64,000 bases of DNA from Pseudooceanicola algae (GTDB lineage: Bacteria > Pseudomonadota > Alphaproteobacteria > Rhodobacterales > Rhodobacteraceae). Below, piece by piece: positions 1 through 64,000 of the stretch. A program made the position numbers and the translations under genes. The notes below the pieces were generated by a model. It did no database searches and was not told where the DNA came from. It saw nothing but the letters and a program-made list of their open reading frames with translations. The DNA lies in assembly GCF_003590145.2 (NCBI RefSeq), contig NZ_CP060436.1, positions 3,167,001 through 3,231,000 on the forward strand, given 5' to 3'. How positions within the stretch are numbered: the stretch's first letter is position 1; every line of letters starts with the position of its first letter.

Positions 1-43
1 CTCCGGGGGAGTCGCGCGCTAGCGCGGCGGGGGCAGTGCCCCC
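1..43 (-). repeat. Dispersed hairpin element, copy 1 (cut by window edge)
   Basis: Read on the minus strand, this has the first two modules of the element found elsewhere in the window: GGGGGC/GCCCCC hairpin (29-43), then a CGCGC-TA-GCGCG hairpin (15-26), then ACTCCCCCGGAG, where the window ends before the tail. It begins about 80 bp past the stop of the hydroxypyruvate isomerase-like gene, in the same orientation. Confidence 0.6.
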
Positions 44-124
44 TTTTCGGGAGTATCACCTGAACTTTATGTCATTTTCCGCGGCACGCGTTCGTTGACA
101 GCCCGCCGTCAGTTGGTTTCGCTG

Positions 125-913
125 TCACGCCTGTTTCTTGAAAGCTCCGTCGTCCCCCTTAAGTCGCGCTAGCCAGCCGAGACCGTCGATAGTCTTGCCT
201 GAGGGCCGGTAGTCCGCCCCGACCCAGCCAGCATAACCGCCTTTTGCCAACTGGCTGAAAAAACCATAGAAATCGATCTCTCCGCCGTCGGGTTCAGCCT
301 GATCGGGGGCCGAGGCGATCTGCACATGGCTGGCCAGATGCCCGTAGCGGTCCCAGGTCCCGGCCACGTCGCCGGTGATCATATGGGCATGGTAGGTATC
401 GAATTGCAGCCCGAGGTTCTTGCGCCCCACGGCCTTGATGACATCGGCAGCAAGGCTGAAATCGTTCATGAAATAGCCCGGCAGATCGGCATCGTTCATC
501 GGTTCGATGGTCAGGCTCTGGCGCGGGGCAAAGTCGCAGGCCCAGGTGAGGTTCTCTATCATCGTCGCGCGCGCCGCCTCGCCAAAGGCGCTGCCAGACA
601 TGACATGGACGTGCTGTGCCTTCAGGGCATTGGCATAGCGCAGGGCGCGGCGAAAATCGTGTTGAAACCGCATCTGCCCGTTGGGGACGGCGGCAAAGCC
701 CGCCATGCCACCGGTGTAATTCGGCGGCGGCGCGGCGATCAGGGTCACTGGCAGACCGGTAAAGCCGAGCGTATTGCGCAGATCGACCGCCGGAGCATCA
801 TAAGGGAAGGGGATTTCGACCGCGTCGAAGCCGGCCTCGGCCGCCGCCGCGATGCGGTCGGGCACCGGGCGGTCGGTGAACAGGGTCATCACATTTGCAG
901 CGAATTTCAGCAT
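125..913 (-). CDS. hyi: Hydroxypyruvate isomerase-like TIM-barrel protein
   Basis: 262 residues, the usual length of hydroxypyruvate isomerases, which interconvert hydroxypyruvate and tartronate semialdehyde in the cytoplasm. The family start (MLKFAAN) and the first catalytic glutamate in IEPMN (E137) are present, as is a GGEIDF motif near 211. The second catalytic glutamate, found as CEYKP in E. coli Hyi, is here ADYRP (D234), a conservative change that could alter activity. A glyoxylate/glycolate role would fit glcDEF about 8 kb away, but the two are not in one operon. It could also be another sugar isomerase of the AP-endonuclease-2 superfamily. Confidence 0.75.
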   Translation of the reverse strand: MLKFAANVMTLFTDRPVPDRIAAAAEAGFDAVEIPFPYDAPAVDLRNTLGFTGLPVTLIAAPPPNYTGGMAGFAAVPNGQMRFQHDFRRALRYANALKAQHVHVMSGSAFGEAARATMIENLTWACDFAPRQSLTIEPMNDADLPGYFMNDFSLAADVIKAVGRKNLGLQFDTYHAHMITGDVAGTWDRYGHLASHVQIASAPDQAEPDGGEIDFYGFFSQLAKGGYAGWVGADYRPSGKTIDGLGWLARLKGDDGAFKKQA

Positions 914-1013
914 TCAGCCCCCCATCCGACCGGTGGTCCGCGCAGTTTGGCCGCCAGGGCGCAGCGGGCGATCCCTGCGCGGGGCCGGGTCGTTGCTCAA
1001 GGATGCGAAGTGG

Positions 1014-1607
1014 TTACTCGTCGGTCAACTCTTTCGCGCGAATTATCGGAAAAAACTCGCGCGAGGAGCTTAACCCGAACCAGTCTTCCCCTTCATGAAG
1101 CCGGGTTTCACCGATCTCGACCAGCCTGTAAAAGCTCTTGCGATCGATCAGCGCCTCCAGCCGGTCGCGGATCAGCACATAGGGTGCTGGTTCGCCCGAT
1201 TCTGGGTCGCGGGTGACGCGGATCGGGTGGGCTGGTCCGGCAGCCGCATGGTCAGCGACATTGGTCTGAAAGGTCAGCACCTGGTCCGGGCCGGGATCAC
1301 GCAGGTCGAAATCGACCGCCAGAAACGGCGCATCATCGACGGTTATGCCCACCTTTTCCGCCGGAGTGACGAGAAAGTAATCGTCGCCGTCCCGGCGCAG
1401 GATGGTGGAAAACAGCCGCACCAGTTCCGGGCGCCCGATGGGCGTACCAAGGTAGAACCACGTGCCATCCCTCGCAATTCTCATGTCGAGGTCGCCGCAG
1501 AAGGGCGGATTCCAGTCGTGGACCGGCGGCAATCCGCGCCCCTTTGCACTTCGGGCCGAGGCGAGGATGCTCTCGGCGGTGACTTTCACGCTTTTTTGTG
1601 AGGTCAT
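1014..1607 (-). CDS. DUF1285 domain protein
   Basis: 197 residues when started at the methionine of MTSQKSVKV; the open frame continues upstream, but that part lies antisense to the MoxR gene and looks like a shadow. The protein matches the DUF1285 family, small cytoplasmic proteins of unknown function, with the typical N-terminal segment PPVHDWNPPFCGDLDMRI. It is divergent from the MoxR operon across about 70 bp; this pairing recurs in Rhodobacterales as far as I know, suggesting a functional link. No catalytic motif is recognisable. Confidence 0.8.
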   Translation of the reverse strand: MTSQKSVKVTAESILASARSAKGRGLPPVHDWNPPFCGDLDMRIARDGTWFYLGTPIGRPELVRLFSTILRRDGDDYFLVTPAEKVGITVDDAPFLAVDFDLRDPGPDQVLTFQTNVADHAAAGPAHPIRVTRDPESGEPAPYVLIRDRLEALIDRKSFYRLVEIGETRLHEGEDWFGLSSSREFFPIIRAKELTDE

Positions 1608-1676
1608 GAATTGGCCGTTAACCTTATGAGCGGTAGGGTTTGTTATTAAGATATAGTTACACGCAGGAGTAATGTC

Positions 1677-2684
1677 ATGGCAGAAGCCGACGATCTCGTG
1701 GCCGCCATCGAAAAGGTCGAGGAAAAACTGGCCGCGGCCAAGGCCTCTATCACCAAGCGATTTGTCGGTCAGGAACAGGTTGTCGATCTGACGCTGTCGG
1801 CGCTTTTGTGCAGTGGCCATGCGCTGCTGATCGGTCTGCCGGGGCTGGGCAAGACGCGGCTGGTGGAAACCCTGTCGACGGTCATGGGGCTGGATGGCAG
1901 TCGGATTCAATTTACGCCGGACCTGATGCCTGCCGATATTCTTGGCTCCGAGGTGCTGGAAACCGCCGCCGATGGCAGCCGCAGCTTTCGATTTCTGCCC
2001 GGTCCGGTGTTCTGTCAACTTCTGATGGCGGATGAGATCAACCGCGCTTCGCCCCGGACGCAATCCGCCCTGCTGCAGGCGATGCAGGAAAAGGTCGTGA
2101 CCGTGGCCGGGGAAAACCGATCCCTGGGCAAGCCATTTTCGGTTCTGGCGACCCAGAATCCCATCGAACAGGAGGGCACCTATCCGCTGCCCGAAGCGCA
2201 GCTTGACCGTTTTCTGGTCAAGATCGACGTAACCTACCCCGACCGGGACACCGAACGCGCCATCCTGCTGTCGACCACCGGCACCGCCGAGGAAGAAGCC
2301 CATGCTGTCTTTACCGCGCAAGAGCTGATCGAGGCGCAGTTACTGCTGCGCCGCATGCCGGTCGGCGACAGCGTGGTCGAGATGATTCTCGACCTGGTGC
2401 GCGCCTGCCGTCCCGAAGATCCTTCAGCGTCGCAGCGGGTCCGGGACACCGTGTCCTGGGGGCCGGGGCCGCGCGCGGCTCAGGGGTTGATGCTGACGGT
2501 GCGCGCGCGCGCCATGCTGCAGGGCCGCCTTGCGCCCTCGCCCGAGGATGTCATTGCCTGCGCCCAGCCGGTCTTGTCGCACCGCATGGGGCTGAACTTT
2601 GCCGCCCGTGCGCGCGGGGACAGCCTTGACGGGCTGATCGCGGATGTCGCCACCCAGGTCTCCGGGGTCGAGGCCGCGGCGTGA
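1677..2684 (+). CDS. moxR: MoxR-family AAA+ ATPase
   Basis: 335 residues. Walker A is GLPGLGKT (53-60), Walker B LLMADE (115-120) followed by INRASPRTQSALLQAMQE, both diagnostic for MoxR ATPases. These act as chaperone-like ATPases that work with vWA-domain partners to mature or insert metal or membrane complexes. A good ribosome site (CAGGAG) precedes the ATG. The stop overlaps the GTG start of the DUF58 gene, so translation is probably coupled. First gene of a four-gene operon; the actual client is unknown. Confidence 0.93.
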   Translation: MAEADDLVAAIEKVEEKLAAAKASITKRFVGQEQVVDLTLSALLCSGHALLIGLPGLGKTRLVETLSTVMGLDGSRIQFTPDLMPADILGSEVLETAADGSRSFRFLPGPVFCQLLMADEINRASPRTQSALLQAMQEKVVTVAGENRSLGKPFSVLATQNPIEQEGTYPLPEAQLDRFLVKIDVTYPDRDTERAILLSTTGTAEEEAHAVFTAQELIEAQLLLRRMPVGDSVVEMILDLVRACRPEDPSASQRVRDTVSWGPGPRAAQGLMLTVRARAMLQGRLAPSPEDVIACAQPVLSHRMGLNFAARARGDSLDGLIADVATQVSGVEAAA

Positions 2685-3556
2685 AAACACCCACCGAACT
2701 CCGCCACCGGGCCGAGGAAGAGGCCGCCCGCCTGCCGCCTCTGCTGGCCCGTGCCGAGCAATTGGCTGGCACCGTCCTGCTGGGCGATCATGGTCGGCGG
2801 CGGGCCGGGTTGGGGGATGATTTCTGGCAATATCGCCCGGTTCAGCCCGGCGATCCCCGGCGTTGGGTGGATTGGCGCCGCTCTGCCCGGTCGGACGACA
2901 AGTTCGTGCGCGAAAGGGAATGGCAGATCGCGCAAAGCGTCATGCTCTGGGTCGATCAATCGGCCTCGATGCAGTTTTCCTCCTCCAAGGCCCTGCCGAT
3001 GAAGGGTGACCGGGCGCGCAACCTCGCCCTGGCCGCCGCGATCCTGCTGATCCGGGGCGGCGAACGCGTCGGGCTGACCGGCACGCTGCTGCCGCCGCGA
3101 CGCGGCCAGAATCAGGTGCTTCGGCTGGCAGAGTTCTTTTCCCGCGACGCGGATCAGGATTACGGTGTGCCCGAACATCGCGCCATGATCCCCAACGCCC
3201 GCGCGCTGTTCCTGTCCGATTTCCTCGGCCCGATCGATCAACTGACCCTGGCCATGACCAAGGCCGCCGACCGTGGCATCCGGGGTGTTCTGCTCCAGGT
3301 CCTCGACCCCGTTGAAGAGGCTTTTCCTTTTTCGGGGCGCACCATTTTCGAAAGCGTTGGGGGCACTGTCGCCCATGAAACGCTGAAGGCCAACGACCTG
3401 CGGGACCGCTACCTTGACCGGTTGGCCGCCCGGAAGGAAGAACTGAGCGCGCTGTGCCGTGTCACCGGCTGGCAGGTCAGCACGCATCACACCGAAGCCT
3501 CGGCGCAATCGGCGTTGCTGTGGATCTGGCAGGCGCTCGACAGGGGGACGAACTGA
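2681..3556 (+). CDS. DUF58 protein with vWA-like domain
   Basis: 291 residues, GTG start overlapping the moxR stop by 4 bases. The DUF58 signature YRPVQPGDPRRWVDWRRSAR lies at 51-70, and a vWA metal site VDQSASM (91-97) keeps the DxSxS pattern. DUF58 proteins are the usual partner of MoxR ATPases, presumed adaptor or scaffold. No membrane segment is visible, so it is likely cytoplasmic and docked on the two membrane proteins encoded next. Its stop overlaps the next start by one base. Confidence 0.9.
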   Translation: MKTPTELRHRAEEEAARLPPLLARAEQLAGTVLLGDHGRRRAGLGDDFWQYRPVQPGDPRRWVDWRRSARSDDKFVREREWQIAQSVMLWVDQSASMQFSSSKALPMKGDRARNLALAAAILLIRGGERVGLTGTLLPPRRGQNQVLRLAEFFSRDADQDYGVPEHRAMIPNARALFLSDFLGPIDQLTLAMTKAADRGIRGVLLQVLDPVEEAFPFSGRTIFESVGGTVAHETLKANDLRDRYLDRLAARKEELSALCRVTGWQVSTHHTEASAQSALLWIWQALDRGTN

Positions 3557-6339
3557 TGCTGATCGGCGGGCTTGGTTTCATCGCTCCCTGGCTGCTGGTC
3601 GCCCTCGCGGCGCTGCCGGTGCTCTGGCTGTTGCTGCGCGCCGTGCCGCCCGCGCCGGTGCGGCGGCGGTTCCCCGGTGTGGCGCTTCTGCTGGGTCTGC
3701 GAGACGAGGAAAGCGTTTCCGACCGCACGCCCTGGTGGCTTCTGGCCCTGCGTATGCTGGCGGCGGCAGCGGTGATCATCGGCCTTGCCGGGCCGGTGCT
3801 GAACCCCGATCCCGCGCGGCGTGCCACATCGGACCCGCTGCTGATCCTGCTTGACGGCAGCTGGGCCTCGGCCCCCGAATGGCCCCGCAAGGAAGATGCG
3901 GTCGAGACCCTTCTGGGCGAGGCTGCGCGACAGGGGCGCACCGCCGCCGTTGTGCGCCTGACGACGCCCGAAGCCCCGGTTTTCCAGACGCCTGAGACAT
4001 GGATCACAAGGCTGCCCGGTCTTGGCCCCGAACCCTGGCAGCCGCCAGCGGTGGATGACGCCGCGATGGTCCGCTTCCTTGATGCGGTGAACGAGATCGA
4101 CGGCGGGCTTGAAACCGTCTGGGTCTCGGACGGGCTGGCCCGGCCATCGCGCAACGCGGTGCTGGCGGCGGTGGCAGACAAGGGCCAGGTGCGGGTGCTG
4201 GAGACGGGTCGCGACGTGATCGCCCTGCGCCCTGCCAGTTTCGAAGACGGCGCCGTGCAATTGACGGCGGTGCGCGCCAGCCACGATCTGGACCGTCCGC
4301 ACGTCGTCTCGGTTCAGGCCCATGGCCGCGATCCCGCCGGTGCCATGCGGTTGCTTGAGACGACGGAGATCAGTTTTGCCGAAGGGGCCGCGACGGCGTC
4401 GCAATCCCTGATCCTGCCGGCAGAACTGCGCGCTCGGCTGACCCATTTCACCATCGCGGCAGAGCGGTCTGCCGGGGCGGTCGCGCTGACCGATGACGGG
4501 CTGCGCCGCCGCGAAGTGGCGCTGATCGCGGGCCGCGAAGACCGCGAAGGGCTGGAACTGCTGTCGCCGCTGCACTACCTGCAGCGGGCGCTGGAAACCA
4601 ATGCCGACCTCCTGCATGGCGCTTTGACTGATGTGCTGCCGGCCAATCCGGATGTGGTCGTTCTGGCCGATGTAGCCACCTTGTCGGATGGCGAAGCGGC
4701 TCAGCTTCAGGATTGGGTGGAAGGCGGCGGCATGTTGCTGCGCTTTGCCGGGCCGCGCCTTGCCGCCAGTGACCTCAGCCGTGATTCGGAAGATGCGCTG
4801 ATGCCCGTCCGCTTGCGTGCAGGCGGACGCAATGTCGGCGGCGCGATGAGCTGGGGCGAACCCAAGACCCTTGCGCCCTTCGATGCCGAAAGCCCCTTTC
4901 ACGGGCTCGAATTGTCGCCCGATGTGACGATATCCTCGCAGGTCATGGCGCAGCCCGACCCCACCCTGTCGCAACGTGTCATCGCCCGGCTGTCCGACGG
5001 CACGCCGCTGGTGACGCGCAAGCATCTTGGCGACGGCCAGGTCGTGCTGTTCCACGTCACCGCCAATGCGGAATGGTCGACCCTGCCGCTGTCGGGGCTG
5101 TTCGTGCAGATGCTGGAACGGCTCTCGGTCAGTTCGGTGACCTCCAACCCCGACCCGGTCGAGCTGGAAGGCACGACATGGCAACCGCAACGGGTGATCG
5201 ACGCCTATGGGACGATCTCCAACGCGGGCACCTTGCCCGGCGTGGACGGGGAACAGATGCTGTCCGCACCCATCGGACCCGCGCTTTTGCCGGGCCTTTA
5301 TCAAAGCGAGGACCGGGCCATCGCCCGCAATGTTCTGGCGTCCGACGACAGCCTGGTGCCCAGCACCTGGCCCGGAGATGTGATCGTCGAAGGCATCACC
5401 GACCCGGCTGAGCAACCGCTTGGCGGGGCCCTTCTGGCATTGGCGCTTCTATTCCTGTTGGCGGATATAGTGGCCTCCCTTGCCCTGTCGGGCCGCTTGC
5501 GGGGGGCGCGACCCACGGTGGCCGCGCTGGCCCTTCTGGCGGCCGCTTCCGGGCTGCCGGGGCAGGGGCGTGCGCAGGACAGTGATGCCTTCGCGATCGA
5601 GGCCACGTCAGAGGTCGTTCTGGCCCATGTGCTGACCGGAAATGACCAGATCGACGGGTTGGCACAGGCCGGGTTGCAGGGGCTGTCAAATGTGCTCAGC
5701 TTCCGCACTTCGGTGGAGCCGGCGGTACCCATGGCGGTGGATCTTGAGACGGACGAACTTTCGCTGTTTCCCTTCCTGTACTGGCCGATTTCGGCGGATC
5801 AGCCGATCCCGTCGGACGCGGCCTATGCAAAGCTGAACCGCTACCTGCGTACCGGTGGGATGATCCTGTTCGACACGCGGGATGCCGATATCGCCGGATT
5901 CGGCGCGGCCAGTCCCGAAGGGCGCCGCTTGCAGGCCATTGCCCGGCCGCTGGATATTCCCCCGCTTGAGCCGATCCCCGAAGATCACGTGATCACCCGC
6001 ACCTTCTACCTGCTGCAGGACTTTCCGGGGCGTTTCGCGCGCGGTGACATCTGGGTCGAAGCGGCTCCTGCGGATGCCGAACTGATCGAGGGCATGCCGT
6101 TCCGCAACCTGAACGACGGCGTCACGCCGGTGGTGGTCGGGGGCAATGACTGGGCCTCGGCCTGGGCGGTGGATGGCAATGGCAATGCGCTGGTCGTCGT
6201 GGGCTCGGGGCTGGCCGGGGAACGCCAGCGCGAGATCGCCTATCGGTTCGGCGTCAATCTGGTCATGCATGTGCTGACCGGCAACTACAAATCCGACCAG
6301 GTCCATGTGCCTGCGCTTCTCGACCGATTGGGCCAGTAA
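3556..6339 (+). CDS. DUF4159 membrane protein with N-terminal BatA-like domain
   Basis: 927 residues from the ATG that overlaps the DUF58 stop; the open frame extends further 5' inside DUF58 but is not likely used. Two membrane helices at about 8-30 and 58-80 form a BatA/aerotolerance-type N-terminus. Next comes a degenerate vWA-like segment (LLILLDGSWAS, lacking DxSxS), a third helix around 625-650, then an exported C-terminal DUF4159 domain (FPFLYWPIS ... LRTGGMILFDTRDAD). Likely the membrane component of the MoxR/DUF58 system, with the C-terminal domain in the periplasm. Function unknown. Confidence 0.85.
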   Translation: MLIGGLGFIAPWLLVALAALPVLWLLLRAVPPAPVRRRFPGVALLLGLRDEESVSDRTPWWLLALRMLAAAAVIIGLAGPVLNPDPARRATSDPLLILLDGSWASAPEWPRKEDAVETLLGEAARQGRTAAVVRLTTPEAPVFQTPETWITRLPGLGPEPWQPPAVDDAAMVRFLDAVNEIDGGLETVWVSDGLARPSRNAVLAAVADKGQVRVLETGRDVIALRPASFEDGAVQLTAVRASHDLDRPHVVSVQAHGRDPAGAMRLLETTEISFAEGAATASQSLILPAELRARLTHFTIAAERSAGAVALTDDGLRRREVALIAGREDREGLELLSPLHYLQRALETNADLLHGALTDVLPANPDVVVLADVATLSDGEAAQLQDWVEGGGMLLRFAGPRLAASDLSRDSEDALMPVRLRAGGRNVGGAMSWGEPKTLAPFDAESPFHGLELSPDVTISSQVMAQPDPTLSQRVIARLSDGTPLVTRKHLGDGQVVLFHVTANAEWSTLPLSGLFVQMLERLSVSSVTSNPDPVELEGTTWQPQRVIDAYGTISNAGTLPGVDGEQMLSAPIGPALLPGLYQSEDRAIARNVLASDDSLVPSTWPGDVIVEGITDPAEQPLGGALLALALLFLLADIVASLALSGRLRGARPTVAALALLAAASGLPGQGRAQDSDAFAIEATSEVVLAHVLTGNDQIDGLAQAGLQGLSNVLSFRTSVEPAVPMAVDLETDELSLFPFLYWPISADQPIPSDAAYAKLNRYLRTGGMILFDTRDADIAGFGAASPEGRRLQAIARPLDIPPLEPIPEDHVITRTFYLLQDFPGRFARGDIWVEAAPADAELIEGMPFRNLNDGVTPVVVGGNDWASAWAVDGNGNALVVVGSGLAGERQREIAYRFGVNLVMHVLTGNYKSDQVHVPALLDRLGQ

Positions 6340-8390
6340 TGACAGGACAGATCATCTTTGACCCGCTGGTGCCCTGGGTGCTGCTTGCCGTTCTGGCTGC
6401 GCTCACCCTTGGCGGGGTGGGGCTGGCAGTCTGGCGCGGCCTTGCGGGCTGGGCCTGGCGCGGGTTGGCGGGGCTGGTGATCCTGGCGGCGCTGACCGGG
6501 CCGGCGCTGCGTCAGGAAGACCGCGCGCCCCTGACGGATATCGTGCTGATGGTCGAGGACCGCTCGGCCTCGCAGCGCCTGTCGGACCGCGCCGCCCAGA
6601 CCGCCAGCGCGGCCCAGACCCTGGCGACTCGAATCGAGGCGCGCCCCAACACCGAATTGCGCCGCATCACCGTCGGTGACGGCACCGAAGACAGCGGCAC
6701 CCTGCTGATGACCGCCCTTGCCGAGGCGTTGGCCGAAGAACCGCGGGGGCGGATTTCCGGCGTCATTCTGTTGTCGGACGGGCGTCTGCACGACCTCGAT
6801 CAGCTGCCGGGCGTGCCGGCCCCTATGCACCTGCTCCTGACCGGTCAGCCCACGGATTGGGATCGCCGGCTGATCGTCAGCAATGCCCCGGCCTTCGGGA
6901 TTATTGACGAAGAGGTCATGCTGAGCCTTCAGATCGAGGACAGCGGCGCCGTGCCTGCCGAGGTCGCGGGCGAAGCAGAGCTGACCATGTCCGTTGATGG
7001 CGGCGACCCGATTTCCGTCCGCGTCCGCCCCGGTGTGACCTTCCAGGTACCCGTGACCCTGACCCATGGCGGGCGCAACGTGATCCAGTTTTCGACCCCG
7101 GAAAGTGCAGGCGAGCTGACCGAGCGCAATAATTCGGCCATCGTGCAGATGAATGGTGTGCGCGACCGGCTGCGGGTGCTGCTGGTCTCGGGCGAACCGC
7201 ATCCCGGTGGGCGGACCTGGCGCAACCTGCTGAAATCGGATTCCTCGGTCGACCTGGTGCATTTCACCATCCTGCGCCCCCCCTCTAAACAGGATGGCGT
7301 GCCGGTATCGGAATTGTCGCTGATCGCCTTTCCGACGCGGGAATTGTTTCTCGAGAAGATCGAGGATTTCGACCTGATCATCTTTGATCGGTACAAGCGG
7401 CGGGGCATCCTGCCGACGCTCTATATCGACAACGTGCGCCAATATGTCGAAGACGGCGGGGCCGTGCTGATCGCGGCGGGACCTGATTTCGCCTCTGCCG
7501 ATAGTCTCTATCGCTCGCCCCTGGCCGAGGTTTTGCCCGCCCGTCCCACGGCCCGTGTCTTTGAGGAAGGTTACACACCCAAGGTCACGGACCTTGGTCA
7601 GCGTCACCCTGTGACCGCTGGTCTGGAGGCCGAATGGGGCGGAGAGTGGGGCCGCTGGCTGCGCCAGATCGAGGTCACTCCAGAGCGTGGTCAGGTGGTC
7701 ATGTCCGGGGTCGACGACAGCCCGCTGCTCGTGCTCGATCGGGTCGGGGAAGGCCGCGTGGCGCTGATGGCGTCTGACCACGCCTGGCTTTGGAACCGCG
7801 GGTTCGAAGGCGGTGGTCCGCAGCTGGAATTGCTGCGGCGGCTGGCGCATTGGATGATGAAGGAACCGGAACTGGAAGAAGAGGCCCTGACCGCCGAGGC
7901 AATGGGGCAGCGCATGGTGATCACCCGGCGCAGCCTGACCGACGACGTGGCTGGCGTGACCGTCACGGCGCCGGACGGTAGCGAAACCGAATTGCCCCTG
8001 GTCGAGACGTCACCGGGGCGGTTCGAGACGAGCTACGAGGGCCCTGAGATCGGCCTCTATCGGCTGGCCTCCGGGGATCTGAGCAGTGTAATCGGCCTCG
8101 GTCCGGCGGCGCCGCGCGAATTCGAGGAAACGATTGCGGATGGCGTCGCGCTGGAACCGGCCGTTGCGGCGACGCGCGGTGGGGTGGTGACCCTGTCGGA
8201 TGGGCTTCCCGGATTGCGGGATGTGCGCCCTGGCCGGCCTGCCGCGGGGCGGGGTTGGATCGGGTTCACGCCGCGTGATGCCTATGAGACCCGCAACGTG
8301 ACCCAGGTGCCGATGTTGCCGCCCTGGCTGGTATTGGTGCTGGCCTCCGGGTTGATCCTGGTGGGGTGGTTGCGGGAAGGTCGCCGCTAG
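6339..8390 (+). CDS. Membrane protein with vWA-like and glutamine-amidotransferase-like regions
   Basis: 683 residues; start overlaps the previous stop by one base. Two N-terminal helices (about 11-30 and 40-57), a vWA-like region starting DIVLMVEDRSASQR in which the metal motif is imperfect, then a segment resembling the class I glutamine amidotransferase fold (YVEDGGAVLIAAGPDF), and a C-terminal helix (PPWLVLVLASGLILVGWL). Together with the DUF4159 protein it resembles the large BatA/B-type partners of MoxR. Last gene of the operon; a hairpin repeat starts about 14 bp after the stop and may terminate it. Confidence 0.78.
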   Translation: MTGQIIFDPLVPWVLLAVLAALTLGGVGLAVWRGLAGWAWRGLAGLVILAALTGPALRQEDRAPLTDIVLMVEDRSASQRLSDRAAQTASAAQTLATRIEARPNTELRRITVGDGTEDSGTLLMTALAEALAEEPRGRISGVILLSDGRLHDLDQLPGVPAPMHLLLTGQPTDWDRRLIVSNAPAFGIIDEEVMLSLQIEDSGAVPAEVAGEAELTMSVDGGDPISVRVRPGVTFQVPVTLTHGGRNVIQFSTPESAGELTERNNSAIVQMNGVRDRLRVLLVSGEPHPGGRTWRNLLKSDSSVDLVHFTILRPPSKQDGVPVSELSLIAFPTRELFLEKIEDFDLIIFDRYKRRGILPTLYIDNVRQYVEDGGAVLIAAGPDFASADSLYRSPLAEVLPARPTARVFEEGYTPKVTDLGQRHPVTAGLEAEWGGEWGRWLRQIEVTPERGQVVMSGVDDSPLLVLDRVGEGRVALMASDHAWLWNRGFEGGGPQLELLRRLAHWMMKEPELEEEALTAEAMGQRMVITRRSLTDDVAGVTVTAPDGSETELPLVETSPGRFETSYEGPEIGLYRLASGDLSSVIGLGPAAPREFEETIADGVALEPAVAATRGGVVTLSDGLPGLRDVRPGRPAAGRGWIGFTPRDAYETRNVTQVPMLPPWLVLVLASGLILVGWLREGRR

Positions 8391-8403
8391 GGTCGGGAGC
8401 CTG

Positions 8404-8482
8404 CGGGGGCTCTGCCCCAACGCCCGGTGACCGCTCGATGCGGTCTCCGCGCGTTCCCCCGGGATATTTGGAACAGGGAAAC
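8404..8482 (+). repeat. Dispersed hairpin element, copy 2
   Basis: Full copy: GGGG-CTCT-GCCCC type hairpin, second hairpin GACCG/CGGTC, CCCCCGG, then the tail GATATTTGGAACAGGGAAAC. It follows the stop of the last MoxR-operon gene and lies between convergent genes, so it may be a terminator. Confidence 0.8.
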
Positions 8483-8505
8483 GGGCGGGGATGCCGAATG
8501 TGGTG

Positions 8506-9222
8506 TCAGTCGTCCTCCGTCTGGAGCAGGGTTTCGCGGGATTGCGAGGCGAATTCGCGGCGCCAGAGCAGGGCGCAGGTGGCCAGGGTCGCGGCCAGCA
8601 GGCCGTAGGGGCCTAGAAACCAGCCGGTTGCGGCCAGCGCGAAATAGATCGAGCGCAGGCCCCTGTTGAAGCTGCGGGCAGCGAAGATGTTGATTTCGGC
8701 GGCCTTGAGAGCACGCGGAATGGCCTTCGGGTCGTCGGTGCGGTTGGGGATCGCGCCCATCAGCACGGCGCAATAGCCGAACAGCCGGTTTGACCAGACG
8801 AATTTCAGGAAGGCGTTCACGAGGAAGAAGCCGATCAGGCACAGCTTTACCTCCCAGAAGACGACGGGGGCACGGGCGGAGGTCAGTTCCGCCACGCCGA
8901 GGTCGGTGGCGACGCCGCGCAGTTCCTCGGAGTTGCCCAGAAGGGCGGCGACACCGCCGATGGCAATCATGGTCGAGGAGGCAAAGAAGGAGGTCGCCGC
9001 GCGAAGGGTTCCGAGGATCTGCGCGTCGAAGATCCGGGTGCCGCGTTCGGCCATCTTGCGCAGCCATTCGCGCCGGTATTCCGCCATCAGCATCGAGACC
9101 GAGGGCCGGTTGGCGGCTGGATGTTCGATCCGCCAGCCAATCGCCAGCCAGGCCAGCAGCAGGGTCCCCACGGCCAGGGCATCAGGGATCGTGTAGAGGG
9201 CGAGAAAATCCAGCGCGGTCAT
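8506..9222 (-). CDS. DUF599 family membrane protein
   Basis: 238 residues. DUF599 family by the pattern YRREWLRKMAERGTRIFDAQILGTLRAATSFFASSTM followed in register by a membrane helix. About four hydrophobic segments: residues 5-28, 70-95, 125-150 and 185-220. Function of the family is unknown; the location is the inner membrane. It is divergent from glcDEF, with an AT-rich palindrome in the 117 bp between them, and convergent with the MoxR operon. Confidence 0.85.
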   Translation of the reverse strand: MTALDFLALYTIPDALAVGTLLLAWLAIGWRIEHPAANRPSVSMLMAEYRREWLRKMAERGTRIFDAQILGTLRAATSFFASSTMIAIGGVAALLGNSEELRGVATDLGVAELTSARAPVVFWEVKLCLIGFFLVNAFLKFVWSNRLFGYCAVLMGAIPNRTDDPKAIPRALKAAEINIFAARSFNRGLRSIYFALAATGWFLGPYGLLAATLATCALLWRREFASQSRETLLQTEDD

Positions 9223-9258
9223 GACCTTCGTGTTACCCTTCCAAAGGGCCGCTTGCCT

Positions 9259-9287
9259 ATCGGAATTATTGGAAATAATTTTCCGAT
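9259..9287. promoter_or_regulatory. AT-rich operator-like palindrome before glcDEF
   Basis: Inner arms AATTATT (9264-9270) and AATAATT (9274-9280) are perfect inverted repeats around GGA, flanked by ATCGG and CCGAT, also complementary with a 2-base offset. It lies 53 bp before the glcD start and 36 bp before the DUF599 start. No regulator gene is adjacent. Confidence 0.55.
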
Positions 9288-9339
9288 GTGCCGCTTTTCG
9301 AGGCGGACGCCGGGGGGAGCCGGATCGGGAGGGATCTGA

Positions 9340-10800
9340 ATGGAAATGCCAAGGCCCGATTCACGGGTGCTGGAGCGCAAGGCCGAGCTTGTCGCGCGGT
9401 TGACCAAGGCGCTGCCCGCGGGGGCCGTGATCTCGGATCCGGCGGAAACGCGGGCTTATGAATGTGACGCGCTGACGGCATATCGCTGCCCGCCGCTATG
9501 CGCCGTTCTGCCGTCTTCGACGGACGAAGTCGCGGCCGTCCTGCGGATCTGTCACGAGATGTCGGTGCCGGTGGTGCCACGCGGATCGGGCACGTCGCTT
9601 GCCGGTGGCGCCTTGCCGACGGCGGATTGCGTCATCCTTGGGGTGGCACGGATGGGCGCGGTGTTGGAGACAGATTATGCCAACCGCCTGATCCGGGTGC
9701 AGACTGGGCGCACCAACCTCAGCGTTTCCGGCGCGGTCGAGGCGCAGGGATTCTTTTATGCGCCCGACCCGTCGAGTCAGTTGGCATGCGCCATTGCGGG
9801 CAATATCGCGATGAACTCCGGCGGGGCGCATTGCCTGAAATACGGTGTGACGACGAACAACCTGCTCGGGGTGACCATGGTCACCATGCAGGGTGAGGTG
9901 GTCGAGATCGGTGGCGGCCATCTGGATGCGGGGGGGCTTGATCTGCTGGGGCTGATCTGCGGCAGCGAGGGCCAGCTTGGCGTCGTGACCGAGGCCCTGT
10001 TGCGGATCCTGCCGAAGCCCGAGGGCGCGCGCCCGGTGCTGATCGGCTACGAAAGCTCTGAAGTCGCGGGGCGCTGTGTCAGCGACATCATCGAGGCAGG
10101 CATCCTGCCCGTGGCGATCGAATTCATGGACCGCCCCTGCATCCGCGCGACCGAAGCCTTTGCCGGCGCGGGCTATCCCGATTGCGAGGCGATGCTGATT
10201 GTCGAGGTCGAGGGCAGCCCGGCCGAGATTGACGAACAACTGGCCGTCATCATGGACATTGCCCGGCGCCATGATCCGGTAGCCCTGCGCGAAAGCCGGT
10301 CGCCCGAGGAAAGCGCGCGTATCTGGCTTGGCCGGAAAAGCGCCTTCGGGGCGATGGGGCAGATCAACGATTACATGTGTCTGGACGGCACGATCCCGGT
10401 CTCGGCCCTGTCCATGGTCCTGCGGCGCATCGGGGAGCTGAGCGCGCAATACGGGCTTGAAGTCGCCAATGTCTTTCATGCCGGGGATGGCAACATGCAT
10501 CCGCTGATCCTGTTCGATGCCAACCGGCCCGGCCAGCTTGAGCTTTGCGAGGAGCTTGGTGCCGAGATCCTGCTGCTTTGTGTCGAGGCGGGCGGCTGTC
10601 TGACCGGCGAACATGGCGTTGGCGTGGAAAAACGCGACCTGATGGACCGGCAATACGGGCCTGCGGATCTTGAGGCGCAGATGGCGGTGAAGGATGTCTT
10701 TGACCCGACATGGCTGCTGAACCCGGCCAAGGTGTTTCCCCTTGCCGTCAGCGCCGGGCGACGGGATGGCGCGGCAAGATCCGCCGGTCCGACATTTTGA
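9340..10800 (+). CDS. glcD: Glycolate oxidase, FAD subunit GlcD
   Basis: 486 residues. FAD-binding PCMH-type domain with VVPRGSGTSLAGGALP, cap domain, and the C-terminal signature GEHGVGVEKRDLM. With GlcE and GlcF it oxidises glycolate to glyoxylate and passes electrons to the quinone pool on the cytoplasmic face of the membrane. Preceded by GGAGG at a normal distance. Only 20 bp separate it from glcE, and these are filled by a repeat tail. Regulation may act through the palindrome upstream; glcC is not present nearby. Confidence 0.95.
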   Translation: MEMPRPDSRVLERKAELVARLTKALPAGAVISDPAETRAYECDALTAYRCPPLCAVLPSSTDEVAAVLRICHEMSVPVVPRGSGTSLAGGALPTADCVILGVARMGAVLETDYANRLIRVQTGRTNLSVSGAVEAQGFFYAPDPSSQLACAIAGNIAMNSGGAHCLKYGVTTNNLLGVTMVTMQGEVVEIGGGHLDAGGLDLLGLICGSEGQLGVVTEALLRILPKPEGARPVLIGYESSEVAGRCVSDIIEAGILPVAIEFMDRPCIRATEAFAGAGYPDCEAMLIVEVEGSPAEIDEQLAVIMDIARRHDPVALRESRSPEESARIWLGRKSAFGAMGQINDYMCLDGTIPVSALSMVLRRIGELSAQYGLEVANVFHAGDGNMHPLILFDANRPGQLELCEELGAEILLLCVEAGGCLTGEHGVGVEKRDLMDRQYGPADLEAQMAVKDVFDPTWLLNPAKVFPLAVSAGRRDGAARSAGPTF

Positions 10801-10820
10801 GTATTTGAGACAGGATGAAG
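10794..10820 (+). repeat. Dispersed element, tail only (copy 3)
   Basis: GAGTATTTGAGACAGGATGAAG-type tail without hairpins. It fills the whole glcD-glcE gap, and its AGGA supplies the ribosome site for glcE. Confidence 0.6.
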
Positions 10821-11966
10821 ATGCGACCTGCAAGCGAGATCGAACTGGCCGAAGCGATCCGGGATGCGTCGGGCGCCCTGCGCATTCGCGGTGGCGGGAC
10901 GCGGGGGGCCTGGGTGCCGGGGTCTGCCGAGGTGCTGGAGACCGCCGGTCTGGCGGGGATACGTCTTTATGAACCCGGTGCGCTGACCTTGGTCGTCGGG
11001 GCCGGGACTTCGCTGGCCGAGGTCGAGGCAGCGCTGGCGGAAAAGGGGCAGCGGCTGGCCTTCGAGCCGATGGACAACCGGGCCCTGCTGGGCCGCAAGG
11101 GTACGCCGACGATCGGCGGTGTCGTGGCAGCCAATATTTCCGGCCCACGTCGGGTGCAGGCGGGCGCGGCGCGGGATTTCCTGCTGGGCGTGCGCTTCGT
11201 CGATGGTGCGGGCCAGGTGCTTAGCAACGGTGGGCGGGTGATGAAGAACGTCACCGGCTATGATCTGGTCAAGCTGATGGCGGGCAGCTGGGGCACCCTC
11301 GGCGTGCTGAGCGAGGTCAGCCTGAAGGTGCTGGCCCGGCCCCAGGCCGAGGCGACGCTGGTTCTGCGCGGACAGGGGGCGGCTGCGGCGGTGGCCGATC
11401 TGTGTCGCGCCATGGGCACGCCCTGGGATGTCTCCGGCGCGGCCTGGCGGGGGCCGGCGCAGGAGCGGCTGATCAGAGTCGAGGGCCTGCTGGGCAGCGT
11501 GACCTATCGCGCCGGACGGCTGCGCGATCTGCTTGGCGCCGATGCGGTCGTGACGGGGGAAGAAAGTGCGACCCTGTGGCGCGACCTGCGTGACGTGACG
11601 GATTTCGCCGGCCAGACGGCGCCCCTGTGGCGGATTTCCCTGAAGCCGACCGACGGGCCCGCGCTTCTGTCCCGGCTGGAGGTCGCAGGCATCTCCCATC
11701 AGGCGATCTGCGATTGGAGCGGCGGCCTGGTCTGGTTGCAGATGGTGGGCCCTTCGGCGCAGGCCGGAGCGCTGCGCGCCGCTGTCGACGCGCTTGGCGG
11801 TCATGCCACTTTGATGCGCGCGTCCGAAGAAGAACGCGCAAGGATCCCGATGTTCCACCCCGAACCGTCCCCGGTCGCGCGGCTGACAGGGGCGCTGCGC
11901 GCGCGGTTCGATCCGCGTGGCATTCTGAATCCGGGGCTGATGCAGCCCGCGTCGGTTCCGGCATAG
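10821..11966 (+). CDS. glcE: Glycolate oxidase, FAD-binding subunit GlcE
   Basis: 381 residues from the ATG of MRPASEIELAEAIRD; an ATG two codons earlier is possible, but the AGGA five bases before 10821 favours this one. PCMH-type FAD-binding domain (LTLVVGAGTSLAEVEAAL, GRKGTPTIGGVVAANISGPRR, GGRVMKNVTGYDLVKLMAGSWGTLGVL). It is the second flavin subunit of glycolate oxidase and is essential in E. coli. Nine bases separate it from glcF. Confidence 0.94.
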   Translation: MRPASEIELAEAIRDASGALRIRGGGTRGAWVPGSAEVLETAGLAGIRLYEPGALTLVVGAGTSLAEVEAALAEKGQRLAFEPMDNRALLGRKGTPTIGGVVAANISGPRRVQAGAARDFLLGVRFVDGAGQVLSNGGRVMKNVTGYDLVKLMAGSWGTLGVLSEVSLKVLARPQAEATLVLRGQGAAAAVADLCRAMGTPWDVSGAAWRGPAQERLIRVEGLLGSVTYRAGRLRDLLGADAVVTGEESATLWRDLRDVTDFAGQTAPLWRISLKPTDGPALLSRLEVAGISHQAICDWSGGLVWLQMVGPSAQAGALRAAVDALGGHATLMRASEEERARIPMFHPEPSPVARLTGALRARFDPRGILNPGLMQPASVPA

Positions 11967-11975
11967 GGGCAGGAT

Positions 11976-13310
11976 ATGCAAACGAATTTCACGGAAGACC
12001 AGCTGCGGGATCCATCCATGGCGCAGGCCAACAAGATCCTGCGCAGCTGCGTGCATTGCGGGTTCTGTACCGCGACCTGCCCGACCTATCAGGTGCTGGG
12101 GGACGAGCTGGACAGCCCGCGCGGCCGGATTTATCTGATCAAGGACATGCTGGAAAACGAACGGGTGCCGGATGCGACGACGGTCAAGCATCTGGATCGC
12201 TGCCTGTCTTGCCTCGCCTGTGTGACCACCTGCCCCTCGGGGGTCGATTACATGCATCTGATCGACCAGGCGCGGGCCTATGTCGAAACCCATTACAAGC
12301 GGCCCTGGCATGATCGGCTGTTGCGGGCGGTTCTGGCAGCGGTGCTGCCCTATCCGGGGCGGTTCCGGGCCGCATTGGTGGGTGCGAAACTGGCGCGGCC
12401 CTTCCGCCGCTTCCTGCCCGATCCCCGTCTGCGGGCGATGCTGGAAATGGCGCCCGCGCGCATTCCGCCCCGGTCTCCCCGCGATGATCCGCAAAGCTTT
12501 GTTCCCGACCGGCCCCGGATGCGCGTCGCGCTGATGACGGGCTGTGCGCAGAAGGCGCTGAACACCGATATCAACGACGCGACGATCCGCCTGCTGACCC
12601 GCCTCGGGGTCGAGGTCGTGGTGGCGCAGGGGGCGGGCTGCTGCGGGGCGCTGACCCATCACATGGGTAAGGATTCCCACGGTTTCGCCGCCGCCAATAT
12701 CCGTGCATGGACACAGGAATCGGGCGCGGGCGGGCTGGATGGGGTGGTCATCAACACCTCGGGCTGCGGCACGACGGTCAAGGATTACGGCCATATGTTT
12801 GCCGGTACCGACCTCGCGCAAGAGGCCGCGCAGATCTCGGCGATGACGATGGATATCAGCGAACTGCTGATGAAGCTGGCCCCGGATGCCGCCTTGCCGG
12901 TGTGTCCCGACCACCCCGCGCGGGGTATGCGGGTCGCCTATCATCCGGCCTGTTCGCTGCAACATGGGCAACGTGTCACGGAAGCGCCCAAACGCCTTCT
13001 GGCCGCGGCAGGGTTCGAGGTCGCAATCCCCGCGGATGCGCATCTTTGTTGTGGATCGGCAGGTACTTACAACCTGTTGCAACCAGATATTTCGGGTCGG
13101 CTCAAGACCCGCAAGGTCGCCACCCTCGAAGCGCTCGCGCCGCAGGTGATCGCGGCGGGGAATATCGGCTGCATGATGCAGATCGGCTCTGGCACCGGCG
13201 TGCCGGTCGTGCATACAGTCGAGCTTCTCGACTGGATGACCGGCGGGCCGGTTCCGGCGGCGCTGACCAGCGATCCCCTGCCGCAACCGGTGCCGGTGCT
13301 GCGGCCATAG
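11976..13310 (+). CDS. glcF: Glycolate oxidase, iron-sulfur subunit GlcF
   Basis: 444 residues. Two [4Fe-4S] motifs: C25, C28, C31, C35 and C76, C79, C82, C86. Two CCG domains follow with GCCGALTHHMG and CCGSAGTYNLLQP, binding a further cofactor and acting as the route to quinone. Third gene of glcDEF. The protease gene starts 20 bp later on the same strand and could be co-transcribed. Confidence 0.95.
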   Translation: MQTNFTEDQLRDPSMAQANKILRSCVHCGFCTATCPTYQVLGDELDSPRGRIYLIKDMLENERVPDATTVKHLDRCLSCLACVTTCPSGVDYMHLIDQARAYVETHYKRPWHDRLLRAVLAAVLPYPGRFRAALVGAKLARPFRRFLPDPRLRAMLEMAPARIPPRSPRDDPQSFVPDRPRMRVALMTGCAQKALNTDINDATIRLLTRLGVEVVVAQGAGCCGALTHHMGKDSHGFAAANIRAWTQESGAGGLDGVVINTSGCGTTVKDYGHMFAGTDLAQEAAQISAMTMDISELLMKLAPDAALPVCPDHPARGMRVAYHPACSLQHGQRVTEAPKRLLAAAGFEVAIPADAHLCCGSAGTYNLLQPDISGRLKTRKVATLEALAPQVIAAGNIGCMMQIGSGTGVPVVHTVELLDWMTGGPVPAALTSDPLPQPVPVLRP

Positions 13311-13330
13311 TGACGGATACCGGGACCGGA

Positions 13331-14038
13331 ATGCGGCTGCTGTTGCTTTGCCTTTGTCTGACGCTGTCGGCGCCGCTGCATGCGAGCGACCTGACGACCC
13401 TGCGCCGTGGCGCGGTCGAAGGCGGCTGGTGGCAGGCGGTCGGGCGGCTTGATCTGGGCGACGACGGGTTTTGCACCGGGGCGTTGATCGCCCCGGATCT
13501 GGTGCTGACGGCGGCGCATTGCCTTTATGATCCCCGTGACGGCGCCGAAATCGCCCCCGGGGACATCCGGTTCCGCGCCGGTCTGGCCGAGGGCGCTTCG
13601 GCGCGGCGGGCGGTGCGCCGGACCCTGGCGCATCCCGCCTATCGTCCCGGCGCGGCGGGGGCCGGGCGGCTGGCCCATGACATCGCCTTGCTGCAACTGG
13701 ATCTGGCCCTGACGGCGCCGCCCTTTGGCATCGACCCGCATCCCGGTATCGGGGATCGCGTCGGCGCGGTGTCCTACGCGATTTCACGGGACAGCGCCCC
13801 GCGCCTGCAAGAAGTCTGCGATGTGCTGGCGCGCGAAGCCGGGGTGCTGGTGACCTCCTGCATGGTGGATTTCGGATCTTCGGGGTCGCCGGTGTTTTCC
13901 TTTGCCTCCGGGGCGCCCCGGCTGGTGTCTCTGGTTTCGGCCAAGGCCGAGATGGCGGACCAGCCGGTCGCGCTTGGCCCGGAACTGGGCAGCGCGCTTG
14001 GCGAATTGCTGGACGCCTTCGACGCGGCTGGCGAATGA
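13331..14038 (+). CDS. Secreted trypsin-like serine protease (S1 family)
   Basis: 235 residues from the ATG of MRLLLLCLC; the open frame extends 5' through glcF but that part is a shadow. A short signal peptide ends near SAPLHA-SD. The triad is visible: H63 in TAAHC, D117 in HDIALLQ, S184 in GSSGSP. The usual GDSGGP is altered to GSSGSP, so oxyanion-site geometry and specificity may differ from trypsin. Two cysteines (163 and 177) may pair. Exported, probably periplasmic. No pathway partner is obvious. Confidence 0.85.
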   Translation: MRLLLLCLCLTLSAPLHASDLTTLRRGAVEGGWWQAVGRLDLGDDGFCTGALIAPDLVLTAAHCLYDPRDGAEIAPGDIRFRAGLAEGASARRAVRRTLAHPAYRPGAAGAGRLAHDIALLQLDLALTAPPFGIDPHPGIGDRVGAVSYAISRDSAPRLQEVCDVLAREAGVLVTSCMVDFGSSGSPVFSFASGAPRLVSLVSAKAEMADQPVALGPELGSALGELLDAFDAAGE

Positions 14039-14095
14039 TCCGCGTTGCCAATGGCCCGGTCGCGACATGCGCCGCTGCGGGGGCGTGCCAAGGGT

Positions 14096-14124
14096 CTTGA
14101 AACCCCGTGATCCGCTCCCCAGAT
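14096..14124 (+). promoter_or_regulatory. RpoH (sigma-32)-type promoter of hsp20
   Basis: CTTGAAA (14096-14102), 14 bases, CCCCAGAT (14117-14124) closely match the heat-shock consensus CTTGAAA-N11-16-CCCCATNT. Transcription would start near 14131, giving a leader of about 90 nt. Confidence 0.85.
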
Positions 14125-14131
14125 TAAGGTC

Positions 14132-14223
14132 ACAGGACGCCAGACAGGGTCCTGTAACGACCAAGGTCCGTCCCCTCGGGAGGGCCGCCAACATATTGTT
14201 ATCGCTTCAAGAAGGATGACCCC
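14132..14223 (+). promoter_or_regulatory. ROSE-like RNA thermometer in hsp20 leader
   Basis: Three stems: ACAGGAC/GTCCTGT (14132-14155), a CCCT-CGGG-AGGG hairpin (14173-14184), and a 3' stem (about 14200-14218) in which UCGCU pairs with the AGGA of the ribosome site, leaving one bulged G (14204). UYGCU facing AGGA with a bulged G is the hallmark of ROSE thermometers, which block translation of small heat-shock genes at low temperature. Confidence 0.78.
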
Positions 14224-14682
14224 ATGCGTAATCTTGATTTCGCTCCGCTCTACCGTGCGACTGTCGGTTTCGACCAGATCGCCGACATGATGGACCGTGT
14301 GCTTTCGGCCGAAGGCGGGCAGCAGACCTATCCTCCCTACAACATCGAAAAGACCGCCGAGGATGCTTATCGCATCTCGATCGCGGTGGCCGGATTTGCC
14401 GATGCCGACCTCAACGTCGAGGTCCGCGACAAGGCGCTGATTGTCTCGGCACGCAAGGCTGAAGACGACGAGACCCCGCGCGCCTATCTGCATCGCGGCA
14501 TCGCCACCCGCGCCTTCGAGCGCCGCTTTGCCCTGGCTGATCATGTGCGCATCACCGGCGCCACCCATGCCGATGGCATGCTGCATATCGAGCTGAAGCG
14601 CGAGATCCCCGAGGCGCTGAAACCGCGCCGTATCGAGATCGCCAGCACGCAGGGCGCCGCGTCTCAGGCCCTGGAAGCCTAG
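14224..14682 (+). CDS. Small heat shock protein, Hsp20/IbpA family
   Basis: 152 residues. The alpha-crystallin domain spans about 35-130 (YRISIAVAGFADADLNVEVRDKALIVSARK ... AFERRFALADHVRI), after an N-terminus of the IbpA type (MRNLDFAPLYRATVGFD). An ATP-independent cytoplasmic holdase that keeps unfolding proteins refoldable. Control appears doubled: an RpoH-type promoter and a ROSE-like leader. A strong intrinsic terminator follows, so this is a single-gene unit. Confidence 0.95.
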   Translation: MRNLDFAPLYRATVGFDQIADMMDRVLSAEGGQQTYPPYNIEKTAEDAYRISIAVAGFADADLNVEVRDKALIVSARKAEDDETPRAYLHRGIATRAFERRFALADHVRITGATHADGMLHIELKREIPEALKPRRIEIASTQGAASQALEA

Positions 14683-14735
14683 GACCGATTTTCGGATCGT
14701 CAGATCCGGAGTGCCAGCCATATCGCCAGCCGGAT

Positions 14736-14763
14736 GCGCGGCCCTTTCCGGGGCCGCGCTTTT
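14736..14763 (+). terminator. Intrinsic terminator of hsp20
   Basis: Stem GCGCGGCCC (14736-14744) with GGGCCGCGC (14751-14759), six-base loop, followed by TTTT. Confidence 0.88.
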
Positions 14764-14776
14764 CGTGTGGGGCAGG

Positions 14777-15409
14777 TCAGCTCAGGGTGCGGATGCCGTC
14801 CGGACCGCTGATGCGCGCCTGCAACGACACGGTGTCAGCGTCGATGAAATGGATGCGTGGGTCCGCCAGATAGGGCGCCAACTGCGCGGCAAGGGCCGAG
14901 GCACGGGGATGCCGGATGTCCAGCCGCGACAATTCCAGCCCGGCGCCTGCCATGCGCCGGGGGGGCAGATCTGCGTCATGCTTTGCACACCAGTCGATGA
15001 CGGTCGGAAAGGCGCCGTCATGGGGCAGGGACCCGTCGTCGGGCACGGTAATCAGCCAGCGCAGATCACCACGCCGGCCTTCGATCACCGGGCCAAGCGC
15101 CTGAGGCAGATCGGCGCGCAGCTGCGCCAGCCCGGGCAGGCGGATCACCCAATGCAGAAGCCGGGGCCGCGCGGGCGGATGATCCAGCCCGAACCAGCGC
15201 GGCCTGTCCGGGGGGCTGGCCTGGGGGTCGGGCGCGATCACTTCCAGAAAAGATGCCTCGCCCAGTTTCAGCAATCGGTTGTGGGTGCCCATCAGGGGAT
15301 GCGCCCCGCCGCCCGGCAGGGGGATGCCCAGAGCGGTTTCCGCATGGGCCACCCCTTCGGCCAAAGTCGCCGCCGCGAGAACGAGGTGATCGAAGGCCGC
15401 GCCAGCCAT
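14777..15409 (-). CDS. VOC-superfamily (glyoxalase-like) protein
   Basis: 210 residues. It starts FDHLVLAAATLAEGVAHAETALGI, the characteristic first beta-alpha unit of glyoxalase-like VOC proteins, and keeps FLEVIAPDP typical of the Glyoxalase_3 subgroup. Members bind a metal and act on small electrophiles or serve as lyases; the substrate here cannot be inferred. The start codon directly abuts the stop of the aminotransferase gene upstream, so the two form an operon. Confidence 0.78.
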   Translation of the reverse strand: MAGAAFDHLVLAAATLAEGVAHAETALGIPLPGGGAHPLMGTHNRLLKLGEASFLEVIAPDPQASPPDRPRWFGLDHPPARPRLLHWVIRLPGLAQLRADLPQALGPVIEGRRGDLRWLITVPDDGSLPHDGAFPTVIDWCAKHDADLPPRRMAGAGLELSRLDIRHPRASALAAQLAPYLADPRIHFIDADTVSLQARISGPDGIRTLS

Positions 15410-16582
15410 CTACTGAAGGTCGCCGAAGGCCGATTGCATTCGCGTCACTGCCTCTTCAATACGGGCCCGCTGGGTGGCCAGGTTGAATCGCTGGAACATC
15501 TCGCCGCCGCTGCCGAAGGTGGCGCCGTCATTGACCGCGATCTTCGCGTCCTCGCGGATGCGGCGCAGGACTTCGTCCCGCTCCATCCCGGTGCCGGAAA
15601 AGTCGACCCAGGCCAGATAGGTCCCTTCCAGCGGCATCGAGCGCAGGCCGGGGATCGCATTGATCCCGGCGTCGAAGATGCGGGCGTTTTCCGCGATATA
15701 GGCACAAAGCGCGTCGACCCATTCGGCGCCTCCTGGGGAATAGGCCGCCTCTGACATCACCTGCCCGAAGGAATTCTGCGACCCGCTGATCGCGGCGTAA
15801 GCGCGGGCGAAATCCTGCCGCAACTGCGGATCCGGCACGATGACGTTGCCGACATGACCGCCTGCCAGGTTGAAGGTCTTGGTGGCCGCGGTCATCATCA
15901 CCAGGCGATCCGAAACCTCGGGCGCGGCAACCGGCATCGGCACGTGCTTGTGGCCCGGCATGACCAGATCACAATGAATTTCATCCGAGACCAGCAGCAG
16001 GTCGTGGCGCTGCGCGAAATCGGCAATCTGGCGCAACTCGTTCACGGTCCAGACCCGCCCGCCGGGATTATGCGGCGAACAGAGCACGATCATCTTCTCG
16101 GCGCCGGTCATCTGCGCGTCGTAGGCGGCGAAATCCATCTCGTAGCGGCCGTCGTTCAGCACCAGCTGGCATTCGACGACCTCGCGCTCCTGCGCGCGGA
16201 TGACCTTGGCAAAGGCATGGTAGACCGGCGAGAACAGGATCACCCCATCGCCCGGTTCGGTCCAGGCCTGCAGACAGACCTGAAGCCCGTTTACCAGCCC
16301 GTTGGTGGTGAAGATCGCTTCGCGCGGCGGGGTCCAGCCATGCCGGGTTTCGGCCCACCAGCGCACCGCGTCCAGATAGCTTTCGTTATCGCCGTAATAG
16401 CCGTAGACGCCGTTTTCCAACATGGCGCCAAGCGCGTCCTGGACAACCTGAGGCGCGCGAAAGTCCATGTCCGCGACCCACATCGGCAGGCCCTCGTCAG
16501 GCGAAATGCCGGAAAAGGCCTTCATGTTGTCCCACTTGGCGGCATGGGTGCCGCGGCGTTCGATGATCTCGTCGAAATTCAT
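15410..16582 (-). CDS. PLP-dependent aminotransferase/C-S lyase, MalY/PatB family
   Basis: 390 residues from the methionine of MNFDEIIERRGTHAAKWD, a typical MalY/PatB start; the open frame runs 21 codons further but without support. Fold type I PLP enzyme: CSPHNPGGRVWT, VSDEIHCDLVMPGHKH, and the PLP lysine in TAATKTFNLAG. Family members are cystathionine beta-lyases or related C-S lyases. It may make homocysteine from cystathionine, but the substrate is uncertain. Followed without a gap by the VOC gene. Confidence 0.87.
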   Translation of the reverse strand: MNFDEIIERRGTHAAKWDNMKAFSGISPDEGLPMWVADMDFRAPQVVQDALGAMLENGVYGYYGDNESYLDAVRWWAETRHGWTPPREAIFTTNGLVNGLQVCLQAWTEPGDGVILFSPVYHAFAKVIRAQEREVVECQLVLNDGRYEMDFAAYDAQMTGAEKMIVLCSPHNPGGRVWTVNELRQIADFAQRHDLLLVSDEIHCDLVMPGHKHVPMPVAAPEVSDRLVMMTAATKTFNLAGGHVGNVIVPDPQLRQDFARAYAAISGSQNSFGQVMSEAAYSPGGAEWVDALCAYIAENARIFDAGINAIPGLRSMPLEGTYLAWVDFSGTGMERDEVLRRIREDAKIAVNDGATFGSGGEMFQRFNLATQRARIEEAVTRMQSAFGDLQ

Positions 16583-16735
16583 GGCGTTCGGTCTCGCTAT
16601 CGTTTTCAGGGACGCTATCGGTTTCCGCGCCGGGGGCAAGGGCACAGCCCCGTCCCGACCGCGCGTGGGTGCACATTGCCTGCCCGATCACCTGCAGATA
16701 TTGCGCAGACAGGACCCATGTCATACATGGTCGCC

Positions 16736-17254
16736 ATGAAACGCCCCATTCTCATCCACCCGGATCCGCGCCTCAAGAAACTCGCCACGCCTGTCGCCGA
16801 CCTGGACGACGGGTTGCGCATCCTGGCGGACGACATGCTGGAAACCATGTATGACGCGCCGGGCATCGGTCTGGCCGCGCCGCAGATCGGCATCCTGCAA
16901 CGGCTGATCGTGCTCGACTGCGTGAAGGAAGAAGGCGAGACGCCCAGCCCGCTGATCATGTTCAACCCCGAGATCATCGCGGCCTCGGACGAGACAAGCG
17001 TCTACGAGGAAGGCTGCCTGTCGATCCCCGAGCAATACGGCGAAGTCACCCGCCCGGCCGAGGTCACGGCGCGCTGGATCGACCGCGACGGGACCGAACG
17101 GCAGGACACCTTCACCGGGCTCTGGTCAACCTGCGTCCAGCACGAGATCGACCATCTGAACGGCAAGCTGTTCATAGATTACCTCAAGCCGATGCGGCGC
17201 CAGATGATCACCCGCAAGATGCAGAAGCTGAAGCGCGAAAAGGCCCGCGATTAA
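16736..17254 (+). CDS. def: Peptide deformylase (active type)
   Basis: 172 residues from MKRPILIHPD; an ATG at 16718, with AGGA just before it, would add six residues. All three motifs are intact: GIGLAAPQ (43-50), EGCLS with metal-ligand C94, and QHEIDH with ligands H136, H140 and catalytic E137. It removes the formyl group from nascent N-terminal methionine. It lies with a degenerate paralogue and fmt, which makes the formyl-Met-tRNA that creates its substrate. Confidence 0.92.
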   Translation: MKRPILIHPDPRLKKLATPVADLDDGLRILADDMLETMYDAPGIGLAAPQIGILQRLIVLDCVKEEGETPSPLIMFNPEIIAASDETSVYEEGCLSIPEQYGEVTRPAEVTARWIDRDGTERQDTFTGLWSTCVQHEIDHLNGKLFIDYLKPMRRQMITRKMQKLKREKARD

Positions 17255-17284
17255 GGCCCGTACCGCCCGATACCCGAGGATTTC

Positions 17285-17779
17285 ATGACCAAACGCCGCT
17301 GCATCCCCTGGCCCGACAAGCGCCTGCGCTCTGCCGCCATCGAGGTCGAGGAAATCACCCCCGAGATCCACGCGATCTGGCGCGACATGATCGACACGAT
17401 GGAGGCCATGCCCGGTGTCGGCCTGGCCGCGCCGCAGATCGGCGTGATGCTGCAACTGGCGGTCGTCGATGCCTCTGACAAGCGCGGCGAGGCGATCCGG
17501 ATGGCCAATCCGCAGATCCTGCATGCCTCGGTCCAGCCACGCGAACACGAGGAAGCCAGCCCCAACCTGCCCGGCGTTTCGGCCGTGATCTCGCGCCCGC
17601 GGGCGGTGACGGTGCGGTTCCTGAATGGCGAGGGAGAGGTCGAGGAGCGCGATTTCGTCGGCCTCTGGGCGACCTCGGTCCAGCACCAGATCGACCATCT
17701 GGCAGGGCGGATGTATTTTGACCACCTCAGCAAGACCCGGCGCGACATGCTGCTGCGCCGGGCCCGGAAGACGGCCTAG
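17285..17779 (+). CDS. Peptide deformylase-like protein, degenerate active site
   Basis: 164 residues, clearly homologous to the adjacent deformylase: motif 1 GVGLAAPQ (44-51) is intact. Motif 2, EGCLS in active enzymes, is replaced by EASPN, so the cysteine ligand becomes S92. Motif 3 is QHQIDH instead of QHEIDH, so the catalytic glutamate becomes Q135. Loss of both residues argues against normal deformylase activity. The frame is intact, with a ribosome site, and sits between def and fmt, so it is probably a maintained pseudoenzyme rather than a pseudogene. Confidence 0.85.
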
Positions 17780-17799
17780 GTCAGACAGGAGACGACAGG

Positions 17800-18729
17800 A
17801 TGCGCGTGATCTTCATGGGAACCCCGGATTTCTCGGTCCCGGTGCTGGAGGCCCTGGTTGCGGCAGGCCATGACATCGCGGCGGTCTATTGCCAGCCGCC
17901 CCGCCCCGCGGGGCGCGGCAAGAAGGACCGCCCGACGCCGGTGCATGCCCGCGCGCTCGACCTCGGCCTCCCGGTGCGCCATCCCAAAAGCCTGAAGGGG
18001 GCGGCAGAGCAGCAGGAATTCTCGGCCTTCGGGGCCGATGTGGCGGTGGTCGTCGCCTATGGGCTGATCCTGCCCCAGGCCATTCTGGATGCGCCTGCCA
18101 AGGGTTGCCTGAATATCCACGCCAGTCTGCTGCCGCGCTGGCGCGGCGCGGCGCCGATCCATCGCGCAATCATGGCGGGGGATTCGGAGACCGGCATCTG
18201 TATCATGCAGATGGATGCCGGGCTCGACACCGGCCCGGTGTTGCTGCGCGAAAGCCTTGCCATCGGGCCCGAGGAAACGACCGCCGAACTGCACGACCGC
18301 CTCGCCCCCCTCGGCGCCCGGCTGATCACGCAGGCGCTGGCGCAGCTACCCGATCTAAAAGCCGAGCCCCAGCCCGAAGATGGCGTCACCTATGCCCACA
18401 AGATCGACAAGACCGAAGCGCGGGTGGATTTCACCAAACCGGCGGAGGAAGTCGATCGGCGGATTCGCGGCCTGTCGCCCTTTCCCGGTGCCTGGCTGGA
18501 ATACGAAGGTCAGCGGCTGAAGCTGCTCGCCTCGCGCCGCGTCAACGGCAACGGGCCGCCGGGACGTGTTTTGGACGATGCGCTGACAGTGGCCTGCGGC
18601 ACGGGTGCGGTTCAGATCCTGACGCTGCAAAGGGCGGGCAAGGGACCGCAGGCAGCGGAGGTGTTCCTGCGAGGGGTGCCGATTCCGTCCGGCGCCTGTC
18701 TGGGCGGAAGGGGACCGGAAAAGGCTTGA
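17800..18729 (+). CDS. fmt: Methionyl-tRNA formyltransferase
   Basis: 309 residues, normal length. N-terminal formyltransferase domain with [20 protein letters not shown] (catalytic N/H/D region) and [14 protein letters not shown], then the C-terminal tRNA-binding OB-like domain. It formylates initiator Met-tRNA using 10-formyl-tetrahydrofolate. AGGAG precedes the start. It completes a def / def-like / fmt operon for N-terminal formylation and deformylation. Confidence 0.96.
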
Positions 18730-18730
18730 T

Positions 18731-18763
18731 GCCTCCGGCGGGAGTATTTGGGACAGGATGAAG
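18731..18763 (+). repeat. Dispersed element, tail only (copy 4)
   Basis: GGAGTATTTGGGACAGGATG-type tail two bases after the fmt stop, no hairpin modules; nearly identical to the tail in the glcD-glcE gap. Confidence 0.6.
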
Positions 18764-18771
18764 GCGGGCGC

Positions 18772-19227
18772 CTACCCCTTGAATGGGGCCATCCCGGCAC
18801 GGGCAAGCTCGTCCGCGCGTTCGTTTTCCGGATGGCCTGCGTGTCCCTTCACCCATTCCCAGACAACGTCATGCTGCGCCTGCGCGGCGTCCAGCCTTTG
18901 CCACAGATCGGCGTTCTTCACCGGCTTCTTGGCAGAGGTCTTCCAGCCGTTGCGTTTCCAGCCATGGATCCAGGAGGTCACGCCGTTCTTCACGTATTGG
19001 CTGTCGGTGATGATGGTAATCGGGGTCGGGCGTCCCAGGGTTTCAAGCACCTGGATTGCGGCCATCAGTTCCATGCGGTTGTTGGTGGTATCCGCCTCGC
19101 CGCCGCTCAGTTCGCGTGATTTCAGGACGCTCTCATCGTCGCGCGCCTGCAACAGGACACCCCAGCCTCCGGGGCCCGGGTTGCCGGAGCAGGCTCCGTC
19201 CGTGAAGGCGCGGTAGGTCGTGGGCAT
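18772..19227 (-). CDS. rnhA: Ribonuclease HI
   Basis: 151 residues. Carboxylate active site: D10 in [16 protein letters not shown]53 in [10 protein letters not shown]75 in [11 protein letters not shown], and a C-terminal [12 protein letters not shown] histidine loop. It cleaves RNA in RNA-DNA hybrids, removing primers and R-loops. Convergent with fmt; ribosome site AGGAAGAAG before the ATG. Confidence 0.95.
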
Positions 19228-19349
19228 GGAGCTTCTTCCTTTTCAGTTCGCGGCGAAAGATCATCTTCGGTGGACGAGGTCAAGGGAAGGGCGGGTCGGA
19301 GATCTCGAGGTCAAGATGTCAGGGAATGCCACGCAGTTGGAGCCTGGAA

Positions 19350-19408
19350 GGGGCGCTGCCCCCGTCTCCGTTCCGGAGACTCCCCCGGGATATTTCGAAC
19401 AGGGAAAC
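19350..19408 (+). repeat. Dispersed hairpin element, copy 5
   Basis: GGGGCGCTGCCCCC hairpin, second hairpin GTCTCC/GGAGAC, then the tail GATATTTCGAACAGGGAAAC. It faces copy 6 with 34 bp between, forming a large inverted repeat in the rnhA-ispH gap. Confidence 0.8.
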
Positions 19409-19442
19409 CTTTAGGGCGCGCCCGGTGGTGGCGCATGGTGAT

Positions 19443-19474
19443 GTTTCCCTGTCTGAAATATCCCCGCCGGAGGC
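19443..19474 (-). repeat. Dispersed element, copy 6 (tail)
   Basis: On the minus strand: GCCTCCGGCGGG then GATATTTCAGACAGGGAAAC. It lies downstream of ispH in the same orientation and pairs with copy 5. Confidence 0.75.
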
Positions 19475-19513
19475 AGGAAACTCTTTTGGAACTGCAGTCG
19501 CGGTCGCGCGCCA

Positions 19514-20464
19514 TCAGACGGTCGTGCGCAGGATCCGGGGCACCTTGAATTCGACATTTTCCTCGGCAGTTTCGACAAGCTTCCGTGTCACCTCGTAGCG
19601 TGCTTCGAGGGCGGCGATGACTTCATCCACAAGGATTTCGGGGGCAGAGGCGCCGGCGGTGATACCGATCGAGCGGATGCCGTCGAGGGCGCGCCAGTCG
19701 ATGTCGTCGGCGCGCTGCACGAGCTGGGCGTAGGCGCAGCCATTGCGACCGGCCACTTCGACGAGGCGGCGGGAATTGGAGCTGTTCGGGGCCCCCACCA
19801 CCAGCATGGCGTCGATAAGGCCGGACATGGCCTTGACCGCCTCCTGACGGTTGGTGGTGGCGTAGCAGATGTCTTCCTTGTGTGGCCCGATGATCGCGGG
19901 AAAGCGGGCCTGAAGGGCCGCGACGATACCCTTGGTGTCGTCGACGGAGAGTGTGGTCTGGGTGACGAAGGCCAGCTTTTCGGGGTCGCGGACGGTCAGT
20001 TCGTCTACGTCGCCGGCTTGTTCCACCAGCAGGACCTCGCCCGGGGGAAGCTGGCCCATGGTGCCGATGGTCTCGGGGTGGCCTTCATGGCCGATCATGA
20101 TGATCTGCAGGCCGGCATCGCGGTGACGTTCGGCTTCGATATGGACCTTGGAGACCAGAGGGCAGGTGGCATCGACATAGATCATCTCGCGCCGGGCGGC
20201 TTCGGCGGGCACGGCTTTGGGCACGCCATGGGCCGAGAAGATTACCGGGCGGTCATCGGGACACTCGGACAGTTCTTCGACGAAGATCGCGCCCTGGTCG
20301 CGCAGATTGTCCACAACGAACTTGTTGTGCACGATCTCGTGCCGGACATAGACTGGCGCGCCCCATTTCTGCAGGGCCATTTCGACGATGTTGATCGCCC
20401 GGTCGACGCCGGCGCAAAAGCCGCGCGGGGCGGCGAGGTATAGGGTGAGGGGCGGCTTGGTCAT
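19514..20464 (-). CDS. ispH: 4-hydroxy-3-methylbut-2-enyl diphosphate reductase
   Basis: 316 residues. Three conserved cysteines for the [4Fe-4S] cluster: C17 in [13 protein letters not shown], one in [11 protein letters not shown], one in [12 protein letters not shown]. It is the last step of the MEP pathway, giving IPP and DMAPP from HMBPP. AGGAG before the ATG. Single gene, with the copy 5/6 inverted repeat beyond its stop. The 224 bp on its 5' side, up to the NYN gene, hold no recognisable gene. Confidence 0.96.
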
Positions 20465-20688
20465 CGGGCTCTCCTGTCGCAGGACAGAGGTAAGGAATAG
20501 GCCCGGGCAGGTAAAGGGGCGGTTTCGCCGCCTTCTTGCGTGGCGCCTTTCGCCCGCCGGACCCCTAGGAGACGCCTATGAGGCCGCGCGCCGTCGGCCG
20601 CAAGGATCCTGAACGGCAGTTTGAAATGACGAAGTCTTTGGCCCTTCCGGTGCGTGCGGGTGGCCGGAAGGGGCTGCGGCTGTGCCTG

Positions 20689-21267
20689 TCAGCTGTTCAC
20701 GGAGGCAGATCGCGACGCGCGCACGTCGTCGCCGACGTCACGTGGCGGGCGTCCGATGACTTCTTTCAACTCGTCCAGTTCGATGAAATTGTCAGCCTGG
20801 CGACGCAATTCATCGGCGATCATCGGAGGTTGGCTGCGAATGGTGGACACGACCGACACACGAACGCCCTGACGTTGCAGGCTTTCCACCAGCGGGCGGA
20901 AGTCCCCGTCGCCCGAGAACAGCACGATGTGATCGACCCGTGGCGCAAGCTCCATCGCATCCACCGTCAGTTCGATATCCATGTTCCCCTTGACCTTGCG
21001 GCGGCCCTGGCTGTCGGTAAATTCCTTGGCCGGCTTGGTCACCATGGTGAAGCCATTGTAATGCAACCAGTCGACAAGCGGACGGATCGGCGAATATTCG
21101 TCATTTTCAAGCAGCGCGGTGTAGTAGAAGGCCCGTAACAACTTGCCCCGGCGCATGAATTCCTGCCTCAACAACTTGTAATCGATGTCGAAGCCGAGCG
21201 CCTTGGCGGCGGCGTACAGGTTCGAGCCATCGATGAACAGCGCGAGCCGTTCGTCCTTGTAGAACAT
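20689..21267 (-). CDS. NYN-domain (LabA/DUF88-type) protein
   Basis: 192 residues from the methionine of MFYKDERLALFIDG, chosen because GGAAGGGA lies seven bases upstream; a start seven codons earlier has no such site. The NYN/PIN-like fold is shown by LFIDGSNLYAAAK, KGNMDIELTVDAME and LFSGDGDF, giving the acidic residues of a putative metal-dependent RNase. The family is common in alphaproteobacteria; target RNA unknown. Divergent from folK. Confidence 0.88.
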   Translation of the reverse strand: MFYKDERLALFIDGSNLYAAAKALGFDIDYKLLRQEFMRRGKLLRAFYYTALLENDEYSPIRPLVDWLHYNGFTMVTKPAKEFTDSQGRRKVKGNMDIELTVDAMELAPRVDHIVLFSGDGDFRPLVESLQRQGVRVSVVSTIRSQPPMIADELRRQADNFIELDELKEVIGRPPRDVGDDVRASRSASVNS

Positions 21268-21349
21268 CAAAAAATCCCTTCCAATCAACTGGCCCGGCCA
21301 TCTGAGTTAAAATTCCGCGGTCCGATCCGGAGCAGATCAGGTAAATTAA

Positions 21350-22018
21350 ATGCCAGAGGAGGATGCATCAAGTGACCCCCGAAGTCCAAGGGATAAGAGC
21401 AACCTTCCCGTGAGCCTCTCGTATATCATCGCTCTCGGCGGGAATATGTTCCATGCCGATGAAAGTCGCGGTGCATTTGTGCGCTCGGTCGTGGTGCAAT
21501 TGGGGCGCGAAATCGGCCCGGTCGAGGCGCTGAGCCGGCTCTACCGGACACCGGCGTTCCCTGCTGGTTCGGGCGAGGATTTCGTGAATGCGGCGCTGAT
21601 CCTGCGGTCGGATACTGACCCGGAGACGCTTCTGGCGCAATTGCATGAGGTGGAGCATCACTTTGGCCGAGAACGGAAAAAACGGTGGGGGCCACGTCGG
21701 CTTGACCTCGATCTGATCGCGGCGGGCGATTGCGTCCTGCCGGACGAGGCGACGCTGAAACGTTGGCGCGACCTGCCGCTGGACCGGCAGATGAAGGACA
21801 GCCCCGACCGCTTGTTGCTGCCCCATCCAAGGTTGCAAGAGCGGGCATTCGTCCTGGTGCCCGTCAAAGATGTTGCACCGGGCTGGCGGCACCCGATCCT
21901 GGGCCTTACAGTCACGCAAATGTGCGACGCCCTGCCCCCCGAAGCGCGGGCCGAGGTGACGCCACTGCCAGAATCTGCTTGTCTCCTTGCCGCAAAGGGC
22001 TTAGGAGTGCCTTTCTAG
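21350..22018 (+). CDS. folK: Dihydroneopterin pyrophosphokinase (HPPK)
   Basis: 222 residues from ATG; a GTG at 21410 ([12 protein letters not shown]) would remove a 20-residue, poorly conserved N-terminus and is a fair alternative. HPPK signature: [57 protein letters not shown]. It adds pyrophosphate from ATP to 6-hydroxymethyl-dihydropterin in folate synthesis. rpoZ follows 34 bp later. Confidence 0.93.
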
Positions 22019-22052
22019 TTTTCTATCCGATCCTATCCGCAAGGAGTGCCAG

Positions 22053-22409
22053 ATGGCCCGCGTCACAGTTGAAGATTGCGTCGACAAGGTCCCGAACCGG
22101 TTCGAACTGGTCATGCTGGCAGCCCATCGTGCGCGCGAAATCAGCGCCGGCGGCCCGATCACCGTGGATCGTGACAACGACAAGAATCCTGTCGTGTCCC
22201 TGCGCGAGATCGCCGAAGAAACCCAATCTGCGGATGAACTGCGTGAACGGCTGATCGAATCGAACCAGAACCAGATCGAAGTCGACGAGCCGGAAGAAGA
22301 CAGCATGGCCCTGCTGATGGGTGCCGAAGCTGCCGACAAGCCGGTCGAAGACGACATGAGCGAAGAGAAACTGCTGCGCGCGCTTGTCGAAGCGCAGCGT
22401 CAGGGCTAA
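22053..22409 (+). CDS. rpoZ: RNA polymerase omega subunit
   Basis: 118 residues, starting [30 protein letters not shown], the canonical omega sequence, with [12 protein letters not shown]. It promotes assembly of beta' and forms part of a ppGpp site in proteobacterial polymerase. AAGGAG precedes the start. It is directly before rsh, the ppGpp synthetase gene, the common linkage. Confidence 0.97.
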
Positions 22410-22418
22410 CCGCCGCCT

Positions 22419-22447
22419 GGTCGTGGCGCGCCCATTGTGCCGCGACC
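22419..22447 (+). other. Stem-loop between rpoZ and rsh
   Basis: GGTCGTGGC (22419-22427) pairs with GCCGCGACC (22439-22447), one G-U pair, 11-base loop, no U-run. More likely an mRNA-processing or stabilising hairpin than a full terminator. Confidence 0.45.
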
Positions 22448-22487
22448 GACGCCGACCGCCCGGATCACTGATATCCGGAACTGACAG

Positions 22488-24701
22488 ATGCAGGATGGCA
22501 CGGCCATAGAGGAACAAGGCGCCGGGTTCGAACTTTTCCCCGTCGATGACCTCATCGCGCTTGTACGCGCCTACAACCCCAAGACAGATGAAAAGCGCAT
22601 TCGTGCCGCCTATGAATTTGGGCGCGACATGCACGACGGGCAGTTCCGCCGCTCTGGCGAGCCCTATTTCAGCCATCCCATTGCCGTCGCGACGATTCTT
22701 GCCGGGCAGAAGCTGGATGATGCGACGATCATAACTGCCCTGCTGCATGACGCGATCGAGGATACCAAGGCCTCCTACATGCAGATCGCCGACCAGTTCA
22801 GCGAAGAGGTCGCGGATCTGGTCGATGGCGTCACCAAGCTGACCAACCTGCAACTTTCCTCGTCCGAGACCAAGCAGGCTGAGAACTTCCGCAAGCTGTT
22901 CATTGCCATGTCCCGTGACATGCGGGTGCTGTTGGTGAAACTGGCCGACCGTCTGCACAACATGCGGACGATCAAGGCGATGAAGCCGGAAAAGCAGACC
23001 CAGAAGGCCCGCGAGACCATGGATATCTATGCCCCCCTGGCGGGTCGCATGGGGATGCAATGGATGCGCGAGGAGCTTGAAGACCTGTCGTTCAAGGTGC
23101 TTGATCCCGAACGCCGCATGGCGATCATCCGGCGGTTCGTATCACTTCAGAACGAGACCGGCGATGTGATCGAACGGATCACCAGGGACATGCGCGCCGA
23201 GATGAAGCGCAATGCGATCCCGGCCGAGGTGCGTGGCCGCGCCAAGAAGCCCTACTCCATCTGGCGCAAGATGGAGGAAAAGGGCCAAAGCTTTTCCCGT
23301 CTGTCCGACATCTACGGCTTTCGCATCCTGACCGAAACCGAGGATGACTGCTATCGTATCCTCGGGGTCATTCACCGGCGCTGGAAATCCATTCCCGGTC
23401 GCTTCAAGGATTACGTGAGCCAACCGAAATCCAATGGCTACCGGTCGATCCACACCACGGTTTCAGGCCAGGACGGCAAGCGGGTCGAGGTGCAGATCCG
23501 CACCCGCGAAATGCACGAGGTCGCCGAAAGCGGCGTTGCCGCGCATTGGGCCTATCGCGATGGAATCAAGGTCGAAAACCCCTTTGCCGTGGACCCGACC
23601 CGGTGGATTTCGGCGCTGACCGAACAGGTCGCCGGCGAAGAGGATCATGAAGATTTCCTCGAAGCCGTGAAGCTGGAAATGTATTCCGACAAGGTCTTCT
23701 GCTTCACCCCCAAGGGCGAGGTCGTGAAGCTGCCGCGCGGGGCCACGCCAATCGATTTCGCCTATGCGATCCATACGCGTATCGGGTCCGCCTGTGTCGG
23801 GGCCAAGGTGGATGGCATGCGCGTGCCTCTCTGGACGCGGATCAAGAACGGCCAGTCGGTCGAGATCATAACCGCCGAAGGTCAGGCCCCGCAGGCGACC
23901 TGGCTGGAGATCGCCAAGACCGGCCGGGCCAAGGCCGCAATCCGCCGCGCCCTGCGCGAGGTAGACCGCGAACGCTATATCAAGCTGGGCCGTGAACTGG
24001 CGCGCTCGGGCTTTGATCACGTCGGCAAGAAGGCGACCGACAAGGCGCTGGAAGCCGCCGCGCGCAAGCTGCGGCTGGAAGGCCGCGATGAATTGCTGGC
24101 CCAGCTTGGCCGGGCCGAGTTGCGCGTTGCCCGCGTGGTGGCCGTTCTCTACCCCGAGTTGATGGAGACCGACGACAAGACTTCGGTCAAGCGGGACCGG
24201 GCGCTGATCGGTCTGGAACAGGGACAAAGCTTCAAGCGCGCGCCCTGCTGCCAGCCGCTGCCCGGCGAACGGATCGTCGGCATCACATGGCGCGGCCGCC
24301 CGCTGGCGGTACATGCGATCAATTGCGAATCCCTGTCGCAATACGAGGACCAGCCGGACCGCTGGGTCGATCTGCACTGGCAGGCGGGCCGTCACGCGGC
24401 GATCTACAGCGTCACGCTGGAACTGACCCTGGCCAATGATCCCGGCGTCCTGGGCCGTGTCTGCACCCTGATCGGCGGGCAGAAGGCCAATATCTCGAAC
24501 CTTGATTTCAAGGACCGCAAGCCCGATTTCTATAGACTTCTTGTCGATATAGACTTGCGCGACGCGGAACATTTGCACACCGTGCTCTCGGCCCTGGAAG
24601 CCGAAGCGGATGTCGCCTCCGTGGGCCGTCACAGCAACCCGGAGGTGGCCCCGCCCGTCGCCCCCGTGACCCCGCACCAGGGAGAGCCCGTTGGTCTTTA
24701 A
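22488..24701 (+). CDS. rsh: Bifunctional (p)ppGpp synthetase/hydrolase
   Basis: 737 residues. HD hydrolase domain (ALLHDAIEDTKASY, LLVKLADRLHNMRT), synthetase domain (YGFRILTETEDDCYRILG, YVSQPKSNGYRSIHTTV), TGS domain (VFCFTPKGEVVKLPRGATPIDFAYAIHT), and a C-terminal ACT domain around 660-720. Sole long RSH enzyme of alphaproteobacteria, making and degrading the stringent-response alarmone. The end overlaps the TTG start of the DUF2062 gene. Confidence 0.96.
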   Translation: MQDGTAIEEQGAGFELFPVDDLIALVRAYNPKTDEKRIRAAYEFGRDMHDGQFRRSGEPYFSHPIAVATILAGQKLDDATIITALLHDAIEDTKASYMQIADQFSEEVADLVDGVTKLTNLQLSSSETKQAENFRKLFIAMSRDMRVLLVKLADRLHNMRTIKAMKPEKQTQKARETMDIYAPLAGRMGMQWMREELEDLSFKVLDPERRMAIIRRFVSLQNETGDVIERITRDMRAEMKRNAIPAEVRGRAKKPYSIWRKMEEKGQSFSRLSDIYGFRILTETEDDCYRILGVIHRRWKSIPGRFKDYVSQPKSNGYRSIHTTVSGQDGKRVEVQIRTREMHEVAESGVAAHWAYRDGIKVENPFAVDPTRWISALTEQVAGEEDHEDFLEAVKLEMYSDKVFCFTPKGEVVKLPRGATPIDFAYAIHTRIGSACVGAKVDGMRVPLWTRIKNGQSVEIITAEGQAPQATWLEIAKTGRAKAAIRRALREVDRERYIKLGRELARSGFDHVGKKATDKALEAAARKLRLEGRDELLAQLGRAELRVARVVAVLYPELMETDDKTSVKRDRALIGLEQGQSFKRAPCCQPLPGERIVGITWRGRPLAVHAINCESLSQYEDQPDRWVDLHWQAGRHAAIYSVTLELTLANDPGVLGRVCTLIGGQKANISNLDFKDRKPDFYRLLVDIDLRDAEHLHTVLSALEAEADVASVGRHSNPEVAPPVAPVTPHQGEPVGL

Positions 24702-25515
24702 GCGCCGCGACAAACGGCCTGTCCGGACGATGATATCGGATTTCGTCTGGCCCCGTGGCGGCTGGGCCCGTGCGTTTCACTATACCAAGCACCGCTTGCG
24801 CCGGCTGCCGGATTCCCCGGAAAAGATCTCTCGCGGGATCGCGGTGGGGATCTTCACGGTCTTCACCCCGTTGTTCGGGTTGCATTTTCCCTTTGCTGCC
24901 GCGCTGGCGCTGCTGGTGCGGGGCAATGTGCTCGCCGCACTTCTGGCGACCTTCATCAGCAACCCGCTGACCTTCGTGCCGATCAGCCTGATCTCGCTTC
25001 AGACCGGTTTCTACATCGTCAACACCGCCGCCGAGCATGGGATCGGCAATGGGGTCCAGTTCGGCTTTCACCCGCCGGGCGCGCATATGCCGCCACCCCC
25101 ACCGCCACCGGGTTTCGCGGGCGGCCCTGACGTTCTGGGACCGAACGGCGACCCCGGACTGCCCGGCATGGGTATGGGGCCGGGCGACGGTCGCCGGTCC
25201 TTCGTCGGCAAGTTCGTCGATGCGGGCGAGGATCTGGCGGACAATATCCGGGCGCTGTTCACCGATGCGGAACCGCATTGGGAAGGCCTGCGGATTTTCT
25301 ACCACGAGATCTTCTTTCCCTACCTGATCGGCGGCATCGTTCCAGGGGTGATCTTCGGCATCATCGGCTATTACGTCACCGTGCCCGTGATCCGTGCCTA
25401 CCAGACCCGGCGGCGCGGTGTGCTGAAGGCCAAGCTGGCGGCGATCCGCGCCAAGTCCGGTCAGGCGCCCAAGCCGCGCAGCAAGCCGGTGTCGGAAACC
25501 GGCAAGGGGCGCTAG
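24691..25515 (+). CDS. DUF2062 membrane protein
   Basis: 274 residues, TTG start overlapping the rsh stop by 11 bases; GGGAGAG lies before it and MVFKRR fits relatives. The DUF2062 core is RLPDSPEKISRGIAVGIFTVFTPLFGLHFPFAAALALLVRGN ... FISNPLTFVPI, forming two N-terminal helices, with another near residue 215-235. An unusual hydrophilic loop with a seven-proline run and Gly/Pro repeats (about 128-165) separates them. Function unknown; the position after rsh is conserved in this order. Confidence 0.87.
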   Translation: MVFKRRDKRPVRTMISDFVWPRGGWARAFHYTKHRLRRLPDSPEKISRGIAVGIFTVFTPLFGLHFPFAAALALLVRGNVLAALLATFISNPLTFVPISLISLQTGFYIVNTAAEHGIGNGVQFGFHPPGAHMPPPPPPPGFAGGPDVLGPNGDPGLPGMGMGPGDGRRSFVGKFVDAGEDLADNIRALFTDAEPHWEGLRIFYHEIFFPYLIGGIVPGVIFGIIGYYVTVPVIRAYQTRRRGVLKAKLAAIRAKSGQAPKPRSKPVSETGKGR

Positions 25516-25587
25516 GGCCAGATTTCGCTGGCTCTCGCCACCGGCTTGCGGCATTCAAGTCCCCGGATTGACTGACAGGAGCCCGGC

Positions 25588-26337
25588 ATGAGCGATCTGC
25601 CCCATCTGCGTCTTGGCGTGAACATCGACCACGTGGCTACGGTGCGCAATGCGCGCGGCGGCGCCTATCCCGATCCCCTGCGGGCCGCCAAGCTGGCCGA
25701 AGAGGCCGGGGCCGATGGCATCACCGCCCACCTGCGCGAAGACCGCCGCCATATCTCGGACGCGGATATCGAAGGGCTGGCGGACATCCTGACGGTGCCG
25801 CTGAACTTCGAGATGGCCGCGACGGATGAAATGCAGGTCATCGCCCTGCGTCACAAGCCCCACGCGGTTTGCATCGTCCCCGAAAAGCGCGAGGAACGCA
25901 CGACCGAAGGCGGTCTGGAGGTCGCGCGCGAAGAGAACAAGCTGGCGCATTTCATCGCGCCGCTGCGCGAGGCGGGGTGCCGGGTGTCGATCTTCATCGC
26001 CGCCGACCAACGTCAGATCGAAGCGGCGCATCGCATCGGCGCCCAGGTGATCGAACTGCACACCGGGGCCTATTGCGACGCCCATGCCGAAGGCCGCTTT
26101 GCGGATCGGGATGAGGAGCTTGATCGTCTGCGCGAGATGTCCGCCCTTGGTCATTCCCTCGGGCTGGAGGTCCACGCCGGCCATGGGCTGACCTATGACA
26201 CGGTGCTGCCCGTCGCCGCCTTCCCGGAGCTGCGCGAGCTCAACATTGGCCATTTCCTGATCGGAGAGGCGATCTTTCGCGGTCTCCAGCCGGCCATCGC
26301 CGAAATGCGCCGCCTGATGGATCAGGCCCGCGCCTGA
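25588..26337 (+). CDS. pdxJ: Pyridoxine 5'-phosphate synthase
   Basis: 249 residues. PdxJ hallmarks: [64 protein letters not shown]-like segment. It joins 1-deoxyxylulose-5-phosphate and 3-amino-2-oxopropyl phosphate to form vitamin B6. AGGAG before the ATG. Usually followed directly by acpS; here a LysR gene and a small ORF intervene. Confidence 0.96.
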
Positions 26338-26344
26338 GGCGGGT

Positions 26345-27265
26345 CTAGCTACGCGGATGGGTTTCAATCGGGCGATGCCCCAGCCCCTCGGCCGAAGTCG
26401 TATCGACAAGCCATTTGCGGAACAGCCGCTGGGACGGGGACAGCGACAGATCCCCCGAGGATAGCAGCCAGTAGCGCAGGTCGGTGCGGTGGAACCGCGG
26501 GATCGGCGCGACGATCCGGCCCCGGTCCAGCGCGTCCCGGCACAGCGTCTCGAACGACAGGAAGACGCCCGCGCCCCCCATCGCCGCATCAAGGCACAGC
26601 GAGGCTTCCGAAAACTCCGGGCCATCGCGCAGGGGCAGCCCGCCGACGCCTTCGGGTTCCAGCCAGTCGTCCCAGGTGTACATCGCGCCGGTGTCGCGGA
26701 TGATCGGGACCGATGCGAAATCCTGCTGGCTGGTGATGGTGCGGGCCATCTCGGGGCTGCACACCGGTACGATGCGCAGCGGGAACAGCGATTGGGCGCG
26801 CAGGTCCGGGTAGGGCCCGCGCCCGATGCGGATCGAGAAATCGGTGTTTCCGTCGTTGGGGTCGGCAAAGGCCACCTGGCTGTCCAGCCGCACTTTCAGA
26901 TCCGGCCAGGCGCGGTAGAAGGCGGGCAGTCGCCAGATCAGCCAGCGCGCGGCAAAGATCGGGGCGCTGGAAATCCGCAGCTCCTGCCCGCGATCCCGGT
27001 GGCCAACCTCGGCGGCGGCGGAAATCTGACGAAAGCCGCTGGTCAGCAGGCGAAAGAACTCGGCCGTGCCGGGCAGGGGGACCATGCCACCGGGCCGCCG
27101 GTCGAACAGCTTGTGCCCCAGCGTATCCTCGGCCCGCGCCACCTGTTGCGACACCGCCCCGGCCGAGATCCCCATCTCGGACCCGGCGGCGCGCAGGGAC
27201 CCCGTGCGGGCCACGGCCTCGGCCGCGCGCAGGTTGTTCAGATGAAGGCGATTGAGCGGGTGCAT
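26345..27265 (-). CDS. LysR-family transcriptional regulator (GcvA-like)
   Basis: 306 residues. Winged helix-turn-helix in the first 60 residues (LNNLRAAEAVARTGSLRAAG, MGISAGAVSQQVARAEDTLGHKLFDR), then a periplasmic-binding-like effector domain with GcvA-type sequence (FYRAWPDLKVRLDSQ, DFSIRIGRG). Convergent with pdxJ (7 bp apart) and divergent from a 65-codon ORF, its likely target. An 11-bp palindrome sits just before its start and may serve autoregulation. Effector unknown. Confidence 0.88.
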   Translation of the reverse strand: MHPLNRLHLNNLRAAEAVARTGSLRAAGSEMGISAGAVSQQVARAEDTLGHKLFDRRPGGMVPLPGTAEFFRLLTSGFRQISAAAEVGHRDRGQELRISSAPIFAARWLIWRLPAFYRAWPDLKVRLDSQVAFADPNDGNTDFSIRIGRGPYPDLRAQSLFPLRIVPVCSPEMARTITSQQDFASVPIIRDTGAMYTWDDWLEPEGVGGLPLRDGPEFSEASLCLDAAMGGAGVFLSFETLCRDALDRGRIVAPIPRFHRTDLRYWLLSSGDLSLSPSQRLFRKWLVDTTSAEGLGHRPIETHPRS

Positions 27266-27266
27266 A

Positions 27267-27277
27267 TAGCTTAGCTA
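27267..27277. promoter_or_regulatory. Palindrome before the LysR gene
   Basis: TAGCT-T-AGCTA, perfect 5-base arms, one base before the LysR start codon, in the divergent gap with the small ORF. Candidate autoregulatory LysR site; short, so could be chance. Confidence 0.35.
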
Positions 27278-27362
27278 AACCCGGATATACGTTTGCTGCA
27301 ATTCAAAAGGGGGGTGGGGAACCTTATGTTCGCATGATCTGAAACCAGGAAAGGAGAAAACC

Positions 27363-27560
27363 ATGTTCAAATGGTTCACCAAACCCGCAATGCGCAGCCC
27401 CCGCGACCCGATGGATCATCCCGAAATTGCACGGATGTCCCAAAGGGAACTGGCGGATCTGCCGCTGCGACGGCCCGCCGCCCCCGTGGTCCGGCTTGCC
27501 GACTACCGCGCCCCCCGTCCTGCGGGTGCGCCGGTTCGTCCGGGCCTCTGCCTCGGCTGA
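27363..27560 (+). CDS. Small protein, unknown function
   Basis: 65 residues, basic and proline/arginine-rich, without a signal peptide or membrane helix. I do not recognise it. Evidence that it is real: a strong ribosome site (GGAAAGGAG) six bases before the ATG and a position divergent from a LysR regulator. The sequence includes MSQRELADLPLRRP and VVRLADYRAPRP. It lies between pdxJ and acpS, which are often adjacent, so gene and regulator look like a later insertion. Confidence 0.6.
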   Translation: MFKWFTKPAMRSPRDPMDHPEIARMSQRELADLPLRRPAAPVVRLADYRAPRPAGAPVRPGLCLG

Positions 27561-27641
27561 CCGACTGACCGCCCAGAAGATCGGACCTGACAGCGCGCAC
27601 AAATCGCGTTAAGTCGGCCCGAACCCTCTGGCGGAGCAGAC

Positions 27642-28097
27642 ATGATCCTTGGAATCGGCACCGATCTGGCAAACATCGACCGTATCGCGAATACGCTCGA
27701 CCGTTTCGGGGATCGCTTCCGCAACCGGGTCTTCACCGATACCGAACAGGCCAAGGCCAGCCGCCGCAAGGATCAGCCGGGCACCTATGCCAAACGCTGG
27801 GCCGCCAAGGAGGCGTGCTCCAAGGCGCTTGGCACCGGGTTGCGCATGGGCATTGCCTGGCGCGACATGGCTGTCAGCAACCTCGAGACGGGCCAGCCCG
27901 TCATGCAGGTCACCGGCTGGGCCGCCGAACGTCTGGCCGCGATGACCCCGCCGGGGCACAGCGCCATCATCCACGTCACGCTGACAGACGATCATCCCTG
28001 GGCCCAGGCCTTCGTGGTGATCGAGGCGCGTCCCCTCGGCGCCCCCGACATGCCCGCCGTGCCGGTCCCCCCGGCGCCTCCGGTCGCGCCCGATTGA
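27642..28097 (+). CDS. acpS: Holo-[acyl-carrier-protein] synthase
   Basis: 151 residues. Magnesium-binding [12 protein letters not shown] and the PPTase motif [14 protein letters not shown] are intact. It transfers phosphopantetheine from CoA to acyl carrier protein. About 15 residues longer than usual owing to a C-terminal Pro/Val-rich tail ([15 protein letters not shown]) of unknown role. Ribosome site GGAG. Starts the acpS-lepB-rnc run. Confidence 0.95.
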
Positions 28098-28211
28098 TCC
28101 TGCGCGGCTTGACTTTTCCCCTGGCCGACGCGCATGAAGCCTCTGTTGGCGGCCCCTTTCAGGGCCCGCGCTATCGGCAGGCATTTCGAGGCAGCAAGGG
28201 ATCGGCAGCAC

Positions 28212-29084
28212 ATGGCTGAAAAGGCGAAGACGGAAAGCGGCAATTTCCTGTGGGAAACGGCAAAGACGATCTTCTGGGCACTGCTGATCGCCGGAGTGTT
28301 CCGGGCCCTGTTCTTCCAGCCCTTCTGGATCCCTTCGGGGTCGATGAAAAGCACGCTGCTGGTCGGGGACTTCCTGTTCGTCAACAAGATGGCCTACGGC
28401 TATTCCTATGCCTCCTGCCCGTCGATCAAGCTCGGCCCGATCGACATCGACGCCGAAGACATCTGCGGATTTCTCGGTGATGGCGAAGACCGGTTCCTGG
28501 GCGGCGATCCCGTCCGCGGTGACGTGGTCGTCTTCCGTCATCCGGTGACCGGCGAAGACTATATCAAGCGGCTGATCGGTCTGCCCGGCGACGAGGTCCA
28601 GGTGATCGATTCCCTGCTTTATATCAACGGCGAACCGGTGAAGGTCGAAGACGGCGGCACCTTTGTCGAGACCTATGAACCCCAGGGCCGGCAGGGTCGT
28701 CCGCCGCTGTGCTCCAACGGGCCGGTGGGTCTGAACGGCGAATGCGCCAAGACCCGGATCATCGAGACCCTGCCCAATGGCGTCAGCCATGTCGCCCTCG
28801 ACATCCGCTATCAGCGCGCCGCCGATGACACCGGCGTCTACCATGTGCCCGAAGGCCATTACTTCTTCATGGGTGACAACCGCGACAATTCCACCGACAG
28901 CCGCTTTGCCCAAAGCGCGGGGGGTGTCGGCTTTGTTCCGGCGGCCAACCTGATCGGGCGCGCGGACCGGATCATGTTCTCTTCCGCCGGTCGGTCGCTG
29001 CTGTTCTTCTGGGATTGGCGCGGGGACCGGTATTTCCGGGCGATCCAGCGCAGCAAGGAACAATTGGAAGCCGAGGGCAGCTGA
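28212..29084 (+). CDS. lepB: Signal peptidase I
   Basis: 290 residues from MAEKAKTESG; the frame is open 26 codons earlier but without family support. One N-terminal anchor helix (about 17-35), catalytic serine in PSGSMKSTLL, catalytic lysine in DYIKRLIGLPGD, and box E GDNRDNSTDSR. An insertion with cysteines (YASCPSIKLGPID ... DICGFLGDGED) is typical of this group. It cleaves signal peptides on the periplasmic side of the inner membrane. Confidence 0.95.
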   Translation: MAEKAKTESGNFLWETAKTIFWALLIAGVFRALFFQPFWIPSGSMKSTLLVGDFLFVNKMAYGYSYASCPSIKLGPIDIDAEDICGFLGDGEDRFLGGDPVRGDVVVFRHPVTGEDYIKRLIGLPGDEVQVIDSLLYINGEPVKVEDGGTFVETYEPQGRQGRPPLCSNGPVGLNGECAKTRIIETLPNGVSHVALDIRYQRAADDTGVYHVPEGHYFFMGDNRDNSTDSRFAQSAGGVGFVPAANLIGRADRIMFSSAGRSLLFFWDWRGDRYFRAIQRSKEQLEAEGS

Positions 29085-29140
29085 GCCTTGCGCCGCCGTA
29101 AGGCGCGGTGGAATAATCGCAGGATGCCGGGAACCGACAG

Positions 29141-29830
29141 ATGAAGATTTCGCAGGAACTGAAAGCCTTTCAGGACCGGCTCGGACATGAATTTGTCCGG
29201 GCCGAACTGCTGTTGCGCGCGGTCACCCACAGCTCGGCCTCGACGCCCGTGCGCAGCGACAACCAGCGGCTGGAATTCCTTGGCGACCGGGTGCTGGGCC
29301 TCGTCATGGCCGAGGCGCTTCTGGCCGATGACGAAGAGGCCAGCGAAGGCAAGCTGGCGCCGCGGTTCAACGCCCTGGTGCGCAAGGAAACCTGCGCCGA
29401 CATCGCGCGCGAGATCGGTCTTGGCGATGTGCTGAAGCTGGGGCGGTCCGAACAGATCAGCGGCGGACGGCGCAAGCTGGCCCTGCTGGGCGACGCGATG
29501 GAGGCGGTGATTGCCGCCGTCTATCTGGATGCGGGGTTCGAAGCGGCGCGGGTCGTAATTCTGCGGCTTTGGGCGACGCGGGTCGAGACGGTCGAGGCGG
29601 ATGCGCGCGACGCCAAGACCTCGCTTCAGGAATGGGCGCAGGCCCGTGCCCTGCCGCCGCCTGCCTATGTGGAACTGGCGCGCTCCGGTCCCGATCACGC
29701 GCCGGTCTTCACCATCGCCGCCCGCCTTGTCAGCGGCGAGGAATCCAGCGCGCGGGCGACCTCCAAGCGGGCAGCGGAACAGGCGGCGGCCAAGGCGCTG
29801 CTGGATCAGCTTCTGAAAGACGACACGTGA
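29141..29830 (+). CDS. rnc: Ribonuclease III
   Basis: 229 residues. Catalytic domain with [18 protein letters not shown] (the RNase III signature) and [17 protein letters not shown]-terminal double-stranded RNA-binding domain ([17 protein letters not shown] ... [17 protein letters not shown]). It cuts double-stranded RNA in rRNA and mRNA processing. Normally directly before era; here a transporter gene lies between. Confidence 0.96.
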
Positions 29831-29866
29831 TCCTTGCTCTGTGTCCGTCGTGACGCGGGGTCTGGC

Positions 29867-30754
29867 GTGACGGACAACCTGCGCGGTGCGCTCTGGATGC
29901 TGCTGGCCATGGCCGGTTTCGCGGTCGAGGACATGCTGTTCAAGCTGATCACCCGCGACATATCCCCCGGCTTTGCCCTTGCGATTTTCGGCCTGTCGGG
30001 AATGGTTCTTTTTGCCGCCCTGTCGCGGCGCGCCGGCGAGCCGGTCTTGCACCCCCAGACCTTCCGGCCGCGCCTGCTGCTGCGTTCGGGGTTCGAGATC
30101 GCGGGGCGCTTGTTCTTTGCGCTGGCGCTGGCCTATACGCCGCTGTCCAGCACGGCGGCGATCCTGCAGGCCTCGCCGCTGGTGGTGACCTTCGGTGCGG
30201 CGCTGTTTCTGGGCGAAAAGGTCGGGATGCGGCGCTGGACGGCGATGGCCATGGGGCTGGCCGGTGTCCTGCTGATCCTGAAACCGACGCCCGAGGCCTT
30301 TCGCCTGGATGCGCTGCTGGCGCTGGCGGCGATGATCGGCTTTTCCGGGCGCGATCTGGCCACCCGCGCCGCGCCGCAGGGGGTGTCGCGCTGGCAGCTT
30401 GGCACGCTGGGGTTCGCGGTGCTGCTGATCGCGGGCACGATCCTGATGCTGACCACGGGCGTGCCGGGCCATCTGCCGCAGCCTGCGACCTGGGGTCTGC
30501 TGGCTGCGGAAACGCTGTTCGGGGTGCTGGCCTATACCGCGCTGACGCTGGCGATACAGACGGGCGAAATCTCGGTCGTGGCGCCGTTCCGGTATCTGCG
30601 GCTGCTGGTGGCGCTGCTGTTCGCCTATTTCCTGTTCGGTGAGCGGCCCGATCTGTGGACCCTGGCCGGGGCGGTGCTGATCGTCGGCAGCGGCATCTAT
30701 ACCCTGCTGCGCAGTGGCCGCGTGGCGTCGCCCCCGCCCCCGACGCGGCCCTGA
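29867..30754 (+). CDS. EamA/DMT-family transporter
   Basis: 295 residues from the GTG of VTDNLRGALWMLL; a TTG at 29834 would add eleven residues lacking hydrophobic character. About ten membrane helices and two EamA repeats (FALALAYTPLSSTAAILQASPLVVTFGAALFLGEK; TGEISVVAPFRYLRLLVALLFAYFLFGE). RhaT/YdcZ-like exporter or importer of small metabolites; substrate unknown. Sits between rnc and era on the same strand, an insertion in a normally tight pair. Confidence 0.88.
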   Translation: MTDNLRGALWMLLAMAGFAVEDMLFKLITRDISPGFALAIFGLSGMVLFAALSRRAGEPVLHPQTFRPRLLLRSGFEIAGRLFFALALAYTPLSSTAAILQASPLVVTFGAALFLGEKVGMRRWTAMAMGLAGVLLILKPTPEAFRLDALLALAAMIGFSGRDLATRAAPQGVSRWQLGTLGFAVLLIAGTILMLTTGVPGHLPQPATWGLLAAETLFGVLAYTALTLAIQTGEISVVAPFRYLRLLVALLFAYFLFGERPDLWTLAGAVLIVGSGIYTLLRSGRVASPPPPTRP

Positions 30755-30865
30755 ATTGTCCCGATCCGGCCCATCAGCGCCTGTTGGCGCATCTGGACCG
30801 AGACAGGGCTGGCGCAGCAGGGTAAACTGCCCTAAGAGGCGCTCTTCTGTTGCAAGGATCCCCCC

Positions 30866-31771
30866 ATGAGCACACGTGCAGGCTTTGTTGCCCTGATCGG
30901 CGAACCCAATGCCGGTAAATCGACCCTGCTGAACCGGATGGTCGGGGCCAAGGTCTCGATCGTGACCCACAAGGTGCAGACGACCCGCGCCCGGATCCGG
31001 GGTGTGGCGATGCAGGGCGACAGCCAGATCGTCTTTGTCGATACGCCCGGTCTGTTTCAGCCCAAGCGGCGGCTGGATCGCGCCATGGTCGCGGCGGCTT
31101 GGGGTGGGGCGGCTGATGCCGATGTGGTGGTCCTGCTGATCGAAGCGCACCGCGGCATTTCCGAAGGGGTCGAAAAGATCCTCGAGGCGCTGCGCGAGAT
31201 GAAGGGCAAACGCCGCGTGGCACTGGCGATCAACAAGATCGACCGGGTCGAATCGCCGGTCCTTCTGGGCCTGTCCAAGGACATGAACGAGCGCTACGAT
31301 TTCACCGAGACCTTCATGATTTCGGCCGAAAAGGGCTTTGGCGTCCAGGCGCTGCGCGACTGGCTGGCGGCCGAGGTCCCCGAAGGGCCGTGGCTGTATC
31401 CCGAGGACCAGATCGCCGATCTGCCGATGCGCATGATTGCCGCCGAGATGACCCGCGAAAAGCTGACCCTGCGGTTGCACCAGGAACTGCCCTACCAACT
31501 GACCGTGGAAACGGAACACTGGGAAGAACGCGACGACGGCTCGGCCCGGATCGATCAGATGATCTATGTCGCGCGGGATGGCCACAAGGGCATCGTACTG
31601 GGCAAGAAGGGCGAGACGATCAAGGCGATCTCGACCTCGGCGCGTCAGGAGATGGAAGAATTCCTTGGCCGCCGCGTCCACCTGTTCCTGCAGGTGAAGG
31701 TGCGGGAGAACTGGCTGGAAGAGGCCGAGCGCTATTCCGAGATGGGCCTTAATTTCAAGGACGGCAACTAG
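30866..31771 (+). CDS. era: GTPase Era
   Basis: 301 residues. G1 GEPNAGKSTLLN, G3 DTPGLFQPKRRLD, G4 NKID, and a C-terminal KH domain (IVLGKKGETIKAISTSARQEMEEFLG). It binds the 3' end of 16S rRNA and checks 30S maturation. DUF1491 follows 70 bp later; the gap contains GC-rich hairpins such as GCGCC/GGCGC without a T-run. Confidence 0.96.
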   Translation: MSTRAGFVALIGEPNAGKSTLLNRMVGAKVSIVTHKVQTTRARIRGVAMQGDSQIVFVDTPGLFQPKRRLDRAMVAAAWGGAADADVVVLLIEAHRGISEGVEKILEALREMKGKRRVALAINKIDRVESPVLLGLSKDMNERYDFTETFMISAEKGFGVQALRDWLAAEVPEGPWLYPEDQIADLPMRMIAAEMTREKLTLRLHQELPYQLTVETEHWEERDDGSARIDQMIYVARDGHKGIVLGKKGETIKAISTSARQEMEEFLGRRVHLFLQVKVRENWLEEAERYSEMGLNFKDGN

Positions 31772-31841
31772 GGCGCCGCCCGGCGCTCGCCCCCCCTTTG
31801 CGGGGGCACCTTGCCCCGCCCGCCGTCCCACGAGGATCGCC

Positions 31842-32171
31842 ATGCGCCTGACCGCTGAAATCTGGGTGTCGGCCTATCTGACCCGGCTGCGACTGTCCGA
31901 TATCCCGGCCTTCGTTGTCGCCCATGGCGATGACACCGGCGGCGCGGTGCTGGTCAAGCTGAACACCCTGAATGGGGAGGCGGTGCTGTTCCAGCGCAGT
32001 TTCGACATCCTCAGCGGGGATCGCAAATGGATCGAACTGGCGGCGGGCGTCGAAGCGGATGTCGATGCCGCGATAAGCCGACAGCGCGGCTTTGACCCCG
32101 ATCTCTGGGTGATCGAGGTCGAGGACCGGCAGGGCCGCCACCTGCTGGATGAACCGGGTCTGGCAGACTGA
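31842..32171 (+). CDS. DUF1491 protein
   Basis: 109 residues, GAGGA ribosome site. Matches DUF1491, an alphaproteobacterial family of unknown function, by LTAEIWVSAYLTRLR, GAVLVKLNTLNGEAVLFQR and FDPDLWVIEVEDRQGRHLLDE. Small, soluble, acidic. In this order it lies between era and recO; here a convergent membrane-protein gene separates it from recO. Confidence 0.88.
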   Translation: MRLTAEIWVSAYLTRLRLSDIPAFVVAHGDDTGGAVLVKLNTLNGEAVLFQRSFDILSGDRKWIELAAGVEADVDAAISRQRGFDPDLWVIEVEDRQGRHLLDEPGLAD

Positions 32172-32183
32172 CGCCTTGCGGGA

Positions 32184-32822
32184 TCAGCGGCGCAGCATCC
32201 GGGCGATAGCGACCAGCACCAGCCCGGCGACAAAGAACGCGAGGCCGATGATCCCCGACCAGATCGTCACCCCATCCCAGCCGACATCCATCGGATCGAG
32301 GAAGAAATAGGGATATTTCCCATCCGCATGTCCCCGCGCCAGCACATACAGGATATAGATCAGCGGCCAGGCCAGCCAGGTCAGCGCCGAGCCCGGTGAC
32401 AGCCGGGCCTTGGGAGCGAAGGCCAGCCACCAGAGCAATGTCAGCACCGGCACCACGCTGTGCAGCCCCAGATCGGCCCAGAAGGCCAGACCGGTCAGCG
32501 GCCGCGCCAGCAGCACATGATAGACCAGCCCGGTGATCGCGATCCAGGTCGTCATCCCGCCCAGCCAGCCACCCCAGGCCATGCGCCGCGACAGGGTCAT
32601 GCCCGCGAATGTCACGAAGACGAGAGCGTTGGTCAGGATGGTGAAATACCGGGCATGGCGCCACAGGATCGCCACCAGGGCCTGATCAGGATCGGCCAGA
32701 ACCGAATCGACGATTTCCAGTATCAGCGCCCCAGCTGCTGCCAGCGCGGCCAGGGCAGCAAGGGATCGCGCGAGCGGGGACAGGGACCTAGAACGAAATT
32801 CCATGGCCGCAGGCTGAGCCAT
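32184..32822 (-). CDS. Pr6Pr-family membrane protein
   Basis: 212 residues from [13 protein letters not shown], with GGAG upstream; the longer frame would run through the recO start. Six hydrophobic segments and the family patterns [25 protein letters not shown] and [10 protein letters not shown]. The Pr6Pr family (FAR-17a/AIG1-like fold) is of unknown function in bacteria. The start lies 36 bp from the divergent recO start, so the promoters overlap. Confidence 0.85.
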
Positions 32823-32858
32823 CTTGCACTGCTCCGCAAGTCGATGGATTGTCAGCGG

Positions 32859-33593
32859 ATGGACTGGCGCGAAGACGGAATTCTTCTGGCTCTGCGGCGA
32901 CATGGCGAAAGCGCGGCGATCATCGAGGTCTTCACGCCCGGCCATGGCCGACATGCCGGAATCGTGCGCGGCGGGGCGTCGCGCAGGCTGGCGCCGATGT
33001 TGCAGCCGGGGGCGCAGCTTGACCTGGCCTGGCGCGCCCGGTTGGAAGAACACCTTGGGTATTTCGCAGTCGAGCCGCGCCGGTCGCGTATGGATCATCT
33101 CGGCAACCGGCTGGCGCTGGCGGGGCTGAATGCCGTCACCGGGCTGCTGGTCTTCTGCCTGCCCGAACGGGCGCCCTATCCGGGGCTTTATCACCAGACG
33201 GAACAGCTGCTGGACCTGATGGGGCAGGACGACCTATGGCCGCTGGCCTACCTGGGCTGGGAACAGCGCCTGCTTGAGGAAACGGGGTTCGGCCTTGATC
33301 TGGGCAGCTGTGCCGTCACCGGCGCACGAGAAGGGCTGGAACTGGTCTCTCCCCGGACCGGGCGGGCGGTGACGCGGGCCGGAGCAGGGGACTATGCCGA
33401 CCGCCTGTTGCCGCTGCCGCCCTGCATGCTGGGGCAGGGGGCGGCAACGGATGCGGATGTGTTCGAGGCGCTTGAGGTGACAGGGCACTTCCTTCGCAAC
33501 CATCTGGCGCCGGAACTGGGCAGCAAACCATTGCCGGATGCGCGTCAGAGGCTGATCGACCTGATCGCCCGGCGGGCTGCCGCCGGGACCTGA
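32859..33593 (+). CDS. recO: DNA repair protein RecO
   Basis: 244 residues from [17 protein letters not shown], the usual RecO start; an ATG five codons earlier is possible. N-terminal OB fold, helical C-terminal part with [12 protein letters not shown] and [23 protein letters not shown]. The four-cysteine zinc site known from some RecO proteins is reduced to single cysteines (GSCAVTG, PPCMLG). It helps RecR load RecA on SSB-coated DNA. Confidence 0.93.
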
Positions 33594-33598
33594 ACCGC

Positions 33599-34126
33599 CT
33601 ATTCTCCGGTCGCAAGCCGGGCAAAGCCAAGCCGGATACCCGGCCCTTCCAGCCCCAGCCTGTCCTTTCCCGGATCAACCGTGGTCACCCGGTTCAGCGC
33701 CGCGAAAAAGGCGGTCTCGGCGGGGAGGTCCGGACAACCCTTTCGGGTCGAAAAGACCCCGTAGATGCGAAAGTCCTGCCCGACCCCGGTCCAGCTGCCA
33801 CCGTAGTTGTTGCAGGGCGCGACGCCATGCAGCCGGCCTTCTTCCGCAATGATCAAGGTGGCACGCCCGGCGTCGGGCACGGTCGCGCCATTGAGGCTGT
33901 GCAATTGCCAGGTGGTCTCGGGGTCGATCGGAGTTTCCTCGCGACAGGCGCTCAGCAGCGCCAGGGTCAGGACCGGTGCCGCCAGCGGCAGTCGCCGGGG
34001 AATGGTCGCGATGGCACGCCGCAGGGAGGTCCGGCCGCCCCCTTCCCACCAGAGGCAGAGGGCGAAAGCGGCGCGTTTAGCGCAGCGCCAGGACAAGATC
34101 CACCAGGGTATCCAGGGCCGTCTCAT
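33599..34126 (-). CDS. META-domain lipoprotein (start uncertain)
   Basis: 175 residues if the ATG at 34126 is used, overlapping the 3' end of the TetR gene by 50 bases. A lipobox (TLALLSAC, cysteine at 61) is clear but lies unusually far in, and no ATG, GTG or TTG is visible at a suitable distance before it. The real start may be a rare codon near RRAIATIPRRLPLAAPVL. The mature part is a META/HslJ domain (TWQLHSLNGATVPDAGRATLIIAEEGRLHGVAPCNNYGG), probably attached to the envelope. Confidence 0.75.
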   Translation of the reverse strand: MRRPWIPWWILSWRCAKRAAFALCLWWEGGGRTSLRRAIATIPRRLPLAAPVLTLALLSACREETPIDPETTWQLHSLNGATVPDAGRATLIIAEEGRLHGVAPCNNYGGSWTGVGQDFRIYGVFSTRKGCPDLPAETAFFAALNRVTTVDPGKDRLGLEGPGIRLGFARLATGE

Positions 34127-34610
34127 TTTCGGGGGTGCCGCCTTCGCCGATCTGCACGATGCCGATCTGTGCGCCGTAAAGCATCCGGGCGATATCGGGA
34201 TTGGTCACGCCGATCTGACGCAGGATGTCTTGCAAATAGCTGAGCCGGCGCGCATCGATATCCGCAAGGGTCGCCGCCGCATTGGCATCGGTCCGCGCCC
34301 AGGCCCGCAGGGCGGTTTCCGCTGCCATGTCGCCGGTAAAGCCATTGCGCATGATCTCGTGCAGTCGCGCCACCGATTGCCGCTTGTCCGACGGCATCTC
34401 GTGGTCGGCGCTGGCCATGCGACCCCAGAAATCCAGCAGCGCCTTGCGATAGGCGGGTACATCCGCGAAATGCCAGTAGAAGGATCCCTTGGTCGTGCCC
34501 AGTTCGCGCGCGAGGGGTTCTGCCTTCAACGCCTCCGGCCCGGCCACAGCGAGGGCCTGAAGACCGGCATTCAGCCAGTCATCCGGGGAAAGGCGAGGTT
34601 TGCGACTCAT
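34077..34610 (-). CDS. TetR-family transcriptional regulator
   Basis: 177 residues from MSRKPRLSPDDWLNAGLQAL; the 31 codons before it are open but not conserved in kind. N-terminal TetR helix-turn-helix with LARELGTTKGSFYWHFADVPAYRKALLDFW, then an all-helical ligand domain. A 13-bp palindrome touches its start codon, suggesting autorepression. The overlapping lipoprotein gene downstream is likely co-transcribed. Ligand unknown. Confidence 0.88.
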   Translation of the reverse strand: MSRKPRLSPDDWLNAGLQALAVAGPEALKAEPLARELGTTKGSFYWHFADVPAYRKALLDFWGRMASADHEMPSDKRQSVARLHEIMRNGFTGDMAAETALRAWARTDANAAATLADIDARRLSYLQDILRQIGVTNPDIARMLYGAQIGIVQIGEGGTPENETALDTLVDLVLALR

Positions 34611-34622
34611 ATGGAAACCATA
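34610..34622. promoter_or_regulatory. Palindrome at the tetR start
   Basis: TATGG-AAA-CCATA, perfect arms, adjoining the tetR start codon. Candidate operator for its own product. Confidence 0.45.
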
Positions 34623-34816
34623 CGTGAGTCGCTGCAGCGCAGCAACGCACCGGGGCGGATCCGTGCCGATCAAGGGCACGGTGACGGCGGTTTGACGCCA
34701 CACGGGCGAACCAATGCCTTGCGACGTGCGCTAAAGGCGAGGGCCCCGCCCTGAAGCTTGATCTGGCGCCGGAAAGGCGCAGGTCGGGCTGACGTCAGGC
34801 GGGGTCCTGCGAAGGG

Positions 34817-35509
34817 TCAGGCAGGGTCCGTGATCCGCAGGGAAATCGGCTCCAGCCCGTCGATCCGGCCTTCGATCAGATCGCCGGGTTGCACCGGCCC
34901 GACGCCTTCGGGGGTGCCGGTCATGATCACGTCGCCCGCCCCAAGGTGATAATACCCCGACAGGTCGCAAAGCACGGCCGCCACGTCGTGCAGCATCAGG
35001 TCCAGGGTCGAATCCTGCTTCATCGTGCCATTCTGCGTCAGGCTGATGCGTTGCGCGGCGACCGTGCCGAAATCCGCAGCCTTGGTGGCCGGCGCGAAGA
35101 CGGCCGAGTTTTCGACATCCTTGCCCAGATCCCAGGGACGCTGCTTTTTCCGCTCGCGGATCTGCAGATCGCGCCGGGTCATGTCCAGAGCGCAGCCATA
35201 GGCATAGATCGCGGCGACCGCCTCTTCGCGGGTCGCACGGAACAGGGGGGCCTTCAGGTAGACGGCGAGTTCCAGTTCGAAATGGTAGCTTTCGGTATTG
35301 GGCGGATAGGGCGTTTCGGCGCCGCTCAGCACGGCCGAGGCCGGGGATTTGGTGAAATAGAAGGGGGCCTCCAGATCCGGTTCGAAACCGTATTCCCGCG
35401 CATGGGCGGCGTAGTTGCGCCCGACGCAGAAGATCCGCCGCAGCGGATAGGTGTCGCTTTCCCCGATGATCGGGACTTCGGGCAGGGGGGGGAGGTCGAA
35501 CATGCTCAT
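34817..35509 (-). CDS. Fumarylacetoacetate hydrolase-family protein
   Basis: 230 residues. FAH fold: [36 protein letters not shown] (metal-binding glutamates) and [19 protein letters not shown]. The family includes acylpyruvases, oxaloacetate decarboxylases and hydrolases of aromatic catabolism; the short form resembles FAHD1/YcgM acylpyruvate hydrolases. Divergent from ade. Confidence 0.87.
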
Positions 35510-35668
35510 GAATGGCTCCGGTTCTGTGACGAATCATCGATACGCCCCGCGTGGCGCCGGGGCAAGATATCCGGCGGTCCGCAGGCGGGGGCAGATCGGA
35601 ACAAGTCAACTGGACATGGCCGGGCCTTCGGGCTTTGCTGGCGCCGTGTGAACCCGAAGGAGACCGTC

Positions 35669-37369
35669 ATGCAGTCAAGATCCCTATCCCAGATGATTTC
35701 GCAGGGGCATGGCGATCAACCCGCCGACCTCGTGCTGCGCGGAGGGCGGGTGCTCGACGTGGTGACAGGCGCGCTGCTGGACGGCGACGTGGCGATCTGT
35801 GGGGGCCGGATCGTCGGCATCATGGCGGGTTACGAGGGCACCGAGGTGATCGACGTGACCGGCAAGATCCTGGTGCCGGGCTTCATCGACACGCATCTGC
35901 ATATCGAAAGCTCGATGGTCACGCCGCATGAATTCGACCGCTGCGTCGGCCCGCGCGGCGTCACCACCGCGATCTGCGACCCGCATGAGATCGCCAATGT
36001 AATCGGTGTGCCGGGGATCGAATATTTCCTGTCCTGTGCCTCGGAAACGGTGATGGACATCCGGGTCAACCTCTCCTCCTGCGTGCCCTCCAGCCACATG
36101 GAAACCGCCGGCGCCCGGATCGAGGCCGAGGATCTGAAACCCCTGATGGGTCACCCTCAGGGTATCGGCCTGGCCGAGTTCATGAATTACCCCGGCGTGA
36201 TCTTCCAGGACCCCGGCTGCATGGCCAAGCTGGAGCTGTTTCGCGGTCAGCACATCGACGGCCACTGCCCGCAACTGGTCGGCAAGGGGCTGAACGCCTA
36301 TATCAGCGCCGGTATCCGCACCGAACACGAGGCCACGACCGCCGAGGAGGCGCGCGAAAAGCTGCAAAAAGGCATGCGGGTGCTGATCCGCGAAGGCTCG
36401 GTCTCAAAGGACATGGTGGCCTTGCAGCCGCTGCTGACCGATCTGACCAGTGCCTACATGTGCCTGTGCACGGACGACCGCAACCCGCTGGATATCGGCG
36501 AACACGGCCACCTTGATTTCATGATCCGGGAGTTGATCGCCATGGGCTGCCCCGCGACGGCTGTCTACCGCGCCGCCAGCCTCTCGGCGGCCGAAGCCTT
36601 CGGCCTCAAGGATCGCGGCCAGATTGCACCGGGCAAGCGGGCCGATATCGTGGTGCTTGACGATCTGGCGACCTGCCATGCCGAACTGGTGATGTGCGGC
36701 GGGGTCGTCAGCGGCGAGGCGGCCTTTGCCGCCCGCAATATCACTCCGCCGGTGGGGCGCAACTCGGTCAAGGCGCCGGTGGTAAGCGCGGCCAGTTTCC
36801 GCACTGCGGCCAACCGCGAGGAAACCGACGTGATCGGCATCCTCGAGGGCAAGATCATCACCGAACACCTGAAGGAGGAAATCCCGATCGTCGACGGCGA
36901 CAAGCGACCCGACCCGGCGCGCGACCTGGTGAAGATCGCCGTGGTCGAACGCCATGGCATCAACGGCAATATCGCGTCCGGCTTCGTGAAGGGCTTCGGG
37001 CTGAAACGCGGGGCCATCGCCTCGACCGTCTGTCATGATCACCACAACATCGCCTGCGTCGGCGTGGACTACGACGACATGGCGCTGGCCGCGAACCGGC
37101 TGGGCGAGATCGAAGGCGGTTTCGTCGTGGTCGAGGGCGGCAAGGTGCGCGCCGAACTGCCCCTGCCGGTCGCCGGCTTGATGAGCATGGAACCCTTCGA
37201 GGTCGTGCACGAGGCGCTGATCCATCTGCGCGCCGCAGCCAGGACCCTGAATGTCACACTGGAAGAGCCCTTCCTGCAACTTGCCTTCCTTGCCCTGCCG
37301 GTGATCCCTGCGTTGAAGATCACCGATCGGGGAATGGTCGACGTGGTGAAATTCGAAATCATCTCCTGA
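35669..37369 (+). CDS. ade: Adenine deaminase
   Basis: 566 residues from [15 protein letters not shown], with GAAGGAGA before it; the longer open frame is antisense to the FAH gene. Amidohydrolase with [33 protein letters not shown], and C-terminal [18 protein letters not shown], all typical of AdeC. It deaminates adenine to hypoxanthine in purine salvage. Convergent with alkB across paired repeat elements. Confidence 0.95.
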
Positions 37370-37419
37370 CGAGGGAGATGCAAGGGCCTGCACGCCTGCT
37401 CTCTGGGGAGACCGGGCTT

Positions 37420-37479
37420 GGGGGCTCTGCCCCCCTCCGCCGCCGGCGGAGCCCCCCGGGATATTTGGAACAGGGAAAC
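37420..37479 (+). repeat. Dispersed hairpin element, copy 7
   Basis: GGGGGC-TCT-GCCCCC, second hairpin CTCCGCC/GGCGGAG, CCCCCCGG, tail GATATTTGGAACAGGGAAAC. It follows ade and faces copy 8 with 18 bp between tails; 18 of 20 tail positions pair. Confidence 0.82.
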
Positions 37480-37497
37480 AATCGGAGGACTCATCGG

Positions 37498-37557
37498 GTT
37501 TCCCTGTCGCAAATATCCTGGGGGAGGCGCTCGCAGAGCGGCGGGGGCAAAGCCCCC
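37498..37557 (-). repeat. Dispersed hairpin element, copy 8
   Basis: On the minus strand: GGGGGC-AAA-GCCCCC five bases after the alkB stop, second hairpin CGCTC/GAGCG, CCCCCAG, tail GATATTTGCGACAGGGAAAC. Pairs with copy 7; together a likely bidirectional terminator. Confidence 0.82.
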
Positions 37558-37561
37558 TGTT

Positions 37562-38710
37562 TCAGGCCGGTTCTTCGTGGCGGCCAGTCCTGTAGGGCTG
37601 CCAGTCCGTGATTTCGGGGTAATACATTGCATGCCATTTCCTCACGCGCGGGTTCATCTTGCGCCGCCATAGGGGCGGGATCATCGCCATGAGGCCCATC
37701 AGCGGGTAGCCGTGTGGTAACTGGGGTGCCTGGTCGGGGCCGTGGGCTTGCAGCAGCGGATAGGGCCGGTCGGGGCGGGCATGGTGGTCGGAATGGCGTT
37801 GCAGGTTGATCAACAGCCAGTTCGTCGCCTTGAACGAGGTGTTCCAGCTGTGATGGGGCTTGACGTGCTCGAAGCGCCCGTTCCCGAGGTACTTGCGCGT
37901 CAGGCCATAGTGCTCGACGTAGTTCGTGAGTTCGAGCAGCCAGATTGCGACGAGCGCTTGCCAGAGCAGGAGGAGCAACCCTGTCCAGCCACTGAGGAGC
38001 ACAGCCAGCAGCAGCATGGCTGCCTGCAAGGCGGCATAACGATAGAAAGGGTTGCGTGGGTCCAGCGGGTCGCGGCCGCGTTTTTTCAGGCGAGCGGTCT
38101 CCGCTGTCCAGGCCGAGCGCGGGCATTGCCGCAGGACCCGGCGGAAGAAATGCGGGAAGCTTTCATTGTAGCGGGCCGTAACCGCATCTGATGGCGTGCC
38201 CACGGCAGTATGATGCACCAGAAGATGCTCGCTGCGGAAATGGCCGTATAGCGCCATGGCCAGCAGGATATCCGCCAGCCAGCGCTCCTGCCGACTGCGT
38301 TGGTGCATCAATTCGTGCGCATAGACGATGCCGATTGCGCCGGTCATCGTGCCGACGCCGAAGAACAGGATGATGGTTTCCAGGGTCCCGAGGTGCTCGG
38401 CGCGGGCTGTATACCAGATCACCCAGAACAGTGTCACGAATTGGATCGGCGCCCAGGCCAGCGTGATGGCGCGATACCAGAACAGGTCGTCTTCGGGGGT
38501 GTCGGGATCCGCATCCGTGGCATTCAGCCCCAGCAGGCTGTCGAGCACCGAGAACAGCACATAGCCGTAGACCGGCACCAGGATCACTGTCCAGCCACCG
38601 AAAAGCGCGCCCGAAACCACCAGGGGCACCATCCCCAATGACAGCCAGAAGGGCGCGGCCTTGCCGAAGCTGGAAAAGCCCGCGCTGGGCAATGTCATGT
38701 TCGGCGCCAT
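37562..38710 (-). CDS. alkB: Alkane 1-monooxygenase (AlkB type)
   Basis: 382 residues. Non-haem di-iron membrane hydroxylase: HELMHQ (132-137), EHLLVHH (161-167), LQRHSDHH, and the NYVEHYGL signature. Six or so membrane helices. It hydroxylates medium-chain alkanes at the terminal carbon and needs rubredoxin and its reductase, which are not encoded nearby. It follows mutY by 21 bp on the same strand, so may be co-transcribed with this unrelated gene. Confidence 0.92.
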   Translation of the reverse strand: MAPNMTLPSAGFSSFGKAAPFWLSLGMVPLVVSGALFGGWTVILVPVYGYVLFSVLDSLLGLNATDADPDTPEDDLFWYRAITLAWAPIQFVTLFWVIWYTARAEHLGTLETIILFFGVGTMTGAIGIVYAHELMHQRSRQERWLADILLAMALYGHFRSEHLLVHHTAVGTPSDAVTARYNESFPHFFRRVLRQCPRSAWTAETARLKKRGRDPLDPRNPFYRYAALQAAMLLLAVLLSGWTGLLLLLWQALVAIWLLELTNYVEHYGLTRKYLGNGRFEHVKPHHSWNTSFKATNWLLINLQRHSDHHARPDRPYPLLQAHGPDQAPQLPHGYPLMGLMAMIPPLWRRKMNPRVRKWHAMYYPEITDWQPYRTGRHEEPA

Positions 38711-38731
38711 GTCCTGAGCCTCCCGGTCGGG

Positions 38732-39853
38732 TCAATTCCTGTCTACGAAGCTGGCATGGGCCAGGTCAAATGCCTTTCGCATCACGGTGGGAAGATCCGA
38801 GGGTCGGAAATCTTCGGGGGGCAGGAAGGTACCGCGTTGCGGGTTTGCGCCCTGGTCGATCTGCGCGGTGAGGATCTGCAGGCGCAAGTGGAAATGGGTG
38901 AAGGTATGACGCGCCTCTTCGGGGACCGGCTGCCAGTCGGCCTCTATCGGGGGGGCTGGTACGGGCGTGGTTTCGGCCCAGTCCGAGCCAGGCCAGCCGA
39001 GCATCCCGCCAAGCAGCCCCTTGTCGGGGCGGCGCTCCAGCAGGTAGGCGCCATCGGTACGGCGTGCAATATAGGCGATGCCAAGGCGGATGGGCTTGGC
39101 CTTTTTCGGGGTCTTGCGGGGCAGGTCTGGCGCAGTGCCGCGTGCCCGCGCCAGGCAGGGATCGTGCCAGGGGCAGAGAGCGCAGGCCGGTTTGCGCGGC
39201 GTGCAGATTGTCGCGCCAAGGTCCATCACGGCCTGAGCGTAATCGCCGGGCCGGGCGTGGGGCGTCAGCAGCGCCGCCTTTTCGGTCAGTTCGGGCTTGG
39301 CGGCGGGCAGGGGCGTATGGATGTCGAACAGCCGCGCCATGACCCGTTCCACGTTGCCGTCCACCACCGTTTCGGATCGGTCGAAGGCGATCGAGGCGAT
39401 GGCCGCGGCTGTGTAGGGCCCGACCCCGGGCAGGCTCAGCAGCGCGGCTCGGTTGTCGGGAAACTGGCCGCCATGACCGGCCACCACGACGCGGGCGCAT
39501 TTCAGCAGGTTGCGGGCCCGCGCATAATAGCCAAGTCCGGCCCATTCGCCCATTACGCGGGCGTCTTCGGCGGCTGCAAGATCCGCGACCGTCGGCCAGA
39601 GCGCGGTGAAGCGCAGGAAATAGGCGCGCACCGCCGCTACCGTGGTCTGTTGCAGCATCACTTCGGACAGCCAGATGTGGTAGGGATCGGGCCGCTGCCC
39701 TGCGGCGCGGGCGGCCGGGCCGGTGCGCCAGGGCATGTCGCGGGCATGCTGGTCATACCAGGCCAGCAGGTCGGCGGACAGATCGCCGGGCCGGGTCGCT
39801 CGCGGTGCATCCGGCTTTGTCCGGGCGGCTGGCGTTATGGGGGTCTCACGCAA
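38732..39853 (-). CDS. mutY: A/G-specific adenine glycosylase
   Basis: 373 residues. HhH motif LPGVGPYTAAAIASIAF followed by VVDGNVERVMARLFDI, catalytic glutamate in LSEVMLQQT, [4Fe-4S] cysteines CTPRKPACALCPWHDPC, and a C-terminal NUDIX-like domain that recognises 8-oxoG. It removes adenine mispaired with 8-oxoguanine. Divergent from the DciA-like gene. Confidence 0.94.
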   Translation of the reverse strand: MRETPITPAARTKPDAPRATRPGDLSADLLAWYDQHARDMPWRTGPAARAAGQRPDPYHIWLSEVMLQQTTVAAVRAYFLRFTALWPTVADLAAAEDARVMGEWAGLGYYARARNLLKCARVVVAGHGGQFPDNRAALLSLPGVGPYTAAAIASIAFDRSETVVDGNVERVMARLFDIHTPLPAAKPELTEKAALLTPHARPGDYAQAVMDLGATICTPRKPACALCPWHDPCLARARGTAPDLPRKTPKKAKPIRLGIAYIARRTDGAYLLERRPDKGLLGGMLGWPGSDWAETTPVPAPPIEADWQPVPEEARHTFTHFHLRLQILTAQIDQGANPQRGTFLPPEDFRPSDLPTVMRKAFDLAHASFVDRN

Positions 39854-39944
39854 TCTTTATGGCTCCTCGTTGCCGGCCTTGGGCTTTGCGCTGGTTTGCA
39901 GCGTATCTTGGACTAGAATAGCGCCGAACCAGAGGATGCAACCC

Positions 39945-40460
39945 ATGCCGCGCCGCAAGACGACAACCTACGGCTTTACCCGCGCCCACGGTCTGATGGA
40001 GACGCGGATCCGCAAAGCCGGTGAAACCCGCGGGTTCGCCGAGGCGCGCATCATCACCCATTGGGAAGAAGTCGCGGGTACCGAGATCTCGGCCATCGCA
40101 CGCCCGGTGAAGGTGACCTATCCGCGTGGCAGTGGCAATCTGGGCGCGACACTGGTGCTGCTGACCACGGGGGCCCATGCCCCGGTGCTGGAAATGCAGA
40201 AGGAAACCCTGCGTCAGCGGGTGAACGCGACCTATGGCTACAACGCCATTTCGCGGATCAACATCACCCAGACGGCGCCAACGGGCTTTGCCGAAGGCCA
40301 GGTCGCCTTCAGAACCCGCGAAAAGCCCCTGAGCCCGCCTCCGCCCGACCCGGCACTGCTGGCGCGGGCGGCCGAGGTTGCGGATGGCATCCGCGACGAA
40401 GGGCTGAAGGCCGCGCTTGAGACTCTGGCGCGCAACGTATTAAAGACATCCGGAATTTAG
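39945..40460 (+). CDS. DUF721/DciA-family protein
   Basis: 171 residues from MPRRKTTTYGFTRAHG, with AGAGGA eight bases before. DUF721 domain: ITHWEEVAGTEISAIARPVKVTYP and LLTTGAHAPVLEMQKETLRQRVNATYGYNAISRINI. DciA proteins load the replicative helicase DnaB in bacteria lacking DnaC; the alphaproteobacterial form carries a C-terminal extension. Followed by a DsbA-like gene, as usual in this order. Confidence 0.87.
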   Translation: MPRRKTTTYGFTRAHGLMETRIRKAGETRGFAEARIITHWEEVAGTEISAIARPVKVTYPRGSGNLGATLVLLTTGAHAPVLEMQKETLRQRVNATYGYNAISRINITQTAPTGFAEGQVAFRTREKPLSPPPPDPALLARAAEVADGIRDEGLKAALETLARNVLKTSGI

Positions 40461-40474
40461 GAAAGGAATCCTCG

Positions 40475-41146
40475 ATGGATCGCAGGACCCTCATCGGAGG
40501 CGGTATTGCCGCGGTTGCCCTCGTGGCTGTCGGCGGCGGCTACTTCTACTTCAAGCAGGACAGCGCACAGACGGAAATGGATCCGGCCGCCGGGGAAGAC
40601 GTCGCCGCGATCGACACCTCATCGATCACCGAAATGGTGCTGGGCGACGCGGATGCACCGGTGACGCTGATCGAATATGCGTCCTTCACCTGCCCGCATT
40701 GCAAGTCCTTCCACGACACGGTCTTTCACCAGCTGAAGACGAATTACATCGACACCGGCAAGGTAAAGTTCATCTACCGCGATGTCTTCTTTGACCGCTA
40801 CGGTCTTTGGGCGTCGCTGATCGCGCGATGCGACGGCGGGATGCGGTTCTTCGGCATTGCCGACATGCTTTACGACCAGCAGGCCAACTGGTTGCAGGGG
40901 GCCGAAACCGAAGCCGGGATCGCAGACAACCTGCGCCGTCTGGGTAAGGTCGTGGGCCTGGAAGAAGCCCAGGTCGACGCCTGCATGGCGGACGAGGAGA
41001 AGGCCAAGACCCTGGTCGCCTGGTTCCAGCAGAACGCGACCGCAGACGAGGTGACGGGCACGCCGACGCTGATCATCGACGGCGAAAGCCATGGCAACAT
41101 GAGCTACGAGGACCTGTCGCAGATCCTCGACGAAAAGCTGGGCTGA
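40475..41146 (+). CDS. DsbA-family thiol-disulfide oxidoreductase
   Basis: 223 residues. N-terminal anchor or uncleaved signal (TLIGGGIAAVALVAVGGGYFYF), thioredoxin fold with CPHC in EYASFTCPHCKSFH and the cis-proline in GTPTLIIDGE. Periplasmic, oxidising or isomerising disulfides. Similar to the DsbA-like gene that usually precedes smc in Rhodobacterales; smc is absent here, replaced by a convergent oxidoreductase, and a terminator follows. Confidence 0.9.
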   Translation: MDRRTLIGGGIAAVALVAVGGGYFYFKQDSAQTEMDPAAGEDVAAIDTSSITEMVLGDADAPVTLIEYASFTCPHCKSFHDTVFHQLKTNYIDTGKVKFIYRDVFFDRYGLWASLIARCDGGMRFFGIADMLYDQQANWLQGAETEAGIADNLRRLGKVVGLEEAQVDACMADEEKAKTLVAWFQQNATADEVTGTPTLIIDGESHGNMSYEDLSQILDEKLG

Positions 41147-41168
41147 CGGCTCTTGCGGAATGTCTGAC

Positions 41169-41201
41169 GAAATCGGGCCGGGGGAAACCTTCGGCCCGTT
41201 T
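41169..41201. terminator. Bidirectional intrinsic terminator
   Basis: CGGGCCG (41174-41180) pairs with CGGCCCG (41192-41198), with GAAA before and TTTC after, so it can act both ways between the convergent DsbA-like and oxidoreductase genes. Confidence 0.72.
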
Positions 41202-41213
41202 CACGTTCCGGGG

Positions 41214-42263
41214 TCAGGCGATCCTGACGATCTGCTTGCCCTTGTTGCCACCCTTCAGCATCGCGAAGAAGGCTTCGGGCGCATTTTCGAGCCCTTCTGC
41301 GATGTCCTCGAGATAGGCAATCTCGCCAGAGGTGACAGGCGGGGCGACCTTGGTCAGGAATTCACCGAACCGGCCGACATGATCGGTCTGTAGCAGGCCC
41401 TGCACGGTCAGCCGCTTGACCAGCGCAATGCGCCACAGCTTTTGCAGCGCCATGTCCCCGGTTTCGCAACTTTCACCGGAATACCAGGCGATCATGCCGC
41501 AGATGATGATCCGGCCATGGGTGTTCATCACCGGCAGCACGCCGCCCAGCACATGGCCGCCGACGTTTTCGAAATAGATGTCGACGCCGTCGGGGCATTC
41601 CCTGTGCAACGCCTCCATCATGTCGAGCACGCTGTTATGGGCACGGTGGTCGATGCAGGCGTCAAAGCCGAAGGTATCCACGGCCATGGCGCATTTTTCG
41701 GGGCCACCGGCCACGCCGACGACTCGCAGCCCGGCCTGTTTCGCCAATTGCCCGACCATGGAGCCGACAGGCCCGGTAGCGGCGGCCACGACCAAAGTCT
41801 CGCCCGGCTTCATCCGGCCATGGACCTCCAGCCCGGCCCAGGCGGTGAAACCGGGCATCCCCAGCACACCAAGGGCTGTCGAAGGCGGCAGCGCGGGGTC
41901 CAGTTTTCGCAACTGGCGACCCGGCAGGCAGCCGTGGCTGGCCCAGCCGAACATGCCGAAAACAAGATCATCCTTGCTGAACTTCGGATCGCGAGAGGTG
42001 ATGACCCGGCCCACACCGCCAGCGCCCATGGTGTGGTTCAGCTCTTGTGGGGCGGTATAGCTTTTGACGTAATCCATCCGTCCGCGCATGTAGGGATCAA
42101 GCGACATGTAGGTGGCCTGCACCAGAACCTCGCCCGCCGCGGGGCGCGGCATCCCGGTTTCCTCAAGCCGGAAATCCTGCGCCACGGGAAACCCCTGGGG
42201 ACGTCGTGCGAGGACGATCCGCTGCATGACCTGCGGATCGACCGGCTTCATCGTATCGGACAT
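41214..42263 (-). CDS. NADP-dependent MDR oxidoreductase (CurA/alkenal reductase type)
   Basis: 349 residues from MSDTMKPVDPQVMQRIVLA with AAGGAGG upstream. Zinc-free medium-chain dehydrogenase: YMSLDPYMRGRM and MPGFTAWAGL are typical of prostaglandin/alkenal reductases, cofactor loop AATGPVGSMVGQLAK. Probably reduces alpha,beta-unsaturated carbonyls with NADPH. A terminator-like hairpin lies in its 5' region and could attenuate expression. Confidence 0.9.
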   Translation of the reverse strand: MSDTMKPVDPQVMQRIVLARRPQGFPVAQDFRLEETGMPRPAAGEVLVQATYMSLDPYMRGRMDYVKSYTAPQELNHTMGAGGVGRVITSRDPKFSKDDLVFGMFGWASHGCLPGRQLRKLDPALPPSTALGVLGMPGFTAWAGLEVHGRMKPGETLVVAAATGPVGSMVGQLAKQAGLRVVGVAGGPEKCAMAVDTFGFDACIDHRAHNSVLDMMEALHRECPDGVDIYFENVGGHVLGGVLPVMNTHGRIIICGMIAWYSGESCETGDMALQKLWRIALVKRLTVQGLLQTDHVGRFGEFLTKVAPPVTSGEIAYLEDIAEGLENAPEAFFAMLKGGNKGKQIVRIA

Positions 42264-42326
42264 ATTGAAATTCCCCTCCTTGCGCACAACTTAACCCTTC
42301 GCAGGAAACATCCTATCGCTACAGGG

Positions 42327-42354
42327 AAAACCTTTCGGCTCTCTTGCCGAAAGG
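42327..42354 (-). terminator. Orphan terminator upstream of the MDR oxidoreductase
   Basis: On the minus strand CCTTTCGGC pairs perfectly with GCCGAAAGG around a six-base loop and is followed by TTTT. It lies 64 bp before the oxidoreductase start with no gene ending before it, so it could be a leader attenuator or the end of a small RNA from 42355-42449. Confidence 0.65.
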
Positions 42355-42449
42355 CTGGTGGGCCTTGGCACCGTCGGGATAGGGCCGGGACCCTGCGAAA
42401 GCAGACCTGATGGACATGGCCCTCGGGTCTGACGTAAAGAGGCGCGATC

Positions 42450-42923
42450 ATGATACAGAAGAAATCAGACCCGAATTACAAGGTGATCGCCGAAAACCGG
42501 CGAGCGCGCTTTGATTATGCGATCGCGGATGACCTGGAATGCGGCATCCAGCTGATGGGGTCGGAGGTGAAATCCCTGCGCATCGGCCAGTCCAACATCG
42601 CCGAAAGCTATGCGACCGTCGACAACGGAGAGCTGTGGCTGGTCAATGCCTATATCGCCCCCTACGAGCAGGCGATGTTCGGTCACGAAGACCGGCGGCG
42701 GCGCAAGTTGCTGGTTTCGCGCAAGGAATTGTCCCGCCTCTGGAGCGAAACCCAGCGGAAGGGCATGACCCTGGTGCCGCTGGTGATGTATTTCAACCAT
42801 CGCGGCATGGCCAAGATCAAGATCGGCATCGCCAAGGGCAAGCAGGCCCACGACAAGCGCGAATCCGAAGCCAAGCGCGACTGGGGACGGCAGAAACAGC
42901 GGCTGCTGAAGGATAACCGCTAA
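42450..42923 (+). CDS. smpB: SsrA-binding protein
   Basis: 157 residues, normal length. Contains [56 protein letters not shown] and the basic tail [25 protein letters not shown]. It delivers tmRNA to stalled ribosomes for trans-translation. ssrA is not found in the window. Divergent from the MDR gene. Confidence 0.97.
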
Positions 42924-43015
42924 GGTCGCGGAGCCTGCCTGCCCTTGCGCATTTGCGACAGGGCGGCTAGGGAATCAGCGGTTTCCCCGTGAATTGACCT
43001 GAGAGGCGCGGTTCT

Positions 43016-43867
43016 GTGCAGGATGATCCCAAGGTACTGGTTTCGACAACCTGGTTGGCGCAGCACCTGAAGGACCCCGATCTTCGGGTTCTGGATGCAA
43101 GCTGGTTCATGCCCGGTGCGGGGCGCGACGGACGGGCGGAATACCTTGCCGCCCATATACCCGGCGCCCGTTTCTTTGACATCGACGAGATCAGCGACCA
43201 CCGGTCCGAGCTGCCGCACATGGCGCCGCCGGTTGAAAAATTCATGTCGCGGCTGCGGGCCATGGGGGTCGGGGACGGCCATCAGGTCGTGGTCTATGAC
43301 AGCCAGGGCATCTTTTCCGCCGCCCGCGTCTGGTGGCTGTTCCGCCTGATGGGGCAATTCGATGTCGCGGTGCTGGATGGCGGATTGGCGAAATGGATTG
43401 CCGACGGCCACACCGTCGAGGATCTCGATCCGCTGATCCGCGACCGCCACATGACCGTGCGCCGCCAGAACCAGATGGTGAAGGACGTGACCCAGGTCAG
43501 CGCCGCCAGCAAGCTGGGCGATTACGAAATTGTCGATGTACGCGCCGCCCCGCGGTTCCGTGGCGAGGTGCCCGAGCCCCGCGAAGGCCTGCGCGCGGGC
43601 CATATTCCGGGCGCAAGGAACGTGCCTTTCGCCGATCTGCTGACTGCAGAGGGGCTGATGAAGGAACCCGCCGCGCTGACGGGGGTTCTGCAAGGGGCCG
43701 GCGTCGACCTTGGCAAGCCGATCATTGCCAGCTGCGGTTCGGGCGTGACGGCGGCGATCCTGTGCCTGGCGCTGGAACGGATCGGCAAGACCGACCATGC
43801 AATTTATGACGGCTCGTGGGCGGAATGGGGGGCCTTCCCCACCCTGCCCCTGGCCACCGGAGAGTGA
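43016..43867 (+). CDS. sseA: 3-mercaptopyruvate sulfurtransferase
   Basis: 283 residues, GTG start. Two rhodanese domains; the C-terminal one has the active loop CGSGVTA, which distinguishes mercaptopyruvate from thiosulfate transferases, and the N-terminal one has VVYDSQGIFSAARVWWLFR. It moves sulfur from 3-mercaptopyruvate to thiol acceptors. The aminotransferase starts 7 bp after its stop, so transamination and desulfuration may be linked, for example in cysteine breakdown. Confidence 0.93.
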   Translation: MQDDPKVLVSTTWLAQHLKDPDLRVLDASWFMPGAGRDGRAEYLAAHIPGARFFDIDEISDHRSELPHMAPPVEKFMSRLRAMGVGDGHQVVVYDSQGIFSAARVWWLFRLMGQFDVAVLDGGLAKWIADGHTVEDLDPLIRDRHMTVRRQNQMVKDVTQVSAASKLGDYEIVDVRAAPRFRGEVPEPREGLRAGHIPGARNVPFADLLTAEGLMKEPAALTGVLQGAGVDLGKPIIASCGSGVTAAILCLALERIGKTDHAIYDGSWAEWGAFPTLPLATGE

Positions 43868-43874
43868 GAGACTG

Positions 43875-45062
43875 ATGTTCGAGACCCTCAAGGAACAACC
43901 CGCCGACAAGATCCTGGAGCTGATAGGCCTCTACAAGGCCGATCCGCGTGCCGAAAAGATTGACCTGGGCGTCGGCGTCTACAAGAACGCCGAAGGCGTG
44001 ACCCCGGTGATGCGCGCCGTAAAGGCCGCTGAGAAGAAGATCTGGGAAGAGCAGACCACCAAGGCCTATACCGGCCTCGCCGGTGATCCGGTCTATGTCG
44101 ACACCATGATCGACCTGGTGCTGGGCAACAGTGTGCCGGGCGACCAGATCGCCGCGGTGACCACGCCGGGCGGCACCGGTGCCGTGCGTCAGGCCTTCGA
44201 ACTGACCCAGAGCGCCACACCGGGCGCACGGGTCTTCGTTTCCGATCCGACCTGGCCGAACCACCTGTCGATCCTGAAGTACCTCGGCATGGAAACCATT
44301 CCCTACCGCTATTTCGACAGCGAAACGGGTGGCGTGAATTTCGACGGCATGATCGCCGATCTGAAAGCCGGGCTGAAGCCGGGCGACGTGGTGCTGCTGC
44401 ATGGCTGCTGCCACAACCCCACCGGCGCCAACCTGAACATGGTGCAGTGGAAAGAGGTCGTCGCGGTCCTGAATGAAAAGGGTGCCGTGCCGATGATCGA
44501 CATCGCCTACCAGGGCTTTGGCGATGGTCTGGAAGAAGATGCCGCCGGCACCCGATATGTCGCGGAAAACGTGCCGGAACTGCTGATCGCGGCCTCGTGC
44601 TCCAAGAACTTCGGGATCTACCGCGAACGCACCGGCCTGCTGATGGCTGTCGGCAAGGATACCTCGCGTCGCGACGTGACCCAGGGGATGCTGGCCTTCC
44701 TCAATCGTCAGAACTTCTCCTTCCCGCCGGATCACGGCGCGCGGGTGGTCGGCACGATCCTGTCGGATGCCGAATTGCGCGCCGACTGGAAGGCCGAGCT
44801 GGAAGACGTGCGTCTGGGCATGCTGGAACTGCGCAAGCAGCTGGCGGGCGAATTGCAGCGCCTCTCGGGGTCGGACCGCTTTGCCTTCCTCGGGGAGCAC
44901 CGCGGCATGTTCTCGCGCCTCGGAACCACACCGGAACTGGTGCAGAAGATGCGAGCCGACAGCGGGATCTACATGGTTGGTGATTCGCGGATGAACATCG
45001 CCGGTCTGAACACGGCCACGGTGCCGATCCTGGCGCAGGCCATCATCGACGCGGGCGTCTGA
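43875..45062 (+). CDS. Aromatic/aspartate aminotransferase
   Basis: 395 residues from MFETLKEQPADKILELIG; the longer frame overlaps sseA. Class I PLP aminotransferase of the AspC/TyrB type: TTPGGTGAVRQ, HGCCHNPTG, the PLP lysine in SCSKNFGIYRERTGL, and the substrate arginine in DSRMNIAGL. Transfers amino groups between aromatic amino acids or aspartate and 2-oxoglutarate. A 16-bp stem-loop follows the stop. Confidence 0.92.
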   Translation: MFETLKEQPADKILELIGLYKADPRAEKIDLGVGVYKNAEGVTPVMRAVKAAEKKIWEEQTTKAYTGLAGDPVYVDTMIDLVLGNSVPGDQIAAVTTPGGTGAVRQAFELTQSATPGARVFVSDPTWPNHLSILKYLGMETIPYRYFDSETGGVNFDGMIADLKAGLKPGDVVLLHGCCHNPTGANLNMVQWKEVVAVLNEKGAVPMIDIAYQGFGDGLEEDAAGTRYVAENVPELLIAASCSKNFGIYRERTGLLMAVGKDTSRRDVTQGMLAFLNRQNFSFPPDHGARVVGTILSDAELRADWKAELEDVRLGMLELRKQLAGELQRLSGSDRFAFLGEHRGMFSRLGTTPELVQKMRADSGIYMVGDSRMNIAGLNTATVPILAQAIIDAGV

Positions 45063-45069
45063 TCGCCCC

Positions 45070-45105
45070 GTGCCCCCTTTCCGCCAGACGGCGGGGAGGG
45101 GGCAC
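45070..45105 (+). terminator. Long stem-loop after the aminotransferase
   Basis: Outer arms GTGCCCCC / GGGGGCAC, inner arms CCGCC / GGCGG, loop AGAC, joined by wobble pairs. No T-run, so termination efficiency is uncertain. Confidence 0.6.
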
Positions 45106-45322
45106 AGCAACGAAGATCGCCGGCCCGCAGCGATCCGGCCCAAGCGTACAGCTTTGGGCGTCCCGTGCCAGGGACAAGGGAACGACCGATTCGATCAGCT
45201 TGTTGGGGAAGCAGGGCGAAGCATCGCGCCGGCCTGCGGCAGCGTCGTGCCGACTGGCGGGGTCTTCGCTGCACGGGGGCGGGCGCTGCAGGGGTGGGGC
45301 GCTATGCAGGCCCCTGAAATGC

Positions 45323-45350
45323 AAAACGCGGCGCCCTGGGGCACCGCGTT
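45323..45350 (-). terminator. Intrinsic terminator of csp
   Basis: On the minus strand AACGCGGTGCC pairs with GGCGCCGCGTT (one G-U pair), loop CCAG, ending in TTTT; 24 bp after the csp stop. Confidence 0.82.
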
Positions 45351-45374
45351 CCGTATCGTCTTCGGTCGAAAGGC

Positions 45375-45581
45375 TTACGCCAGAGCGATGTTCGAAGCCG
45401 ACTCACGGCCGTCACGGCCGGATTCGATGTCGAAGGTCACTTTCTGGTTGTCGGCCAGACCGGTGAGGCCAGCGCGCTCAACGGCAGAGATGTGCACGAA
45501 GACATCTTTGCTGCCGCCATCGGGTGCGATGAAACCAAAACCTTTAGTGGTGTTGAACCATTTTACGGTGCCAGTGGCCAT
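45375..45581 (-). CDS. Cold-shock-domain protein
   Basis: 68 residues. The CSD RNA-binding motifs [12 protein letters not shown] and [10 protein letters not shown] are intact. Binds single-stranded nucleic acid as an RNA chaperone; CspA-type by length. GGAG lies 9 bases before the ATG. About 240 bp without a gene lie upstream, compatible with the long 5' leader typical of csp genes, and include an 18-bp palindrome. Confidence 0.96.
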
Positions 45582-45737
45582 ATCCGTAGTCTCCTAAGTA
45601 TACCTGTCCGCACTACGCGACAGCTCGGCGTTGTTGGTCTGGATCGAAAGCTGAACGCCGGTTAGGGAGACAGTGGTCGAAATAGATAACGTCTGCAAAG
45701 ACCTTGTAGCAGTAATCGACGCGCATTCCAATAGGTC

Positions 45738-45755
45738 TTCGCAGGTCCCTGCGAA
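45738..45755. promoter_or_regulatory. 18-bp palindrome upstream of csp
   Basis: TTCGCAGG-TC-CCTGCGAA, perfect 8-base arms, between the csp gene and the end of dapA. Operator-like; the regulator is not identifiable. Confidence 0.45.
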
Positions 45756-45780
45756 TTTTCGAAACCGGGGGTTGAACCGG

Positions 45781-45815
45781 TCCGGCGGCAGCGGGCGCAG
45801 GCCCGTGTCGCCGGA
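45781..45815 (-). terminator. Stem-loop after dapA
   Basis: Outer arms TCCGGCG / CGCCGGA with an inner GGGC / GCCC pairing, 7 bp past the dapA stop. No T-run; a possible terminator or mRNA-stabilising hairpin. Confidence 0.5.
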
Positions 45816-45821
45816 TCCGCT

Positions 45822-46709
45822 TCAGGCGGCAGCTTTTTCGGTCAGGCCGGCATGCGCCATGGCGGCTCGGATCTGGGCCTTGGTGCTGTCTTCAAGCTCG
45901 GTCAGGGGCAGGCGGACTTCGGCGCTGCACAGGCCCAGCTCGGACATGGCGAATTTCACCCCGCAAAGGCCCGGCTCGACAAAGATCGCCTCGTGCAGGG
46001 GCATCAGGCGGTCCTGGCATTCCAGCGCCGTCTTGTAATCGCCCGCAAGCGTGGCGGCCTGAAGCGCGGCGCAGAGTTTCGGCGCGACATTTGCCGTGAC
46101 CGAAATACAGCCGACCCCACCCATGGCGTTGAAGCCCACGGCGGTCGCGTCTTCACCCGAAAGCTGGCAGAATTCCGGCCCGCAGGCGATCCGGGTCTGG
46201 GCAACGCGGGCCAGGTCGCCGGTTGCGTCCTTGACGCCGATGATGCGCGGCAGCCGGGCGATCTGGGCCATGGTGTCGGGCTTCATGTCGATGACCGAGC
46301 GGCCGGGGATGTTGTAGATCACGATGGGCAGGTCGGCGGCATCGTGCATGGCGGTATAATGCGCCACCAGGCCGCGCTGTGTCGGCTTGTTGTAATAGGG
46401 CGTCACGACCAGGGCGGCATCGGCGCCGACCTCGGCTGCATGCTTGATCAGGCGGATGCCTTCGACGGTGTTGTTGGCGCCCGCGCCGGCGATGATCGGA
46501 ATCCGGCCGGCGGCGAATTTCACCACTTCCTCGATGACGATTTCATGCTCGCGCAGGCTCAGCGTCGGGGATTCGCCGGTGGTGCCGACGGGAACCAGCC
46601 CGGTCGAGCCCTGCTCGATATGCCAGTCGACCAGCTTCTTGAGGCAATCCAGATCCAGCGCGCCGTCCTTGAACGGCGTGACCAGTGCGGGTAGGGACCC
46701 TGTGAACAT
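45822..46709 (-). CDS. dapA: 4-hydroxy-tetrahydrodipicolinate synthase
   Basis: 295 residues. Schiff-base lysine K160 in [11 protein letters not shown]132 in VIYNIPGR, and [10 protein letters not shown] near 42-51. It condenses pyruvate with aspartate semialdehyde, the first committed step of lysine and diaminopimelate synthesis. Divergent from a lytic transglycosylase gene, so two peptidoglycan-related genes share a promoter region. Confidence 0.96.
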
Positions 46710-46852
46710 GACACGCTCCTTTCATCATGGCGGGCGGCGGGAATCCGCACTGACCCGGATCTAATGTCGCGCTGCCGTGAAAGTGAGTTGAGCACGGCGC
46801 GCGGCGGGGTATTGTGGCAGCGTCTATCCACAAGCTTGGGGCAAAACAAGAG

Positions 46853-48964
46853 ATGGCAACGCGGTTTGCGGCGCTTTTCGTGACATCATGCCTGCTGTCC
46901 GGCACCGGGGCAGAGGCCCAGTCCGGCTTTGCTCCGGCCCGGTCGGTGACCCCGCCGCTGGGTGAGGCGGCGCCGTCTGATCCCGCTTCTGTCCCGGCGG
47001 AGTCCGAACCGGACGAGGTCGTGGCGGAAATCACCCAGGGGCCGCTGGCTCCGTCGCGGGCGGTGGTACCACGCCACCTGCACTGGGCGCTGATCGCGGC
47101 GCGGGCGGGGGATTACGACCGCGCCGCGCAGATTGCCCTGCGGGATGGCCCGGTCGCCGTCGACATCATCGAATGGACACGGCTGCGTGACGGCGAAGGC
47201 AGCGCGCAGGAGGTGCTCGATTTCCTTGGCGATCACGGGGACTGGCCGGGGCTGGACCTGCTGCGGTCGCGCAACGAAGGCGTCTTTGCTGCCGCCGATG
47301 CCGCGCAGGTGCTGGCCTTCTTCCATTCTTCACCGCCGGAAACCGGCCTTGGCACGCTGGCTTATGCTGATGCGCTGCGCCAGCAGGGGCAGGGCGATGC
47401 GGCGGATGCGGTGCTGATTGCCGCCTGGCGCAATCTGCGCCTCAGCCCGACGTTGCAGGCGACCTTCCTTGTCGGCAACCAGGACCTGCTGGCCCCCTAT
47501 CATGGGGACCGGCTGAACATGCTCTACTGGGCAAGCGGCGCCGAAGAAATTCAGGCGATGAAGGATGTCGCCAAACCGGGTGACTGGGCGCTGGCCCAGG
47601 CGATCCGCCTGGCGCGGGTCGGGGCCGAGGGCGCGGATGCGGCCATCGCTGCCCTGCCTGCCGAGGATCGTCTTGATGGCACCCTGGCCTATGCCCGCTT
47701 CCGCGCCCGCGTGGCGCAGGGCCGGACCAGCGATGCCAAGACCCTGATGGTCAGTCAAAGCCGCATCCCCGGTGGCCTTGATCGCCCCGATGCCTGGGCG
47801 AGCGAACGCCGCGCCTATGTGCGCGAGGAAATGCGCGCCGGGAACAACGACCTGGCTTATGACCTTGCCGCCCACCACCAGCTGACAGCGGGCGGCAATT
47901 TTGCCGATCTGGAATGGCTGGCGGGCTATATCGCCCTGCAGCGTCTGGACCAGCCCGAGGTCGCGCTTGGCCATTTCGAACGGCTGCGCGGTGGGGTGGA
48001 AACCCCGATCTCGCTCGGGCGGGCCTATTACTGGATCGGGCGCGCGCAGGAGGCGCTTGGCGACAAGGCAGCCGCGCAGGCGGCCTATCGCGCTGGCGGC
48101 GCGCATCAGACCAGCTTTTACGGCCTTTTGGCGGCGGAAAAGGCCGGGATGCCGTCTGATCCCACGCTGGCGGGAGCCCCCTCTGCCGTCCGTTGGCAAG
48201 GGGCGGATTTCGCCGGGTCTGACTTGCGGCAAGCCGCCGCCCTGCTGCGCTCTGCCGGGGAAGGCTGGCGGGCCGAGCTGTTCCTGCTTGGCCTGTCCAA
48301 CCGCCTGGATGAAGATGGATTTTCCGCGCTTGGTGCCATGGCCGAGGATTGGGGCGATGCGCATCTGCAGGTGATGATCGGCAAATGGGCTGCCGGGCGG
48401 GGCATCGTGCTGCCGCGCCATTACTATGCGCTGCACCCGCTGGCCGGGATGGATCTGCCGGTGCATCCCGAACTGGCGCTGGCCATCGCCCGGCGTGAAA
48501 GCGAATTTGACCCCGCGGTGATGAGCGGCGCTGGTGCCGGTGGTCTCATGCAGCTGATGCCGGGCACCGCACGCGACATGGCGCGGGATCTGGGCGTCAC
48601 AGACCACAGTCAGGCGCGGCTGACGGAGGATTGGCAGCACAATGCGGCTCTCGGCTCGGCCTACCTGGCGGATCTGGGGCAGCGCTTTGGTGGCAATGTC
48701 CTGCTGATGTCGGTCGGCTACAACGCGGGTCCGGGGCGGGCAGAGCAATGGCTGCAAAGCCTTGGCGATCCGCGCGACCCGGAGGTCGATGTGGTCGACT
48801 GGATCGAGGCGATCCCCTACCGTGAGACCCGCAACTATGTTCAACGGGTGGCCGAAAGCCTGCCGGTCTATCGCGCCCGGCTGGGCCTTGACCCCCGGCC
48901 GGTGCCTTTCAGTGTGGAGCTGAAGGGATCAACGCTTCTGCCGCTCGCGCCAAAGGGTGAATAG
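46853..48964 (+). CDS. Soluble lytic murein transglycosylase (Slt70-like)
   Basis: 703 residues from MATRFAALFVTSCLLSG, giving a normal signal peptide cut near GAEA-QS; a GTG 13 codons earlier is less likely. A long alpha-helical superhelix region (about 60-540) precedes an SLT catalytic domain with the glutamate in ARRESEFDP, GAGGLMQLMPGTARDMA and GYNAGPGRAEQWL. Cleaves peptidoglycan glycan strands in the periplasm, making anhydromuropeptides. Its last 36 bases overlap the convergent EamA gene. Confidence 0.93.
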   Translation: MATRFAALFVTSCLLSGTGAEAQSGFAPARSVTPPLGEAAPSDPASVPAESEPDEVVAEITQGPLAPSRAVVPRHLHWALIAARAGDYDRAAQIALRDGPVAVDIIEWTRLRDGEGSAQEVLDFLGDHGDWPGLDLLRSRNEGVFAAADAAQVLAFFHSSPPETGLGTLAYADALRQQGQGDAADAVLIAAWRNLRLSPTLQATFLVGNQDLLAPYHGDRLNMLYWASGAEEIQAMKDVAKPGDWALAQAIRLARVGAEGADAAIAALPAEDRLDGTLAYARFRARVAQGRTSDAKTLMVSQSRIPGGLDRPDAWASERRAYVREEMRAGNNDLAYDLAAHHQLTAGGNFADLEWLAGYIALQRLDQPEVALGHFERLRGGVETPISLGRAYYWIGRAQEALGDKAAAQAAYRAGGAHQTSFYGLLAAEKAGMPSDPTLAGAPSAVRWQGADFAGSDLRQAAALLRSAGEGWRAELFLLGLSNRLDEDGFSALGAMAEDWGDAHLQVMIGKWAAGRGIVLPRHYYALHPLAGMDLPVHPELALAIARRESEFDPAVMSGAGAGGLMQLMPGTARDMARDLGVTDHSQARLTEDWQHNAALGSAYLADLGQRFGGNVLLMSVGYNAGPGRAEQWLQSLGDPRDPEVDVVDWIEAIPYRETRNYVQRVAESLPVYRARLGLDPRPVPFSVELKGSTLLPLAPKGE

Positions 48965-49795
48965 CCCGGCGCTGATGACCACGGTCGCGCCGATCACCAC
49001 GTTCAGATGCAGGTCCTCGCCGAAGATGAACATGCCGACCAGCGCGCCGAAGAACAGCTGGAAATAGGCAAAGGGCTGCACGGCCGAGGCTTCGGCCATT
49101 TCGTAGACCCGGATCAGCAGGTAGTGGCCCAGCATGCCGCCCACGCACAACAGGGCCATCCAGCCCCAGTCGGGCGGGCTCATCGGTTCCCAGAACCAGA
49201 TGCCGGCGAGGGTCATGACCACCGCGCCCATCGTGCCGGTCCAGAAGAACGAGGTGGCCGAACTGTCGTAGCGCGCGACATAGCGGTTCAGTAGGCCGTA
49301 GATCGCGAACATCGCCGCGGCGGTCAGCGGCAGGAGCGCGGCGGGGGAAAAGACGCCGACCCCCGGCTGGATGATGATCATCACCCCGACAAAGCCGACC
49401 CCGATCGCGGACCAGCGCCGCCAGCCGACCTGTTCGCCAAGGATCGGGCCCGACAGGGCGGCAATCAGCAGCGGATAGGCGATGAAGATCGCCTGGGTGT
49501 TGATGATCCCGAGATAGGCAAAGCCCGCGACCATCACGCAGACCTCGACCGACAGAAGCGCGCCCCGGAACATTTGCAGCACCGGTTTGCGCGACCGGGC
49601 CACGGCACGGATGCCGCCGGTTTTGCGCGCCGCCATCGCGATGACGAAGGCCGAGAAGAACCAGTAGCGGATCATCACCACCATCAGGGTGTTGTACTCC
49701 CCTGCCAGGTGGCGCGACAGCCCGTCCTGGATGGCGAAGACCGCCGTGGTCAGGATCATCAGCCAGATCCCGAGCTTCGTGTTCTGTTGTGTCAT
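48929..49795 (-). CDS. EamA/DMT-family transporter
   Basis: 288 residues from MTQQNTKLGIWLMIL; the start overlaps the mnmD stop (ATGA), so it is translationally coupled to mnmD. Ten hydrophobic helices and two EamA repeats (FAYLGIINTQAIFIAYPLLIAALSGPILGEQ; EMAEASAVQPFAYFQLFFGALVGMFIFGE). Substrate unknown. The 3' end overlaps the transglycosylase gene tail to tail, so both transcripts are antisense there. Confidence 0.9.
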   Translation of the reverse strand: MTQQNTKLGIWLMILTTAVFAIQDGLSRHLAGEYNTLMVVMIRYWFFSAFVIAMAARKTGGIRAVARSRKPVLQMFRGALLSVEVCVMVAGFAYLGIINTQAIFIAYPLLIAALSGPILGEQVGWRRWSAIGVGFVGVMIIIQPGVGVFSPAALLPLTAAAMFAIYGLLNRYVARYDSSATSFFWTGTMGAVVMTLAGIWFWEPMSPPDWGWMALLCVGGMLGHYLLIRVYEMAEASAVQPFAYFQLFFGALVGMFIFGEDLHLNVVIGATVVISAGLFTLWRERQKR

Positions 49796-50469
49796 TCCGG
49801 TTCCGTGGGCTTTCGGGTCTGGGTCATGTGTCTCTTGCGGCCGAACCCCGGCGCGCGGGTGACTTCGAACCCGGCTTCGGCCAGGGCGCGGCGCACATGG
49901 CCGGCGGCGGTGTAGGTCGCCGCCGTGCCGCCCGCTGCGGTGTGATCGCATACGGCCTGCATCAGCGCGGGGTCCCAAAGCTCGGGGTTCTTGGCGGGGG
50001 CGAAACCGTCGAGGAACCAGGCATCGGCCTGTTGATCCCAGTTCGGCAGCGCCTGTCGCGCATCGCCCGCAACCAGGCGGAAGTCCAGATCACCAAGGGT
50101 AAAAGCGCTCTTGCCGAAATGCGGGGAAAGCTCCTCTGTCAGGTCGGCGATCTCGGGGAAGGCGGCCTGGGCGCGGATCATGTCAGCGCGTGCCATCGGG
50201 TAGGCTTCGAAGGTGGTAAAGCGCAGGCGACCGGCCGTGCCGCTGTCCCGCCACAGGCGCAGCGCGGCCAGCAGGTTCAGCCCGGTGCCAAAGCCCAGTT
50301 CGGCGATGTGGAACCCGTCCCGGAACCGTTGCGGAAGGGCATTCCCGGCCAGAAAGACATGGCCGGTTTCCAGCAACCCGTTGCCGAGGCTGAAATAGGG
50401 GTCGTCAAAACGGGTGGCCACGGGGACGTCGTCCTCGGTCCAATCCAGCTCGGGCGGCTGGTCCTGCAT
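49792..50469 (-). CDS. mnmD: tRNA mnm5s2U34 methyltransferase MnmD
   Basis: 225 residues from MQDQPPELDWTEDDVPVATRFDDPYFS. Same domain as the N-terminal half of E. coli MnmC: FHIAELGFGTGLNLLAALRLW (SAM site) and DAWFLDGFAPAKNPELW. It methylates nm5s2U34 to mnm5s2U34 in tRNA wobble positions. The oxidase half of MnmC is a separate gene divergent from this one, 58 bp away. Confidence 0.93.
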   Translation of the reverse strand: MQDQPPELDWTEDDVPVATRFDDPYFSLGNGLLETGHVFLAGNALPQRFRDGFHIAELGFGTGLNLLAALRLWRDSGTAGRLRFTTFEAYPMARADMIRAQAAFPEIADLTEELSPHFGKSAFTLGDLDFRLVAGDARQALPNWDQQADAWFLDGFAPAKNPELWDPALMQAVCDHTAAGGTAATYTAAGHVRRALAEAGFEVTRAPGFGRKRHMTQTRKPTEPE

Positions 50470-50527
50470 GGCGGGAACCTTTACGAGAGGGGGGTAAGGG
50501 TCGGCAGGATGAAGCGGAGTGGGCGGA

Positions 50528-51574
50528 ATGGCAAGCGTGGACGTGACGGTGCGGGGCGCGGGGATCTTCGGGCTGAGCTGTGCCTGGGCCTGTCTGAAAC
50601 GCGGCGCACGGGTGCGGGTCGTGGATCCGGGCGGAGTGGCGGCGGGGGCCTCTGGCGGGATCGTCGGGGCGCTGGCGCCGCATGTGCCCGAGAACTGGAA
50701 CGACAAGAAGCAGTTCCAGCTGGAAAGCCTGCTGATGGCCGAAGCCTGTTGGGCCGAGGTCGCCGCCATATCGGGGCGCGATCCGGGCTATGCCCGCAGT
50801 GGCCGGCTGCAACCCTTGGCCGATGCGCGGGCGGTAGAGCTTGCCCATGCCCGCGAAGACAGTGCGGCCCGTCTGTGGCAGGGCGCGGCGCGTTGGCAGG
50901 TGATCGCGGCGACGGGCGCGCCCTGGGAGCCGCAGACTCCCTCTGGCTGGCTGGTCGAGGACAGCCTGACCGGGCGTATCCATCCCCGCCGCGCCTGCGA
51001 AGCGCTGGCGGGGGCGATCCGCGCCGCGGGGGCCGAGATCTTGACGGAGGCCCCGGATGAAGGCGCGGAGGAGGGAGCTGTGCTCTGGGCGACGGGCGCC
51101 GCCGGTCTTGCCGAGATGAGCGGGCAGGCGGGTCGCATGGTCGGGACCGGCATCAAGGGGCAGGCGGCCCTGTTGCGCCATGCGGCACACAACCTGCCGC
51201 AGATCTTTGCCGGGGGGGTGCATATCGTGCCCCACGCAGATGGCACGGTCGCCATCGGGTCGACAAGTGAGCGTGACTTCGACGGGCTCGAGACGGATGC
51301 GCAGCTGGACGAGGTGATCGCGGCGGCGCGTGCCGCGCTGCCGGCCCTGCTGGGCGCGCCGGTGATCCAACGCTGGGCGGGTCTGCGCCCGCGGGCCAAA
51401 AGCCGGGCGCCGATGCTGGGGAGCTGGCCCGCACGGCCGGGGCATTTCATCGCCAACGGCGGTTTCAAGATCGGCTTCGGCATGGCGCCCAAGGTGGGCG
51501 AGGTCATGGCCGAACTGGTGCTGGAGGGGCGTGACGCCATCCCCGAGGGCTTCCGGGCGGCGGCGTTGTTCTGA
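50528..51574 (+). CDS. FAD-dependent oxidoreductase, MnmC oxidase-domain type
   Basis: 348 residues from MASVDVTVRGAGIFGLSCAWAC; a GTG three codons earlier is possible. N-terminal Rossmann FAD motif GAGIFGLS, then DAO-fold segments GGVHIVPHADGTVAIGSTSE, WAGLRPRAKSRAPMLG and ANGGFKIGFGMAP. Best fits the C-terminal oxidase of MnmC, which removes the carboxymethyl group of cmnm5U34 in tRNA. Divergent from mnmD, supporting this role; a glycine-oxidase-like function is the alternative. Confidence 0.82.
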   Translation: MASVDVTVRGAGIFGLSCAWACLKRGARVRVVDPGGVAAGASGGIVGALAPHVPENWNDKKQFQLESLLMAEACWAEVAAISGRDPGYARSGRLQPLADARAVELAHAREDSAARLWQGAARWQVIAATGAPWEPQTPSGWLVEDSLTGRIHPRRACEALAGAIRAAGAEILTEAPDEGAEEGAVLWATGAAGLAEMSGQAGRMVGTGIKGQAALLRHAAHNLPQIFAGGVHIVPHADGTVAIGSTSERDFDGLETDAQLDEVIAAARAALPALLGAPVIQRWAGLRPRAKSRAPMLGSWPARPGHFIANGGFKIGFGMAPKVGEVMAELVLEGRDAIPEGFRAAALF

Positions 51575-51580
51575 CAGGCA

Positions 51581-51641
51581 GGGCGCTGCCCTCCTGGGAC
51601 CTGCGGTCCCAGTTCACCCGGAGTATTTTCGGCCAGATGAC
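51581..51641 (+). repeat. Dispersed hairpin element, copy 9 (variant tail)
   Basis: GGGCGCTGCCC hairpin, second hairpin CTGGGAC/GTCCCAG with perfect arms, then GGAGTATTTTCGGCCAGATG, a diverged tail. It starts 7 bases after the stop of the oxidoreductase gene, in the same orientation. Confidence 0.7.
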
Positions 51642-51651
51642 AGGGAGCGGC

Positions 51652-52062
51652 TCAGCTGCCGCTGCGGATGCGGAAGACGCCGGTACCAGTGGCGGCAAGG
51701 GTGCCGAGGTCGTCTGAAATCCTGGCCTCGGCGAAGAAGGTTCGGGCGCCGCCACCGGTACGGAACCCTTCGGCGATCAGCAGCTTGCCCTTGACCTGCG
51801 CCAGAAAATTGGTGCTGAGGTTCAGTGTCATGGCAAGCAGGCGGTGATCCGGGTCGCCTGTGTAGCAGCCGGCAAACCCCATCGCTGTGTCGCACATCAT
51901 CGCATGCACGCCACCATGCAGGATGCCGTAGCGGTTCATCAGGAAATCTTCGAGCGGCAGTTCGAGGCGCGCATAGCCCTCGCGCCAGCCGGTGACCTGA
52001 TAGCCGATATGGTTTTGCATGGCTGAGGGGGCTTCGATCAGATCGGGGTCGAGTTCGGGCAT
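51652..52062 (-). CDS. PaaI-type hotdog thioesterase
   Basis: 136 residues. Hotdog fold with the motif NRYGILHGGVHAMMCDTAMGFAG, in which the aspartate is the usual catalytic residue of the PaaI group. Hydrolyses acyl- or aryl-CoA; substrate unknown. AGGA precedes the ATG. Convergent with the FAD oxidoreductase, with copy 9 of the repeat in the gap. Confidence 0.88.
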   Translation of the reverse strand: MPELDPDLIEAPSAMQNHIGYQVTGWREGYARLELPLEDFLMNRYGILHGGVHAMMCDTAMGFAGCYTGDPDHRLLAMTLNLSTNFLAQVKGKLLIAEGFRTGGGARTFFAEARISDDLGTLAATGTGVFRIRSGS

Positions 52063-52160
52063 GTGGATCCTCAGGCTGGTCCGGGCGCGGGGTGGAGACG
52101 TGAGATGATGCCAGCCATGAGCGGGAAGGTGAAGGGCTTGTTGGGGGCGAAGCGGTGTCA

Positions 52161-52227
52161 GGGGGCGCTGCCCCCTCTTGACCCCTGCGGGGCCAATTCA
52201 CCCCCGGGATACTTGAAACAGGGAAAC
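52161..52227 (+). repeat. Dispersed hairpin element, copy 10
   Basis: GGGGGCGCTGCCCCC, second hairpin CCCC-TGC-GGGG, CCCCCGG, tail GATACTTGAAACAGGGAAAC. Unlike most copies it lies in a divergent gap, between the thioesterase and fbp starts, 134 bp before fbp. Confidence 0.78.
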
Positions 52228-52361
52228 GATTGGAGCCCGGGTGAGGCGCGGGGCGCTGTTTCTGCGAGCGTTACCGCTCACATCCCTTCGGGAGCGTTGA
52301 AAGGCGTTTTTCTGCCGCGCAGGGTGTGGAATAAGTGCGGCAATGGCCCAAGGAGATTTTC

Positions 52362-53303
52362 ATGCCTGCAATTGATCCCGATCTTATTCCTGCAGACCTT
52401 TTTCCGACGATCGAGGCGCTTTGCGCCACCGGTGCCAAGGTGGCGGCCGTGGTTGCGCGCGGGGCTCTGGGGCCGTCGCTGGCGGCCGGGGTGGGCGAAA
52501 ACTCGGACGGTGACCAGCAAAAGGCGCTGGACGTGATGGCCGACGAAATGTTCGAAGCCGCTCTGCGGACCGCCGGGGTGCGCCATTATGCCAGCGAAGA
52601 GCAGGAAAGCGTGCTGAGCCTTGATCCCGAGGGCGCCTATGCGCTGGCGATCGATCCGCTGGACGGGTCCTCCAACATCGACGTGAACGTCACCATCGGT
52701 ACGATCTTTTCGATCTTCGAGGCGGCCGAGACGCCGGAGGCGAGCTTCCTGCGCCCGGCGTCGGAGCAGATCGCGGCCGGGTATATCGCCTTTGGGCAGC
52801 AATGCCTGCTGGGGATTACCTTCGGGGCGGGCACGATGCTGTTCTGCCTTGATCCGGAAACCGGGGTTTTCGCGCTGGCGGACAAGGCGATGGCGGTGCC
52901 TGAGGCGGCGAAGGAATATTCGATCAATGCCTCGAACCGGCGACACTGGCAGGTCCCGGTGCGGGTCTATGTGGAGGAATGCGAAGCCGGGGAAACCGGC
53001 GGCAAGGGCAAGAACATGAACTTCCGCTGGGTTGGGTCGCTGGTAGCGGAAACCCACCGCATCCTGACGCGGGGCGGCACGTTCCTGTATCCCGCTGACG
53101 CGCGCAAGGGTTATGAGAAGGGCCGGTTGCGGATGGTATACGAGGTCGCGCCGATGGCCTTCCTGGTGGAACAGGCCGGCGGGTTGGCCACGGATGGATC
53201 CGAGCGGATCCTCGACAAGAGCGCCAGTGAATTGCATGAGCGCTGCCCACTGGTCTTCGGTGCCAGCGAGGAAGTCGAGCGGGTGAAGGCCCTGCACGGC
53301 TGA
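52362..53303 (+). CDS. fbp: Class I fructose-1,6-bisphosphatase
   Basis: 313 residues from MPAIDPDLIPADLF. The metal/phosphate motif AIDPLDGSSNIDVNVTIGTIF is diagnostic for class I FBPase. Also GGTFLYPADARKGYEKGRLRMVYEVAPMAFL. It removes the 1-phosphate of fructose bisphosphate in gluconeogenesis or the Calvin cycle. With rpe next on the same strand the pair resembles cbb gene sets, but no RuBisCO or cbbR is present here. Confidence 0.94.
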   Translation: MPAIDPDLIPADLFPTIEALCATGAKVAAVVARGALGPSLAAGVGENSDGDQQKALDVMADEMFEAALRTAGVRHYASEEQESVLSLDPEGAYALAIDPLDGSSNIDVNVTIGTIFSIFEAAETPEASFLRPASEQIAAGYIAFGQQCLLGITFGAGTMLFCLDPETGVFALADKAMAVPEAAKEYSINASNRRHWQVPVRVYVEECEAGETGGKGKNMNFRWVGSLVAETHRILTRGGTFLYPADARKGYEKGRLRMVYEVAPMAFLVEQAGGLATDGSERILDKSASELHERCPLVFGASEEVERVKALHG

Positions 53304-53416
53304 CCCTGTCGTGGTTCCTGGCGGGGCCTCTTTGCGACGTCCCGCCAGTCAAAGCTTTCCCTGTGGGGGCTGGACCCCTATATGAGGCCCGTGTTCATCT
53401 GATCCGGAGCCCCGTC

Positions 53417-54106
53417 ATGTCCTTTTCCCGTGCGCTGAAGATCGCCCCGTCGATCCTGTCCGCCGATTTCGCCAATTTCGGATCCGAGATCGAAGCGGTC
53501 GAGGCCCAGGGCGCCGATTGGGTGCATGTCGATGTGATGGACGGGCATTTCGTGCCCAATCTGACCTTCGGTCCGCAGCTCTGCAAGGCGATCCGCAAGC
53601 ACATCACCACGGTCATGGATGTGCATCTGATGATCTCGCCCGTGGATGCCTATATCGATGCCTATGCGGATGCCGGGGCCGATGTGCTGACCGCGCATGT
53701 CGAGGCCGGGCCGCATATCCACCGCACGCTTCAGGCCATTCGCGGAGCGGGCTGCAAGGCCGGGCTGGCGCTGAACCCCGGCACCCCGGTCGAGGCCGCC
53801 GCGCCACTGCTGGACATGGTCGATCTGATCTGCGTGATGAGCGTGAACCCCGGCTTCGGCGGGCAGAAGTTCATTCATTCGCAGGTCGAGACCGTGCGTC
53901 GGCTGCGCGCCATGATCGGCGACCGTCCGGTGCATATCGAGGTCGATGGCGGCGTCACTCCCGAAACCGCGCCTCTGATGCAGGCCGCCGGGGCGGATGT
54001 CCTGGTGGCCGGCTCGGCGGTGTTCAAGGGCGGGTCGGTTGCCGATCCCGCCCCCTATGGGCACAATATCCGGGCGATCCGCACGGCCTGCGACGTGCTG
54101 GTCTAG
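53417..54106 (+). CDS. rpe: Ribulose-phosphate 3-epimerase
   Basis: 229 residues from MSFSRALKIAPSILSADFANFG with CGGAG before the ATG. TIM barrel with VHVDVMDGHFVPNLTFGP, DVHLMI, VMSVNPGFGGQKFI and VDGGV, giving the metal ligands and catalytic aspartates. Interconverts ribulose-5-phosphate and xylulose-5-phosphate. 113 bp after fbp. Confidence 0.96.
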   Translation: MSFSRALKIAPSILSADFANFGSEIEAVEAQGADWVHVDVMDGHFVPNLTFGPQLCKAIRKHITTVMDVHLMISPVDAYIDAYADAGADVLTAHVEAGPHIHRTLQAIRGAGCKAGLALNPGTPVEAAAPLLDMVDLICVMSVNPGFGGQKFIHSQVETVRRLRAMIGDRPVHIEVDGGVTPETAPLMQAAGADVLVAGSAVFKGGSVADPAPYGHNIRAIRTACDVLV

Positions 54107-54582
54107 GCTTCGCGGCCGGATCAGGGGGCGCGGCGAAGGGTCTGGAAGACCTGTCGTTTAAGTGCTTTGCGGTCTGGTGACCAGTCGGGGCGGCGCAAGG
54201 CGATTGGCCGCAAAATCGCAGCCGCGATTATTCCTTTCACATTGCGCGATAGCTGTGCTGATCGGGTGTCTCCCTATCAGCCAGGACAGTGTGTTCATAT
54301 CAATAAATATGATGCCATTTTTATGACAATTCATTTACCTATTGCGCGATTGGTGAATTCGAAGGCGGTGAGGGAAGATTGGGCAACCAATTGAAATAAA
54401 TTGAGAATGCAGGGCCGTTCGCCATTGTTCTGCCTGTCCGGAAAGAGCCGTCCCCGCGCCTGATTTCAGCCATTTGCAATGCGTCCGCTGCGCTGATGTC
54501 CCCGCTGCGCAAGGGACGTGCGACTTTGCCGATCAGCCCTTTGGGGCGGATCAACGGGGGCACATTTTTCGAGGAGGAAACA
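54107..54582. other. 476-bp AT-rich gap before the ABM-domain gene
   Basis: Markedly richer in A+T than its surroundings from about 54230 to 54410. Contains ATTGCGCGAT at 54241-54250 and again at 54341-54350, exactly 100 bp apart, and the hairpin TCATAT/ATATGA (54295-54312). No recognisable gene; probably regulatory. Confidence 0.55.
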
Positions 54583-55395
54583 ATGTACATGAAACTGACT
54601 TCGGCTTTGCGGGTTGCCGCATTGGTCGCCGTCTCGGCGACTGCGGCACCTGCCGACACCACCATGTCCGACGGGACTGTCCTGTCCGACACACCGACAT
54701 TCATCGTGACCTATATCGAGGTCGATCCCGCGGACATGGACAAGGCCAGGGCGCTGATCAAGGACCAGACCACGGAAAGCCAGTCGGAGGATGGCAATCT
54801 GCGGTTCGAAGGGTTGCAGCGCGTCGGGCAGGACAACCAGTTCCTGATCCTCGAAGCCTGGAGCGGTCCTGAGGCGCGCGCGGCCCATGCGGCATCGGAT
54901 CATACCCAGATGTTCCGCAAGGATCTGGAGCCGATGCTTTATGCGCCTTACGATGAACGACCCCATGTCGGGCTGGCCGCGGTCGATCCCGCGTCGCTTC
55001 CGGCGGGCGATTCATCAACCGTTTATGCTGTCACTCATGCCGACATCATCCCGGATGAACAATTCGCCCCCTGCGGCCGCCAGGTGGATCCGAATGGCCC
55101 CTGTGGCATCGAACTGGTCAAGAGCCTGCCCGATTTCGGCCGGGATCAGGACGGCAACCTGCGTTTCGACATCCTGACGCAATCCAACCGATCCAACCAC
55201 ATGACCATTGTCGAAATGTGGAACGGCTCGGATGCGCTGATGGCGTCTGAAAACAGCGCGGAAAAGCGGGCGTTCCGGAACCAACTGTCCGGCATTCCCT
55301 CCGAAGGTGGCGTAAACGCGGACCCGCAGTTCGTTCTGAACATGCTGACGGGCAGCCTGTATGACGAGCGGCTCTATACGCTGATCGGCAACTGA
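54583..55395 (+). CDS. Exported protein with two ABM (antibiotic biosynthesis monooxygenase-like) domains
   Basis: 270 residues from MYMKLTSALRVAALVAVSATAAPADT, a clear signal peptide; GAGGAGG lies before the ATG. Two ferredoxin-like ABM repeats, about 37-125 (TFIVTYIEVDPADMDKARALIKDQ ... FLILEAWSG) and 145-245 (VYAVTHADIIP ... HMTIVEMWNG). Most ABM proteins are cytoplasmic, so export is unusual. Two cysteines in the second domain may pair. Preceded by an AT-rich gap with repeated motifs; stands alone. Function unknown. Confidence 0.8.
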   Translation: MYMKLTSALRVAALVAVSATAAPADTTMSDGTVLSDTPTFIVTYIEVDPADMDKARALIKDQTTESQSEDGNLRFEGLQRVGQDNQFLILEAWSGPEARAAHAASDHTQMFRKDLEPMLYAPYDERPHVGLAAVDPASLPAGDSSTVYAVTHADIIPDEQFAPCGRQVDPNGPCGIELVKSLPDFGRDQDGNLRFDILTQSNRSNHMTIVEMWNGSDALMASENSAEKRAFRNQLSGIPSEGGVNADPQFVLNMLTGSLYDERLYTLIGN

Positions 55396-55411
55396 TGCGG
55401 GGCTCCGGGCG

Positions 55412-55456
55412 GTCGCGGTTCTGGCAGTCGCGGTTCTGACGGTCGCGGTTCTGACG
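55412..55456 (+). repeat. 15-bp tandem repeat, three units
   Basis: Units GTCGCGGTTCTGGCA, GTCGCGGTTCTGACG, GTCGCGGTTCTGACG in a row, then a partial GTCCGGG, 16 bp after the ABM gene stop. A short minisatellite in noncoding DNA. Confidence 0.85.
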
Positions 55457-55495
55457 GTCCGGGCCTGATTGCGGCGTTATGCGGGTTTTGCCTGC

Positions 55496-55522
55496 CGGCG
55501 TGGTCCTTTCCGGGCCACGCCG
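55496..55522. terminator. Stem-loop between convergent ABM and kinase genes
   Basis: CGGCGTGG pairs perfectly with CCACGCCG, 11-base loop, no T-run. Position suggests a shared terminator. Confidence 0.5.
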
Positions 55523-55542
55523 TTCATTTGCGCCGGGCTGGC

Positions 55543-56679
55543 CTACATCCGGGCCAGTGCGCCGTCTTCGAGGCGCGGCGCGTCCTCGGGGTCGTACAGC
55601 GGGAAATCCAGCGTGATCCGGGTGCCCGAAGGCCCGGTTTCCAGCGCGAAGGTGCCGCCCAACTGGCGGGCGGAGGCTTCGATCACCTGCATGCCCAGCC
55701 CGTGATGCTTGGTTACACCGCCGGGCAGGCCGACACCGTCATCCGACAGCACCAGATCGCAGCGCCCGTCGTCGCGCGGGGTCGCGACGCAGCCGATCAC
55801 CCCTTCGCGCCCGTCCGGGAAGGCGTGCTTGAAGGCATTGGCAGCGAATTCGTTCAGGATCACGCCGAGCGAGGCCGCAACACCGGCGTCCACCGGCGCA
55901 TAGGGCCAACTGGCATCGATGCGCACATTGGGCGGGGCAGAGCCGCCGACCAGCCGACAGACCGAGGTGCCAAAGGTGTTCAGATCGATGGTTTCGCTGT
56001 TTTCGGCGCGATATAGCTGCTCATGCAGTTCGGCCACGGTTTCGATCCGGCGGCGCACATGGGCCAGGGCCGCGCGTGTCTCTTCGTTGTCGACGTCGCG
56101 TTCCTGCATCCGGGTCAGGGCGGACACGGATTGCAGCGAATTCTTCACCCGGTGATCTACCTCGCGGCGCATCAGGTCGGCTTGTTTCAGGGACCGGACA
56201 AGCTCCATCTGTGCGATGACCTGCCGGCCGAGGACGCGCAGGGTATCGCGTTGCAGCGGGGTCAGCTCGTTCGGTTGGGTATCCAGCACGCAAAGCGATC
56301 CGATGGGCTGGCCTTCGGAACTGCGCAGCACCGCACCGGCGTAGTAGCGCAGGTTCATGTCGCCGGTGACAGCGGGATTATCCGCCGTCCGCGGGTCCTT
56401 GGTGGTGTCGCGGATTTCCAGAAAGCCGTCCTTTTCCAGGATGGCATGGGCGCAGATCGATTCCTCGAGCGTGGTTTCCTCGGCATCGATGCCGATCTTC
56501 GCCTTGAACCACTGGCGTTCCTCGTCGACCAGGCTGATCAGTGAAATCGGCATGCCGCAAAGCGCCGAGGCCAGTTGCACCACCTCGTCGAAAGGCTGGT
56601 CGGGATCCGTATCGAGGATCTCGAAGGACTTCAGGGCGGCAAGACGCGCGGTCTCGTCAGGGTTCAGGGGCGCTTTCAT
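55543..56679 (-). CDS. Cytoplasmic GAF-domain sensor histidine kinase (HisKA_2)
   Basis: 378 residues. GAF domain at about 25-165 (MPISLISLVDEERQWFKAKIGID ... IGSLCVLDTQP), then a HisKA_2 dimerisation domain with the phospho-acceptor H176 in EVDHRVKNSLQSVSAL, then an HATPase_c domain with NEFAANAFKHAF and DDGVGLPGG. No membrane segments. Such kinases often feed the PhyR/EcfG general stress pathway; no response regulator is adjacent. About 237 bp without a gene separate it from the PAS-LuxR gene upstream. Confidence 0.9.
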   Translation of the reverse strand: MKAPLNPDETARLAALKSFEILDTDPDQPFDEVVQLASALCGMPISLISLVDEERQWFKAKIGIDAEETTLEESICAHAILEKDGFLEIRDTTKDPRTADNPAVTGDMNLRYYAGAVLRSSEGQPIGSLCVLDTQPNELTPLQRDTLRVLGRQVIAQMELVRSLKQADLMRREVDHRVKNSLQSVSALTRMQERDVDNEETRAALAHVRRRIETVAELHEQLYRAENSETIDLNTFGTSVCRLVGGSAPPNVRIDASWPYAPVDAGVAASLGVILNEFAANAFKHAFPDGREGVIGCVATPRDDGRCDLVLSDDGVGLPGGVTKHHGLGMQVIEASARQLGGTFALETGPSGTRITLDFPLYDPEDAPRLEDGALARM

Positions 56680-56916
56680 CGGATCTCACATGGCTTTCAG
56701 CCGTCAGGGCTGAACGAGCCTATATGCAGCGCCATTGGGTCCGGCAATCATGCCGCCTTATTGCCCTAGCGGCAACTTTCAACATTCGACGTTTATAGCT
56801 GTAAAGCGCGCGATGGATGATTTTTGTTAACCATGTCTGGGTGGCAGGTAAGCCTTTGGTCCCGCTTTCGACGACCGCGCCGGTCGGAAAGTGGGGGTGA
56901 TTCGGGGCGCTCTGGC

Positions 56917-57492
56917 CTATAGGCCGGGTCCGGCCAACCGGCGGATCAGCTCGGCCGCGTTGCGCACCCCGAGCTTTTTCAGCAGCCGGGCGCGCACATC
57001 TTCGACGCTGCGCGGTGACAGGCCGAGGCCGCGGGCGATTTCCTTGCTGGTCTGACCGCGCGCCAACCCGGCGGCCACATCGCGTTCGCGCGGGGTCAGC
57101 CGGCCCGGTTCGGCCAGGGGCAGGGGCGCGAAGCTCATCACGATGCGGGCAAGCGGGGCTTCGGGGGTCAGGGTATGGGCGCGGAACCGCACCCAGAACA
57201 TGCCCGCAGGCGCGCGCCGCATCATCCGTTCGTCGCTATAGACGCCTGTTTCGCGCAGGGCCGTGATGCCGATGTCGCGGATCGTGTCGAATTCGCTCTG
57301 GCTGGCATAGAGGATGCGAAAGCTTTGACCGATCAGCGCCGTGCGGGTGCGGGCGACCAGATCGCAGAAGGTGGCATTGCAGGCCCGGATCATCCGGTCC
57401 TCGGCCAGTACCAGGCCGACCGGCGCGGCGTCCCAGGCCAGCCTTTCGGCTGCTGCCAGATCGGGCAGTGGCGTGATTTCCTTGTCCGGCAT
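56917..57492 (-). CDS. PAS-LuxR transcriptional regulator
   Basis: 191 residues. N-terminal PAS domain (about 20-125: AAPVGLVLAEDRMIRACNATFCDLVART), then a LuxR/GerE helix-turn-helix (about 131-188: LTPRERDVAAGLARGQTSKEIARGLGLSPRSVEDVRARLLKKL). No receiver and no acyl-homoserine-lactone domain, so the signal enters through PAS. Divergent from the M20 gene with a 20-bp palindrome between them; it probably controls the M20/ABC operon and itself. Confidence 0.88.
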   Translation of the reverse strand: MPDKEITPLPDLAAAERLAWDAAPVGLVLAEDRMIRACNATFCDLVARTRTALIGQSFRILYASQSEFDTIRDIGITALRETGVYSDERMMRRAPAGMFWVRFRAHTLTPEAPLARIVMSFAPLPLAEPGRLTPRERDVAAGLARGQTSKEIARGLGLSPRSVEDVRARLLKKLGVRNAAELIRRLAGPGL

Positions 57493-57519
57493 TCCCGACT
57501 TCCCCCTGAAAATGGCGCG

Positions 57520-57539
57520 ATACCGTATTCATACGGTAT
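57520..57539. promoter_or_regulatory. 20-bp lux-box-like operator
   Basis: ATACCGTATTCATACGGTAT: perfect 9-base arms around TC, the length and symmetry of lux boxes. It lies 27 bp before the PAS-LuxR start and 35 bp before the M20 start. A further ACCGTA half-site is at 57544-57549. Confidence 0.75.
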
Positions 57540-57574
57540 TGAGACCGTAGCCCCTGCGCGCGCAGCGTGAAAGC

Positions 57575-58921
57575 ATGAATGACCATGGTTCCAGCCCCGA
57601 CTCCGATCAGCCCGATCCCGATATGCACGATTTCAAGGTGCGTGACCTGTTGCGCGCGGAACTGGCGGACCGGCGCGACGATCTGATCGCCCTGACACAG
57701 GCGCTGATCCGCATCCCGACGCTCAATCCGCCGGGCGTTCATTACCGCGAGATCTGCGAATTTCTCGACAAACGGCTCAGCGCATCCGGTTTCGAGACCC
57801 AGTTGATCCGCGCGATCGGCGCCCATGGCGATACCGACCGCTATCCGCGCTGGAACATCGTCGCGCGCCGGGACGGCCCGCGAAGCGGCGATTGCGTTCA
57901 TTTCAATTCCCACACCGACGTGGTCGAGGTCGGGCGCGGCTGGACCCGCGATCCCTTTGGTGGCGAGGTCGCGGATGGCAAGATCTACGGCCGTGGCGCC
58001 TGTGACATGAAGGGCGGACTTGCCGCCTCCATCGTCGCGGCCGAGGCCTTTTTGGCTGTCGTGCCCGACTGGGCCGGCGCGATCGAGATTTCCGGCACCG
58101 TGGACGAGGAATCCGGCGGCTATGCCGGGGTCGCCTACCTGGCGGAGAAGAGCTTTTTCGACAAGGTTCAGCACGTTATCATCCCCGAACCGCTGAACCC
58201 GGACCGGATCTGCCTTGGCCACCGCGGCGTCTGGTGGGCCGAGATCGAGACCTTCGGCGAGATCGCTCATGGCTCCATGCCCTTCCTCGGTGATTGCGCC
58301 GTGCGCCACATGGGCGCGGTGCTGCACGAGATGGAAGAGAACCTGTTCCCCGCCCTGCACGCGAAGACGACCGAAATGCCGGTGGTCCCCGAAGGCGCGC
58401 GCCATTCGACGCTGAACATCAATTCGCTGCACGGCGGTCTGCCGGAACCGGGCGAGGACGAGACCGGTTTCCCTTCGGCCTGCGTGCCCGACTCTGCGCG
58501 CATGGTGATCGACCGCCGCTACCTGATCGAGGAAGACCCCGAAGAGGTGAAGGCCGAGATCCGCGCCATGCTGGAACGGGTGAAATCCCAGCGCGAGAAT
58601 TTCACCTACGAGTTGCGCGAGATGTGGGGCGTGACCCCGACCATGACCAGGAAGGAAGCGCCGGTGGTCCAATCCATCGCCCGCGCCATTCGCCAGACCT
58701 ATGGTCGCGACCCCGAATATGTCGTTTCGCCGGGGACCTATGATCAGAAACACATCGCCCGCATCGGCAAGCTGCACAATTGCATCGCTTATGGACCGGG
58801 AATCCTCGATCTGGCGCATAAGCCGGATGAATACATCGGGATCGACGACATGCTGCAATCGGCCGAAGTCATGGCTCTGTCGCTGGTCGAATTGCTGACG
58901 GCCGGCAAGGCGCCGACCTGA
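57575..58921 (+). CDS. M20-family metallopeptidase/deacylase (ArgE/DapE type)
   Basis: 448 residues. Metal ligands in HFNSHTDVVEVG, GRGACDMKGGLAASIVA and VDEESGGYAGVAYL (catalytic and ligand glutamates), with an ArgE/DapE-like dimerisation domain and a C-terminal PGTYDQKHIARIG. No signal peptide, so cytoplasmic: deacylation or hydrolysis of an imported compound. It heads an operon with a dipeptide-type ABC transporter, which probably imports its substrate. True ArgE or DapE is less likely given this context. Confidence 0.88.
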   Translation: MNDHGSSPDSDQPDPDMHDFKVRDLLRAELADRRDDLIALTQALIRIPTLNPPGVHYREICEFLDKRLSASGFETQLIRAIGAHGDTDRYPRWNIVARRDGPRSGDCVHFNSHTDVVEVGRGWTRDPFGGEVADGKIYGRGACDMKGGLAASIVAAEAFLAVVPDWAGAIEISGTVDEESGGYAGVAYLAEKSFFDKVQHVIIPEPLNPDRICLGHRGVWWAEIETFGEIAHGSMPFLGDCAVRHMGAVLHEMEENLFPALHAKTTEMPVVPEGARHSTLNINSLHGGLPEPGEDETGFPSACVPDSARMVIDRRYLIEEDPEEVKAEIRAMLERVKSQRENFTYELREMWGVTPTMTRKEAPVVQSIARAIRQTYGRDPEYVVSPGTYDQKHIARIGKLHNCIAYGPGILDLAHKPDEYIGIDDMLQSAEVMALSLVELLTAGKAPT

Positions 58922-59060
58922 GGTGAAAAAGACCGTGCCGCCGACTGGACCTTGTGCGGGATTGCACGGAAGATGCGACCGATCAGGGATGCGGCCGGGA
59001 CAAAACGAACGGGCCGGACGCACGACATGGGAAAACCATGCGGACAACAGGGAGACCAAG

Positions 59061-60560
59061 ATGAACGATAAATTCACCAAGGCGGCGCGGATTTCGGTTC
59101 TGGCTCTTGGCGCGGCTCTGGCGGCCACCGCCGGACATGCTCAGGGCAAGATGGACCTGACCTACGGGCTGCAACTGGAACCGCCGCATCTCGACCCGAC
59201 ATCGGATGCCGCCGGGGCCATCGACCAGGTGCTCTATTCCAACGTTCTGGAAGGGCTGACGCGTTTCGGGCCCGACGGCTCGGTCAATCCGGGTCTGGCG
59301 CGCAGCTGGGATGTCTCCGACGACGGTCTGACCTATACCTTCCATTTGGCCGAGGGCGTGACCTTCCACGATGGCACCGATTTCGATGCCGAGGACGTGA
59401 AGTTCACGTTGGATCGCGCGCGGGCCGAGGACAGCACCAATGCGCAGAAACCGCTGTTCGCAGGGATTTCCGAGGTCGCGGTGATCGACCCGCTGACCGT
59501 CGTGGTGACGCTGTCGGCGCCGGACGGCGCTTTCCCGTTCAAGATGGCCTGGGGTGATGCGGTGATCGTCGCGCCCGAAAGCATCGACCAGATCAAGACC
59601 CATCCCGTGGGCACCGGCGCCTTCACCTTCGCCAGCCGCATCCAGGGCGATTCCATCGAGTTGGACAGATACGCGGAGTACTGGGGCGAACCGGCCCTGC
59701 TGGACGAGGTGACGTTCAAGTTCATCTCCGACCCTTCGGCGGCCTTTGCGTCCGTCATGGCCGGCGACGTGGATGTCTTTGCGGCCTTCCCGGCGCCGGA
59801 GAACCTGCCGCAATTCGACGCGGATCCGCGGTTCAAGGTGCTGATCGGCTCGACCGAAGGCGAAACGATCCTCGCCATGAATAACGCGCGCGAACCCTTC
59901 TCCGACAAACGGGTCCGCGAAGCTGTCGCCCATGCGATCAACCGTCAGGACATCATCGACGGGGCCATGTTCGGGTATGGCACGCCGATCGGCACCCATT
60001 TTGCGCCTCATAACCCTGATTACGTCGACCTGACCGACATGTCGGATTACGATCCCGAGAAATCCAGGGCCCTGCTGGAAGAAGCGGGTGTCACCCTGCC
60101 TCTGAAGGTCAAGATGACCCTGCCGCCGCCCTCCTACGCGCGCCGGGGAGGCGAGATCGTGGCGGCCCAACTGCGCGCCGTCGGGATCGAGCCGCAGATC
60201 GAGAATGTCGAATGGGCGCAGTGGCTGGAATCCACCTTCCGCAATGCGCATGATTTCGACCTGACCATCATCAGCCACACCGAGCCGATGGATATCAACA
60301 TCTACGCCAACCCCGATTACTACTTTGGCTATGACAATGCGGACTTCCGCCAGGTGCTCGCCGATCTCGACGTCGAAAGCGATCCCGACACCCGATCCGA
60401 CCTGCTGAAACAGGCCCAGACCACCATCGCCGAAGACTACGTCAACGGCTACCTGTTCCAGCTTCCGCTGCACACGGTTGCCAACCGGGCGGTAGAGGGC
60501 CTTTGGGTCAATGCCCCGACCCAGGCGGCCGACGTGACTGGCGTATATTGGGACGAATGA
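59061..60560 (+). CDS. ABC transporter substrate-binding protein (dipeptide/oligopeptide type)
   Basis: 499 residues from MNDKFTKAARISVLALG with GGGAGA before it; signal peptide cut near GHA-QG. SBP_bac_5 family: LARSWDVSDDGLTYTFHLAEGVTFHDGTDFDAEDV, PVGTGAF, VREAVAHAINRQDII. Binds a peptide or similar ligand in the periplasm. A perfect 9-bp stem-loop and a pair of repeat elements follow, which could raise its level over the permeases. Confidence 0.93.
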   Translation: MNDKFTKAARISVLALGAALAATAGHAQGKMDLTYGLQLEPPHLDPTSDAAGAIDQVLYSNVLEGLTRFGPDGSVNPGLARSWDVSDDGLTYTFHLAEGVTFHDGTDFDAEDVKFTLDRARAEDSTNAQKPLFAGISEVAVIDPLTVVVTLSAPDGAFPFKMAWGDAVIVAPESIDQIKTHPVGTGAFTFASRIQGDSIELDRYAEYWGEPALLDEVTFKFISDPSAAFASVMAGDVDVFAAFPAPENLPQFDADPRFKVLIGSTEGETILAMNNAREPFSDKRVREAVAHAINRQDIIDGAMFGYGTPIGTHFAPHNPDYVDLTDMSDYDPEKSRALLEEAGVTLPLKVKMTLPPPSYARRGGEIVAAQLRAVGIEPQIENVEWAQWLESTFRNAHDFDLTIISHTEPMDINIYANPDYYFGYDNADFRQVLADLDVESDPDTRSDLLKQAQTTIAEDYVNGYLFQLPLHTVANRAVEGLWVNAPTQAADVTGVYWDE

Positions 60561-60569
60561 AGCATTAAC

Positions 60570-60597
60570 CCCGCCGGTCCTTCCGGGCACCGGCGGG
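60570..60597 (+). other. Stem-loop after the substrate-binding protein gene
   Basis: CCCGCCGGT pairs perfectly with ACCGGCGGG, 10-base loop, no T-run. Typical of mRNA-stabilising hairpins after binding-protein genes. Confidence 0.65.
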
Positions 60598-60638
60598 CCC
60601 TATCGATCAGCCGGGCCTCCTTCCCCACACGGCAGATG

Positions 60639-60669
60639 CCTCCGGCGGGGATATTTGAAACAGGGAAAC
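60639..60669 (+). repeat. Dispersed element, copy 11 (tail)
   Basis: CCTCCGGCGGG then GATATTTGAAACAGGGAAAC, no GGGGGC hairpin. Lies after the binding-protein gene and faces copy 12. Confidence 0.75.
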
Positions 60670-60728
60670 GAACAGACGTGCGCCTGACCGGTCTTGTCCC
60701 GCCTTTTCAATTGTGTCCGGACCGACAT

Positions 60729-60801
60729 GTTTCCCTGTCGGAAATATCCCGGGGAAGAGCGGCAGTGCGCGCAGCGGAGTGCCGCTCTGGGGCAGAGCCC
60801 C
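60729..60801 (-). repeat. Dispersed hairpin element, copy 12
   Basis: On the minus strand: GGGG/GCCCC-type hairpin, second hairpin AGCGGCA/TGCCGCT, CCCCGG, tail GATATTTCCGACAGGGAAAC. Forms an inverted pair with copy 11 inside the ABC operon and ends 37 bp before the first permease gene. Confidence 0.8.
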
Positions 60802-60838
60802 TGCTTGTGATGCATCCAGGCGGGGCAATGGCCTTCTG

Positions 60839-61786
60839 ATGCTGCACTATGTTCTGAAACGGCTTCTGTCGCTCGTGGTGAGCCTTTTCGTGGCCTCAAT
60901 CGTGATCTTCGCGGTGATCGAGGTCATGCCGGGGGATCCGGCGCAGGTGATGCTTGGGGTGAATGCCCAAGAGGATACCCTGGCTGCCTTGCGCGAAGAG
61001 CTTGGGATGACCGAGGCGCCGGTGACCCGATATCTGCAATGGGCCGGCGGGTTGCTGCAGGGGGATTTTGGCATCTCCTATTCCTACCGAATTCCGGTGG
61101 CCGAGATGATTTCGGATCGCTTGCAGGTTTCCTTGCCGCTGGCGCTCTTTGCCCTCAGCCTGACCGTGGCGATTGCCATTCCGGTCGGGGTCTGGGCGGC
61201 CTCGCGGCGCGGAAGTGCTGTTGATCTCGGCGTTATGGGGGTCACCCAACTGGGGGTGGCCCTGCCAAACTTCTGGTTCGCCATGTTGATGGTGCTGGTC
61301 TTCTCGGTGAACCTGCGCTGGTTTTCCGCCGGCGGGTTTGCGGGATGGGACGAGGGCTTTTTTGCCGCGATGAAAAGCCTGACCTTGCCCGCCATTGCGC
61401 TGGCCCTGCCGCAGGCTTCGATCCTGGCGCGGGTCATGCGCTCGGCCCTTCTGGACACGCTGGCAGAGGATTTCATCCGCACCGCCCGCGCGAAGGGGCT
61501 GACGCGGCGCCAGGCGTTGTGGCGCCATGCCTTGCGCAATGCGATGATCCCGGTGCTGACCATCATCGGCTTGCAGTTCTCCTTCCTGCTGGCCGGGGGC
61601 ATCATCATCGAGAACGTCTTCTACCTGCCCGGACTCGGGCGGCTGATCTTTCAGGCGATTTCGGCGCGGGATCTGATTGTCGTGGAAAGCGTCGTCATGC
61701 TTCTGGTCTTCGCAGTGATCCTGGTGAATTTCCTGGTCGAGGTGGCCTATGCGCTGATTGACCCGCGGCTGAGGAACGCACGATGA
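60839..61786 (+). CDS. ABC transporter permease (DppB type)
   Basis: 315 residues from MLHYVLKRLLSLVVSLFVASIVIF; the earlier open frame runs through the repeat. Six membrane helices, an N-terminal DppB/OppB segment (VIEVMPGDPAQVMLG), and the EAA-like loop EDFIRTARAKGLTRRQALWRHALRNAMIP. The inner-membrane channel half for the peptide-type transporter. No clear ribosome site. The stop overlaps the next start by four bases. Confidence 0.94.
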   Translation: MLHYVLKRLLSLVVSLFVASIVIFAVIEVMPGDPAQVMLGVNAQEDTLAALREELGMTEAPVTRYLQWAGGLLQGDFGISYSYRIPVAEMISDRLQVSLPLALFALSLTVAIAIPVGVWAASRRGSAVDLGVMGVTQLGVALPNFWFAMLMVLVFSVNLRWFSAGGFAGWDEGFFAAMKSLTLPAIALALPQASILARVMRSALLDTLAEDFIRTARAKGLTRRQALWRHALRNAMIPVLTIIGLQFSFLLAGGIIIENVFYLPGLGRLIFQAISARDLIVVESVVMLLVFAVILVNFLVEVAYALIDPRLRNAR

Positions 61787-62625
61787 CCGGGACTTTGCAG
61801 ATGGCGCTGCGGTCGCGCGGGCTGATCCTTGGCGGGCTCTTGGCCGGGGTCTTTCTGGTTGCCGCGCTGATCAGTTTTGTCTGGGTGCCCTACGATGTCG
61901 CCACCCTTGATATCGCCAACAAGATCAAGCCGCCAAGTGCCACGCATTGGCTGGGCACCGATCTGTTCGGGCGCGATATCCTGTCGATGATCATGGTCGG
62001 CGCGCGGACCTCTATCGCCGTGGCGGTGCTGGCGGTCGGCATCGGCATGGGGCTGGGGGTTCCGCTTGGCCTTTGGGCGGCGGCGCGGCGCGGCAGCTTG
62101 CTGGACGAGCTCATCATGCGGGGCAACGATCTGGTCTTTGCCTTTCCCGCCCTGCTGATCGCGGTAATGATCACTGCCATCCTGGGCCCTTCGGCGACAA
62201 ATGCGATCATCGCCATCGGAATCTTCAACATCCCGGTCTTTGCCCGCCTGTCCCGGTCCGGAGCGTTGTCGCTGTGGCAGCGCGATTTCGTGCTGGCCGC
62301 GCGGGTTGCGGGCAAGGGAGCGGGGCGGATCAGCCGTGAACATATCCTGCCCAATATTCTCAACATGCTGATCGTTCAGGGCACGATCCAGTTCTCGCTG
62401 GGGGTGCTGGCGGAAGCCGGGCTCAGCTATGTTGGTCTGGGCGCGCAGCCGCCCGTGCCCTCCTGGGGGCGGATGCTGGCGGACAGCCAGACCTTCATCA
62501 CCTTTGCCCCGCACATGGCGCTGTTCCCCGGTCTGGCCATCCTGCTGACCGTGCTGGGGCTGAACCTGATGGGCGACGGGCTGCGCGACCTGCTGGATCC
62601 GAAACTGCGGCGGGGCCGGGAATGA
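61783..62625 (+). CDS. ABC transporter permease (DppC type)
   Basis: 280 residues, ATGA overlap with the first permease. N-terminal DppC/OppC pattern (THWLGTDLFGRDILSMIMVGARTS), five to six helices, and the EAA loop RDFVLAARVAGKGAGRISREHILPN. Second channel half, heterodimer with the previous protein. The stop overlaps the ATPase start by four bases. Confidence 0.94.
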   Translation: MTGTLQMALRSRGLILGGLLAGVFLVAALISFVWVPYDVATLDIANKIKPPSATHWLGTDLFGRDILSMIMVGARTSIAVAVLAVGIGMGLGVPLGLWAAARRGSLLDELIMRGNDLVFAFPALLIAVMITAILGPSATNAIIAIGIFNIPVFARLSRSGALSLWQRDFVLAARVAGKGAGRISREHILPNILNMLIVQGTIQFSLGVLAEAGLSYVGLGAQPPVPSWGRMLADSQTFITFAPHMALFPGLAILLTVLGLNLMGDGLRDLLDPKLRRGRE

Positions 62626-64000
62626 CTTTGCTCGATATCGACAGCCTGTCCCTGCGCATCCATGGGCAGGAGATCCTGCACGAGGTCAGCCTGCAGGTCG
62701 CGGCGGGAGAGATCCTTGGCGTGATCGGTGAAAGCGGCTCGGGCAAGTCCATGACGGCCTTTGCAGCCATGCAACTGCTGCCTGAAGGCGCGGCAGCATC
62801 GGGGCGCATCACCCTTGACGGCAACCAGATGCTGGACCTGCCCGAAGCCCGGCTTTGCGCGCTGCGCGGTCGCGCGGTCGGCATGGTCTTTCAGGAACCG
62901 ATGACGGCGCTGAACCCGCTTCAGACCATCGGCGACCAGGTGGCCGAGACCATCCGCATCCACGAAAGGACCTCGCGCCGGCAGGCCCTGGCGCTGGCAC
63001 GGGCTGCGCTGGAACGGGTCGAGCTTCCTGCTGATCTGTTCCCGTTGTCGCGCTATCCGCATGAACTTTCGGGCGGGCAGCGGCAGCGGGTGGTGATCGC
63101 CATGGCCATCGCCCTGCGTCCGCGTCTGCTGATCGCGGACGAGCCGACCACGGCGCTGGACGTGACCACTCAGGCGCAGATCCTGGCGCTGCTGACGCGG
63201 CTGGTGCGCGAAGATGGCATGGGCCTTATGATGATCTCGCATGACCTTGCGGTGGTCGCGGGCATGGCCGACCGCATTGCCATCATGCAGAAGGGCCGCG
63301 TGGTCGAACAGGGGCCGGCAGTGACGCTGTTCCAGACCATGCAGCATCCTTATTCCCGCGCGCTGCTGGCCGCCTCGACCCATGCCCCCGAGATCGTGCC
63401 GCATGGCAGCGACACCCCCCTGCTGGAGGTGCGCGATGTCCACCGCAGCTATCCCATGCCCCGCCGCAGCCTGTTGGGTCCGCGGCCCGCGTTTCAGGCC
63501 GTGCGGGGGGTCTCCCTGACACTGAAGGCCGGGGAAAGCCTTGGGCTGGTGGGGGAGTCGGGCTGCGGAAAATCGACCCTGACGCGGGCGATTCTGGGGC
63601 TGGAACAGGTGCAGGCGGGCACGATCCGCCTGGGCGGAGAACCGGTCTTTACCGGAGACAAGCCCAATCCGGCGGTGCGCCGGCGCATGCAGGTCGTCTT
63701 TCAGGACCCCTACGGCAGCTTCAACCCCCGGCACCGCGTTGCCCGGCTGGTCAGCGAACCCTTCCACCTGGCCGAGACCCCGCCCAGGGGGGCCGCGCTG
63801 GAGGCTGCCATTGCCGAGGCGCTGGAGGCGGTTGGCCTGCGCGCCGCGGACAAGTCGAAATACATCCACGAATTTTCCGGCGGTCAGCGTCAGCGGATCG
63901 CCATTGCCCGTGCGCTTATCACCCGGCCGGATCTGATCCTGCTGGACGAGGCGGTCAGCGCGCTCGACGTGCAGGTGCGCGCCCAGATCCTTGATCTGCT
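62622..64000 (+). CDS. ABC transporter ATP-binding protein, two fused domains (partial)
   Basis: At least 459 residues, cut by the window end. First nucleotide-binding domain: Walker A GESGSGKS, signature LSGGQRQRV, Walker [13 protein letters not shown]. Second: [31 protein letters not shown] DppD/DppF-type fusion, like YejF or GsiA, powering the two permeases. In the second domain the usual DEPT is DEAV. Start overlaps the permease stop. Confidence 0.93.

Follow-up and report, generated by a model that had tools for sequence, protein, structure and literature searches.

Most sampled Rhodobacteraceae keep, beside def, a peptide deformylase paralogue whose altered active site is fixed

The deformylation of protein N-termini, a textbook step, is essential and serves as a drug target. 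A gene for a deformylase homologue with an altered active site is present in Pseudooceanicola algae, which belongs to the mostly marine family Rhodobacteraceae. It lies in the 64,000-nt stretch that we analyzed (the window; contig NZ_CP060436.1, positions 3,167,001 to 3,231,000), directly after the peptide deformylase (PDF) gene def (Table 1). An initial annotation, made from the DNA letters, described the product as a deformylase pseudoenzyme kept between def and fmt, and considered a regulator, a binder of formylated peptides or an enzyme with changed chemistry. Is this gene a recent wreck, or is it maintained, and if so, for what? In the following, DefC designates the product of the ORF at 17285-17779 and its orthologues, and DefB the middle paralogue of three-gene clusters.

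Table 1. Features of the def-defC-fmt region (positions are those of the window)
Feature	Position	Strand	Remarks
def, canonical peptide deformylase, 172 aa	16736-17254	+	motifs GIGLAAPQ / EGCLS / QHEIDH; basic C-terminal tail
Shine-Dalgarno-like GAGGA before DefC	17276-17280	+	4 nt between the end of the core and ATG
DefC, PDF paralogue whose altered active site is fixed, 164 aa	17285-17779	+	ATG to TAG
DefC motif I GVGLAAPQ, kept	17414-17437	+	Gln51 is the counterpart of E. coli Gln50
DefC altered motif II EASPN (canonical EGCLS)	17552-17566	+	metal-ligand Cys replaced by Ser92, following Leu by Pro93
DefC altered motif III QHQIDH (canonical QHEIDH)	17681-17698	+	both His kept, catalytic Glu replaced by Gln135
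DefC C-terminal helix, residues 150-163	17732-17773	+	basic at 152, 153, 159 and 162; probable ribosome-docking element
fmt, methionyl-tRNA formyltransferase	17800-18729	+	profile match

The ORF is intact, its three motifs read exactly as had been described, and a Shine-Dalgarno-like core precedes it. It starts 30 nt downstream of def and ends 20 nt upstream of fmt. In a profile search the product was recovered as a member of PF01327 (E = 2.9e-37, 128.1 bits, cut-off 22.8), and its score of 122.1 bits also exceeds the cut-off of 103.95 for TIGR00079. It is 38% identical to the product of the adjacent def, and these two are the only PF01327 genes in the source genome. The nearest named relative among the matches listed is the DefC of Pseudooceanicola sp. 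HF7 (87% identity). Five AF2 models were calculated for DefC alone, one of which was poor (pLDDT 57.5); the best (pLDDT 92.9, pTM 0.88) superimposes on E. coli PDF (4az4) over 162 residues with Z 26.3 and rmsd 1.6. No structural look-alike outside the PDFs appeared among the best 50 matches listed, which proves nothing.

The altered residues turned out to be fixed. Our alignment comprised 149 distinct DefC, 181 Def and 88 DefB sequences; motif letters were read solely in the 149 distinct DefC, which come from a non-random sample of loci mixing the best matches with the weakest DefC-like genomes. At the position of the metal-ligand Cys there is Ser92 in 148 of 149 DefC, Pro in one and Cys in none, so that motif II is not that of a functional PDF. 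In all 149 the following Leu is replaced by Pro93 and the catalytic Glu by Gln135, the latter abolishing the HExxH of motif III. The exchange of Ala for Met42 immediately before motif I and of the second Cys for Ser131 is found in 148 of 149 sequences each, that of Ile for Leu95 in 146, and the Ser at position 94 is either Asn (132) or Cys (17), with no third residue. Gly89 of the substrate strand, which precedes the metal Cys, has become Ala in 132 of 149 DefC, and this could weaken peptide binding. Other parts of the site were preserved: Gly46, Gln51, Arg104, His134 and His138 are invariant in all 149 sequences, and motif I (G-phi-G-phi-A-A-x-Q) is kept, with G44 in 148 of 149 and the first Ala replaced by Gly in 22 and by Ser in one. 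The single DefC with Pro at the former metal-ligand position (EAPPN, locus L145) retains the Gln and both His.

When all PDF ORFs of 201 loci were considered (repeats included), the two catalytic positions were occupied by C/E in 298, S/Q in 167, A/V in two and P/Q in one; the half-way forms C/Q and S/E were absent from these ORFs. The proposed retention of a pseudoenzyme would have been contradicted by orthologues with intact EGCLS and QHEIDH, as expected from a recent decay. These were sought and none was found among the 149. Recent decay is ruled out by this uniform signature together with the constraint described below, and chance, sequencing or assembly error by the 149 distinct sequences.

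In the known mechanism of PDF, the metal is liganded by Cys90 and two His, Glu133 acts as the general base, and the backbone NH of Leu91 and Gln50 hold the formyl oxygen. As Pro93 occurs in all 149 DefC, their pocket has one backbone NH less. Set against this chemistry, the substitutions mean that DefC has neither the metal Cys nor the catalytic Glu nor the formyl-holding NH, and the absence of deformylase activity is a well supported conclusion from the sequences. In line with it, Cys90 of the Salmonella PDF is "required for enzyme activity" in the accessible text of PMC7683392, where the exchange of the second Cys for Ser costs approximately half of the activity.

DefC was found in approximately 344 of 395 sampled Rhodobacteraceae genomes (approximately 87%), namely in 343 with a best match of E < 1e-50 (counted by hand) and in one (G377) with a weaker match carrying the DefC motif. 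The 24 weakest genomes passing the 1e-50 threshold were all read and have Ser-Pro (in one case Pro-Pro) together with Gln. Among the 51 genomes in which DefC was not found, 44 have a single PDF match, four have no PDF match and three (G303, G169 and G369) have no DefC-like match; five of the 51 cannot be judged, namely the four without any PDF match and G412, whose single match is a contig-edge fragment. For the single-PDF genomes, 30 of the 44 loci were read; all are canonical, and fmt is located beside 28 of them. Because of these absences we conclude that DefC is dispensable in some lineages. Outside of the family, a class-wide scan of 387 genomes revealed no comparable match in 381 of them (best 7.9e-48); only the six Rhodobacteraceae, the source genome included, pass 1e-50, and the 24 loci read outside of the Rhodobacteraceae are all canonical.

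In a FastTree phylogeny (local supports; the 99-residue fragment L086 was left out), DefC forms one clade of 149 tips with support 1.0 and DefB another with 0.97. With 24 Def of other alphaproteobacterial families as an outgroup, DefC splits off before the Def of the family radiate (0.906) and has a long stem (0.576); long-branch attraction could exaggerate the depth of this split. In a tree built from def+fmt of 149 DefC-bearing and 33 DefC-less loci, eight genomes lacking DefC form a basal clade with weak support (0.57), and the remaining absences are scattered, requiring 13 changes by Fitch parsimony. This pattern is consistent with a single gain close to the root of the family and subsequent losses. 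The most divergent DefC are found in deep lineages of the Rhodobacteraceae, which we counted against a horizontal origin. As judged from these trees, DefC is an ancient, vertically inherited PDF paralogue. Mobile sources were considered and rejected: none of 152 matched records in a phage collection reached 60% identity, none of 89 pattern matches in viral contigs was confirmed, and one of 1004 matched plasmid records fell at 60-80%, on a replicon of 1.58 Mb. This replicon (NZ_CP039965.1, Pseudorhodobacter turbinis), filed as a plasmid, has three PDF places, one of which (1086133-1086612) is a DefC 75% identical to that of the window. Separately, a record titled Nocardioides marinus DP1N28-1, by its name an actinobacterium, harbours a DefC locus of the Rhodobacteraceae type (L116, 77% identical to the window); it is probably a mislabelled or contaminated assembly.

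How constant is the genomic setting? Another PDF gene is located directly upstream of defC on the same strand at all 149 distinct loci, so that defC belongs to a PDF cluster in each of them. The gene fmt follows in 134 of 149 loci with a median gap of 20.5 nt (5-95%: -4 to 681 nt). The location between def and fmt is thus correct for the window, but does not hold for the 15 loci in which fmt was not found downstream (L074, L081, L088, L094, L117, L125, L130 and eight more); several of these are from Salipiger and some are short, and in L015 fmt is on the opposite strand. At 62 of 149 loci, that of the window among them, DefC has no DefB beside it. Where defB is present, it overlaps defC by exactly 4 nt (-4) in 80 of 86 loci, and the same -4 nt overlap joins def and defC in 26 of the 63 loci labelled as lacking defB (62 once L055 is set right; the sole upstream PDF of L055 is a DefB, hence our Def tables have 180 or 181 rows). 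As these overlaps are frequent, translational coupling of defC to another PDF gene is, by gene order, common, while fmt is a looser neighbour. In the window, where defB is missing and 30 nt separate def from defC, the spacing is at the loose end. A Shine-Dalgarno-like core precedes 79 of 149 DefC, which does not speak against coupling.

The constraint on DefC equals that on Def. For pairs with dS < 0.8, the median dN/dS was 0.280 for def and 0.270 for defC (1806 pairs), and in the same 237 pairs it was 0.263 for def, 0.259 for defC and 0.547 for defB; these are NG86 estimates from non-independent pairs and are to be read as relative values only. Mean pairwise protein identities are similar for Def and DefC at the 149 loci (71.4% and 70.3%), and amount to 73.9%, 72.6% and 52.4% for Def, DefC and DefB at the 86 loci with all three. 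By these measures DefC is as constrained as the essential Def. There was no internal stop in DefC among the matches listed. By contrast, three DefB have one (G099:C2:869502-869945, G169:C1:2863-3303 and G298:C2:618859-619299).

The conservation of the pocket was assessed at 21 sites, which were picked according to E. coli numbering once the alignment was known. Among the sites that are invariant in Def, the mean entropy in DefC is 0.15 for the 15 pocket sites versus 0.32 for the 24 others (p = 0.009), and thus the pocket seems to be still in use. On the other hand, the mean entropy of the pocket is higher in DefC than in Def (0.33 versus 0.19) and that of the rest of the protein is not (1.02 versus 1.10), which points to partial relaxation. 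The DefC pocket therefore seems to be partly relaxed with a preserved core, still doing something. A result of 0 in 20,000 for seven "core" sites is circular, as these were picked partly for their conservation, and was not relied on. Ranked by conservation among the 164 sites of DefC, Pro93 is 4th, Gln135 7th and Ser92 22nd. Altogether, it is very probable that DefC is functional and not an ordinary deformylase. The notion of a decaying relic without function, to which the lost canonical motifs and the absence from some lineages could be ascribed, is practically out of the question in view of a dN/dS equal to that of the essential Def, the uniform signature, the lack of internal stops among the matches listed and the retention in approximately 344 of 395 genomes.

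The C-terminus gives a hint as to where DefC may act. The net charge of the tail is at least +4 in 180 of 180 Def and in 149 of 149 DefC, and ranges from +4 to +10 in the 24 outgroup Def. In DefC the basic residues at 152, 153, 159 and 162 are Lys or Arg in 149, 148, 149 and 148 of 149 sequences, respectively, and lie in the helix 150-163 of the AF2 model, so that DefC has the basic C-terminal helix of the ribosome-docking type 1B PDFs. With a median of 18 residues, the DefC tail does not reach the length of the Def tail (23 residues). According to the accessible text of PMC8712518, E. coli PDF uses its C-terminal helix to bind the ribosomal protein L22 and competes with methionine aminopeptidase (MAP), and the C-terminal extension of PDF is reported in that of PMC5591237 to be necessary for activity in vivo. 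By analogy, DefC would dock on L22 at the tunnel exit. DefB differs: its net tail charge is at most +2 in 89 of 89 sequences, with a median of -1 in loci also holding DefC, and its catalytic residues are intact in 87 of 88. In terms of sequence features, the extra copies thus split two properties of Def: DefB keeps the cutting site and DefC the docking tail. With kept catalytic residues, an acidic or neutral tail and a dN/dS about twice that of Def, the DefB of the 86 loci (for example L005, L023 and L028) is perhaps a deformylase that acts off the ribosome.

Based on these observations, we propose that formyl-Met N-termini are held or shielded, but not hydrolyzed, by DefC docked at the tunnel exit, a reading to which we assign a probability of roughly 0.4. 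On one stem, DefC lost the metal-ligand Cys, the catalytic Glu and, according to the PDF mechanism outlined above, the formyl-holding backbone NH. The fold, both metal-binding His, the basic C-terminal helix, the counterpart of Gln50 and the larger part of the methionine pocket were retained. DefC would then occupy the PDF/MAP site beside the tunnel exit, engage formyl-Met N-termini without cutting as a natural substrate holder, and in this way pace or shield deformylation by Def and excision by MAP. The exchange of Glu for Gln is used in the laboratory to trap substrates of metalloproteases. The shorter tail, the partly relaxed pocket, the replacement of Gly89 by Ala and the absence from some genomes count against a holder. 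It is tempting to go further and to regard DefC as a dedicated formyl-Met reader, a substrate trap at the tunnel exit which decides which nascent chains keep the formyl group, or for how long, but this we consider rather doubtful. If it is true, there would be a division of labour between three genes, with Def cutting on the ribosome, DefB cutting off the ribosome and DefC docking without cutting. The choice of the initial annotation between a regulator, a binder and changed chemistry is narrowed, not settled, by the kept docking helix, most of the Met pocket and the upstream PDF neighbour, as far as such features can indicate a role.

The altered residues themselves suggest a different explanation. 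Ser92, His134, Gln135, His138 and Gln51 could form a cluster that binds another metal or none and serves another reaction or a small ligand in the old pocket. The altered residues are among the most conserved sites of DefC, a degree of conservation not required of a plain scaffold; His134 and His138 are present in 149 of 149 sequences, and position 94 is restricted to Asn or Cys (132/17). However, the Pro after the former ligand, invariant in all 149, has removed one backbone NH from the pocket, and the Ser itself is Pro in one genome (L145). To our knowledge, there is no enzyme with a Ser-His-Gln-His-Gln cluster. We regard changed chemistry as unlikely.

The gene order could instead mean that DefC joins Def or DefB in a heteromer, as a subunit without catalytic function. 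In particular, there could be a split deformylase whose active site comes from DefB and whose docking helix comes from DefC. The PDF gene directly upstream in 149 of 149 loci, the exact -4 nt overlap of defB and defC in 80 of 86 and the complementary losses (DefB catalytic in 87 of 88 and without a basic tail in 89 of 89, DefC the reverse) are in line with this. Still, no DefB is present beside DefC in 62 of 149 loci, including the window, and the fast evolution of DefB (dN/dS 0.55), not shared by DefC, would be odd for obligate partners. For Def and DefC, AF2 was run on a read-through fusion and returned two well-folded domains with a pTM of 0.52 and no confident interface; the alignment behind it was shallow (10 fusions and 18 single DefC), which makes this a weak test. 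On balance, a partner subunit is distinctly unlikely.

Could DefC be a true deformylase after all, active in particular circumstances (metal or oxidative stress, for example), as the accessible text of PMC12690207 proposes for type 3 PDFs? It has few oxidizable residues (0 or 1 Cys in 135 of 149 DefC versus 3-5 in 178 of 181 Def), and the fold and most of the pocket are kept. But neither the metal Cys nor the Leu next to it nor the catalytic Glu has survived, and the need of the Salmonella PDF for its Cys90 (PMC7683392, accessible text) speaks against it, so that we consider this improbable. The holding or shielding of formyl-Met N-termini by a docked DefC is the reading that we prefer.

If these conclusions are correct, most of a large family keeps a copy with a dismantled site under the selection of an essential enzyme, while the copy with an intact site drifts. 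The name "peptide deformylase" in Rhodobacteraceae may often denote an activity that is absent, as the DefC of the window passes the TIGR00079 cut-off. Moreover, the split between cutting site and ribosome tail makes the question of why these genes are clustered testable.

The PDF gene cluster as such is already published. According to the accessible text of a 2025 survey (PMC12690207), Rhodobacterales account for 104 of the 145 species in which PDF genes are clustered, 98.1% of the surveyed species of this order have such clusters and 62.5% have three genes, the rationale being called "elusive". DefC is one gene of that cluster; in the present sample, which covers more lineages, it is found in approximately 87% of the genomes (344 of 395), and 44 of 395 have a single PDF match. 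We found no mention of a clade with a fixed altered active site or of the DefB/DefC split in the accessible part of that survey, nor any description of a dead copy or of the split in literature searches in which subscription papers were little covered, so that absence is not proven. In the main texts of a Tn-seq study of R. sphaeroides (PMC5513736) and a proteogenomic study of R. pomeroyi (PMC3305630), nothing was found on these genes. The fixed dead clade and the DefB/DefC split, both as read from the alignments, would be the new part.

Among other accessory PDFs, the type 3 proteins of S. aureus and S. pneumoniae, reported to be inactive (Margolis 2000, 2001, cited in the accessible text of PMC12690207), resemble DefC in their altered motifs and in the presence of an active PDF alongside. 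Type 3 PDFs of T. brucei, also with altered motifs, are reported there to be active, a point against taking DefC as inactive. As far as can be compared by description only, type 3 PDFs are altered in motifs I and II, whereas in DefC motif I is essentially kept and motifs II and III are altered. In our tree with the 24 other alphaproteobacterial Def as the outgroup, DefC is placed next to the Def of its own family. DefB shares the cluster and the protein family with DefC, but differs in its intact catalytic residues (87 of 88), its fast evolution and the lack of a basic tail. The closest known system is the type 1B PDF represented by E. coli Def (PF01327, TIGR00079), with which DefC shares the fold, motif I, both His of motif III, the basic C-terminal helix and, in most loci read, the operon with fmt; it departs from this type by the fixed exchange of the metal Cys for Ser, the next Leu for Pro, the second Cys for Ser and the catalytic Glu for Gln.
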